Source of the DNA: an uncultured Desulfobacteraceae bacterium
Lineage (GTDB): Bacteria; Desulfobacterota; Desulfobacteria; Desulfobacterales; Desulfatirhabdiaceae
Reading direction: 5' to 3'
DNA: 42,537 bases
NCBI GenBank assembly: GCA_903953895.1
Contig: CAJBLH010000173.1
Span: 1-42,537 of the forward strand
Below are positions 1 to 42,537 of this stretch, one piece after another. The position numbers and the translations under genes are program-made. Positions within the stretch are counted from its first letter, which is position 1; every line of letters begins with the position of its first letter. Under the pieces are notes generated by a model, which saw only the letters and a list, made by a program, of their open reading frames with translations, ran no database searches and had not been told where the DNA came from.

Positions 1-725
1 GCATGCTTCGAAAACGCCTCCAGGTGATCAGAAAAACAGTATTCGCCTTCTTCCTGGGTCATCACCAGCAGCGCACAATTGCGATTGTCGAGAGTGATAT
101 CCTTCAAGTGATTCAACCCGGAAAAGACCCCTACCTTGCTGAATTTGCTGACGCCGGTTAAAAATACAAACCGCAGGTACTCATCCAGACCTTTCAACAC
201 TTCGTAAAAGCCCTTCAGGATATCTCGAATCCGCCGGGCTTTTTCCACATCATCGATGTTATCGATGATGGGTTTATCATATTCATCGATCAGAACAACA
301 ACCTTTCCCTTATCCGACAATTGCCGGATCAAATCCCGAAACTGCTTCTGGTAGTCTCCAACATCACAGGATACCCCATAACCGACAGCCACTTCCTGAA
401 TCCGCTCCTCCAGCTTGAGTTTCAACATGCCGGCATCTTCAACGCGAAACTGGCTGAAATCGATCCGGATCACCGGATGCGGCTCCCAGTCGTAGTCTGT
501 GCCGTCAATCCACAGCCCTTTGAACAACTTTCTTTGGCCCAAAAAAATGGCTTCAAGTGTGGACAACAGCAGGCTTTTTCCGAACCGGCGTGGGCGGGAC
601 AGAAAATAGACCCCTTTGGAATATCGAACCATTTCATATATCCAACGGGTTTTATCCACATATAGAAAATTTCCTGTTATCAAATCACCGAATGACTGAA
701 TTCCAATCGGTAAAGGTTTGATCAT
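1..725 (-). CDS. AAA-ATPase-like / PD-(D/E)XK family protein, 3' end outside window
   Basis: The minus-strand frame stays open from the start codon near 725 to the window edge, so only about 240 N-terminal residues are visible. The N-terminus (MIKPLPIGIQSF, then FLYVDKT) and the Walker A-like RPRRFGKSLLL near residue 47 are the signature of the AAA-ATPase_like family (PF09820). A Walker B-like VVLIDEYDKPI follows near residue 147 and a sensor-like RFVFLTGVSKFS further on. Members usually end in a PD-(D/E)XK nuclease-like domain, which would lie beyond the edge. AGGAG sits six bases before the ATG at 725; an in-frame ATG at 731 abuts the same AGGAG and is less likely. The molecular role of the family is not established; it is often multicopy in anaerobes. 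Family confidence is high, function unknown. Confidence 0.85.
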   Translation of the reverse strand, partial: MIKPLPIGIQSFGDLITGNFLYVDKTRWIYEMVRYSKGVYFLSRPRRFGKSLLLSTLEAIFLGQRKLFKGLWIDGTDYDWEPHPVIRIDFSQFRVEDAGMLKLKLEERIQEVAVGYGVSCDVGDYQKQFRDLIRQLSDKGKVVVLIDEYDKPIIDNIDDVEKARRIRDILKGFYEVLKGLDEYLRFVFLTGVSKFSKVGVFSGLNHLKDITLDNRNCALLVMTQEEGEYCFSDHLEAFSKH

Positions 726-850
726 GGCCATCTCCTGTTCTTGCAAAACCGTTTTGATCCATCTGGGCGGTTCCCCACCGGTGTGAACCCATCGATCAGG
801 TATTCCAAAAAGGATTCCCGGACTTCGATGTTCGGATAGAAACTCGATTT
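722..850 (-). pseudogene. Frame-shifted scrap of a second AAA-ATPase-like/PD-(D/E)XK gene
   Basis: In the frame one base off from the AAA-ATPase-like gene, the minus strand reads FYPNIEVRESFLEYLID followed by GFTPVG before stopping at 722-724. A (Y)PN-x-EVR-x-SF-x-x-YL motif is typical of the middle of AAA-ATPase_like/PD-(D/E)XK proteins, not of their start. A TGA lies just upstream at 851-853, so this is not an intact gene. It is best read as debris from a duplicated or recombined copy whose end overlaps the start of the surviving gene. The motif is short and recognised from memory of the family. Confidence 0.4.
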
Positions 851-886
851 TCATCGATGTGGGCGCCTTGTCAATGCCATGGCCGT

Positions 887-1774
887 TTATCCTGAAAGCG
901 ATATGTTCGCGGGGGGCAGTTCCCCGAACAAATCGCCGATCAGATCCATCAACGTTTCCTGCAGCCGCTGGTCATCGGATAAAGGCAGGCAGATGGCCGA
1001 CCGGCAAGCATCGGTGATGGATATTCCCTGTCTGATCAGGCAGCCCGCATAAATGAGAAGCCGGGTGCTGGCGCCTTCGGTCAACCCGTGTTCGCGAATG
1101 TTTCGGATTTTTCCGGCCAGTTGAACAAGTTTAATGGCGGTTTCCAAATCCAGACCGCTTTCCCGGGAGACGATGGCGGCTTCATTGTCGGGGTTCGGAT
1201 AGTGGAATTCCAGAGAGACAAACCGCTGCCGGGTGCTTTGCTTCAGGTCTTTGAGTACGGACTGGTATCCGGGATTGTACGAGACAACCATCAAAAAATC
1301 CGGGTGAGCGGCAATGCTTTCGCCTTTTTTATCGATGTGAAGGGTTCGGCGGCTGTCGGTCAGCGGGTGAATGACGACGGTGGTGTCTTTTCGGGCTTCA
1401 ACGATTTCATCGAGATAACAGATCGCACCCGTCCGGACCGCATGGGTCAGGGGGCCGTCCATCCACACGGTTTCATCGTTTAACAGCAGGTACCGTCCGA
1501 TCAGATCCGACGCAAAGAGATCTTCATGGCAGGCGACGGTAATCAGGGGCTTTTTCAGCCGGTGCGCCATGTATTCCACGAAACGGGTTTTGCCGCAGCC
1601 GGTCGGCCCTTTTAAAATGACCGGCAGCCTCGCCTGATATGCAGCTTCAAACAAGGGGATTTCGTTATTGGACGGCAGATAGTAGGGTGAGACGGCATCT
1701 TCGCTGTCACGGTTATCGGTCGGTAATGGGGATGTCATGAACGGAAATGCTCCGAGATGGTTTTCATCTTGCAT
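887..1774 (-). CDS. NorQ/CbbQ-type MoxR-family AAA+ ATPase
   Basis: A 295-residue AAA+ ATPase of the CbbQ/NirQ/NorQ branch. Walker A GPTGCGKT is at residues 56-63, Walker B YLDE near 120-123, sensor-1 SYNPG near 165-169 and an arginine-finger candidate TRQRF near 181-185. The C-terminal 80 residues match the CbbQ_C region in length and position. Family members remodel or activate metalloenzymes (nitric oxide reductase, Rubisco) together with a VWA-domain partner (NorD/CbbO). No such partner or client lies beside this gene, so its client here is unknown. It is divergent from the TraB gene across an AT-rich gap. Two starts are possible: 1774, with no visible ribosome site, or an internal ATG at 1738, preceded by GGAG about 11 bases upstream. 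Confidence 0.85.
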
Positions 1775-1797
1775 GAAAAAATAAAATTTTATATAAT
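1769..1797 (+). promoter_or_regulatory. Putative sigma-70 promoter for the TraB-family gene
   Basis: TTGCAT at 1769-1774, a 17-base spacer, then a perfect TATAAT at 1792-1797. The -35 match is only partial. The surrounding gap (1775-1830) is strongly AT-rich and separates two divergent genes. Transcription would begin near 1804, leaving a leader of about 88 bases before the ATG at 1892. Confidence 0.45.
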
Positions 1798-1891
1798 TTC
1801 AAAAATTTATATTGGAAAAAGCGGCTGTTTTGCCGGCGTTAAAAGTCATATCAGTGGCTTTGACCCTTAACTCATAAGGATTATATACGGA

Positions 1892-3064
1892 ATGTCAGAA
1901 TCGAACAATCATAATATGGTTCACCGGTTACGTCTGGAAGATAAGGAAATTGTATTGATCGGCACAGCCCATGTATCCCGGGAGAGCTCGGATCTGGTGG
2001 CTGCAGTGATCGAGACGGAAACACCGGATACGGTCTGTGTGGAACTCTGCGCGTCCCGCTACCAGACCATCCGGATGAAAGATCAGTGGCAGAACATGGA
2101 TATCGTCAAAGTCATCAAGGAAAAGAAAACATTTCTCCTGCTGTCGAATCTGATTCTGGCGGCGTTTCAAAAACGAATTGCAGCCAAACTCGATATCGTT
2201 CCGGGTGCTGAGATGATTCGCGCCATCGAAGCTGCGGATGCATCGGGTGCTGCCGTTCATCTTGCCGACCGAGAGATTCGCGTGACCCTGTCGCGGGCCT
2301 GGAAAGCCATGACATTCTGGGAAAAAAACAAGCTGCTGTATCATCTGCTGATCTCTTTTACCGAAGCCGAAGACATCAGCCAGGAAGATATTGAAAAAAT
2401 GAAAGAGCAGGATGTGCTGGAGTCCCTGATGGCGGATGTGGGAAAAACCCTTCCCATGCTTAAACGCATTCTGATCGAAGAACGGGATCAGTATCTGGCG
2501 GAAAAAATACGTACAGCGCCGGGAACAAAAATCGTGGCGGTGGTCGGCGCCGGACATGTTGCCGGCATCAAGGCCAACTGGGAAAAACCCATAGATATCG
2601 CGGCCCTGGAAACACTGCCGCCGGATGGAAAACTCGCGGCATTTCTAGGATGGGCCATCCCAGGGGCGATCGTTCTGCTGATGGCCGGCGGATTTTTTTT
2701 CGGCGGCGCGCATGTGGGAACGAACATGATCACCGGGTGGGTGCTGACTACCGGCATTCTGGCCGGTATTGGCGCTGCGGCTGCCCTGGCCCATCCCTTA
2801 ACGATTCTTTCCTCGATGCTGGCGGCCCCCATCACCACACTCCATCCGCTGATTGCCGCTGGCTGGGTTTCGGGCCTGGTCGAGGCGTTTTCGCGAAAAC
2901 CCAGAGTCCGGGACATCGAGGCGCTGCCACTGGATATCCTGTCGGTCAAAGGGTTCTGGCGAAACAAGGTAACGCGGATTCTGCTGGTTGTGGTGTTCAC
3001 CAACATCGGCGCTTCCATCGGAACCTTTGTGGCCGTGCCGCTGATGCTGAAAATGATGCACTGA
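1892..3064 (+). CDS. TraB/PrgY family membrane protein
   Basis: A 390-residue protein with the TraB/PrgY/GumN fold. GTAHVS at residues 24-29 and a conserved glutamate in VCVELCASRY (near 48-57) are the N-terminal hallmarks, and VGAGHVAGI near residue 218 is the second conserved box. From about residue 245 onward there are three or four hydrophobic segments (for example AIPGAIVLLMAGGFFFGG, and a final one near 365-385), giving a membrane-anchored C-terminus. PrgY of enterococci limits pheromone export, and the conserved residues suggest a metal-dependent peptidase-like activity, but no function is proven for bacterial chromosomal members. The gene opens a run of six plus-strand genes. Confidence 0.85.
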   Translation: MSESNNHNMVHRLRLEDKEIVLIGTAHVSRESSDLVAAVIETETPDTVCVELCASRYQTIRMKDQWQNMDIVKVIKEKKTFLLLSNLILAAFQKRIAAKLDIVPGAEMIRAIEAADASGAAVHLADREIRVTLSRAWKAMTFWEKNKLLYHLLISFTEAEDISQEDIEKMKEQDVLESLMADVGKTLPMLKRILIEERDQYLAEKIRTAPGTKIVAVVGAGHVAGIKANWEKPIDIAALETLPPDGKLAAFLGWAIPGAIVLLMAGGFFFGGAHVGTNMITGWVLTTGILAGIGAAAALAHPLTILSSMLAAPITTLHPLIAAGWVSGLVEAFSRKPRVRDIEALPLDILSVKGFWRNKVTRILLVVVFTNIGASIGTFVAVPLMLKMMH

Positions 3065-3095
3065 AACAAAAACTATTTGAAATGAAGTTTGAAAT

Positions 3096-3836
3096 ATGAT
3101 CCAATTGTCTCAAACGGCTGCTGAACGGAAGTTGGCATTTACCTCAGACGGTTTCCATTTATCGGGAACCCTTCATTTACCGGATATTCATCAACCACCG
3201 GTCATCATCGGCTCGCACGGCCTGTTAAGCACCGGCAGGTCACCCAAACAGATTGAAATGGCCAGGCAATGCCAGGCCGCCGGCATGGCTTATTTTCGTT
3301 TCGATCATCGCGGATGCGGCGAAAGTGATGGAAGCCGGTCCGATGCCGCGGATTTTGAAGGCCGCTGCCGGGATTTGCGCTGCGCCATCGCATTTTTGCG
3401 AAACAATTATGATTTGGGTCCGAAAACAGGACTGTTCGGCAGCAGCCTCGGCGGCGCGGTTTGCCTGTCGATGGCTTCTGAAATGCCTGTCCATGCACTG
3501 GTTACTGTTGCCGCCCCCTTAGACAGTCAGTCCTTGATCGATTCAGCCGGGGGGGTGGTTCCGGATGGGATATCTGCAGAAACAGCACTTTCTTCCCGGT
3601 TCAGATTCGATTTGTCGAACCGCTTGTCGGCCATTAGCCGTGTTTTGATATTTCATGGGGAAGACGATTCGGTTGTGCCGGTATCCCATGCCCGGCATTT
3701 GTTCGAAAAAGCAGGTCATCCCAAAAAACTGGTGATTCAGGAAAATGGAGACCATGTCATGAGTAACCCCCTTCATCAGAAATCGTTCATATCAGAATCC
3801 CTGTTGTGGTTTTCAACGCTCCTGAAGACCAAATAG
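3096..3836 (+). CDS. Alpha/beta hydrolase (serine aminopeptidase S33-like)
   Basis: A 246-residue alpha/beta hydrolase without a signal peptide, so presumably cytoplasmic. The sequence shows GSHGLLSTG (oxyanion-hole region) near residues 39-47, DHRGCGESDG at 70-79, the nucleophile elbow GSSLGG at 115-120 (catalytic Ser117), the acid in HGEDDSVVP near 188-196 (Asp190 or Asp191) and the histidine in NGDHVM (His220). The complete triad argues for an active esterase, lipase or peptidase; the substrate cannot be told from sequence. It follows the TraB gene by 31 bases and precedes the SPFH gene by 20 bases, so co-transcription is likely. Confidence 0.88.
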   Translation: MIQLSQTAAERKLAFTSDGFHLSGTLHLPDIHQPPVIIGSHGLLSTGRSPKQIEMARQCQAAGMAYFRFDHRGCGESDGSRSDAADFEGRCRDLRCAIAFLRNNYDLGPKTGLFGSSLGGAVCLSMASEMPVHALVTVAAPLDSQSLIDSAGGVVPDGISAETALSSRFRFDLSNRLSAISRVLIFHGEDDSVVPVSHARHLFEKAGHPKKLVIQENGDHVMSNPLHQKSFISESLLWFSTLLKTK

Positions 3837-3856
3837 CTCCGCTCAAAGGAGGAACC

Positions 3857-4798
3857 ATGCCCGAAGAGCTTCCCAGACATTTATTTACCAGAGCCTTTGT
3901 CAAAACCATCCTACGCCGCATACTGGCGCTGGCGACCCTGGTGGGGCTCTTTTACGGTCTATCGGCGCTGATATACGCCACCCGGGCCATATTCAAGGTC
4001 AAAATGAATTATGCCGTCGTACTCGAGCGCTTTGGCGGCCGCCGGGAAGCCATCACGGACATCGGCTGGCACGTCCGGCTGCCGTATTTCACCCGCATCG
4101 AGCAAGAAGTCTCGCTGATGAACCAGACGCTGTTTCTGGGCGGAACGCCGGAACCCATGAGAATCATATCCAAGGAAAGTGTGGCGCTGTGGACGTCGGC
4201 TGTCCTGACCTACCGGATTCGTGATCTGAAAACCTGGGCCATCGAGAATCTGGATCCTTTGAACCTGCTGCAAGGAGATTATGACGGCATCGTCAAGGAC
4301 ATCCTTCAGGCCCATGAGGTTAACGCGCTGATCAGCAGCCGTGAAAAAATCAAGGATGATATTTTTGTCGCCTTGAAATCCAGGCCAATCAATGAAGGCG
4401 GCCCCACGCTCGAAAAAAAATACGGCATCGAAGTGGTCAGCTTCGTTCTGAAAGAAACCCGCTTCGGAGACAAACTGGTTGAAGCCACCGAAGAAAAGAA
4501 ACGCAGAGAACTGATTGCTGAAGCCGATAATTATTCCGCCGACCAGGAGGCCAGCCGGATTCGAAAGCTTTATGCCGCTTATCTGGAAAGCATTCAATCT
4601 CTCCAGCAGGCCCTCGGCAGGCCCGACGGTTCTACGGATACGGCGCTCTTGCAGTTTCTGACCCAGCAGAAGTGGGCCACGGCATACGAAAAAAATGTCG
4701 AAGGCCAGAATACCATCGTAATTCAAAATACCCAGGATTCTCCGGCAATTACGCTGCCCACGGCACAGTCGCACCGGAAATCTGCGGGAGAGCGGTAA
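3857..4798 (+). CDS. SPFH/band-7 (prohibitin/HflC-like) membrane protein
   Basis: A 313-residue SPFH-domain protein. The start at 3857 is chosen because AAAGGAGG lies five bases upstream; a longer frame opening at 3806 lacks this and runs into the hydrolase gene. One hydrophobic segment near residues 25-48 (ILALATLVGLFYGLSALIYA) anchors it. The SPFH core follows from NYAVVLERFGGR through the region ending GIEVVSFVLKETRFGD. A charged helical stretch with EATEEKKRRELIAEADNYSA is the usual SPFH coiled-coil arm. Relatives such as HflK/HflC and prohibitins form large membrane rings that house and regulate AAA proteases. Its stop codon overlaps the start of the AAA-AAA-Lon gene (TAATG), which strongly suggests the two proteins work together. 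Confidence 0.88.
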   Translation: MPEELPRHLFTRAFVKTILRRILALATLVGLFYGLSALIYATRAIFKVKMNYAVVLERFGGRREAITDIGWHVRLPYFTRIEQEVSLMNQTLFLGGTPEPMRIISKESVALWTSAVLTYRIRDLKTWAIENLDPLNLLQGDYDGIVKDILQAHEVNALISSREKIKDDIFVALKSRPINEGGPTLEKKYGIEVVSFVLKETRFGDKLVEATEEKKRRELIAEADNYSADQEASRIRKLYAAYLESIQSLQQALGRPDGSTDTALLQFLTQQKWATAYEKNVEGQNTIVIQNTQDSPAITLPTAQSHRKSAGER

Positions 4799-7700
4799 TG
4801 GCGAAAAGACTGACCAAAGAAGTTCGCTATATCAGTCTGCCTGAAAAACGGATTCAGGAAATCAGGCGATTGGTGGCGTCGTGGCCCTATGAAACCAAGG
4901 CATTCATGCGCTCACGCCTGAACCAGTACAGCCCGCCATCAGACTGGCTCAATACCCTGCTCGAAAATGTTCTGTCTTTTTTTTTGACTGCTCCGGAAAA
5001 GCGTTTTGTCATTCTGAAAGATCCGGAAATTTTAACCGACTGGCAGCGCCGGTTTGAAATATCCGGAAAGACCAATCCCCAGCAGGCCTGGAACAAGATT
5101 CTGGAAAAGGAAGTGTCGGCCAAGGACTACACCTATCTGTTGTCTCTGCTTGATAAAGACCTCAGCGACGTCCATGTTCCCGTGGAGCTGACATGCCTGT
5201 TTGACAAAATCTACCGGGCCCATATTCGAAAAGAATATCTCTCTGATCCGTCCATTCCCAAGGCGCCACTGATTCTTTTTATCGGACCGAGCGGCAGCGG
5301 CAAGACATCCACAGTCCGTCAGACCCTCGAACAGGTAATTTTTGTCAATGAGGTGCGGCCCGAGGTGGACCTGGAACAAAAAAAAGAAGAAGCCCTTGCC
5401 GCAGAAACGTTCTGGAAAACCATCGACCAGGTGGATCCGACCTTGGCGGCAGAAATCGCCAGACAAAAAAAAGTGGCGTTTTATCAGTTCCTTTCCAGAG
5501 TGCCGGGAATCAGCCGTCTCCTGAAAAACCGGATCGGGAAGAATCTCTCTCAACTTGAAGAACAGGGGGTGCTAGTCGATTACACCATGATTACACCCAA
5601 CGATTACCAGACGGCTCTGGCCGGAGAGCCCGGCAATTACTTCAAGAAGGCACTCGGAGACCCCCGAAGAACCACCATCCGGCATGTTGAAGAGGCGCAC
5701 AGCGCTTTTGGAAAAACCGAAGGCAAAGACAGCGGACCCGATCGTCAGCAGCGGACTCTGATCGATACCGCCAATATTGTGATCGATGAAATCATCAACG
5801 GCCGCAGAGACTGTCTGCTGATCGCCACGACCGATCAGCCCGAGCGTTTCGATCAGACGATTTACCGGCGTTTTGTGGAAAAAGGAAAAATACTGGATCT
5901 GTCGGATTTCTGGAAAAATCCGGAAAACCTGAAAGAAGTCGTCCGTCTCGAACTGATTCGAAACGATATCGTGGTGACCGACGATGTCTGTCTGCTTCAT
6001 GCCCGCTGTGTTTCCCCGGACCAGGTGCAAACGGCTGTAAACAGCATCTATGCCATTTTTCAGGAAAGATCATTGAAAATCACCCCGGCTTATGTGCGAA
6101 AGCTGGTGCATTCCATCATTGAAATTCAGGGCGGTTTTTCGGCAGCCTATCTGGAGGATTCGCTTCTGGTGAGACAAGCCTTTGAACTTGTTGCCAGAAA
6201 CGCATTCGGCGATTTGTTCGAAAAAGTCGTGGATCGGATGGATCGCCAGGTTCACTGGGATGATTATGTGGGAAAAGTCAAGGATGTGTTTTCCGAAATG
6301 GCCAACAACTGCCTGTATTATAATGTCAGCGAAGAGAAAGGTGTGGTGTTGAACGGCCCGCCGGGAAGCGGCAAAACTTTTCTCATCCGGGCCTGGCTCA
6401 GCGAAAATAGCGACATTCACGATATCGCCACCAGTGCTTCTGCGCTTCAAGACCCGGTAAACCCCTGGGAAGGTGCGGTAGAGAATCTGGAAAAAGTCTA
6501 TGACATCGCCAAAATGATCGCACCTTCTCTGGTGTTTTTTGATGAAGGGGATTCTCTGGCGCCCAAACGCAGCACTTCCGGCGGCTCTCCTTCCGATAAA
6601 CTGACCAACAAATTTCTGAATTTGATCGACGGAGAAATTCCGCTCAACCAGGTGTTTACGGTGCTGACCACCAACCGGCTTGATATTCTGGACCCTGCCC
6701 TGATCCGGTCTAAACGGCTGAAAGTGATGGAGGTGTCCGGACATCTGCGGCTGAAGGATATCACAGATATCGTCCGGCATACGCTAAGAGATATTCCTTT
6801 GGCGTCTGATCTTTCGGTGGAAGCCATTGTGGAATCAGCCAAAGGACTGTGCAACACCCCTGCGGATTATTCGGCTTTTGTGGAAAAAGCCCGATCACTT
6901 CGCAGCACGGAATATGAAGTGTTGCAGCGGATCCGCGATCTGACCCATGCATCGTCCGCCATACGCGATAAATTTGTCAAATTCAATTTCAAAACCTTGA
7001 TGGGGATACTGGATGCCGTGGATGCGCCACAGTCGCTTCGGTCTGTTGTCTATGGCGATCCGGCGGCGTTTTTATCCCGCTACGGAGACGTAATTGCACT
7101 GCTTGAGCCGGTCACCGGCATGGACAGTTATCCGCTGATGCTCTCCCATCTGAGTTCCGCAAGACAGGAAATCTCTCACAGTCCGACAAAAATCGGCAAG
7201 ATGCAGCTTGATGATTTTCTCGAGGCTGAACTCAGCCAGGAACCCCAGGTGGGTTTTATTATCGGGGTAGGGGCCAACGACGTATCCGGTGTGCTGCTGC
7301 CCATCGCTACCAGCCTGACCTACAGCCTGTCTGCAGAAAAAGTTCTTGTGACCGGGGCCGTGTCATCCGGATCAGCAGCAACGGCAGAGCTTGACATGGC
7401 GGTGCAGATGACCCAGCAGTCGGCCCAGGAAGCCCTGACCATGGTGAAAAACTATCTTCAGGAACTTGATCCCAAGGTCAGCATTCCCAAATTGCTGGGG
7501 GAATTTCTGGACCGGTACACCATCCATCATCAACTGCTTTCCGCTTCATACAATGTCGGCGGTCCATCCGCAGGGTATGCGCTGGCGTTGAACACCTTGT
7601 CCGCCCTGCTTCAGATTCCCATCTATCATGATTTTGGAATTACCGGTGCGCCCTGGACCAAAGGTGTTAAAAAAGGCGAGGTGGGCGGCTCCGTCATTAT

Positions 7701-8217
7701 CGGCGGGCATAAGAAAAAAACGGAAAAAGTACTCCAGTATCTGCGCAGAATGTATATGCCGCTTCAAAATTACAAGGATCTGGAAAATGAATTTCTCGTG
7801 AATTACTGGGAACAGGGAAAAGACATTCTGGGGATTTCCAATTTCGGCGAACTGGTGCCGGAAGTCGTCTGTCTGGGGTCCGGATACGAGGCCACGCTGA
7901 AGGAGTTGATCGCCATGCGGATCGACCTTAAACTGAAAAAATCCAGAGGCTACACGGCAAATGACAGCTATAAGGAAACTATTCTTAAAAACAGAAAAAT
8001 TCTGAAAGATCAGCTCGAGACCCGGATCGTGAGCCGTCTGGAAGCCATTCGTAAATACCTCAGAAACCCTGTCCGAGACCCCCACCAGTCACTGGAAGAT
8101 ATTTTTCAGGAACACGGAAAATCCAGGCTTATCGGCATCTCACCGATCCTGAATTTTCTGACCAATCAAAAAAAATGGATAGACCACTGGTCCTTCAGGG
8201 GGCGAAAGCCGCAATGA
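4798..8217 (+). CDS. Large double-AAA protein with C-terminal Lon-type protease domain
   Basis: A 1139-residue protein starting at the ATG overlapping the SPFH stop; an upstream in-frame start lies inside the SPFH gene. AAA domain 1 has Walker A GPSGSGKTS near 163-171, a degenerate Walker B VEEAH near 297-301 and a sensor/arginine-finger stretch LLIATTDQPERF with RRFVEKG. AAA domain 2 has Walker A GPPGSGKT near 520-527, Walker B VFFDEGD with Asp582-Glu583, and TVLTTNRLDILDPALIRSK. The C-terminal part carries a Lon proteolytic domain: GGPSAG with Ser924, then GGHKKK with Lys974 at the position of the Lon catalytic lysine. Both dyad residues are present, so it should be an active ATP-dependent serine protease. 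No membrane segment is evident, so attachment to the membrane would be through the SPFH partner. Standard Lon proteins have one AAA module and a LAN domain; this is a different architecture. Confidence 0.88.
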   Translation: MAKRLTKEVRYISLPEKRIQEIRRLVASWPYETKAFMRSRLNQYSPPSDWLNTLLENVLSFFLTAPEKRFVILKDPEILTDWQRRFEISGKTNPQQAWNKILEKEVSAKDYTYLLSLLDKDLSDVHVPVELTCLFDKIYRAHIRKEYLSDPSIPKAPLILFIGPSGSGKTSTVRQTLEQVIFVNEVRPEVDLEQKKEEALAAETFWKTIDQVDPTLAAEIARQKKVAFYQFLSRVPGISRLLKNRIGKNLSQLEEQGVLVDYTMITPNDYQTALAGEPGNYFKKALGDPRRTTIRHVEEAHSAFGKTEGKDSGPDRQQRTLIDTANIVIDEIINGRRDCLLIATTDQPERFDQTIYRRFVEKGKILDLSDFWKNPENLKEVVRLELIRNDIVVTDDVCLLHARCVSPDQVQTAVNSIYAIFQERSLKITPAYVRKLVHSIIEIQGGFSAAYLEDSLLVRQAFELVARNAFGDLFEKVVDRMDRQVHWDDYVGKVKDVFSEMANNCLYYNVSEEKGVVLNGPPGSGKTFLIRAWLSENSDIHDIATSASALQDPVNPWEGAVENLEKVYDIAKMIAPSLVFFDEGDSLAPKRSTSGGSPSDKLTNKFLNLIDGEIPLNQVFTVLTTNRLDILDPALIRSKRLKVMEVSGHLRLKDITDIVRHTLRDIPLASDLSVEAIVESAKGLCNTPADYSAFVEKARSLRSTEYEVLQRIRDLTHASSAIRDKFVKFNFKTLMGILDAVDAPQSLRSVVYGDPAAFLSRYGDVIALLEPVTGMDSYPLMLSHLSSARQEISHSPTKIGKMQLDDFLEAELSQEPQVGFIIGVGANDVSGVLLPIATSLTYSLSAEKVLVTGAVSSGSAATAELDMAVQMTQQSAQEALTMVKNYLQELDPKVSIPKLLGEFLDRYTIHHQLLSASYNVGGPSAGYALALNTLSALLQIPIYHDFGITGAPWTKGVKKGEVGGSVIIGGHKKKTEKVLQYLRRMYMPLQNYKDLENEFLVNYWEQGKDILGISNFGELVPEVVCLGSGYEATLKELIAMRIDLKLKKSRGYTANDSYKETILKNRKILKDQLETRIVSRLEAIRKYLRNPVRDPHQSLEDIFQEHGKSRLIGISPILNFLTNQKKWIDHWSFRGRKPQ

Positions 8218-8264
8218 CGGCCGCTCTGCTTATCCTTCTCCATGACACCATCATTAGAGGAAAC

Positions 8265-9533
8265 ATGCCAAAAATCAAGTCACTTATTTCTTTATTGATC
8301 GGAACGGTTTTTGTCGCCGTCATCTTGTTGGCAGGATGCGACAAGCCCAGGAAGCCCCCATTCAAATGTTCCGACAGTATCGGATGCATCGATGTGGCGC
8401 CCGCAGAACCCGTAAAGGTCGGTGTGCTGCAGGCATTGTCTGGAAAGGTTGCACCGTTGGGAAATGAGCAGGTTCGGGGGATCGATCTTGCCATGGATAA
8501 ACGCCAAAGAAAACTTCTGGGTCATGACATTTTGCTTCAAACCGAGGACGGGGGCTGTACCGGAGAGGGAGGCGCCAATGCAGCACTCAGAATCATCGCT
8601 GATCCGCAGACAGTGGCTATTCTGGGAACAACTTGTTCCGGAGAGGCTGCTACCGCATCAAAGGCGATGTCCGATGCCGGGCTGGTCATGATTTCCGGTA
8701 ACAACAGCGCCCCGTACCTGACCGCCATTGCCGGCAAACGCGCCCCCAACTGGCAGCCGGGTTATTTTCGAACGGCCGCAAACGAGGAAGCTTCCGGAAA
8801 ATCCGCGGCCAAGTATGCTTTTAATGAACTGGGGATACGAAAAGCCGCCACCGTCCATGACGGGGATATCTATACCCGGGGGCTGACGGAGGGTTTCGAA
8901 CAGGCATTTCAGAAGCTGGGGGGGAATATCGTTTTAGCTGCTTCGATCGCCAAGGGAGATAAAGAAATGCAGCCTGTGTTGACGGCTGTTCTGAATTCCG
9001 GCGCTCAGCTCCTGTTTTTCCCGCTCTTTCAGCCAGATGCCAACCATGTCCTGTTGCAGGCCCGGAAAGCCCCTGGTTTCGAAAAAATTATCCTGATGAG
9101 TGACGGTGCCCTGATCGAAAGCTCTTTTATCGAAGCGGTCAGCGATGCCGGGAAAGGGCTTTATTTTGTCGGGCCTTGCTATCCCTCCGGCCCGGATGTT
9201 GGTGCGCTGGCAGGGGATTACGAGGCGAAATTCAAGATTTCGCCGGCAGCGAAATATTATCTCAGCGCCTTTGACGCCACCGCACTGCTGATGGATGCCG
9301 TAGAAAAAGTCTCGGTTCAGGACCCTGATGGAACCCTGCATATCGGCCGACAGGCCCTTCGAAATGCTCTGTATGCAACACAGGGATTCAAGGGGGTAAC
9401 CGGCAGTTTAAGCTGCAACGAATTCGGCGATTGCGCCGTTCCGGTCTTCAACATCCTGCGACTCGATGATCCGGCGGCCGGACTTCAGGGGCTGTTGTCC
9501 AATGTCATGTTCACCTACACTTATGAAAAATAG
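8265..9533 (+). CDS. Periplasmic-binding lipoprotein, branched-chain amino acid (LivJ-like) type
   Basis: A 422-residue Peripla_BP_6-type solute-binding protein. The start at 8265 is chosen because GAGGA lies upstream and it gives a clean lipoprotein signal: charged MPKIK, a hydrophobic core and lipobox LLAGC with Cys25. The mature protein begins KVGVLQALSGKVAPLG, contains LGTTCSGEAAT and MISGNNSAP ligand-cleft motifs and LYFVGPCYPSG late on. Several cysteines in pairs (for example GDCAV) may form disulfides. No permease or ATPase of a Liv transporter is nearby. Instead the next gene, six bases downstream, is a hybrid histidine kinase, so the lipoprotein may act as a periplasmic ligand sensor rather than a transport component; this is inference. 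Confidence 0.88.
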   Translation: MPKIKSLISLLIGTVFVAVILLAGCDKPRKPPFKCSDSIGCIDVAPAEPVKVGVLQALSGKVAPLGNEQVRGIDLAMDKRQRKLLGHDILLQTEDGGCTGEGGANAALRIIADPQTVAILGTTCSGEAATASKAMSDAGLVMISGNNSAPYLTAIAGKRAPNWQPGYFRTAANEEASGKSAAKYAFNELGIRKAATVHDGDIYTRGLTEGFEQAFQKLGGNIVLAASIAKGDKEMQPVLTAVLNSGAQLLFFPLFQPDANHVLLQARKAPGFEKIILMSDGALIESSFIEAVSDAGKGLYFVGPCYPSGPDVGALAGDYEAKFKISPAAKYYLSAFDATALLMDAVEKVSVQDPDGTLHIGRQALRNALYATQGFKGVTGSLSCNEFGDCAVPVFNILRLDDPAAGLQGLLSNVMFTYTYEK

Positions 9534-9539
9534 ACAGTC

Positions 9540-12245
9540 ATGAATCCTTGGAAATATTTGTCTCGATATCGAGAAGGGGTAAGTATTACAACCCGTTTTG
9601 TTCTGGGTATTGCAATGCTGATGTCGCTTGTGGTTATGGTTTCCATAACGGGTTATCTTTCATTGGATGTTGTCGGCGATGCTCAGAAATCGATCCAGAC
9701 AAGTACGGAGATTCAGCGGATCATGCTGGAAATGAGCCGGGGAATGGAGAAGGCGCGTCGCCTCCAGGGGGATTTTTTTCTGCGTTATCCTGAAATCGGA
9801 CTGGAAAAAGCCCATGAACAGTATGCACAGCCGGCTGTCAGACAAATCACTCAGGTCATTACCGCCAGCAAAGTACTGAAGACGCTGCTTGACCAATCAA
9901 AAGTCAGCGAAACGCTTTTAAAGACCCGGGTGGATATGAACCTGTTCCTGTCTTCCGCAAAACGGTTTGCCGATACATCCATTCAATCCTTTGAACTGGT
10001 TACAGAGCGGGTTGCTCCGGAAAATGGATTTGAAAAACAGCTTGCAGATCAATTTGTGGCTCTTAAAATCGAGACAGATCATTTCAACGGCCTTGCCCCA
10101 CTGTACGGTGAGATGAAATCCTTTGCACAGGATTATCTGATCAGCCGAAAACGCAATTTGATGCAATCGTCCTTTAACGCGGCTTTCAAATTGCGCCGGG
10201 AACTCGACCATTCTCCTGCCATGGATGCCGAGCAACGTCAGAATATCCATTCGCTGCTCGACAATTGCATCGCTACCGGAAATAAAATTCTGGATGTGGA
10301 TGTAAAGCTTAAATCCAATTTGAATGATTTCGTCTTGCAGGCAAACGCATTTGACGCCGTTACAAAAACCCTGGATCAACTGGCGGAAGAGAACGTCAGC
10401 CATTCGATAGAAAGCATCCATCATGCACACGGACTGGCCCTTGTTCTCATGTCGGGCATCACCCTGACAGGCTTGATTGCAGCGTTGTTCATCGCCGGAA
10501 TGCTCAATAACCGGATCACACGACGGGTGGTCAATCTAACGGGCGTTGCAGAAGCACTCAAAAAAGGCAATATGGATGTTTTTGCTGCAGAAGAAGGTGG
10601 AGACGAACTCAGTCGACTGGCGCATACATTCAATGTCATGGCTGCTCGGATTCGGGAGCTGATCGACAATCTGGAACTGAAAGTCAGGGAGCGCACCCGG
10701 GAGCTTTCCGAGAGCGAGCGACGGTTCCGCCAGCTTTTCGAGCATTCGAGCAGTGGCGTTGCCGTTTACGAAGCCGTTGAGGAAGGGAAAGATTTTATTA
10801 TCAAAGACATCAATAAATCCGTGGAAAATATCGAAGATGTCCATCGACATGAAATCATCGGGAAAAAAGTCACGGAAGTATTTCCCGGAATTGTTGCGTT
10901 CGGATTGTTCGATGTACTCTGCAACGTTTGGCGGACGGGTCAATCTGTCAAATACCCGATCCGTTATTATTCAGACGGACGAGTGGAAGGCTGGCGTGAA
11001 AATGCAGTTTATAAACTGCCGTCCGGGGAAATTGTCGCCGTGTACGATGATCTGACTGCGCAAAAGCAGGCGGAAATTGAAAGACAAAGCATGGAATCCA
11101 GGCTGCAGCGGGCTCAGAAAATGGAGAGTATCGGCCTTCTGGCGGGTGGCGTTGCGCACGATCTCAACAACATCCTGTCGGGGATTGTCGGTTATCCCGA
11201 ACTGCTACTCATGCAGATGCCTAAGGACAGCGAGCTGCGAAAACCCATCCAGGCCATCCATGAATCCGGTCTGCGGGCCGTTGCCGTGGTGGCGGATCTG
11301 CTGACAGTCGCCCGAGGCGTAGCCTGTGCCAAAGAACCGGCAAGCCTGAATCTTCTGGTTACGGAGTACTTGGGGTCTCCGGAGTACCAAAAACTGAAAT
11401 CGCGGCATGCGGATATTGACTGCATCATGAATTTTGATCCCCACCTGCAGAGCATTCTTTGCTCACCGGTACATATCAAGAAATGTATCATGAATCTGGT
11501 GACAAATGCCATGGAGGCCATCGAAGGACCGGGCCGCATTGTCATATCGACCCGGAATCAGCTCCTGGATGCAAAAACGGCGTTGAAATGCGGTATCAGC
11601 GCCGGCGAATATACGCTTCTGACTGTATCCGACAATGGGAAGGGCATTCCGGAAAAAGACCTGGAACATATCTTCGAACCTTTTTACACCAAGAAGGTTA
11701 TGGGGATCAGCGGCACGGGACTGGGGCTGGCTGTGGTCTGGAGCAGTGTTCTGGACCATGGCGGAACGGTTCAGGTGGAAAGCGGGGCAGATGGAACTTC
11801 TTTTATCCTCTATTTTCCGGTCTCTGATAAAGCGGTGAAACCCCAGGAAACACTTGCTGGAATCGCGAGCTTAAAAGGCTGCGGGGAAAGTGTTCTGGTC
11901 GTAGATGATGAGCCGTTGCAGCGCGATATCGCCGCTCGGATGTTAAAGGTTCTGGGGTATGATTCTGTGTGTGTCGATTCGGGCGAAAACGCCGTGGCGT
12001 TTTTTCAGGAAAATCAGGTCGACATGGTTCTGCTTGACATGGTGATGGATCCTGGCATCAACGGCCGCCAGACATTTGAGCAGATCATTCGGTTCCACCC
12101 AACGCAGAAGGCAGTTATCGCCAGCGGGTTTTCTGAAAGCGAGGATGTGAAAAAGGCCCTGCAGCAGGGCGCCCGGGGATTTATCAAAAAGCCTTATTCC
12201 ATCGAGCAGCTTGGCAGGGCGCTGAAAGAAGGAATGGCCGGATGA
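9540..12245 (+). CDS. Membrane hybrid histidine kinase (sensor-HAMP-PAS-HisKA-HATPase-REC)
   Basis: A 901-residue hybrid kinase. A first transmembrane helix lies near residues 19-43 and a second near 300-322, enclosing a helical periplasmic sensor of about 255 residues. Next come a HAMP domain (about 323-375), a PAS domain (about 395-510), a HisKA box GGVAHDLNN with phospho-acceptor His540, and a HATPase with VTNAMEA, DNGKGIPEKD and GTGLGLAV. A C-terminal receiver follows, with VVDDEP and a phospho-acceptor in VLLDMVMD (Asp833). It should pass phosphate internally from His540 to Asp833, so the output may be a further phosphotransfer protein not in the window. The gene is six bases after the binding-protein gene, hinting that the two form one sensory unit. 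Confidence 0.9.
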   Translation: MNPWKYLSRYREGVSITTRFVLGIAMLMSLVVMVSITGYLSLDVVGDAQKSIQTSTEIQRIMLEMSRGMEKARRLQGDFFLRYPEIGLEKAHEQYAQPAVRQITQVITASKVLKTLLDQSKVSETLLKTRVDMNLFLSSAKRFADTSIQSFELVTERVAPENGFEKQLADQFVALKIETDHFNGLAPLYGEMKSFAQDYLISRKRNLMQSSFNAAFKLRRELDHSPAMDAEQRQNIHSLLDNCIATGNKILDVDVKLKSNLNDFVLQANAFDAVTKTLDQLAEENVSHSIESIHHAHGLALVLMSGITLTGLIAALFIAGMLNNRITRRVVNLTGVAEALKKGNMDVFAAEEGGDELSRLAHTFNVMAARIRELIDNLELKVRERTRELSESERRFRQLFEHSSSGVAVYEAVEEGKDFIIKDINKSVENIEDVHRHEIIGKKVTEVFPGIVAFGLFDVLCNVWRTGQSVKYPIRYYSDGRVEGWRENAVYKLPSGEIVAVYDDLTAQKQAEIERQSMESRLQRAQKMESIGLLAGGVAHDLNNILSGIVGYPELLLMQMPKDSELRKPIQAIHESGLRAVAVVADLLTVARGVACAKEPASLNLLVTEYLGSPEYQKLKSRHADIDCIMNFDPHLQSILCSPVHIKKCIMNLVTNAMEAIEGPGRIVISTRNQLLDAKTALKCGISAGEYTLLTVSDNGKGIPEKDLEHIFEPFYTKKVMGISGTGLGLAVVWSSVLDHGGTVQVESGADGTSFILYFPVSDKAVKPQETLAGIASLKGCGESVLVVDDEPLQRDIAARMLKVLGYDSVCVDSGENAVAFFQENQVDMVLLDMVMDPGINGRQTFEQIIRFHPTQKAVIASGFSESEDVKKALQQGARGFIKKPYSIEQLGRALKEGMAG

Positions 12246-12257
12246 CAACGACGGCCG

Positions 12258-13496
12258 TTATTCCGAAAACCCGGTTGCTGTCGTGGTTGGAAGGATGACA
12301 TGATCCAGACTGTCCGGAAGTGCTGATGGGCAGCCTTTGACGGCGATCCATGCGGCGGGCGTTCCCGGGGTCAGGGTTCCCATATCTGTCAATCCCAAAA
12401 GTTTTGCCCCGGTTTTTGTGGCGCACTGAACGGCCTCGGGAATTGTAAAACCGGCTTCCAGAAGAATCCGGAGTTCTTCCCGGACGCTGATCCCATGATG
12501 CACTCCCAGGCTGCCGGCATCCGTTCCCAGCGCCACCGGAACGCCCAGTTCCCTGGCGATGCGCAGTTGATCCATCTGATGTGCCAGATTCCGCTGGGCA
12601 GTGCCGGCTTCCCGGCTGGAAGGCGCTAAATTCGCTGCATATGCCCGCATGGTATAGGCGGTGGGTACCCAGATGGTCTGTCTGTCCCGCATGCGCGCCA
12701 GGTTTTCGGTTCCCATGAAAAAACCGTGTTCGATGGAATGGCATCCGGCCTCGATGGCGATTTGCACCGGCATCCTGCCGTTGGCGTGCACCATGACCTT
12801 AAGATTCCGGCGTTCGGCTTCACAAACGGCTTGAGTGAGTTCTTCAAGAGAAAACTGGGGCAGGGTTTCCTTTCCAAAGCTGAGCAGACTGTTGACCCCC
12901 GAATTGACCACTTTGATGTGATCGGGCCGGATATATCCCGGAAGACTCGCTTCATGGCAAAGGGCGGCGGCCAGCGTCTGGCCGGGAGCCGGTGATCCGC
13001 CGATCAGCCTTCCGTATCGCCCGCTCTGACGCCAGGCTTTTCCGGCTGTCTTGACACGAATGTTCATGGGGCGGGGAACACCGGTACCGACAGTTGCTCC
13101 ACCTTGAAGTTCCAGGCATTCCTGCTGATACCGCTGAGCCAGCCCTTTGCCGTCTCCACCATCTCTTACCGCCCCGATTCCGCATGCAATGTGCCGGGCG
13201 ATGTGATCTGAAATAACGGTCTTCAGCTCGTCATATCCGGCTTCAAGCTGTCGTTGACGGATGGCGATATTGGCTGTACCGGACATGAACAGATGAACGT
13301 GACAGTCTATCAGTCGGGGCAGCAGGGTATAGGATGAAAAATCCAGTAAAGATGCAGAGTTATTGCAGGCCGTTTTTGGCGCGGATTCGATGGATTGAAT
13401 GGTATTCCCATCGAGGCGTATCAACACATCTTTTTGAAGGGGTCCGCCGGCGCTGTCTATCAACCAGCCTGCAAGAATGCATGTTTTTGTTATCAT
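12258..13496 (-). CDS. Metal-dependent amidohydrolase (imidazolonepropionase/prolidase-like)
   Basis: A 412-residue amidohydrolase-superfamily enzyme. The start at 13496 (MITKTCILAGWLIDS) is preferred because family members begin with this beta-strand; an in-frame ATG at 13580 adds 28 unlikely residues, and neither has a strong ribosome site. The metal-binding HxH motif DCHVHLFM gives His66/His68, a lysine in DHIKVVNSG may be the bridging carboxylated lysine, VMVHANGR and HSIEHG supply the next histidines, and ALGTDAGS supplies the catalytic aspartate. The pattern matches the Xaa-Pro dipeptidase/imidazolonepropionase-like branch acting on cyclic amides or peptides. It is convergent with the hybrid kinase gene, with only 12 bases between stop codons. 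The true substrate is unknown. Confidence 0.87.
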   Translation of the reverse strand: MITKTCILAGWLIDSAGGPLQKDVLIRLDGNTIQSIESAPKTACNNSASLLDFSSYTLLPRLIDCHVHLFMSGTANIAIRQRQLEAGYDELKTVISDHIARHIACGIGAVRDGGDGKGLAQRYQQECLELQGGATVGTGVPRPMNIRVKTAGKAWRQSGRYGRLIGGSPAPGQTLAAALCHEASLPGYIRPDHIKVVNSGVNSLLSFGKETLPQFSLEELTQAVCEAERRNLKVMVHANGRMPVQIAIEAGCHSIEHGFFMGTENLARMRDRQTIWVPTAYTMRAYAANLAPSSREAGTAQRNLAHQMDQLRIARELGVPVALGTDAGSLGVHHGISVREELRILLEAGFTIPEAVQCATKTGAKLLGLTDMGTLTPGTPAAWIAVKGCPSALPDSLDHVILPTTTATGFSE

Positions 13497-13571
13497 AAGA
13501 ATCGTTTTTAACCACGAATAACACGAAAAAATAGGTGCGGAGCAATTCCGTGCATACACTGTTTCTTTTTC

Positions 13572-13600
13572 TTGACACATCTGCCTTATATCACTATACG
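13572..13600 (+). promoter_or_regulatory. Sigma-70 promoter for minCDE
   Basis: A consensus TTGACA at 13572-13577, exactly 17 bases, then TATACG (four of six matches to TATAAT) at 13595-13600. Transcription would start near 13607, about 60 bases before minC. It lies in the short gap between the divergent amidohydrolase gene and minC and is one of the best promoter matches in the window. Confidence 0.6.
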
Positions 13601-13666
13601 TTAGAAATTAAAATCTTTTGATACATCAATTCCTGGACAGTTAACCTCCTGTCTTGATGATAAAAC

Positions 13667-14404
13667 TTGCAGAACAGTTCAAGAAGAGATTTTTGGGGTA
13701 ATTACAGCGGCGTGGATATACAGAGCCAGGATAAATCGCAAGTACGTTTAAAAGGGGTGAAAGAAGGTTTTTATGTCACTCTGGATCCAACGCTGCCGCA
13801 AGTGTTTCTTGAAGAGGAATTGACCCGTCTTTTCAACCAGCTTCAGCATCTGGCATCCAATTCCCGTGTCATTCTGGATATCGGAGAAACACAGAATCGC
13901 CAGGATGTCGTAGAGAGCCTCACTGCTTTTTTAAAAAACAAGTACCATGTCAAATCCGTATCAGCGCCCCAGCGGGAACAGCAGATGACAGAGGATAAAC
14001 CTCGAAAACTGGATATGCCCGGTAACTGGCATCAACATCACACCGATGCACTCATCATTGCCGGCAGGGTCAGATCCGGTCAAAAGATCAGCGCCAAAAA
14101 ACATCTGGTGATTCTGGGAGATGTCAATCCCGGAAGCGAGATCATTGCCGGAGGCGATATTCTGATCATGGGCAATCTCGGCGGCACAGCCCTGGCGGGC
14201 CAACCGGATAACGAAGACGCCATTATTCTGGCCATCGGATTCAAGCCCATCCAGATTCAGATCGGGGGGATTATCGCAGCGGGATTGCCGACGTCATCCG
14301 CCCATACCATCGAGTTTGCCCATGTTGAAAACCAGGGCATCATTGTAGAGAATTATATCAAGGCAAATCCATTCGGACGGCTGACGTGGCCGGTGGTTCG
14401 TTAA
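13667..14404 (+). CDS. minC: Septum site-determining protein MinC
   Basis: A 245-residue MinC, the inhibitor of FtsZ polymerisation that keeps division at mid-cell. The N-terminal domain begins with VRLKGVKEGFYVTLDP. The C-terminal beta-helical domain is recognisable from IIAGRVRSGQKI, GDVNPGSEIIAGGDI, GNLGGTALAG and an ending NPFGRLTWPVVR. The start is uncertain. An in-frame stop lies at 13661-13663 and no ATG follows in the right place, so the candidates are TTG at 13667 or GTG at 13712, neither with a strong ribosome site. The gene heads a minC-minD-minE operon with 11 and 9 base gaps. Confidence 0.93.
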   Translation: MQNSSRRDFWGNYSGVDIQSQDKSQVRLKGVKEGFYVTLDPTLPQVFLEEELTRLFNQLQHLASNSRVILDIGETQNRQDVVESLTAFLKNKYHVKSVSAPQREQQMTEDKPRKLDMPGNWHQHHTDALIIAGRVRSGQKISAKKHLVILGDVNPGSEIIAGGDILIMGNLGGTALAGQPDNEDAIILAIGFKPIQIQIGGIIAAGLPTSSAHTIEFAHVENQGIIVENYIKANPFGRLTWPVVR

Positions 14405-14415
14405 AGAGGTGTGCA

Positions 14416-15216
14416 TTGGAAGGTAAAATTATCGTCATTACATCTGGAAAAGGCGGAGTCGGCAAAACGACTGCAACTGCTTCCATCGGTGCGGCGCTGG
14501 CTTTGGAAGGCAAGCAGGTTGCAGTGGTGGATATGGATATCGGGCTGCGGAATCTGGATGTGGTGATGGGGCTGGAAAATCGTATCGTTTTCAATATTGT
14601 CGATGCGGTCAAAGGCAAATGCAAAATCAAACAGGCCGCCATCAAGGATCGTCGGATCGAAAACTTGTATCTGATTCCGGCGTCTCAAAGCGACAACAAA
14701 GATATTCTGAATCCAGAGGCCATGGTTCGCTTCTGCAAAGAACTTCGCAAAGAGTTTGATTACGTCTTGCTGGACTGTCCGGCAGGTATCGAACGGGGCT
14801 TTGAAAATTCCGTAGCCCCTGCCGATGAAGCCGTGGTGATCTGCACCCCTGAAATTTCATCTGTCCGCGATGCCGACAGGGTAATTGGACTCTTATATGC
14901 CCGATCCATTACACCGAAACTGATTGTCAATCGTATCGTTCCAGAAATGGTTGAAAAAGGGGATATGCTCAGTCATGAGGATGTCGTGGAAGTGTTATCG
15001 ATCGAATTGCTGGGTCTGGTCGAAATGGACAGTCAGGTGATCATATCGACCAATACGGGGGTTCCCCTCGTTTTGCAGAAAGAGTCAAGTGCGGGCCAGG
15101 CTTTTCGGCGCATTGCCATGCGGTTGAATGGCCAGAAGAATCTTCCCATAGAAATTCCGCAAAGTTCCAAATCTTTCTGGAAACGCGTCGGCCAGAAAAT
15201 TGGCATCGGTAAATAA
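14416..15216 (+). CDS. minD: Septum site-determining ATPase MinD
   Basis: A 266-residue MinD. The deviant Walker A GKGGVGKTT is at residues 11-19, followed by VVDMDIGLRNLDVVMGLE and the MinD-typical VLLDCPAGIERGF. The last residues (KSFWKRVGQKIGIGK) form the amphipathic membrane-targeting helix, so ATP-dependent membrane cycling should be intact. I place the start at TTG 14416 because AAAGAGG lies six bases upstream and it yields the canonical N-terminus MEGKIIVITSGKGG. An in-frame ATG at 14386 overlaps minC and lacks a ribosome site. MinD recruits MinC and is released by MinE. Confidence 0.96.
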   Translation: MEGKIIVITSGKGGVGKTTATASIGAALALEGKQVAVVDMDIGLRNLDVVMGLENRIVFNIVDAVKGKCKIKQAAIKDRRIENLYLIPASQSDNKDILNPEAMVRFCKELRKEFDYVLLDCPAGIERGFENSVAPADEAVVICTPEISSVRDADRVIGLLYARSITPKLIVNRIVPEMVEKGDMLSHEDVVEVLSIELLGLVEMDSQVIISTNTGVPLVLQKESSAGQAFRRIAMRLNGQKNLPIEIPQSSKSFWKRVGQKIGIGK

Positions 15217-15225
15217 GGTGATCCT

Positions 15226-15489
15226 ATGCTCAATGGATGGTTGAAAAAACTGGTGGGCAAAAGCGATAGTAAAAATGTCGCCAAAAAGCGGCTTCAGTTT
15301 GCACTGATATACGACAAGCTGGAAGTATCGGATGAGGTTCTGATCAAATTACATCAGGATATTGTGGATGTTATTTCCCGATATTTTGAAATCGACAAGG
15401 AAACCCTTAAACTGGATATCCGAAAATCTGAAGGCAAATCCGCCCTGGTTGTCAATACACCGATATTGTCCGCCAAAAGGCCTTTTTAG
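15226..15489 (+). CDS. minE: Cell division topological specificity factor MinE
   Basis: An 87-residue MinE, the usual length. The N-terminal amphipathic segment MLNGWLKKLVG and the anti-MinCD region (KRLQFALIYDKLEVS) are followed by the topological-specificity domain with DIVDVISRYFEID and LKLDIRKSEG. It stimulates the MinD ATPase and confines MinCD to the poles. It begins nine bases after minD with GGTGA upstream, and is the last gene of the operon. AAAAGGCCTTTTT at its 3' end is a short palindrome with a T-run that could assist termination before the convergent gene at 15520. Confidence 0.96.
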   Translation: MLNGWLKKLVGKSDSKNVAKKRLQFALIYDKLEVSDEVLIKLHQDIVDVISRYFEIDKETLKLDIRKSEGKSALVVNTPILSAKRPF

Positions 15490-15519
15490 CCTGACACTGA
15501 AAAATGTAAGGCGCGCGAA

Positions 15520-16719
15520 TCACCCTTTTCGATGACGATTGATGTTGGCGGGGCTGATAAAATAGGCCACATCCTGTATGGAGTTTTTTCCCAGCAGAAA
15601 TTTCATGTATTCGACAACCAGAACCGATTGCATCTGATACGGGCTGAGCCGGCTGACGTATGAATCGTCATGGATGGTTTCAGCCATCAGCTTGCCGCCG
15701 GAATCGGAGTCGTTTCCATATTTTTTCGTTAAAAGGGTAATGTAATTTTTCACTTTGTCTCGGAGTTCGTCTGCCGAGAATGTTTGGATCATGGAAAATA
15801 TCTCCGCCATTTTATCCGGCTCCGGCAGATCGGGGTATTCCAGAACCTCTTTTACCGTACCTGTATATCGCTGAAGGCCGCGATAGATGTGCTGATTTTG
15901 AACCATGTTTATATCCGCCCATCCGGCGCGGAGCCATTTGAAAATCCCGCAATGCACTGTGGGCTGGGCGCCTTCCTGCTCTATGAACAGGGATATGGTA
16001 TAGGAATCATACATGTAGGAGCTTACCCATCCGAGACCCGGCTTGTTCAGTCCGTTCTGACCCGAATAGAAATAATCCCAGTTGCCATCTTTTCCCAGAA
16101 CCACTCCTTTTTTGCCGATATCTGAAACATTTTTCTGCTTGGATACAGAAATCAGGGCCGGCCGGCCCTGGTATTTCAACAATATCAAGGTCCGATTCAG
16201 ATCATATCCATAATAGGCTCCGGTATTCAGATCAGGGGTGATTTCTTCGTGTTCAACCCCGGAAACCATGATCGGTTGATCCAGCCGGGCCAGCATGGAA
16301 GACAAATCCGGGGGAAGCTGCTTTTTTCCGTTGACTTCGGTCCAGTAAGCCAGACGAATCGAAGAAGGAGAGAGGATAAACGGTGGAATGTTGGGGTTGA
16401 ATCCGATCTCCAGGATATGTTTGAGATTTTTGTGAATATCGAATTCATGATAGGCGGAAGCGATATTTGATCGATTTCCGGGGAAATACAGGTCATTTTT
16501 ATTTTTTGACGACAGGACGAAGTGAATGACTTCTTCAATCGCTCCGGAATCAAATTGCCTGGCATGTACGGATTCCGCCAGGGACAGGAGGTAATTCAAT
16601 CCGGGATTGATGGATTCAGGAATCGGAACATCCTTTTCGGACATGTCCGCAGCGGCTGCAATGGTGCTGAATGCAATTAAGATGACAATGACAATGTATC
16701 GAATCAAAGGAGCTGTCAT
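15520..16719 (-). CDS. Secreted protein of unknown function
   Basis: I do not recognise this 399-residue protein. The start at 16719 (MTAPLIRYIVIVILIAFSTIAAAA) is preferred because AGGA lies seven bases upstream and it yields a standard Sec signal peptide cleaved after the alanine run; a start at 16749 would add ten residues. The mature part is mixed alpha/beta in appearance, with no cysteine-pair motif, lipobox or further membrane helix. Notable stretches are NTGAYYGYDLNRTL, LGKDGNWDYFYSGQNGLN and GWVSSYMYDSYTISLF, which look like beta-rich structured sequence. It sits convergent to minE and downstream of the GcvT-GlyA fusion with a 52-base gap, so it may be co-transcribed with that gene. 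It is probably periplasmic. Confidence 0.8.
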   Translation of the reverse strand: MTAPLIRYIVIVILIAFSTIAAAADMSEKDVPIPESINPGLNYLLSLAESVHARQFDSGAIEEVIHFVLSSKNKNDLYFPGNRSNIASAYHEFDIHKNLKHILEIGFNPNIPPFILSPSSIRLAYWTEVNGKKQLPPDLSSMLARLDQPIMVSGVEHEEITPDLNTGAYYGYDLNRTLILLKYQGRPALISVSKQKNVSDIGKKGVVLGKDGNWDYFYSGQNGLNKPGLGWVSSYMYDSYTISLFIEQEGAQPTVHCGIFKWLRAGWADINMVQNQHIYRGLQRYTGTVKEVLEYPDLPEPDKMAEIFSMIQTFSADELRDKVKNYITLLTKKYGNDSDSGGKLMAETIHDDSYVSRLSPYQMQSVLVVEYMKFLLGKNSIQDVAYFISPANINRHRKG

Positions 16720-16771
16720 GGGAATATCCTGTACTATGCGCTTGATCAAAAAGATAAAGAATTAAAAAAAA

Positions 16772-19423
16772 TCAGATAATTGCTTCCAGCAATTTCTGAA
16801 CCCCGGATATTTCTTTTTGTGAAAAGCAATACTGCATTTGCTGAAAACGCTTGCGAAATGCCGTGATCTGAGCCGTTACCGGCCTATTGTGTACAATGAC
16901 AGCATGCATCAGTTCCGCGAGTGTTTGAAAATCCGCTTCCTTCATACCAAACCGCGTCATTTCGGCAACCCCCATCCGCAGAGCGCCGGCGGCCGTGAAT
17001 CCTTCTTCGTCCGGAGCAGCCTGATAATTGACGATAATGTTGTTTTCTTCGAGTCGTCGGGCCATTTCCGGGCCCTTGGCATATCCGACCGAAAGAATCA
17101 CCTGATGGGTTTCGGTAAAAGAGATAGCCGGATCACCGGCAACATTCAGGCCGCAGTCTTTCAGCGCTGCGGCAAAAGCTTTGGCGTTGGCGATCATCTG
17201 TTTTTGATAACCGGTTTTGAACGCATTCATTTCATAGGTTGCCATCAGCAGGCCCAATAAGGTTCCGAGATGATGATTGCTGACAGACCCGGGGAATGTG
17301 CGGCGCTCTAAAGCTTCCCACAGCGGATAGCGCTTGCAGTCGCGGCTGAAATCGGATGCAACCACCCCTCTTTGGGTTCCAAAAAAGGTTTTATGGGTTG
17401 ATCCCGTAACGATGTCTACGCCTTCCCGAAAAGGATCCTGGTAATAGGGGCCGCAGAGCCCCAGCACATGCGCCATGTCGTATAATAACACACAATCCAG
17501 GTTCTGTGAATCCACAAAAGTACGTATCTCTGCGATCGGTTCCCGGTGAAGAATCATGCTTTTGCCGAAGATGATCAATTCGGGCCGATACTCCGCGATC
17601 TGTTGACAGGCAGCAGCCACATCGATTTGATAAGGGTTTTCTTCAAGAACCGGAAAATTGATCACCGACGGTTTTTCGGTCTGGGGATTCCGAGAGACAA
17701 AATCCCGCAAGGCCCCCATGGGCTGAGCGCTGAGATGTCCGCCTTTGATGATGTGGTGATTCATCACACAGCGAATCCGCCGCTGTTCCCGTCTTCGGTC
17801 GAAACGATTGAGATGATCGCAAAGTGCGCTGAATACGGCTGTATTGGCCATTTGACCCGAGATAAGGCGTGTTTCCACCTGAGCGCATCCAAAATAGGCG
17901 CATAGCTCCTGCTGAAGCAGGTGTTCGACTTTTTCGATAAAATCGACACCTTGATAATAGAAGACATCCGCTTCACCGAATGCCTTCATCTTTTTATGTT
18001 CGGCATATCTTCCGGAAGGGTCCATCACGGAAAGAAGTCGCACCAGTCTGGACGGGGTTTGCTCGGATGGAATGAGATTGATGCATTCCTGCCGGCGCCA
18101 GAGGCTGTTGCGGACGGCTTGGTCGATGAGCGTATCCACCTTCTGCATCGCATCCTCAAGCAGTGAACCACTGCTTTGCGTCTGAAAAAGCCGATCGTAG
18201 AGTACGGGCCTGGCGACAGGTGGGGCTTCGCTTCTGAGATGATAGGGAACGATTACGGCTGGTATTCGTTTTCCGCGGATATCGACACTCAGCCCATCCC
18301 CCGGGCACAGACGGCTGTCGAGAAGGGCAAGGCCGATCGATCGCATGCCTTTTTCCAAAGTCGGATGAGAAAACATCCCCTCGCCGTCCACTTTCTGATA
18401 GGGAACCATCGTTCCACTGGTAACGTATCCAACGGGTCTGTTGTCCTGGTAGACCGGACATCCGCAACGGATCACCCCTTTATCGGCCAGGGCCAGGGGG
18501 AAAATCATGCGGGGAAGGTCTTGAAGGCGGGAAAAATCACGATTCAGAATGCATTGAAGTGATAGAAACTGTGTGTGAAGGGCTGCTTTTCCAATGAAGT
18601 CAGCCTTTAAGTCGGAAAAACTGACAGCCACCCGGCTGAGCGGCAGAGAAAATATCGGGATTTCATTGCCGTTTTCATCGGTTCCCAGCTCATGACCATA
18701 GAGGGGCAGGCCGGCTTCGAGTCGAAGCGTGTCTCTGGCGCCAAGCCCAATAGGGCAGGCCCCGTTTTCGATCAGAAGGTTCCAGAGAACCGGTGCGGCA
18801 TGGCCGGGAGTAAACAGCTCGAAACCCAGCGGTTCTCCGGTATAGCCGGTTCTGCTGATCCAGGTCGGAATGCCATTGATCGTCGCCGTGCTCAACCGGT
18901 TTTTCAACGGTTCCGGGAGATGACCGGAATCCATGACTGCGGCAAGGATGTCTCTGGAGCGGGGGCCCTGCAGGCTGATCATCGCCGAATTGGCTGTATC
19001 ATCTGTCAAGTGGACATCCGGGAAACTGGATAGAACAGTCTGAAAATGGGCGATGTCTTTTTCGCGGTTAGACGCATTGACGACCAGCAGATATCGATCT
19101 GCAACGAAACGATACAGATAGGCGTCGTCGATAGCGCCGCCACGATCGTTTGAGATGATCGTGTACTGACTTTCTCCGACTTGCAGTCCGGCGGAGTTAT
19201 TGGTCAGGACATGCTGAAGAAAAGTGAGTGCGGAAGAGCCGCTGATATAAATTCTTCCCATGTGGGAGACATCGAAAATGCCGGCGTGATTTCGGGTGGC
19301 CAGATGCTCCTGAACAATTCCGGTGCGATATTGAACCGGCATGTTCCATCCGCCGAACGGTACCATCTGAGCACCGAGATTTACATGCCGATCGTGGAGA
19401 ACGGTGTTAAAAAGCGGTTCCAT
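16772..19423 (-). CDS. Fusion of aminomethyltransferase (GcvT) and serine hydroxymethyltransferase-like (GlyA) domains
   Basis: A single 883-residue frame with two enzymes. Residues 1 to about 385 are a GcvT domain: VPFGGWNMPVQY at the start, DVSHMGR near 51-57, AIDD near 97-100 and NASNREKD near 116-123 are T-protein hallmarks. Residues from about 430 are a fold-type I SHMT-like domain with NLIPSE, GRYAEH, YDMAHVLGLCG and GSTHKT, whose Lys678 is the expected PLP lysine. GcvT transfers the aminomethyl carbon of glycine to tetrahydrofolate, and SHMT joins methylene-tetrahydrofolate with glycine to make serine, so the fusion would couple consecutive steps. The SHMT half is divergent: IPSEQTPS replaces the usual IASEN. 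The start has AGGAG five bases upstream. No gcvH or gcvP is in the window. Confidence 0.9.
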   Translation of the reverse strand: MEPLFNTVLHDRHVNLGAQMVPFGGWNMPVQYRTGIVQEHLATRNHAGIFDVSHMGRIYISGSSALTFLQHVLTNNSAGLQVGESQYTIISNDRGGAIDDAYLYRFVADRYLLVVNASNREKDIAHFQTVLSSFPDVHLTDDTANSAMISLQGPRSRDILAAVMDSGHLPEPLKNRLSTATINGIPTWISRTGYTGEPLGFELFTPGHAAPVLWNLLIENGACPIGLGARDTLRLEAGLPLYGHELGTDENGNEIPIFSLPLSRVAVSFSDLKADFIGKAALHTQFLSLQCILNRDFSRLQDLPRMIFPLALADKGVIRCGCPVYQDNRPVGYVTSGTMVPYQKVDGEGMFSHPTLEKGMRSIGLALLDSRLCPGDGLSVDIRGKRIPAVIVPYHLRSEAPPVARPVLYDRLFQTQSSGSLLEDAMQKVDTLIDQAVRNSLWRRQECINLIPSEQTPSRLVRLLSVMDPSGRYAEHKKMKAFGEADVFYYQGVDFIEKVEHLLQQELCAYFGCAQVETRLISGQMANTAVFSALCDHLNRFDRRREQRRIRCVMNHHIIKGGHLSAQPMGALRDFVSRNPQTEKPSVINFPVLEENPYQIDVAAACQQIAEYRPELIIFGKSMILHREPIAEIRTFVDSQNLDCVLLYDMAHVLGLCGPYYQDPFREGVDIVTGSTHKTFFGTQRGVVASDFSRDCKRYPLWEALERRTFPGSVSNHHLGTLLGLLMATYEMNAFKTGYQKQMIANAKAFAAALKDCGLNVAGDPAISFTETHQVILSVGYAKGPEMARRLEENNIIVNYQAAPDEEGFTAAGALRMGVAEMTRFGMKEADFQTLAELMHAVIVHNRPVTAQITAFRKRFQQMQYCFSQKEISGVQKLLEAII

Positions 19424-19486
19424 AGTTGCTCCTTCGAATTTTCATACCGAGAGTGAGCCATCGCTGCGGTAAAAAAAGAGGGTGTG

Positions 19487-20029
19487 TTATGTTGCTGGAA
19501 TGTACTGCATCGCTTCAAGCTTGGCTAACACTTTGGCAGCGCTCTGTTCGGGGGTTTCGCGCCCGTCTGTGTGACAGATGACTTCGGGTGTCAAGGGCGG
19601 TTCGTAAGGGTCTGAAACGCCGGTGAAATGCTTGATCTCGCCGTTGAGCGCTTTTTGATACAGACCTTTGACATCGCGTTCAGTCAACTTTTCAATCGAG
19701 CATTCAACATACACTTCCACAAATCGTTCGATCCTGCCGCGTATCTCGTCACGAATTTCACGGTAAGGCGAAATCGCTGCGCCGATGGCGGCCACGCCGT
19801 TGCGGCTGAGTATCTCGCACACCCAGCCGATGCGACGGATATTCGTATCGCGATCTTCTTTCGAAAAACCCAGACCTTTGCTTAAATGTGTCCGCACCAC
19901 ATCACCGTCGAGTACCTCGACCAGCAGGCCGCGGCGGCGCAGCTCTTCTGATACGATTTCACTGATTGTTGACTTGCCTGCGCCTGAAAGACCGGTGAAC
20001 CAGAGTGTAAATCCATTTTGATTGCACAT
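19487..20029 (-). CDS. cysC: Adenylylsulfate (APS) kinase
   Basis: A 180-residue APS kinase. Walker A GLSGAGKS is at residues 13-20, with [20 protein letters not shown] (APS-binding region), [10 protein letters not shown] and SPYREIR following, and the family's [18 protein letters not shown] and [11 protein letters not shown] near the end. It phosphorylates APS to PAPS. The start at 20029 gives the normal CysC N-terminus; a longer frame from 20119 adds 30 implausible residues and would overlap an intergenic repeat. No ATP sulfurylase, PAPS reductase or sulfotransferase gene is adjacent, so the use made of PAPS is unclear. Confidence 0.94.
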
Positions 20030-20115
20030 GATGATAGAATTTCCTTGGAATTTCCCGAGCCTTGAAAAGAAACACTCGGAAGATGATGGTTTGATGATAA
20101 CATATAAGATTTTTA

Positions 20116-20143
20116 TCACCGCAAAGATGCAAAGGAAATAAAA
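20116..20143. repeat. Dispersed intergenic repeat, copy 1
   Basis: The core TCACCGCAAAGATGCAAAG, with flanking A/T tracts, occurs again in inverted orientation at 30912-30943 with two differences in the core. Both copies are intergenic and neither is coding. Its role is unknown. Confidence 0.5.
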
Positions 20144-20198
20144 TATTATTTATTCGGTATAAGATACCACCTATCACGAATACCGTCAACCGCGTCAT

Positions 20199-21479
20199 TT
20201 ATTGAGGCAGCAGCCCCCCGTGAGTCGCTGTGAAAGCGGTTGCCAGTCTCACAACATCCATACCGAACTCCATGTTCTGATAGGTGAACGTATCCTGGAC
20301 GGTATGGTAGTATGCATAATCGGACCAGTCATTTTCAATCAGCAGGCAGCCGGAAAGACTGTCATTCAGAAAAGGCACATGATCGCTCCCCGAATAGCTG
20401 GTGCTGATTTTCAGCGTGAGTGGGGTGTAGGTGGCGCAGAGCTGCGCCATTTCCTCAAGAATGGCGATCTGTTCCGATGTGTGATCACTGCCTTCGGCAA
20501 TAACGCCATAATTATTTTTATAATAGGAAATCATGTCCAGGATAAGAAAGCCCTTCATCTGTTCCAACAACCCCATGTTCTTCAAAACCCTTGCCAGATA
20601 TTTACTGCCTATCAGGCCTTGTTCTTCGCCGCTGAATGCGACAAACAGCACAGAACGTTCGGTGCTCACTCCGGAAAATGCACGTGCGATTTCCATAACA
20701 GCCGCTACGCCGCTGGCGTTGTCATTGGCGCCGGGCGCCTGATTGCAGGCTATCGGGGAGATAGAATCATAATGAGCGCCTATCAGCACATATTCCTGGG
20801 GTCGGGTGGCGCCTGCTTTGATGCCGATCACATTATCACCCGGCTGGCGGTTGCAATCCGTGCTGCAGAATGCTTTAAACGGCATGACTGAAGAACTCAG
20901 GCCCAGGTCGGTAAAGTGTTTCTGGATTTTATCCCGTGAAGTTTGATTTGCAATGGAGCAGGTGTATCGGGTGGCGTCATCGGGCGCCAGATCCATCAGA
21001 TATGCGGAATACTTGTCGATACTCAGCGTTGACAGCAATGCCGTTACGGTTGGATCAGGTTCAGCCCGTCGAGGTGTTATCATCTTAAGAATTACCCTGC
21101 TTTCCGTAACCGATAGAATCTGAATATCGGGATGACTGGAAAGTGCTTCGATATTTGCTACATGCGCCAGGCGAAAACCTGCCTGGGAATATAAAACGTG
21201 ATAGCCCTGACGTTGGTCCATTGGCCGACGATCCCGCAATACAACCAGCTCGGCTGGCGCAATACCGGATGCCAGCACCCTGGCATTCGATATTTGAACC
21301 GAATCATTGCTGATAATGATATACTCGCTCCCAAAGGTGAGTACAATCTGATCTCCGGATTCAATGGCGCTCGGATTGTCCTGCAACGCCGAGAGTAAAT
21401 GAACCGTGGCGGCATGAACTTCCCCGTTCAGGATGTAAACCGTAATACACGCACATAAAATTCGAACAAACTGTTTCAT
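20199..21479 (-). CDS. Secreted M28-family zinc aminopeptidase
   Basis: A 426-residue secreted metallopeptidase. The start at 21479 is supported by AAGGA nine bases upstream and a signal peptide MKQFVRILCACITVYI ending near VHA-AT. The M28 zinc ligands appear in order: histidine and aspartate in IGAHYDSI, the bridging aspartate in GANDNASGV, the catalytic glutamate pair in FSGEEQGLIGSK, the aspartate in LILDMISY, and the last histidine in YYHTVQD. All are present, so it should be active on N-terminal residues of peptides. A front domain of about 150 residues precedes the catalytic part. Three cysteines near CSTDCNRQ may be structural. It lies 43 bases after the TrpD-like gene on the same strand. 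Confidence 0.9.
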   Translation of the reverse strand: MKQFVRILCACITVYILNGEVHAATVHLLSALQDNPSAIESGDQIVLTFGSEYIIISNDSVQISNARVLASGIAPAELVVLRDRRPMDQRQGYHVLYSQAGFRLAHVANIEALSSHPDIQILSVTESRVILKMITPRRAEPDPTVTALLSTLSIDKYSAYLMDLAPDDATRYTCSIANQTSRDKIQKHFTDLGLSSSVMPFKAFCSTDCNRQPGDNVIGIKAGATRPQEYVLIGAHYDSISPIACNQAPGANDNASGVAAVMEIARAFSGVSTERSVLFVAFSGEEQGLIGSKYLARVLKNMGLLEQMKGFLILDMISYYKNNYGVIAEGSDHTSEQIAILEEMAQLCATYTPLTLKISTSYSGSDHVPFLNDSLSGCLLIENDWSDYAYYHTVQDTFTYQNMEFGMDVVRLATAFTATHGGLLPQ

Positions 21480-21522
21480 CGTGATATATCCTTTCTTACA
21501 GATGCTCAGACATAAGATTCGC

Positions 21523-22668
21523 TTATAATAATTCAACGACACGTGCTCTCAAACCCGCTTCGGAAGCCACATCAAGATATCTTTGCACTCCTTTTCCCGC
21601 CGAATCCGCCTGGGTGGATATCCATTCGGTCAGCTTTGAGAGGGCCTGTCCGCTTGCGATGATATCCCTGCAGGCATCGACCCCGGCCCGAATGCTTTCG
21701 GTTTTCCCCACCAGATAAAGAATCGCACCGGCGTTCAAACAAGTTAAATCGATGCACTCGGGATGGTCGCTGCCGCTGATGACACCCATGAACCGTACGG
21801 CCTCTTTTTTCACATTGCCAATTGCCGCAATGGCGCCATAATTCGAGCGCTTCAAACCGACATCCTCCGGGGTCAGGGAAAACGAATTTTGCGATCCGTC
21901 CGGATAAAATTCGTGAATCACGCTCTCTCCGATATTCGAGAGTTCATCCATCCCTTTCTCCTTGGCAGCGTCGAAACCATGTACGACCATCACCCGCTGA
22001 TATCCGATCTCCTGCATGACCATGGCCACTTTGGGCAGGAGCTCTCTGGAATAAACTCCCCGCAGCGCATGGGTCGGGCGACAGGGGCTAGCCAGCGATG
22101 CGGCGATGTTCAAGGTCGATCCAAACCGGATCTGAGAAAGAATCCGTGCCAGAGACTTCGGATGCACCCTGGCGCTCATCCCGTTGAACAGGCCGATGCC
22201 GACTTTCCGGATGCTGTGAGCCACCGTATCGACATCACAGTCAACGTCAATGCCGATGAATTCCAGAATATCGACGGTACCGCAGGAGGATGTCAGCGCT
22301 CTGGCCCCATGCCGCGACAATCTGGCGCCGCCGGCGGCCGCCACAACCGCCGCCGCCGAACTGACGTTGAATGTTTTTAATTGATCCATTCCCGTGCCGG
22401 AGTTTTCCACAAGCGGGGCGCCCAGCTCATCATCAACTTTCACCGTATCGATATCCACAATCGCCTGCCAGGCGCCTGCGATCTCCTGTGCGGTCTCCCC
22501 TTTTGAAGCCAGTGCGGATAAAAAAGCGCCTTGCTGTAAATCGGGCTGAAGGTTCAGCAACATCTGCCTGAACATATCGTAGCTCTCGTTTCTGCTGAGA
22601 TCTTTTTTTTCGATCAACCGCTGAATGTTCCATCCGAAATCCCGCAGTGCTTCATTTGTACATGTCAT
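21523..22668 (-). CDS. TrpD-like glycosyltransferase family 3 protein (phosphoribosyltransferase fold)
   Basis: A 381-residue protein with the fold of anthranilate phosphoribosyltransferase and nucleoside phosphorylases: a small helical N-terminal domain and a large domain with NSGTGMDQLKTFNVSSAAA at 89-107 and RLSRHGARALTSSCG near 116-130. TrpD normally has GTGGD, then TFN(I/V)S, then KHGNR; here GGD is GMD and KHGN is RHGA. FGSTLNIAASLASPC replaces the usual NL(R)GPL-type anthranilate loop. No trp gene is nearby. It is followed by the M28 gene and preceded, 17 bases upstream, by an alcohol-dehydrogenase-like gene. It may be a TrpD homologue acting on a substrate other than anthranilate; the exact reaction cannot be assigned. 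Confidence 0.75.
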   Translation of the reverse strand: MTCTNEALRDFGWNIQRLIEKKDLSRNESYDMFRQMLLNLQPDLQQGAFLSALASKGETAQEIAGAWQAIVDIDTVKVDDELGAPLVENSGTGMDQLKTFNVSSAAAVVAAAGGARLSRHGARALTSSCGTVDILEFIGIDVDCDVDTVAHSIRKVGIGLFNGMSARVHPKSLARILSQIRFGSTLNIAASLASPCRPTHALRGVYSRELLPKVAMVMQEIGYQRVMVVHGFDAAKEKGMDELSNIGESVIHEFYPDGSQNSFSLTPEDVGLKRSNYGAIAAIGNVKKEAVRFMGVISGSDHPECIDLTCLNAGAILYLVGKTESIRAGVDACRDIIASGQALSKLTEWISTQADSAGKGVQRYLDVASEAGLRARVVELL

Positions 22669-22685
22669 CTATATTTCCCCCAAGT

Positions 22686-23705
22686 TTATGGATAAAGAAG
22701 AATCTTCATGCCTCGCCGATTTTCCACCATTTCCAGCGCTGCGCCAAGATCATCCAGCGGCATCCTGTGTGAAATCATGTCATCCACAGCCACCCTGCCG
22801 TCGGCGATAAGGGAAAGCGCCTGCACGCCGTGGCGATAGCTGCATCCATACGCCCCGACCAGCGTCTGTTCGTTGTAGTGCAATTGATTGAAGCTGACCG
22901 GCAGTTGGTCATCCGCAGGACTCAGACCGGAAAACACGACAAGTCGCCCCCGGGGATTGAGCCGGGTGATAGCCGCTTCATAGGCGGATTTCGACCCCAC
23001 GGCAACGATGCACACATCGAAATATGTGTCCGGACAGGACGTGGCCCCATGAATCAGCTCAGCGCGTCGCCGATCTGGATCGATGTTGAAAGGCCTGGCG
23101 CCCAGGGCTTTGGCTGCCCGGTGAAGCAGCGTGCCGGCAGGGCCTGCCCCCCAGACACCCACGGTTTTTCCTGTTCCGACGTCACCCAATTCCAGTGCAT
23201 TCAGGCAGCAGGAAAGGGGCTCGGCAAAAACGGCCTGCTCCGCGTTTAATTGCGGTGATACGGCAATGAGGCTTTTGGCCGGTGCAATCACATATTCCGC
23301 AAAGCCTCCATCCCGATGAAATCCCATGACCCGCATCGAGCGGCAGAGATTCTGGGCGCCTGCCAGACAGGACGGGCAATTTCCGCACCACACCCCCGGA
23401 TAGACATATACCCGATCCCCTTCCCGAAAACCGGCGACTGAAGTATCGATCTCTTTTACACGGGCCTGGCTCGATAAAGCTTCAACCGCTGAACCCATTT
23501 TCCGGATGATCCCGACGACTTCTTCCCCCGGGATTCGGGGAAGAACCAGATCCCGGTGCCCCACCCGGATCAGCTTCAGGTCGGTCCGGCACAGGCCGGT
23601 TACTTCAACCTGAATCAGCACCTCGTCTTCCAACGGATTTTGCAGGGGTGTTCGGGTGATCTCAAAATCGCCGACCTGTCGAACCATGACGCACTTCATT
23701 TCCAT
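22686..23705 (-). CDS. Zinc-containing medium-chain alcohol dehydrogenase-like protein
   Basis: A 339-residue MDR-family protein. The start at 23705 has AGGAG five bases upstream; a frame opening at 23774 adds 23 unlikely residues. Cys39 in GLCRTDLK is the catalytic-zinc cysteine. The usual GHE motif is GEE (residues 60-62), so the second zinc ligand is a glutamate instead of histidine. Cys107, Cys110, Cys113 and Cys121 form the structural zinc site. The nucleotide-binding fold has VGVWGAGPAGTLLHRAA, and SCPDTYFDVCIVAVGSKSA follows. The closest general group is threonine/sorbitol dehydrogenase-like enzymes. It is apparently the first gene of an operon with the TrpD-like gene, so the two may act on related metabolites; the substrate is unknown. 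Confidence 0.85.
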   Translation of the reverse strand: MEMKCVMVRQVGDFEITRTPLQNPLEDEVLIQVEVTGLCRTDLKLIRVGHRDLVLPRIPGEEVVGIIRKMGSAVEALSSQARVKEIDTSVAGFREGDRVYVYPGVWCGNCPSCLAGAQNLCRSMRVMGFHRDGGFAEYVIAPAKSLIAVSPQLNAEQAVFAEPLSCCLNALELGDVGTGKTVGVWGAGPAGTLLHRAAKALGARPFNIDPDRRRAELIHGATSCPDTYFDVCIVAVGSKSAYEAAITRLNPRGRLVVFSGLSPADDQLPVSFNQLHYNEQTLVGAYGCSYRHGVQALSLIADGRVAVDDMISHRMPLDDLGAALEMVENRRGMKILLYP

Positions 23706-23850
23706 AATCGCTCCTGGTAAAAAAAACAAATCTGTCGAGAAGGCTCGGTTTTCCGGAGGCTTTCCATTGCTCATACCCTGAACGGCTGATGAGCTTTAGC
23801 CGCCACTGGGTGCTGAGCAGGTCGTTCAATATGGCGGATGATATCCGGGA

Positions 23851-24672
23851 TCAGCCTTTTCCCTTCAGCCATTTTCCGATACCGAAAAAAACAAAAAAAA
23901 TCAGGGATGCCAGGGTGACGATGGTTGCACCCGATGCCAGGTCCGCATAATAGGAAATGCACAGGCCGCCGATGGTTGAAAAAAGGGCTACGGCAATGGC
24001 AACCGCGAACATGGCGCCGTATCGATCGGTAATCTGGGCGGCTGCAGCGCCAGGGATGACCAGAAGGGCCGACACCAGGATGATACCGACCACCTTCATG
24101 CTGATGACCACGGTCAGGGCCAGGATCGTCAAAAAAAAATGATCCAGGAACATGACCGGAATCCCACTGACATGGGCCACCTCGCTGTCGAAGGCCACAA
24201 ACAGCAGCTCCTTGAAGAACAGGCGAATCGATGCCAGCACCAGGCTGCCGAGAACGGCAATGATAAGAATATCCTGGTGAGTGATGGCCAGAATGTTGCC
24301 GAACAGATACCCGAAAAGGTCGACATTATACGTGTTGGACAATCCGATAAAAATGATTCCCAGGGCCATGGCCAGAGAAAAGAAGATGCCGATGGCGGTA
24401 TCGGCGCTCAGACGCTTCTGGTTGCCGACAACGCCGATGGCATTGGCCACGCAAACGGCAAACACGATCGCCGAAACGGTGGGGGATACCCCGATCAAGG
24501 CGCCCAGCGCGACACCGCCGAATGCGGAATGCGCCACACCCACGCCGATAAATGAAAATTTGCGCAGCACCACAAAACACGAGACCACTGCCAGGACGAT
24601 GCTGAGAAGGATTCCGGCGGCCAGTGCATTTTGCATGAAACCCATGTGCAGCCACTCAGTCATGGTCGACAT
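23851..24672 (-). CDS. znuB: Zinc/manganese ABC transporter permease (ZnuB/TroC family)
   Basis: A 273-residue integral membrane protein of the ABC-3 family with about eight hydrophobic helices. Typical segments include LSIVLAVVSCFVVLRKFSF, GVGVAHSAFGGVALG (the conserved GxxxSH-like loop with the permease signature), TADTAIGIFFSLAMALG and VVGIILVSALLVIPGAAAAQ. It forms the membrane channel for periplasmic-binding-protein-delivered Zn2+ or Mn2+. Its start region overlaps the end of znuC by 17 bases (an internal ATG at 24663 would reduce this to 8). It is the last gene of the znuACB operon. Metal specificity is inferred from the linked binding protein. Confidence 0.92.
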   Translation of the reverse strand: MSTMTEWLHMGFMQNALAAGILLSIVLAVVSCFVVLRKFSFIGVGVAHSAFGGVALGALIGVSPTVSAIVFAVCVANAIGVVGNQKRLSADTAIGIFFSLAMALGIIFIGLSNTYNVDLFGYLFGNILAITHQDILIIAVLGSLVLASIRLFFKELLFVAFDSEVAHVSGIPVMFLDHFFLTILALTVVISMKVVGIILVSALLVIPGAAAAQITDRYGAMFAVAIAVALFSTIGGLCISYYADLASGATIVTLASLIFFVFFGIGKWLKGKG

Positions 24673-25471
24673 GCCTCATGTTGCAGGAAACGCACCGGGC
24701 GTCGTGGACCATGACTTTCAGATTCCTGCCGAAAACCTTCTGGTGGATATCCGAATCCATATCCGAATCCGTCTCGCCGTGATAATGAATTTCGCGGTTC
24801 AAACAGGCCACGCGATCGGCATGAGACGTTACCACGCCGATGTCGTGGGATACCATGATGACGGATATCCGCTGCAGGCTGTCTCTTAACCCGGCCAGCA
24901 GTTCATAAAAATCCTCCTGGCCCACGCTGTCTACACCCGTGGATGGCTCATCCAGAACCAGGAGTCTGGGATCGGATACCAGAGCCCTGGCGATTTGAAC
25001 CCGCTGCTGCTGACCCCCGGACAGGACCCCGAAGGGTTTGTCGGCATGATCGGCCATGCCAACCTGCTCGAGTTTTTCCAGGGCAGCCTGTCGGTGTCTG
25101 GGGCGAAACCGGGTAAAAAGTCCCATCTGCTGATACAGGCCCATGATTACAACATCCAGTGCGGTTACCGGAAAGGAGCGGTCCGCATGGGAAATCTGCG
25201 GCAGATATCCGACATTCAGCCGGGCCTGGCCGCCAGGTTTCTGTCCGAACAAGAGTATCGTGCCTTTTATCGGCGCGATCAGCCCGAGAATGACTTTCAG
25301 CAGCGTGGATTTACCGCCGCCATTGGGGCCGACAATACCCAGAATTTCGCCTTCGTAACATTTCAGATAAATGGATTTCAGCACCCATTTACCGTCGAAC
25401 CGGACCCAGACATCCGAAATGTCCACCAGGATGTCTGGTTCGGGGCTTGTCATGATCTGGCAGGCTGTCAC
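24656..25471 (-). CDS. znuC: Zinc/manganese ABC transporter ATP-binding protein
   Basis: A 271-residue ABC ATPase. Walker A GPNGGGKST is near residues 49-57, followed by the Q-loop region VGYLPQISHADRSFP, the signature LSGGQQQRVQIARAL, Walker B LLVLDEPSTGVD and the switch histidine in VSHDIG. PQISHADRSFPVTALDVV is characteristic of the metal-uptake (ZnuC/TroB) branch. A C-terminal tail with CLNREIHYHGETD and a final VHDARCVSCNMRHVDHD, rich in His and Cys, could bind metal. It starts with GTG at 25471, overlapping the znuA stop codon by three bases (GTGA); an internal ATG at 25453 is an alternative. Confidence 0.93.
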   Translation of the reverse strand: MTACQIMTSPEPDILVDISDVWVRFDGKWVLKSIYLKCYEGEILGIVGPNGGGKSTLLKVILGLIAPIKGTILLFGQKPGGQARLNVGYLPQISHADRSFPVTALDVVIMGLYQQMGLFTRFRPRHRQAALEKLEQVGMADHADKPFGVLSGGQQQRVQIARALVSDPRLLVLDEPSTGVDSVGQEDFYELLAGLRDSLQRISVIMVSHDIGVVTSHADRVACLNREIHYHGETDSDMDSDIHQKVFGRNLKVMVHDARCVSCNMRHVDHD

Positions 25472-26412
25472 TGCATGGCCTCCTTCATGATCTGTAAATT
25501 ATACCGCATTAAACCGATATAGGTATTTCGTCCGGTCAGGGTTTCGCCGCCCAGCGGGTCCAGGATCATCACCTTGACGCCGGCTTCCGTGGCGATGACA
25601 TCGGCCACCTTGGGGCTGAACTGGGGTTCTGCAAAGACCGCGCGAATGTGAAACGACCGGATTTTTGAAACAATGTCGGCGATTTCACGGGGGGTGGGAT
25701 TTCTTCCCGGGCTTTTCTCAATGACGCCGGTCAGGGTCAGACCATATCGGGCGATGAAATAATCCCAGGATGAATGAAAGGATACCACCTGCCGGATAGT
25801 GAATTGATTGACGGTATCGGCAATTTCCCGGTCCAGGGCGTCTATCTGAGCCAGATAGACCCTGGCGCGGGTTTCATAGGCCGTGGCATGAGCTGGATCG
25901 ACCGTTGAAAATGTCTCTTGTATCCGATTGATCATGATTTTGGCAAGATATGGATCGAGCCAGACATGGGGATTGCCGGAGTCGTGTTCATGGCCGTGTT
26001 CGGCATTCGGGGATTTTTTGGAAGCATGGGGCGACTCTTTGGCGGATTCGTTGTGATGTGGATCTGTGGATCGGATCAGTGTCATGCCGTCGGACAAGAC
26101 AACTGGTTTCAGTTTTCTGCCGGTAGACTGAACCAGTTGATCCGCCCAGAATTCCAGGCCGGCCCCAATTATCAAAAAGACTTTGGCCGAAGCGAATGTT
26201 TTGACCAGGCTGGGCTTCATCTCAAACGTATGCGGACTGGCGCCTGCCGGTACGATGGCGGTAACCGCAACATCATCGCCACCGACCTGCCGGGCTATAT
26301 CCGCAACCGGAAAAATGCTGGTGATGACCTGAAGCTTTTCTCCATAAGAAATCGCAGGGAAACTCAGGAAAACACTTAAAAGAATCCAAACCAAAAGTCG
26401 AAAAGTAACCAT
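25468..26412 (-). CDS. znuA: Zinc ABC transporter substrate-binding protein
   Basis: A 314-residue periplasmic metal-binding protein (cluster A-I/TroA family). The start at 26412 has AGGA upstream and gives a Sec signal MVTFRLLVWILLSVFLSFPA. The mature protein begins KLQVITSIFPVADIARQVGG, with the first metal histidine in PAGASPHTFEMKPS. A low-complexity His/acid-rich loop (HHNESAKESPHASKK, then AEHGHEHDSGNPHVWLDP) is typical of zinc rather than manganese receptors. Further ligands are VVSFHSSWDYF and an acidic residue in MILDPLGGET. It delivers Zn2+ to ZnuB/ZnuC. The 85-base gap upstream must hold its promoter, but I see no convincing one and no recognisable Zur box. Confidence 0.93.
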   Translation of the reverse strand: MVTFRLLVWILLSVFLSFPAISYGEKLQVITSIFPVADIARQVGGDDVAVTAIVPAGASPHTFEMKPSLVKTFASAKVFLIIGAGLEFWADQLVQSTGRKLKPVVLSDGMTLIRSTDPHHNESAKESPHASKKSPNAEHGHEHDSGNPHVWLDPYLAKIMINRIQETFSTVDPAHATAYETRARVYLAQIDALDREIADTVNQFTIRQVVSFHSSWDYFIARYGLTLTGVIEKSPGRNPTPREIADIVSKIRSFHIRAVFAEPQFSPKVADVIATEAGVKVMILDPLGGETLTGRNTYIGLMRYNLQIMKEAMQ

Positions 26413-26497
26413 ATGCTGTTCCTGTTTCGGAAAAAGTAGTCTGTAGTCAGTGGCATTGAACAATTTTTAGGCTTTATAGCTTGGTACCCTGATCCCC

Positions 26498-26953
26498 TTA
26501 TAAATACGCTCGCATCCGGCTGATGATTTCGGGCTTGGGCATGGCGCCAACCAGGGTATCTTTCAGTTGGCCGTTGTCAAAAATCAGCAGTGTGGGAATG
26601 CTTCGTGTGTCGAACCGGGCGGATGTCTGGGGGTTGGCATCCACATTCAGTTTGCCGATCCGAAACACGCCCTTGAACTCGCTTGCCAGCTCGGCGATGA
26701 CCGGCCCGAGGATTTTACAGGCGCTGCACCAGGGGGCCCAACAATCCATCAAAGTCGGGATCGGCGATCGCAGGACTTTTTCCTCGAAATTGGCATCCGT
26801 GATCATCACCGGCTGCTGAATGAGAAGTTCACTGGTTTTCAGCGCCTCGCCGCATTTCCCGCATTTGCCGGGCTGACCTGCGTGGTCTGCCGGAATGCGG
26901 TTTCGGGTTCTGCACGAAGCGCAACGGAACAGGTAGTGGGTTGGGGTTGTCAT
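26498..26953 (-). CDS. Thioredoxin with N-terminal zinc ribbon (Trx2/TrxC-like)
   Basis: A 151-residue thioredoxin-2-type protein. Two CxxC pairs (Cys11/Cys14 and Cys31/Cys34) form the N-terminal zinc ribbon seen in TrxC. The thioredoxin fold follows with TLMDCWAPWCSACKILGPVI and the cis-proline loop TRSIPTLLIFDNGQ. The active site is WCSAC (76-79) in place of WCGPC, which should shift its redox potential or partner choice. A further cysteine precedes it (Cys71). Zinc-ribbon thioredoxins are linked to oxidative stress and zinc status. The start codon overlaps the response-regulator stop (TGATG), so the gene is translationally coupled to the two-component system. Confidence 0.92.
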   Translation of the reverse strand: MTTPTHYLFRCASCRTRNRIPADHAGQPGKCGKCGEALKTSELLIQQPVMITDANFEEKVLRSPIPTLMDCWAPWCSACKILGPVIAELASEFKGVFRIGKLNVDANPQTSARFDTRSIPTLLIFDNGQLKDTLVGAMPKPEIISRMRAYL

Positions 26954-28329
26954 CAGGGCATCACTCCATATTCTTTGAGTTTTTTATGAAGGGTTTTTCG
27001 TGTAATTCCCAGTTTTCGGGAAGCGAGGCTTTTGTTACCGTCTGCGGATGCCAGCGCACTTAAAATCGTCACTTTTTCAACGGCGGTAAGCGGCATGGTT
27101 TCGGTGGGTTCCACAGATTTCATGAATACCGGAGATGATGAAGCAGGGCCAGCCGGCAGCATGGGAAGCTCCTGGTCATCCAGATAGTCGCTTCGGGACA
27201 GCACCACGCCCCTTTCAACGGCGTTCATCAGTTCCCGGACGTTTCCCGGCCAGTCGTACCGGATCAGATGATCCATCGTCTGAGGGGTGAACCCCTTGAT
27301 GGATTTATGATTCAAGGTCGCAAATTTATCGAGAAAGTGCTGTGCCAGCAACGGGATGTCTTCTTTTCGTTCCCGCAGCGGGGGCAGATTCAGGTTGACC
27401 ACGTTGAGCCGGTAATACAAATCCTCCCGAAACCGCCCGGATGTGGTCAAAGTCAGCAGGTCTTTGTTGGTGGCGACAATCAGCCGGACATCCACGGCAA
27501 CCACCTGCTCGCCGCCGACCCGGGTGATCTCTCTTTCCTGAAGCACACGAAGCAGCTTGACCTGCATCATCAAAGACATTTCACTGACTTCATCCAGAAA
27601 GAGACTGCCCCCGCTGGCTTGCAGGAATTTGCCTTCTTTTCGGCGATCCGCGCCGGTGAAAGCGCCTTTTTCGTGACCGAAAAGTTCCGATTCCAGAAGG
27701 GTTTCGGTAATGGCCGCACAGTTGATTTTGATGAAAGGGCCGGCTTTCCGGTGGCTGTTGAAATGAATCGCTCCGGCAATCAATTCTTTTCCGGTTCCGG
27801 ATTCGCCGTGAATCAAAATGGTGGCTTCAGAGGGGGCTACCTGAGCGACCGTTTCCAGAAGCTTAGTCATCTTAAGACTTTGTCCGATGATCTGTCTTCG
27901 GTCGAATCGCTGATCCAGGTGTTGCCTGAGCATGCGGTTTTCTTCCCGAAGCAAAATGTGTTCCATGGCCCGTTCGATGGTGATTTTCAGTTTGTCGAAA
28001 TTGAGGGGTTTGGTCAGATAATCGTAAGCGCCGGCTTTCAGAGCTGAAACCGCGGATTCAATGGAGGAATAGGCGGTCATGATAATCACCGGAATGGCAG
28101 GATTGATCGCTTTGATGCGGCCCATGGCCTCGAGACCCGAGATCTTCAGCATGCGCACATCCATCAGAATCAGATCGAAAGGTCGATCCTGAACGGATTG
28201 GATGGCAACAGCACCGTCGTCGGCTTCGACGATTTCATATCCCCACCCGCCGATTAACGTGCGCAGCATGGTTCGGTGAGCGGTATCATCATCAACGACC
28301 AGGATGGAGCAGGTGGATTTCTTTTTCAT
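26953..28329 (-). CDS. Sigma-54-dependent response regulator (NtrC/ZraR family)
   Basis: A 458-residue enhancer-binding regulator. The receiver domain (1-120) has the acidic pocket VVDDD and phospho-acceptor Asp57 in LILMDVRM. The central AAA+ domain has Walker A GESGTGKE at 175-182, the sigma-54 contact loop GAFTGA at 222-227 and the C-terminal arginine motif of this class. A Fis-type helix-turn-helix (NKSLASRKLGITRKTLHKKL) ends the protein. It activates sigma-54 promoters upon phosphorylation. It overlaps the kinase gene by four bases (ATGA), so that kinase is its cognate partner. Targets are not visible; I found no clear TGGCAC-N5-TTGC box in the adjacent gaps. Confidence 0.94.
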   Translation of the reverse strand: MKKKSTCSILVVDDDTAHRTMLRTLIGGWGYEIVEADDGAVAIQSVQDRPFDLILMDVRMLKISGLEAMGRIKAINPAIPVIIMTAYSSIESAVSALKAGAYDYLTKPLNFDKLKITIERAMEHILLREENRMLRQHLDQRFDRRQIIGQSLKMTKLLETVAQVAPSEATILIHGESGTGKELIAGAIHFNSHRKAGPFIKINCAAITETLLESELFGHEKGAFTGADRRKEGKFLQASGGSLFLDEVSEMSLMMQVKLLRVLQEREITRVGGEQVVAVDVRLIVATNKDLLTLTTSGRFREDLYYRLNVVNLNLPPLRERKEDIPLLAQHFLDKFATLNHKSIKGFTPQTMDHLIRYDWPGNVRELMNAVERGVVLSRSDYLDDQELPMLPAGPASSSPVFMKSVEPTETMPLTAVEKVTILSALASADGNKSLASRKLGITRKTLHKKLKEYGVMP

Positions 28330-30092
28330 GGGGATACAGTCTCCAGGGGAAGTCGGATCGTAACTGAGGTGCCTTTTTCGGCCAGGCTTTCGACCTTGAT
28401 CTCACCATCGTGAGCATCGATAATATTGTGGACGATAGCCAGCCCCAGCCCTGTTCCCGATGTTTTTGTGGTGAAATAAAGGTCAAATATCTGCGACAGA
28501 TCGGATTCGGAAATACCCGATCCGTTGTCTGAAATTTGAAGGATCAGTCGATCCTGATCGCATTTGGCGCTGATTACGATTTTGCCGCTGCCGTCTATCG
28601 ATTCGACGGAATTCAACAAGAGATTCAGCAGTACCTGGCTCATCTGGTCCGGATCCATATGAATCAGCGGAATATCCGATTGAATTTTCGTTTCGATGTC
28701 GGTGTGGCGGTCATGGGATTGGCGTTCCATCAACTTCAGTGTCTTGTGAATGACATCTGAAATGGGGACCGGTTGTTTGGCGACCGTGATGGGCTTGGCA
28801 AACGCCAGCAACTGGCTGACCACACGATTCAATCGGTCCACTTCTTGAATCATGATTGAAGACACCTCATGATCTTCGGGAATGTGTGCATACCGTTCCC
28901 TGAAATAGGTGGCAAAGCCTTTTATCGAACTTAAAGGATTGCGGATTTCATGGGCCACGCCTGCGGCAAGGCTTCCGAGGGATGCCAGCCGCTGGGATCT
29001 GGCCAGCGCTTTTTGAAGGGCCTGGACTTCACGAAGATCCTTGAACAGAAGCACATATCCGAGAAAATTTCCGGTGTCATCCTGGAGTCTGGCGGCGCTG
29101 ACCTGAAGCGGCAGTCGCGTTTTATCCGCGATGTGACAGACAATTTCCTTTTCAACCGCTTGAGTTTCGATTTTTGGATCTGAAATCAGCTCCAGAAACA
29201 TCTGCGGTAGAACCTCAGCCGCCTTTTTTCCGGACGCATCGACCGCAGACAGGTTCAGTACCCGGTCCGCTACCTGATTGAAGGATGTGATGATCAGAGA
29301 CGTATCCAGAGCAATCAACCCGATGGGCATATTTTCGACCAATGTATCGGAAAACGCTTTGATTCTGGAAAGCGATGCCCGCGTCATGCGGAAGTTCTGC
29401 GCCAGAAACAGCATCATCACGCCGGCAAAACCGATGAAAAGAAGAATCGTTCCCATGACCACCGTATGCATGGCGTCGGCACGTCTGGCCTCTTCAATGG
29501 AATCCATATCCAGGCCTATAAAAATGATTCGGGAAACGCCCTGTCCGTCGGTTGGAAACGACGGCACTGGCGGCAGCGGCACCGGAGAATCTCCCTTCAT
29601 GCGGCTCCGATGGAACCCCGGGGGAAGGCGGGTCGGGGTAAATCTTCGATAGAACTCGAATATTTTTTTCCCGTTATGCTCGGGAAGAATCCGCCACATA
29701 CTTTCCGGTGATTCTGAAATGGCTTCCAGGTTCATATCTTTTCCATGGGTGCTGCCGATCTGTTCCGGATCACTGCTGGCCATAACGATTCCCTCGGCAT
29801 CCGTGACGATCAAATGAACAATGTCCGGCTGCTGGGCGGTTTCCATCAGCAGTTTCTGCAGTTGAAAGCCTTCCCAGCGCCCGGCCATGCCGGTTCGGGT
29901 TCCGGCCTCGAAGGACCGGACCAGGGCCGCAGCTTTTTCTTTCAGCAGCTTTTCGGAATTTTCTTTTTGCCGGTTGATATTTTCAATCGTCATGAACGAG
30001 AAAATGGGCAGCAGAACCAGCACGGCCCCGATCAGCACCCAGGGTGGAATACCTGTCCAGAAACGGTTTGATAACATATTGCCGGATTTCAT
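28326..30092 (-). CDS. Membrane PAS-domain sensor histidine kinase (ZraS/NtrB-like)
   Basis: A 588-residue sensor kinase. A first membrane helix near residues 15-35 and a second near 208-230 bracket a periplasmic sensor of about 170 residues with IVHLIVTDAEGIVMASSD, a Cache-like signature. A PAS domain (about 250-360) with VENMPIGLIALDTSL follows. Then come HisKA with VAHEIRNPLSSIKGF (phospho-acceptor His381) and a HATPase with LNLLLNSVESI, DNGSGI and TGLGLAIVHNI. The layout is that of ZraS/HydH-type kinases paired with sigma-54 regulators. Proximity to znuACB and a zinc-ribbon thioredoxin makes a metal or envelope-stress signal possible, but this is inference. It starts within the last bases of tsaC (ATGA overlap). 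Confidence 0.93.
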   Translation of the reverse strand: MKSGNMLSNRFWTGIPPWVLIGAVLVLLPIFSFMTIENINRQKENSEKLLKEKAAALVRSFEAGTRTGMAGRWEGFQLQKLLMETAQQPDIVHLIVTDAEGIVMASSDPEQIGSTHGKDMNLEAISESPESMWRILPEHNGKKIFEFYRRFTPTRLPPGFHRSRMKGDSPVPLPPVPSFPTDGQGVSRIIFIGLDMDSIEEARRADAMHTVVMGTILLFIGFAGVMMLFLAQNFRMTRASLSRIKAFSDTLVENMPIGLIALDTSLIITSFNQVADRVLNLSAVDASGKKAAEVLPQMFLELISDPKIETQAVEKEIVCHIADKTRLPLQVSAARLQDDTGNFLGYVLLFKDLREVQALQKALARSQRLASLGSLAAGVAHEIRNPLSSIKGFATYFRERYAHIPEDHEVSSIMIQEVDRLNRVVSQLLAFAKPITVAKQPVPISDVIHKTLKLMERQSHDRHTDIETKIQSDIPLIHMDPDQMSQVLLNLLLNSVESIDGSGKIVISAKCDQDRLILQISDNGSGISESDLSQIFDLYFTTKTSGTGLGLAIVHNIIDAHDGEIKVESLAEKGTSVTIRLPLETVSP

Positions 30093-30706
30093 CGAAAGAG
30101 AATAAAAGCGCTCAGATCTCCGGCTCCCTTGCGGATGATTTCAGGCGTATCGTTGATCAGTGATACCACGCTGGATGGATTTCCCGATACGGAACCCGCA
30201 TCGATGACCAGATCCAGCCGGGACCCATAATGCTCATGAATCAGAGAGGCATTATCAAAGACTGAACCATCCGGATCTGTCGCACTGGTCGAGATAATGG
30301 GATTTCCCAGAGATCGGACCAGGGCGATACAGATCGGGTGATCCGGCACACGAATGCCGGCTGTTTTGCGTTTGGTCAGCATGATTTTCGGGACCAGTTT
30401 GGAGCCTTCCAGAATAAAGGTATAAGGCCCTGGCAGATGGCGTCTCATGGTTTTATAGCCGTAATTGGTGACCTTGGCGTAGTCGCTGATATGTTTCAGG
30501 TCCGAGCAGATAAAGCTGAATGGTTTGGATGAATCCCGCTGCTTGATCTGGTAAATTCTCTGAATGGCTTTTTTATTCATGATGTCGCAGCCGATGCCGT
30601 AATAGGTATCCGTGGGATAGGCGATGATACCGCCATCTTTTAGGATGTCAATCACTTTGGCAAGAAACCGCGGCTGCGGGTTTATGGGATTAATACTGAT
30701 CAGCAT
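30089..30706 (-). CDS. tsaC: Threonylcarbamoyl-AMP synthase (TsaC/YrdC/Sua5 family)
   Basis: A 205-residue YrdC-fold protein. Characteristic motifs are GGIIAYPTDTYYGIGCD near the N-terminus, IYQIKQRDSSKPFSF, LPGPYTFIL, RKTAGIRVPDHPI and IISTSATDPDG. It uses threonine, bicarbonate and ATP to make threonylcarbamoyl-AMP for the t6A37 modification of ANN-decoding tRNAs. The start at 30706 follows AGGTGG by about four bases; a frame from 30730 is longer but unsupported. It is the first gene of the tsaC-kinase-regulator-thioredoxin operon and has a good promoter upstream. It is the shorter YrdC type without the Sua5 C-terminal domain. Confidence 0.93.
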   Translation of the reverse strand: MLISINPINPQPRFLAKVIDILKDGGIIAYPTDTYYGIGCDIMNKKAIQRIYQIKQRDSSKPFSFICSDLKHISDYAKVTNYGYKTMRRHLPGPYTFILEGSKLVPKIMLTKRKTAGIRVPDHPICIALVRSLGNPIISTSATDPDGSVFDNASLIHEHYGSRLDLVIDAGSVSGNPSSVVSLINDTPEIIRKGAGDLSAFILFR

Positions 30707-30786
30707 GGTTACCACCTGGTAAAAAGTCACAAAAAACGCAGAGAAACCGATGAACAGACTACCATTGATCTATCCACATATCTGCG

Positions 30787-30815
30787 ATAGTACTATAACC
30801 GTGTTCAAATGACAA
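30787..30815 (-). promoter_or_regulatory. Sigma-70 promoter for the tsaC operon
   Basis: On the minus strand, TTGTCA (30815-30810), a 17-base spacer and TACTAT (30792-30787) match the sigma-70 consensus at five of six and four of six positions. Transcription would start near 30780, about 75 bases before the tsaC ATG. Confidence 0.5.
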
Positions 30816-30911
30816 CGGAATATACATTTTCGGCCTCGATCATTGTTAGGGCCGGCCCCCCTCCCGACCTTCCCCCGCTGGGATGAGGAGCACAATAACT
30901 CCCTCCCCCTT

Positions 30912-30943
30912 TATCTTTGCGCCTTTGCGGTGAAATAAAAAGG
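30912..30943. repeat. Dispersed intergenic repeat, copy 2
   Basis: Reads CTTTGCGCCTTTGCGGTGA on the plus strand, which is the reverse complement of the repeat at 20116-20143 with two core differences, and keeps the flanking A/T tract (AATAAAAA). Intergenic; role unknown. Confidence 0.5.
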
Positions 30944-31022
30944 GTCATTCTTGACTTTGGGCTGCTTTTATGAGCATTATGCACGACAAAAATCAGAATT
31001 CAAACGATCGAGATGCCGATTG

Positions 31023-31061
31023 AGAAACAGGCGCCTCGATTTTAGAAACAGGCGCATCGAT
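31023..31061. repeat. Short tandem repeat, two 18-base units
   Basis: AGAAACAGGCGCCTCGAT at 31023-31040 recurs at 31044-31061 with one change (A for C at the thirteenth base), separated by TTT. The period of 21 is a multiple of three, but the region is not coding as far as I can tell. Confidence 0.6.
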
Positions 31062-31153
31062 CGCCATTCCGGCTGGATTATGGGCGGCACGATGATCGAA
31101 GTCGGCAAATCACTTTATCATTACTTTTTTAATGAAAATTTTCAGGATTGCTC

Positions 31154-33706
31154 ATGGCACAATTTCAATCTGTATATATTTTCCCCACCATTCCCGAACC
31201 CTTGCAGTTTTTAGATAAGTTATCGAGAAATCTCTGGTGGAGCTGGCAACGGGATGCCGTTGAACTGTTTCGGCGCATCGACCCCCGACTCTGGCGGGAA
31301 GCCAATGGGAACCCCCTGGTTTTTTCCACCCTGATTCCTCAGAATCGTCTTCATGAGCTTGCGCAGGACGAAAGTTTTCTGGCCCATCAAGAACGTGTAA
31401 TGGCGCGTTTTGAATCCATGACTCAGACGCCGATAAACGCATCTGCTTCTGCTTTTGGAGACAAGGGAACGGTTGCTTATTTTTCAATGGAATTCGGCAT
31501 TCATGAAAGTCTTCCATTGTTTGCCGGAGGGTTGGGCATTCTGGCCGGAGACCATTTGAAATCTGCTTCCGACATGCGGGTGCCGCTGACCGGTGTCGGC
31601 CTTTATTACCGGCAGGGGTATTTTCATCAATACCTCGATTATGATGGCTTCCAGCAGGAGTCCTATCCCAGAACCGATATGTTCACCATTCCCCTTGAAC
31701 GGGCTATAGACCCTGAAGGCAACGAAGTTCGCATATCGGTTTCCGGACCCGATGGCGAAATTCATGCGATTGTATGGAAGCTGAATATCGGCAGAATTCC
31801 GCTATATCTTCTCGATACCAATATCCGCGACAATCCACCGGAAATAAGAGATATCACCTCGAGCCTGTATACCGGAGACCAGAGAAAACGGCTGGCTCAG
31901 GAAATTCTTCTCGGGGTCGGCGGCATGCGGGTATTGACCGCTTTGGGATTATTTCCGACGGTGTGCCACATGAATGAAGGGCACTGCTCGTTTGCCAGTC
32001 TGGAGCGCCTGGCCTTGTTCATGTCCCGATTGAAAATCGATATCAAAACAGCGCTCGAGATTGTCCCCCGGACAACCGTTTTTACCACCCATACGCCGGT
32101 TGCAGCCGGTCATGACGAATTCCCGGCGTTTATGGTCAGGCCTTATCTCATTCCCTTTCAGGAAACGCTCCAAACATCTGTGGACGAAATGCTGACCTGG
32201 GGGCAACCCATTGCGGCTGCATCCGATCAGCCTTTTTGCATGTTCGTTCTGGGTCAGCGCATGTCCCAGTATTGCAACGGCGTCAGCAAACTGCATGGAA
32301 AAGTCGCCCGGCGCATGTGGATGCATATCTGGCCGGGGGTTTCGGAAAGCGAGATCCCGATCACCCATGTTACAAACGGCGTGCATATTCCAACCTGGAT
32401 ATCCCACGAAAACGCCCTGCTTTTCGAGCGATATATCGGTCCCGACTGGCACATGGATATCGAGCATCTGGATATTTCCAAACGCTTCGATCAGATTTAC
32501 GATGAGGAACTCTGGCGTGCGCACGACATGAATCGCTCCAGGCTCATCCGTACCTGCCGGGAGATGATGATCTCTCAGTATCAGCGTCGTCATGCACCCA
32601 TGGCCAAGATGAAAGATGCCGAATCGGTGCTGGATCAGGATGTTCTAACCATTGCCTTTGCCAGGCGCTTTGCCTCGTATAAGCGCGCCTACCTGATTCT
32701 TCAGGAATCCGAGCGTTTTGAAGCCATGCTGAATTCCGAGACCCACCCGGTACAGTTCATTTTTTCTGGAAAAGCCCATCCCCGGGATACCGAAGGCAAA
32801 GACTTGATCAAACGGCTGATTGAATTTGCCAGAAAACCCGGCATCCGGCATCGCATCGTTTTTCTTGAAGATTATGATATCCATATCGCCCGACATCTGG
32901 TTCAGGGAGCGGATGTCTGGCTCAATACGCCGCGAAGACCCTTTGAAGCATGCGGTACATCCGGCATCAAAGCGGCCATTAACGGAGTACTCAACCTCAG
33001 TATTATGGACGGCTGGTGGGATGAGGGATATTCCGATGGCTGCGGCTGGCAGATCGGCAACCGTATCGACTATACGGATCCGGGTTATCAGGATCTGATG
33101 GATAGTCGATCGCTCTACAATGTTCTGGAAAATGAAGTCATTCCCTGTTTTTACGAAAGAAGCAAGGGCGGCATTCCGCTGACATGGATACGCATGATGA
33201 AAGCCTCCATGAAAATGGCCATGCAACAGTTCAGCAGCCAGCGAATGGTCAGGGACTACCAGGAGAAATTCTACCATCCGGCAGCCTGTCGGTTTCAGGA
33301 TCTCTATGACAATCATGCCGATGAGGCCAGACAACTTGCCGATCAGCATCTCAGGCTGGTACTGCACTGGAAAGAGATTCACATCCAGCCTCCGGCTATT
33401 GTGGATCCCCAAAAATTTTATCGGGTCGGCGATGCTTTCAGTGTTACGGCTGCGGTTCATCTGGGTGTTCTCAATCCCTATGAAGTGGATGTGGAACTTT
33501 GTCTCGGCACCTCAAAAATCGTCGACGTACTCGAAGATATTCAGACGGAAGCCATGACCGTCAGCAAAGAGTTTGGATATGGTCATTTCCAATACTCCTG
33601 CACCACGATTTGTAAAACCTCCGGTCAGTTCGCCTTTACGGCGAGGGTGACGCCCCGGGGTGATGAATGGATTAAACATACCCCGGGACTGATCACCTGG
33701 GCGTAA
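31154..33706 (+). CDS. glgP: Alpha-glucan (glycogen/maltodextrin) phosphorylase, GT35
   Basis: An 850-residue phosphorylase of the short alpha-glucan branch. It opens with an N-terminal DUF3417-type segment (NLWWSWQRDAVELFRRIDP), then the catalytic N-domain with YFSMEFGIHESLPLFAGGLG and GDHLKSASD. The PLP lysine is Lys606 in GTSGIKAAINGVLNLS, after RRPFEACG; NGWWDEG-like DGWWDEGYSDGCGW follows. It releases glucose-1-phosphate from the non-reducing ends of glycogen. The start at 31154 has AGGA seven bases upstream; a TTG two codons earlier is not needed. It lies 43 bases upstream of glycogen synthase, giving a glycogen turnover pair. Confidence 0.93.
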   Translation: MAQFQSVYIFPTIPEPLQFLDKLSRNLWWSWQRDAVELFRRIDPRLWREANGNPLVFSTLIPQNRLHELAQDESFLAHQERVMARFESMTQTPINASASAFGDKGTVAYFSMEFGIHESLPLFAGGLGILAGDHLKSASDMRVPLTGVGLYYRQGYFHQYLDYDGFQQESYPRTDMFTIPLERAIDPEGNEVRISVSGPDGEIHAIVWKLNIGRIPLYLLDTNIRDNPPEIRDITSSLYTGDQRKRLAQEILLGVGGMRVLTALGLFPTVCHMNEGHCSFASLERLALFMSRLKIDIKTALEIVPRTTVFTTHTPVAAGHDEFPAFMVRPYLIPFQETLQTSVDEMLTWGQPIAAASDQPFCMFVLGQRMSQYCNGVSKLHGKVARRMWMHIWPGVSESEIPITHVTNGVHIPTWISHENALLFERYIGPDWHMDIEHLDISKRFDQIYDEELWRAHDMNRSRLIRTCREMMISQYQRRHAPMAKMKDAESVLDQDVLTIAFARRFASYKRAYLILQESERFEAMLNSETHPVQFIFSGKAHPRDTEGKDLIKRLIEFARKPGIRHRIVFLEDYDIHIARHLVQGADVWLNTPRRPFEACGTSGIKAAINGVLNLSIMDGWWDEGYSDGCGWQIGNRIDYTDPGYQDLMDSRSLYNVLENEVIPCFYERSKGGIPLTWIRMMKASMKMAMQQFSSQRMVRDYQEKFYHPAACRFQDLYDNHADEARQLADQHLRLVLHWKEIHIQPPAIVDPQKFYRVGDAFSVTAAVHLGVLNPYEVDVELCLGTSKIVDVLEDIQTEAMTVSKEFGYGHFQYSCTTICKTSGQFAFTARVTPRGDEWIKHTPGLITWA

Positions 33707-33749
33707 CGGAATGCTGTTACCATTACTTGTTTTGACTAAAGGAATTCTT

Positions 33750-35258
33750 ATGACACAATCCCGAAACCCCCGCATCCTTATCGTAACGCCGGAGGTAACG
33801 TATCTGCCCAACCGCATGGGAAGTCTTGCCTCTTATCTGACGGCCAAAGCAGGCGGCCTGGCCGATGTTTCCGCGGCGCTGGTGAATGCACTGTTTGACC
33901 AGGGCGCCGATGTCCACGTCGCCATGCCCGATTATCGGGCGATTTTCAGCGGGCAGATGGCGCCTTTTCTGTCCAAGGAACTTCAAGCTATTCAGAATAA
34001 AATGCCGGGCGAGCGTATTCATCTGGCGGAAGATCGCGCTTTTTTTTACAAAAACCGGGTCTATTCGGATTACTGGCTGGAAAATATCAAAATGTCGCTA
34101 GCCTTTCAGCGGGAAGTCATCAACAACATCGTTCCCAGGGTTCAGCCCGATCTGATTCACTGCAACGACTGGATGACCGGACTGATTCCAGCCATGTCCA
34201 GAAGAATGGGGATTCCCTGTCTGTTTACGATTCACAACATTCATACGATGAAAACGTATCTATGGCAGATCGAAGATCGGGGAATCGATGCCGCCTATTT
34301 CTGGCAGCACCTGTATTATGATCGCATGGCAATCGAATATGAGGAAACCAGGGATTCCAATGCTGTGGATTTTCTGAGCAGCGGCATTTTTGCCGCCCAT
34401 TTTGTCAATACCGTCAGTCATACCTTCCTGATGGAAATCGTTGATGGACGTCATGGTTTTATTGAAAAATCCATTCAGCAAGAACTGACCAATAAATGGC
34501 ATGCAGAATGCGCTGTCGGGATACTCAATGCACCGGATCCGGCGTTTAATCCCTTGAACGATAAATATCTGACGGCCACTTATGGCCCGGATGACCATGT
34601 CTCAGGGAAAAAACAGAACAAAGTCGCCCTGCAAAAGCTGCTCGGCCTGATCGAGGACGAGAATGCGCCGATGTTTTTCTGGCCATCCCGGCTGGACAGC
34701 ATTCAAAAAGGCTCGCAGCTTCTGGCGGATATTCTCTATTCGGTCATTTCCCGATATTGGAAGAACAATCTGCAGATCGTTTTCGTGGCTAACGGCGATT
34801 ATCAGCAGCATTTCAAGGACATCGCCCTCTACCACGGCATTCAAAACCGGATTGCGATCTGCGATTTCAGTGAAGATCTCGAACACCTGTCATATGGGGC
34901 TTCGGATTTCATTCTGATGCCGTCCCTGTTCGAGCCTTGCGGCTTACCGCAGATGATCGCGCCGATCTATGGATCACTGCCGGTTGCCCATGACACCGGT
35001 GGCATTCACGACACCATTTCCCATCTGGATATGTCTCAACATGCCGGAAACGGCTTTTTATTCAAACATCATAACGCCGCAGGTCTGTCGTGGGCCATCG
35101 ATCAGGCGATGGCTTTTTATCGTCTTTCAGATAAAATCAGACGGAACGAGATTGAGCGTATCATGAAAGAGAGTATTGCCCGCTTCAATCATTCGGTAAC
35201 CGCCGGGCAGTATATCAACCTTTATGAAAAAATGCTCCAGCGGCCGCTGATCAACTAA
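33750..35258 (+). CDS. glgA: Glycogen synthase, GT5
   Basis: A 502-residue bacterial-type glycogen/starch synthase. The N-terminal donor motif, normally KTGGL, appears as KAGGLADV near residue 31, followed by HCNDWMTGLIPAM and FTIHNIHTM. The C-terminal GT-B half has FFWPSRLDSIQKG, DFILMPSLFEPCGLPQMIA (catalytic glutamate region) and DTGGIHDT. It extends alpha-1,4-glucan from ADP- or UDP-glucose. The start at 33750 is supported by AAGGA seven bases upstream; the frame could open at 33711 without support. No glgC (ADP-glucose pyrophosphorylase) or branching enzyme is in the window. It lies downstream of glgP. Confidence 0.93.
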   Translation: MTQSRNPRILIVTPEVTYLPNRMGSLASYLTAKAGGLADVSAALVNALFDQGADVHVAMPDYRAIFSGQMAPFLSKELQAIQNKMPGERIHLAEDRAFFYKNRVYSDYWLENIKMSLAFQREVINNIVPRVQPDLIHCNDWMTGLIPAMSRRMGIPCLFTIHNIHTMKTYLWQIEDRGIDAAYFWQHLYYDRMAIEYEETRDSNAVDFLSSGIFAAHFVNTVSHTFLMEIVDGRHGFIEKSIQQELTNKWHAECAVGILNAPDPAFNPLNDKYLTATYGPDDHVSGKKQNKVALQKLLGLIEDENAPMFFWPSRLDSIQKGSQLLADILYSVISRYWKNNLQIVFVANGDYQQHFKDIALYHGIQNRIAICDFSEDLEHLSYGASDFILMPSLFEPCGLPQMIAPIYGSLPVAHDTGGIHDTISHLDMSQHAGNGFLFKHHNAAGLSWAIDQAMAFYRLSDKIRRNEIERIMKESIARFNHSVTAGQYINLYEKMLQRPLIN

Positions 35259-35309
35259 GCTGATTACTGACATCTGTATTTTCATGGTAAAAAAATGGAG
35301 AATCGATTC

Positions 35310-36920
35310 ATGGCTGAATTTACTTATCAGGAAATGTTTCCTCTTGGTTCCGATCAAACGGAATATCGCATGTTGACATCCGATTTTGTTTCAGTTGCTT
35401 CCTTTGAGAATCAGAGCATCGTCAAGGTCGCGCCCGAGGGGCTGACCCTCCTGGCGGAGCAGGCGTTCAAAGATATTTCTCACCTCTTGAGAAGACCGCA
35501 TCTTGTGCAATTGGTCAAGATATTGAATGATCCCGAAAGCTCCGCCAACGACCGTTATGTGGCCCTGGAGATGCTGAAAAACGCGGCGATCTCCGCCGAA
35601 GGCGAATATCCGATGTGTCAGGACACCGGAACAGCCGTGATCATAGGCAAAAAAGGTCAGCATATCTGGACCGGTTACTCGGATGAGGTGGCTCTGTCCC
35701 AGGGGGTGTTTAATGCCTATATCCGCAACAACCTGAGGTATTCCCAGAATGCGCCGTTGACTCTTTACACGGAAAAAAACACCGGCTGTAATCTGCCGGC
35801 CCAGATCGATATTTTCGCAACCCCCGGGGATGCCTATAAATTTCTCTTTATTGCCAAAGGCGGTGGGTCCGCCAATAAAACCTATCTTTTTCAAGAAACC
35901 AAGGCTGTGCTGGCGCCGGACAAGCTTCCGGAATTTTTAAAGACCAAAATGAAAAGTCTCGGCACGGCTGCCTGCCCACCCTATCATCTGGCAGTTGTCA
36001 TCGGTGGCACGTCGGCGGAAGCCAATCTCAAAACCGTGAAGCTGGCATCGGCAGGATATCTGGATACACTTCCAGAGCAGGGAAATGCGCTGGGCCACGC
36101 TTTTCGGGACAAAGAACTGGAGGCTGTACTCTATAAGATGTCGCGGGAGCTGGGCTTGGGCGCCCAGTTCGGCGGTGTGGCTTTCTGTCATGATGTTCGT
36201 GTGATCCGCATGCCCCGGCACGGAGCGTCCTGCCCCATCGGCATGGGGGTCAGTTGCAGCGCGGACCGCAACATCAAGGCCAGGATCACCCGGGACGGTA
36301 TTTTCCTGGAACGGTTGGAAACCGATCCCGCGCAGTTTCTGCCGGAACCGTCGGATGAAAAGGATGACGCCGTCCATCTTGATCTGAATCGGCCCATGTC
36401 TGAAATCCGGCAGACCCTCAGCCAATATCCCATCGCCACCCGGCTTTTGTTGACCGGAGATATCGTGGTGGGCCGGGACATCGCTCACGCCAAGCTCAAA
36501 GAGCGGCTCGATCGGGGCGAGGATCTGCCTGAATATTTCAAGAATCACATCGTGTATTATGCCGGGCCTGCCAAAACGCCCGAGGGACGGGCATCGGGTT
36601 CCTTCGGCCCGACCACGGCGGGCCGCATGGATTCGTATGTGCCGCTGTTTCAGCAAAGAGGAGGCTCCATGATCATGCTCGCCAAGGGAAACCGCACCCA
36701 GCAGGTGACAGACGCCTGTAAAAAATACGGCGGATTTTATCTTGGCTCCATCGGCGGGCCTGCTGCCCGGCTGGGAAGAGACTGCATTACCCGCATTGAG
36801 ACCCTCGAATATCCGGAACTGGGTATGGAGGCCATTTTCAAGATTTCAGTCAAGGATTTTCCAGCGTTCATCATCGTGGACGACAAGGGAAACGACTTCT
36901 TTTCCCGTCTCATGCAGTAA
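35310..36920 (+). CDS. Class I (Fe-S) fumarate hydratase
   Basis: A 536-residue class I fumarase carrying alpha and beta parts in one chain, close to the length of E. coli Fum[10 protein letters not shown] with Cys103 is a 4Fe-4S ligand; the other ligand cysteines are likely in [14 protein letters not shown] and [19 protein letters not shown]. The beta part has [47 protein letters not shown] (shown in parts in the sequence) and [12 protein letters not shown] near the end. It interconverts fumarate and malate in the central carbon cycle and is oxygen-sensitive, as expected of an anaerobe. The start at 35310 has GGAG nine bases upstream; 35295 is an in-frame alternative. It may also act on tartrate-like substrates. 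Confidence 0.92.
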
Positions 36921-37383
36921 CCCGTAATGCGCCTGGGTCTTTGGCCACCCACACCGCAACACTGCTTTCCTGAAGGGCAATCAACGTGTTCAGGATATAA
37001 TATCTGATAAACACACCACAACATTCCAAGGGGGCGCCAGCATCAACGCGAGTTGGATGAGTTCTATGTCTTGCATGACTCAAAACTAATGTGATTACTA
37101 TGAAATATCAACTCAAGCACTGACTACAGTTTCAATGCCCCGATGGTGTTCGTCAACGGGACTTATGGCGGCTTCTGATTCATCGATCTGAGACCACGGG
37201 GGCGAAAAATCTTTCGCCCCCGTATCTGCACTGGTTCAGTTGAAAGGGATACCATTTTATGATTGCATAACATTCTAAAATTGTTGCATAGAGTTCTCTT
37301 CGTTTTTATATCTGGAGCCATGAACGATGGAAACATGCGTAAAAATCACCGCCGGCTACTGAATAAGAAAACAGGAGGAATTA
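36921..37383. other. Intergenic region after fumarase
   Basis: About 460 bases with no gene I can support. It contains a perfect hairpin at 37198-37221 and an AT-rich stretch near 37255-37320 that probably carries the promoter for the following kinase. A minus-strand open frame at 36737-37024 is antisense to the fumarase end and looks like a shadow. Confidence 0.5.
37198..37221. terminator. Perfect GC-rich hairpin, terminator-like
   Basis: GGGGGCGAAA (37198-37207) pairs perfectly with TTTCGCCCCC (37212-37221) around a four-base loop AATC. There is no T-tract after it, so it is not a textbook Rho-independent terminator. It lies 278 bases after the fumarase stop and could mark the transcript end or protect a 3' end. 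Confidence 0.45.
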
Positions 37384-38685
37384 ATGAATGAGAAAAGTCA
37401 TCCATCTACAACAGCAAGCATCCTGATTGTCGACGATCGGGAAGAAAATCTTCTGGCGCTGGAAAACTGGCTGGAGAATCCCGGGCTGAAAATCGTCAGG
37501 GCGACTTCTGGCAACGAGGCGCTGGGACTGATGCTCGAGGAAGATTTTGCTCTAGTGCTGCTGGATGTTCAGATGCCGGGGATAGATGGATTTGAAACAG
37601 CCGAACTGATGCGCTTGAGTGAGAAAACTAAAAACATCCCTATCATTTTCGTCACAGCTATCAATAAAGAGCTGCAATCCGTTTTCAAAGGGTACACGGC
37701 AGGAGCCGTGGATTACCTGTCCAAACCCCTGGATCCGGATATTCTGAAAGCAAAAGTGGGCGTTTTCCTTCAACTGTATCTGCACAAACGGTCACTTGTC
37801 GAGATGCAGGCAAAACTGGTGGAGAAGAATATCATACTGGAGCGCCAGATAAATGAAATCAAGGAAAAGACCGAGCAGTTACGGGAAAAGGATCTTCAGC
37901 TCCTAGAGATGGACCGCATCACCGGCATAGGCACCTTGGCGGCCGGTATCGCCCATGAAATCAACAATCCCCTGGGCTTTCTGAAAAGTACGCTTGGCAC
38001 ATTAAATAAAAATATGCAAAAGATGCGTGACGCCCTGAGATACTGGGATAGCAAGCCGGCAACTGAGCCACTCATGCAAGGGTACCTGGAACATGTTGCG
38101 GCGATCAGCCTACACCGGGTTGTTAACTCCATGGACGAAAAATTTAACCGGGCCGGCAGGGGCCTGATGCGTATCACGGATATTGTGGACAACCTGAAGC
38201 ATTTTTCCGGGATCGACATGGAGCCACTGACCAAAATAGATATCAATAAAAACATAGCTGAAGTTTTGAAGGTTGTGTTCAACCAGGAGGAGAAAAAGAT
38301 CGAGATTATTACGCAGCTCCAGGATGAGCTTCCCCTGGTTGAGTGCGTCCCCTATGAAATAAACCAGTGCCTGCTGCAACTGCTGAAAAACGCCATCGAT
38401 TCCCTGGAAAACGAAGGCACGATTAAAATAACATCTGAATGGCATTGTGAAAACGCACGGATTGTTATTCGGATAGTTGACAGCGGTCGGGGGATGTCTC
38501 CGGAAGTGCTGCGGCAGGCGTTCAATCCATTTTTCACCACCAAGCCGGTCGGCTCCGGAACGGGCGTGGGGCTATCGCTGACCGAAAGGATCATCAAGCG
38601 CTACTGTGGCATGGTTCAGCTTGAAAGCTCAGTCGGCCGGGGCACTACGGCTACCATAAAACTGCCGGTATGTCTGCTGAAATAG
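37384..38685 (+). CDS. Receiver-first histidine kinase (REC-coiled coil-HisKA-HATPase)
   Basis: A 433-residue cytoplasmic signalling protein. The N-terminal receiver has VDDREEN and phospho-acceptor Asp61 in VLLDVQMPG, with the switch threonine in FVTA and lysine in LSKPLDP. A charged coiled coil (about 140-180, LVEKNIILERQINEIKEKTE) links to HisKA with GIAHEINNPLGF (His191). The HATPase has LLKNAIDSLENEG, VDSGRGMSP and GTGVGLSLTERI. No membrane helix is present, so the input is probably phosphotransfer to the receiver from another kinase. AGGAGG lies five bases before the ATG. The gene stands alone with wide gaps on both sides. Confidence 0.92.
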   Translation: MNEKSHPSTTASILIVDDREENLLALENWLENPGLKIVRATSGNEALGLMLEEDFALVLLDVQMPGIDGFETAELMRLSEKTKNIPIIFVTAINKELQSVFKGYTAGAVDYLSKPLDPDILKAKVGVFLQLYLHKRSLVEMQAKLVEKNIILERQINEIKEKTEQLREKDLQLLEMDRITGIGTLAAGIAHEINNPLGFLKSTLGTLNKNMQKMRDALRYWDSKPATEPLMQGYLEHVAAISLHRVVNSMDEKFNRAGRGLMRITDIVDNLKHFSGIDMEPLTKIDINKNIAEVLKVVFNQEEKKIEIITQLQDELPLVECVPYEINQCLLQLLKNAIDSLENEGTIKITSEWHCENARIVIRIVDSGRGMSPEVLRQAFNPFFTTKPVGSGTGVGLSLTERIIKRYCGMVQLESSVGRGTTATIKLPVCLLK

Positions 38686-38765
38686 GGAGCTGGGGCAGGT
38701 TGCAGGAGTTTCTACCTGCCTAAAAGGCAACAGGATGGAGGCGGGCTTCACCCTCGTGGCAGTCC

Positions 38766-38786
38766 ATTAAACTGATAAAGTTTAAT
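38766..38786. repeat. Perfect AT-rich inverted repeat
   Basis: ATTAAACT (38766-38773) and AGTTTAAT (38779-38786) are perfect inverted copies around GATAA. It could be a regulator-binding palindrome or a weak hairpin; nothing in the sequence decides between them. Confidence 0.4.
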
Positions 38787-38973
38787 CGGAAATCCGGTTT
38801 GAAGTTGAAAGAAATTTCAGGGAGTGCGGCATAGAACTAGGGTCTTGCACTTAACTATCTATCATTACAAAGAATTTATTCGCAAGCCGGCGAATTTCTT
38901 ACGAAGCCGCCCATATTGGGAACATCAACCTGTCTCCTGGGATGGTTCAAAATACTTCGCACACTTATCAGGG

Positions 38974-38997
38974 GGGGTGTCGGCCGGGCGACACCCC
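38974..38997. terminator. GC-rich hairpin next to the PIN gene, possible terminator
   Basis: GGGGTGTCG (38974-38982) pairs with CGACACCCC (38989-38997) around GCCGGG. It is followed on the plus strand by TTATCTAATTAAAATTA rather than a clean T-tract. It sits immediately downstream of the minus-strand PIN gene stop (39002), so it may end that transcript. Confidence 0.4.
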
Positions 38998-39001
38998 TTA
39001 T

Positions 39002-39301
39002 CTAATTAAAATTATAAGTGAATAAGTGTGTGTCTGAAAAGTTTTGTGTCGCCGCTGCTGACACACTTTGTGCGGATAAAAAGACAATTTTGATCATCAA
39101 CTGTTCGTTCCAGAAAACTCTAAACGGTATCGGAAGAGCATACTTTCCCAAGCTGATATTAATTGCAATCTCCCAGAGGCTTGCAGGGCTGACAAAAATT
39201 GACTCCTCCTGAATAACGATATGTTCACGTGCATTTTCGCTCAATCGGGGATCGTCCAGTAAAAACCAGAGCAGTGTATGGGTGTCCAATAACAGACTCA
39301 T
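39002..39301 (-). CDS. PIN-domain toxin (VapC family), C-terminally altered
   Basis: A 99-residue PIN-domain protein. The N-terminal two thirds are a good match to type II VapC toxins: LLLDTHTLLWFLLDDPRLS with catalytic Asp6 and FVSPASLWEIAINISLGK with Glu43. After FLSAQ the sequence becomes SVSAAATQNFSDTHLFTYNFN and stops, where normal VapC proteins (about 125-130 residues) carry the DPFDR and SSD motifs supplying the remaining catalytic aspartates. It is therefore probably an inactivated or partly deleted ribonuclease. No antitoxin gene is visible upstream on the same strand; the space before it holds an unrelated plus-strand open frame. GTTGAG lies upstream of the ATG as a weak ribosome site. 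Confidence 0.75.
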   Translation of the reverse strand: MSLLLDTHTLLWFLLDDPRLSENAREHIVIQEESIFVSPASLWEIAINISLGKYALPIPFRVFWNEQLMIKIVFLSAQSVSAAATQNFSDTHLFTYNFN

Positions 39302-39694
39302 AATCTCAACAAGCTATCAACCACCACGATCAGGGTAAAACAGCTTCTTGCCGCTCTCCCGTATTCGGAGGATTTTCTCGTCAGACTGGAACAAAGACGA
39401 TCCGCTGTAGAGAAGGAACTGGGTGTTTTATGGAAAGCCTATTTTTTTGAACCGTTACCCAAGCACTTTTTCACTTCAGAACCATGGCAGATGGCTTGTC
39501 TATGGGCGAAAGCGTGGCTGAAATTTGCGCCACTGTATGGATTGTCACCATCAGAAGACCAACAAAGCGCATACAAGGATTTTACCGTCAAGATCATATT
39601 GTCCTGGCTTCTGGTGCGAACAGTTTCAGTTCGGATCGTATCAGTCATTTTCGGATATCAGTCTATTCACATAAGCAATAATATCCCCTCTATG
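39293..39694 (+). pseudogene. Coding-like remnant without start codon, function unknown
   Basis: From the stop at 39290-39292 the plus strand stays open in one frame for more than 600 bases (to 39955; the part after 39694 is antisense to the phosphoesterase gene). The translation looks like genuine protein in its first 100 residues, with VKQLLAALPYSEDFLVRLEQ, AVEKELGVLWKAYFFEP and EPWQMACLWAKAWLKFAPLY. It is amphipathic and rich in Trp, Leu and Glu. No ATG, GTG or TTG occurs before the ATG at 39491, so the 5' end appears to be lost, perhaps when the PIN gene was placed here. I do not recognise the family. Confidence 0.4.
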
Positions 39695-41755
39695 CTACCG
39701 GGAATTTGTTATCGGCGATCCAGAATTGGCTATCTTCGCCTGCATCTCGGGAGTCAATTGCTTGACAAGCTCTGCATTGACGGCATGAGACGTGGTATCT
39801 TGAAAGCTGGAGAGGCCGCTGCTTATCCTTGCAATTCCGATTGCATACGAAAGCGATCGTTCCGCGAGCGACCCGTCCCTGACCGCGGGATCGATATCTA
39901 TCGCAAGTATCGAAATGGTATTGTCGCTGTTGCGGACGATATCAACCGTGCGTAACTGCTTGGGGAAATCCCTGAGAGATGCGGTTTCAATTTCCCAGAA
40001 GCCTTTTTCAGGATGGGTGGCGTCGGGTGAAGGTTGTGCCGTAATAGTGTTCAGGTGGCGATGTCCCGCGATCCACAGGATGAGATTCGGATAGTTGTGA
40101 AGCGTAGCGAGTAGTTCATTATCTGATTTAATGGAATGGGGGTCGCGGGCTGGAGGCGTGTATGGGTCGGTGGTGGCAGGTACGTAGAACATCGGTGTGG
40201 GTGTCGGGTTCGTGAGACTTGTTTGAGGTGCGATCGGTACATGTGCTGCGATGATCATAAGCATGCCATCGGTCTGACCTCTATCGAGTTCACTGACAAG
40301 CCAGTTGTACCTTTCCTGGTCGATACACCCCATCCCATCATAAGGGAATTCCGCATTGGGATTTGCCTTGCACGTATCGTCGAGTGCAAGGACCCGGATC
40401 GGTATATTCGTCTTCGGCTCGAAGGTATAGCAGGCAAAGTCCTTATCGATGTTGTTCTGCGTGAATCCGTGACCCACCGGGCTGGACGTGGTATTGAAGA
40501 ATTCTTTCATCCAATTCAAGGTCGATGAGCCCGTTACAGTGTTGTCCACGACATTTATGGTGCTTAGCGAACGGCGGTCCGGATCGGCGACAACTTTGGG
40601 GGGTGTCGCGAAGAACGCTTCCGGCCCCGCGCCCCTGATGTTCCCGTCTGGTGTCGTTCCATCGACCACCCCCATATAATAACCGTGAATTTCAGGACTC
40701 GGGGATGTGAAATCAAGGCCGAAGTTGAAGATCGTATCACCGATATGGAGACTTCGGGTGTAATCGCTCTCACGATAAATGCCCGTTAAATACTGGTCGT
40801 GGTTACCGACAACCTGATACCATGGGATCGATTTGTTGAGTCCGGCCGCTTTGTAGGGTTTCTGATAGTTGATACTGCTCGCTCCGAGGTGATCGCCCGA
40901 ACTGGGGGTGATTTCCTTGCCATCCAGAACATCGATAAACCATCTCAGTTCGTTGTACTGCGTGTTATTGCAAGCATCTCCCAGAGAGATGCCGAAATCA
41001 AACGATGTTTCATTATGGAGGGCATTGACTGTCTGGATAGCGGCATCGAAGAACTGGGTTGTATAGGAAATAATCGGTGAATACGCGCCAAATGAGAGAC
41101 CGCCGGCGCCAAATGGCGCGATCAAACCGCTGTAAATCACCTGGACAGGAGATTCTTTGTCGGTGATATGAATGTCGGTTATGGTAAAGAAATTCAAAAG
41201 ACGGCCCGCATTCGTGGCAGATGCACTCTGGTAACCGACTGGCATGATATCGGTCCGCTTGTCCAAAGTCAGTCCGGGTCCTTCCTGCCATGCACTATAA
41301 CCGAAAACATCGTAAAGAGAAATATCCGCCGGGGAAATCTGCGGCGTGGTCAGAGATAATGCAACTGGGGAAACCGTTTTCTGGACGGTCGTGAAAACAT
41401 CCGCCGCGATGGGGTATGTTCCGATGATAATCGAAACGATGTTGGAGAACTCGCTGACGCCGGAATTATCGCGGGACTGGACCGCCGCATAAAAGGCGGA
41501 GCCGGCCGGCAGTTCGCCCGACACGCTTTTTTGAGTTCCCATATCCACGCTCACGATGGATGCCGGATCCGTAAATGGCATTGGGGCGAACGTCAGCGTG
41601 TAACCCGTTGCGCCGGCGACTTCAGTCCACGATAGGTATACCCAGCTCCCATTTGTGACGCTTAACACCGGAGGCTGCGGCTGAGCCATTGCCGAACCTG
41701 ATATCAAAAGCAACAAAGCACAGACCATTACAACAAAGCATTTATTAAATTTCAT
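39695..41755 (-). CDS. Secreted metallophosphoesterase with N-terminal fibronectin-like domain
   Basis: A 686-residue secreted protein. The start at 41755 has GGAG six bases upstream and gives the signal peptide MKFNKCFVVMVCALLLLISG ending at AMA-QP. Residues 28-110 look like a fibronectin type III-like domain (SWVYLSWTEVAGATGYTLTF). The calcineurin-like catalytic domain has all main metal motifs: TDIHITD (Asp194, His196), SLGDACNN (Asp260), GNHD (Asn318-Asp320), AAHVPI and GHRHLN. It resembles the TIGR03768 group of long bacterial metallophosphoesterases of unknown substrate. A TTGACA at 41827-41822 on the minus strand may be its -35. It should act on a phosphate ester in the periplasm or outside the cell. 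Confidence 0.88.
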   Translation of the reverse strand: MKFNKCFVVMVCALLLLISGSAMAQPQPPVLSVTNGSWVYLSWTEVAGATGYTLTFAPMPFTDPASIVSVDMGTQKSVSGELPAGSAFYAAVQSRDNSGVSEFSNIVSIIIGTYPIAADVFTTVQKTVSPVALSLTTPQISPADISLYDVFGYSAWQEGPGLTLDKRTDIMPVGYQSASATNAGRLLNFFTITDIHITDKESPVQVIYSGLIAPFGAGGLSFGAYSPIISYTTQFFDAAIQTVNALHNETSFDFGISLGDACNNTQYNELRWFIDVLDGKEITPSSGDHLGASSINYQKPYKAAGLNKSIPWYQVVGNHDQYLTGIYRESDYTRSLHIGDTIFNFGLDFTSPSPEIHGYYMGVVDGTTPDGNIRGAGPEAFFATPPKVVADPDRRSLSTINVVDNTVTGSSTLNWMKEFFNTTSSPVGHGFTQNNIDKDFACYTFEPKTNIPIRVLALDDTCKANPNAEFPYDGMGCIDQERYNWLVSELDRGQTDGMLMIIAAHVPIAPQTSLTNPTPTPMFYVPATTDPYTPPARDPHSIKSDNELLATLHNYPNLILWIAGHRHLNTITAQPSPDATHPEKGFWEIETASLRDFPKQLRTVDIVRNSDNTISILAIDIDPAVRDGSLAERSLSYAIGIARISSGLSSFQDTTSHAVNAELVKQLTPEMQAKIANSGSPITNSR

Positions 41756-41960
41756 ACCATCTCCCTTGTTTTGGATGCTAAGATGCATCCCGGAAATACA
41801 ATGTTCACAATATGCTTGAAATGTCAACGGAATTTAGATGAACGACATTCATTCACGGGTATTGGCTGAAGTTATGGAACCAATTTGCTCTTGACCATAT
41901 TCCGAGGCTCTGCTATTCAGAAAGCTTCAGAAATCAGTTTGTTATCATATTTGGGAGGTG

Positions 41961-42449
41961 ATGGTGAAAAGCATTCTGGATTCCTGCATACCCCGAGATG
42001 ACATTCTCAAAGGAACATTCAACCCGGAAATATTTACAGCATCGTTGGGAGCGGTAATCAAGGGTTACCTTGAAGCAGGATCAGGATTGCATTCGGTTTA
42101 CAGCAATGCAGAAAATTTTTTCCGGAACGCAACTTACCCGTCCCAGGGGCTGAGAACGGTTGTTCAGGAAGTATTTTTACGGCTGTCCGGCAACAACACG
42201 GTACCGGCCATCCACCGACTAGAAACCGGATTTGGTGGCGGAAAGACCCATACACTCACCGCCTGTACTCATATTGGATTCAGGGGCAATGAATTCCGGA
42301 AAGCCTTAAAGCTTCCGGTGAGTTGTTTGAGGTGCTGGATGGGCTTTCCGGAAAACGCAACAGGATCCGTTCTGGCGGATAGGAATACATAATGGAAACT
42401 CAGTCTCTAATTTTTGGCCTGAAATAGCCATATGGCGACACGGAAACTG
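41961..42449 (+). pseudogene. Collapsed DUF499 (anti-phage-associated ATPase) gene
   Basis: The first 115 or so residues are a strong DUF499 match: SILDSCIPRDDILKGTFNPE, FFRNATYPSQGLR, VPAIHRLETGFGGGKTHTL (Walker A in GGGKT) and ACTHIGFRGNE. DUF499 proteins are normally around 1000 residues and accompany DUF1156 methylase-like proteins in defence islands. Here the frame departs from the family after GNEF and stops at 42390-42392. A further scrap in another frame, FWPEIAIWRHGN (ending 42449), resembles the next conserved block (LWGEIAWQLGG-like). The gene has thus lost most of its length through a deletion and frame changes. The start is ATG 41961 or GTG 41964, the latter five bases after GGGAGG. 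Confidence 0.75.
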
Positions 42450-42460
42450 ATGGAGGCTCC

Positions 42461-42537
42461 ATGATAAACGAAGATCAATTAAAAGACATATTGTCCGATC
42501 TGGAAGCCGATTATATCGAGCGTACAACGTCAACGAC
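42461..42537 (+). CDS. AlbA_2/Schlafen-type ATP-binding protein, 5' end only
   Basis: GGAGG lies five bases before the ATG at 42461. The 25 visible codons read MINEDQLKDILSDLEADYIE followed by RTTSTT, which resembles the start of proteins with an AlbA_2 (Schlafen-like, divergent AAA_4) domain. These typically begin with a short helix and an ExxxxERTxS motif. Such proteins are putative ATP-dependent regulators or helicase-like factors, frequent in defence islands. Only the N-terminus is visible, so the assignment is tentative. It follows the DUF499 remnant by 11 bases. Confidence 0.6.
   Translation, partial: MINEDQLKDILSDLEADYIERTTST

Follow-up and report, generated by a model that had tools for sequence, protein, structure and literature searches.

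The window analysed here, a stretch of 42,537 nucleotides from an uncultured Desulfobacteraceae bacterium, carries a gene for a small SPFH membrane protein that runs directly into a gene for a large protease with two AAA modules, which raises the question of whether the two products act as a single membrane-associated proteolytic system and, if so, of which kind. The initial annotation of this DNA had described an SPFH stop codon overlapping the protease start, and the overlap was read directly in the sequence. The same annotation had described a 1139-residue protein with P-loops near residues 163 and 520, a Walker B motif at 582-583 and a Ser924/Lys974 dyad, all of which were recovered, the dyad being invariant. 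The locus has the following features:

3857..4798, forward strand: SPFH/Band_7 membrane protein gene (ATG at 3857, TAA at 4796-4798, 313 aa)
4796..4800, forward strand: TAATG stop/start overlap, in which the final A of the SPFH TAA is the A of the protease ATG
4798..8217, forward strand: tandem-AAA-S16 protease gene (1139 aa)
5284..5307, forward strand: AAA1 Walker A, GPSGSGKT, residues G163-T170 (from the AAA1-AAA2 hhalign comparison and the alignment)
6343..6726, forward strand: AAA2, classic AAA domain, residues 516-643 (Pfam AAA, 1.9e-28), with Walker A G520-T527, Walker B D582-E583 and the arginine pair R637/R640
7216..7788, forward strand: S16 (Lon-type) protease domain, residues 807-997 (Pfam Lon_C, 29.8 bits, cut-off 21.1)
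7567..7569, forward strand: codon of the catalytic-type Ser924 (GGPSAG)
7717..7719, forward strand: codon of the catalytic-type Lys974 (IIGGHKKK)

The product of the upstream gene belongs to the SPFH/Band 7 proteins, with a Pfam Band_7 domain at residues 47-232 that scores 60.5 bits against a curated cut-off of 23.6 (2.8e-16). It comprises, in order, one hydrophobic helix near residues 22-44, the SPFH domain, a coiled coil and a conserved C-terminal motif, FLxQQKWAxAYEKN. Its predicted structure (pLDDT 77, pTM 0.54) matches the structures of stomatin, HflK/C, QmcA and prohibitin, and the NCBIfam HflK and HflC models gave no match to the protein at E ≤ 1. Conservation is highest in the coil (0.86) and lowest in the C-terminal 20 residues (0.41), the motif directly ahead of this tail being near invariant. 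No NfeD neighbour was found in the window, where the downstream gene encodes the AAA-AAA-S16 protease and the upstream genes encode a hydrolase and a TraB protein.

We searched for further copies of the protease in 84,980 species, using two AAA1 peptides as the query, and kept 80 of the 96 confirmed loci. In 74 of these 80 loci, an SPFH gene immediately precedes the protease gene on the same strand (tblastn), and in the remaining six the contig begins inside the protease gene, so that upstream sequence is absent. Thus, every protease copy with upstream sequence has an SPFH neighbour, and the conserved pair postulated initially withstood the check for adjacency that had been suggested for it. 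The distance from the SPFH stop to the protease start ranges from -71 to 202 bases over 84 measured pairs, which include ten loci from 297 genomes sampled in the phylum; the loci of this sample and of the larger scan overlap, so their counts are not independent. Among the 297 genomes, 18 rows passed E 1e-20, seven of which match the AAA2 region only, whereas the full-length protease occurs in 11 genomes and adjoins an SPFH gene in all 11. The SPFH protein (E ≤ 1e-20) is present in exactly the same 11 genomes. Profile searches that scored few candidates per genome likewise found only these 11, for the S16 domain (E ≤ 1e-8) as well as for AAA1 (E ≤ 1e-5), arguing that the sample holds no free-standing relatives at those thresholds.

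The titles of the 80 loci carry Deltaproteobacteria or Desulfo- and Geobacter-type names with five exceptions, namely a Nanoarchaeota record (L097), a SAR324 record (L099), a 'bacterium' (L050) and two 'Proteobacteria' (L069 and L089). SAR324 is a putative host, with 1 positive among 52 genomes of that phylum. Carriers with a named strain include Desulfosarcina alkanivorans, Desulfopila aestuarii and Geothermobacter hydrogeniphilus. Other phyla may hold more, since one query peptide has a different sequence in the most divergent archaeal copies, which are absent from the listed loci. By their record titles, the loci also include the deltaproteobacterial symbionts Delta 1 and Delta 4 of Olavius worms (L037 and L048), both of which have the pair. 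Protein alignments were built from 59 sequences picked at less than 90% identity and from 75 sequences with archaeal copies added, leaving out ten of the 80 loci that have no full-length protease frame; the truncated L045 was left out of alignment A3, and L013 was left out of alignments A1 and A2 for a reported TAA that is probably the gene's own end, as its contig is equal in length to that of L078, in which the protease frame is open.

The upstream TraB and hydrolase genes, which had been considered possible members of the same unit, were rejected as such, being found in four and five, respectively, of the 48 loci with at least 5 kb of upstream sequence; whatever the upstream length, they occur in six and ten, respectively, of 81 stretches that include the window. 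A gene for a CbbQ/NorQ-type AAA protein at 887-1774 on the reverse strand, which diverges from the TraB gene, has a homologue upstream of the pair in 4 of the 48 loci. The SPFH-protease linkage is kept while the other tested neighbours change.

The pair also extends to Archaea. The protease was found in 2 of 371 genomes in the phylum of the Nanoarchaeota record, in 4 of 103 genomes in the order of that record and in 1 of 184 in the order of the second find, which amounts to five different genomes whose copies are 35-49% identical to the window protease. Directly upstream, an SPFH profile match is present in four of the five (E 7e-34, 2.5e-97, 1.6e-31 and 4.8e-10), two of these SPFH genes being cut by the contig end; in the fifth genome, the contig start truncates the protease itself. 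We rejected mis-binning as the origin of the Nanoarchaeota record, as its contig also carries archaeal IF2-gamma and TrmY genes, both over their NCBIfam cut-offs, and three more genomes of the phylum have the SPFH-protease pair. By sequence reading, an IF2-gamma-like gene adjoins the pair in a second genome and a TrmY-like gene in a third; a fourth genome has, next to the pair, genes that score over cut-off for archaeal transcription factor S and signal peptidase. This check covered the four genomes other than G797; overall, archaeal-marker genes over NCBIfam cut-offs adjoin the protease in at least two of the five genomes (rows L097, L169, L171, L175, L176 and L177). Assembly chimeras may nevertheless lie behind archaeal records. 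In the tree, a branch with support 89 (not starred) sets the archaeal copies apart, and their very long branches make the midpoint root among archaea weak. One archaeal copy (G815; rows L175 and L176) has N-E at the Walker B of AAA2 and L-E in place of the acidic pair of AAA1 and keeps the Ser-Lys dyad, so its ATPase sites are possibly altered. Adjacency that is kept over the distance between bacteria and archaea while other neighbours change is the strongest evidence that the two proteins would function jointly.

In the ATPase part of the protease, AAA2 has a VCP-like ATPase as its best PDB sequence match (4.9e-42). AAA1 was related to AAA2 by profile comparison (hhalign probability 77.5%, E 1.9e-5, about 85 columns) and gave weak PDB matches to UvrA (1.5e-4) and Cdc48 (7e-4); judging by these scores, it is the more diverged module. 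The residues E298-E299 and R357-R358 of AAA1 are invariant among the 59 aligned proteins. In the 75-protein alignment, the Walker A lysines of both modules, R637/R640, which are presumably arginine fingers, and both S924 and K974 are kept in all sequences covering them. The model of the protease (pLDDT 76, pTM 0.56) is weak at residues 795-870 and in the active-site loops. Its top Foldseek matches are p97 and Cdc48, and a second model comparison placed the AAA2 region closest to proteasome ATPases (Z 21.0 over 254-256 residues), while NVL, Rix7 and Cdc48 could be aligned over both modules (473-489 residues, Z 18.4-19.3) with a high rmsd of 8.5-10.7. With two AAA modules, the D2 module carrying two conserved arginines, the protein belongs to the tandem AAA proteins of CDC48 type, although it scores far short of the NCBIfam CDC48 model (90.9 bits, cut-off 802.65); the NCBIfam FtsH model fails too, with 62.1 bits over residues 514-698 only and a cut-off of 600. 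The initial description of an AAA-AAA-Lon chain therefore stands for the two AAA modules and for the Lon-type S16 domain, but not for the ATPase part, which is a tandem AAA of the Cdc48/p97/NVL type other than the Lon AAA. Many translocating AAA proteins have an aromatic pore-loop residue; at position 557, the presumed equivalent, just 8 of the 59 aligned proteins have one. The N-terminal region of the protease (residues 1-130) has no PDB profile match below E 0.17.

A role in defence was rejected, as the eight PADLOC matches (IetA, TRIP13, mad8 and MkoA models) are confined to the AAA parts of the protease and none of the PADLOC models matches the SPFH protein. Plasmid searches with the protease gave no match at E ≤ 1e-20. 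Viral contigs were matched at no fewer than 22 loci, which among the matches listed cover only residues within 375-678, at 22-34% identity.

The protease domain belongs to Lon (S16) in the broad sense, with a Lon_C score above the cut-off and with S924 and K974 unchanged in all 59 aligned proteins and, once archaeal copies are added, in all 75. In an hhalign comparison with five Lon_C regions from this genome (91% probability, E 1.1e-6), S924 is paired with the serine of GPSAG and K974 with the second lysine of GGxKxK, which we take to be the catalytic one. The domain finds its best PDB profile matches in 'putative protease La homolog' domains (E 3.2e-5), presumably those of archaeal LonB. Judged on sequence, the dyad, the motifs and the module layout seen earlier are real and reflect more than chance. 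The genome has nine Lon_C matches over the cut-off, comprising three strong Lon proteins, the window protease and five weaker matches that sit in open frames of 497-811 aa.

Assignment to either LonA or LonB fails on several grounds. The catalytic Ser and Lys of LonA and LonB are separated by exactly 42 residues, as stated in a section of PMC9569914, whereas 49 residues lie between them in 75 of 75 proteins here. LonB is marked in the same source by an Asp before the catalytic Ser and by a membrane segment inside its AAA module; here, all 75 proteins have Pro ahead of Ser, and 19-residue hydropathy windows showed no such segment in the AAA part of the window protease. A Pro in this position is shared with LonA, but the NCBIfam lon model (endopeptidase La) gives 42.7 bits against a cut-off of 608.05, and the protein has two AAA modules, the second Cdc48-like. 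Hence, the likeness to Lon proteases consists in the S16 domain with its Ser-Lys dyad, and the difference in the two classic AAA modules that replace their one Lon AAA. Among the Lon_C architectures of 117 proteins tabulated in 2008, none has two AAA modules in the portion of the source cited (PMC2605481).

The question of where the two proteins would meet depends on the orientation of the SPFH helix. Lys and Arg are in excess on its N side in 62 of 71 proteins in 20-residue windows (6 equal, 3 opposite) and in 55 of 71 in 12-residue windows (14 equal), a modest bias with a mean K+R of 5.6 vs 4.0. Among controls from the same genome, HflK and HflC behave in the same way as the SPFH protein in 12-residue windows and L112, which by its look we take to be of the QmcA/stomatin type, is opposite; in 20-residue windows, HflK ties and HflC is reversed. 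HflK and HflC are described as periplasmic in the cited part of PMC12624060. The charge pattern points to an SPFH domain outside the cytosol and to a protease across the membrane from the cage, not inside it, a topology that is only favoured, given the mixed controls. Some 19-residue window above 1.6 on the Kyte-Doolittle scale occurs in 55 of 71 proteases. The sole such stretch of the window protease, at 818, is inside the S16 domain and can be read from its position as a strand of the protease and not as an anchor; the protein shows no clear membrane anchor in these windows.

The arrangement imagined in the initial annotation, a cage with a cytosol-facing SPFH domain that directly surrounds the protease hexamer, seems unlikely to us. 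Proteolysis driven by ATP requires a cytosolic enzyme and there are SPFH proteins oriented towards the cytosol, and both the strict gene pairing and the mixed charge controls would suit this arrangement; the excess of Lys and Arg on the N side, in 62 and 55 of the 71 proteins, speaks against it, as does the opposite charge pattern of L112 among the paralogues tried. Strict pairing would suit an enzyme and its substrate as well, and the SPFH protein might then be mainly a substrate or a regulated scaffold that the protease trims or turns over, opening or closing the cage. This would agree with the poor conservation of the C-terminal 20 residues and has a precedent in the NfeD-type protease PH1510, for which cleavage of the stomatin PH1511 is reported (PMC13086221, in part). 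However, a 1139-residue double-AAA unfoldase seems costly for a single substrate, and the well-conserved coil and near-invariant motif ahead of the tail are unlike a disposable end, so we regard this explanation as improbable. It is very unlikely that the genes are merely co-expressed, with a soluble quality-control protease beside an SPFH protein that organises membranes on its own: the protease without a clear membrane anchor would fit such an arrangement, but the two-gene linkage is strict across Bacteria and Archaea despite changing neighbours, and presence and absence of the two genes are identical in the 297 genomes.

With the domain make-up, the conserved ATPase and Ser-Lys residues, the strict adjacency and the co-occurrence in bacteria and archaea observed, we propose with moderate confidence that the SPFH protein and the protease form one membrane protein quality-control machine. 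Being kept together in bacteria and in tiny archaea, the pair would probably represent an undescribed machine that removes membrane proteins. The SPFH protein would form a domed membrane cage, with the SPFH domain most likely on the outer face, that gathers substrate. Its cytosolic partner would be a hexamer of two stacked Cdc48-like AAA rings atop an S16 protease chamber, recruited beneath the cage probably via the basic N-terminal tail of the SPFH protein. The two rings would pull membrane or mislocalised proteins from the bilayer and feed them into the hexamer's own S16 chamber, where they would be cut. By analogy, a mode of action like that of HflKC-FtsH or Erlin-p97-proteasome appears to be the best explanation. 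In the cited part of PMC12624060, Erlin1/2 are proposed to aid p97-driven degradation from the lumenal side in ER-associated degradation, and no stable copurification of prohibitins with the m-AAA protease was seen, so the pairing of an SPFH protein with a protease need not mean a stable complex. Counted against the proposed machine are the lack of a clear anchor on the protease, the modest charge bias with its mixed controls, the mostly non-aromatic position 557, the Walker B changes of G815 and the poor S16 model at the active-site loops. The pair also comes on top of an existing set in the same genome, namely FtsH, HflK, HflC, a CDC48 protein (932 bits) and three strong Lon matches. More tentatively, the machine could be a self-contained prokaryotic counterpart of Erlin-p97-proteasome, in which an outer SPFH dome would gather membrane proteins for a cytosolic one-chain machine that extracts and destroys them; on the same Erlin-like reading, it may have been assembled from Cdc48-like and LonB-like parts in archaea of DPANN type and reached Desulfobacterota by a two-gene transfer.

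Among the best matches listed from open-licence PMC, with subscription papers and preprints outside this set, titles and abstract starts describe neither the pair nor a Cdc48-like/S16 fusion, in line with the initial expectation of a pair not already described. Hinderhofer 2009 divided SPFH proteins into twelve subfamilies and gave NfeD partners for three of them, SPFH1, SPFH2 and SPFH5; its main text does not contain the word Lon (PMC2636767). We rate the pair as an SPFH-protease system whose protease has a new architecture, classic tandem AAA plus S16, that is common to sulfate- and metal-reducing bacteria and small-genome archaea. The role of SPFH cages for neighbouring proteases is unsettled. 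Such cages are known from nearly all life, and a compact co-travelling pair that unites motor and protease in a single polypeptide could make this question testable.

The pair resembles HflK-HflC/FtsH, as well as prohibitin/m-AAA, in the coupling of an SPFH membrane protein to an ATP-dependent protease and in the match of the SPFH fold. FtsH is a membrane-anchored single-AAA zinc protease, whereas the partner here combines two AAA modules with a serine-lysine protease and shows no clear anchor. FtsH is called transmembrane in the cited part of PMC12624060. The SPFH protein also differs from HflK-HflC in lacking a match to their NCBIfam models, and the genome has a separate FtsH and separate HflK and HflC that pass these cut-offs. 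SPFH-NfeD operons (stomatin PH1511-PH1510 and QmcA-YbbJ) similarly join an SPFH gene in one operon to a partner able to carry a protease domain, but the partner here is neither NfeD nor ClpP-like. Tandem classic AAA modules are shared with Cdc48/p97/VAT, NVL and Rix7; in contrast to these, the protein described here carries a fused protease and falls far short of the NCBIfam CDC48 cut-off, and the genome has a separate CDC48. Finally, if the proposed topology holds, the pair would share with Erlin1/2-p97-proteasome an SPFH cage across the membrane from a soluble Cdc48-type motor (PMC12624060, in part), with the difference that the system described here is prokaryotic and unites motor and protease in a single chain.
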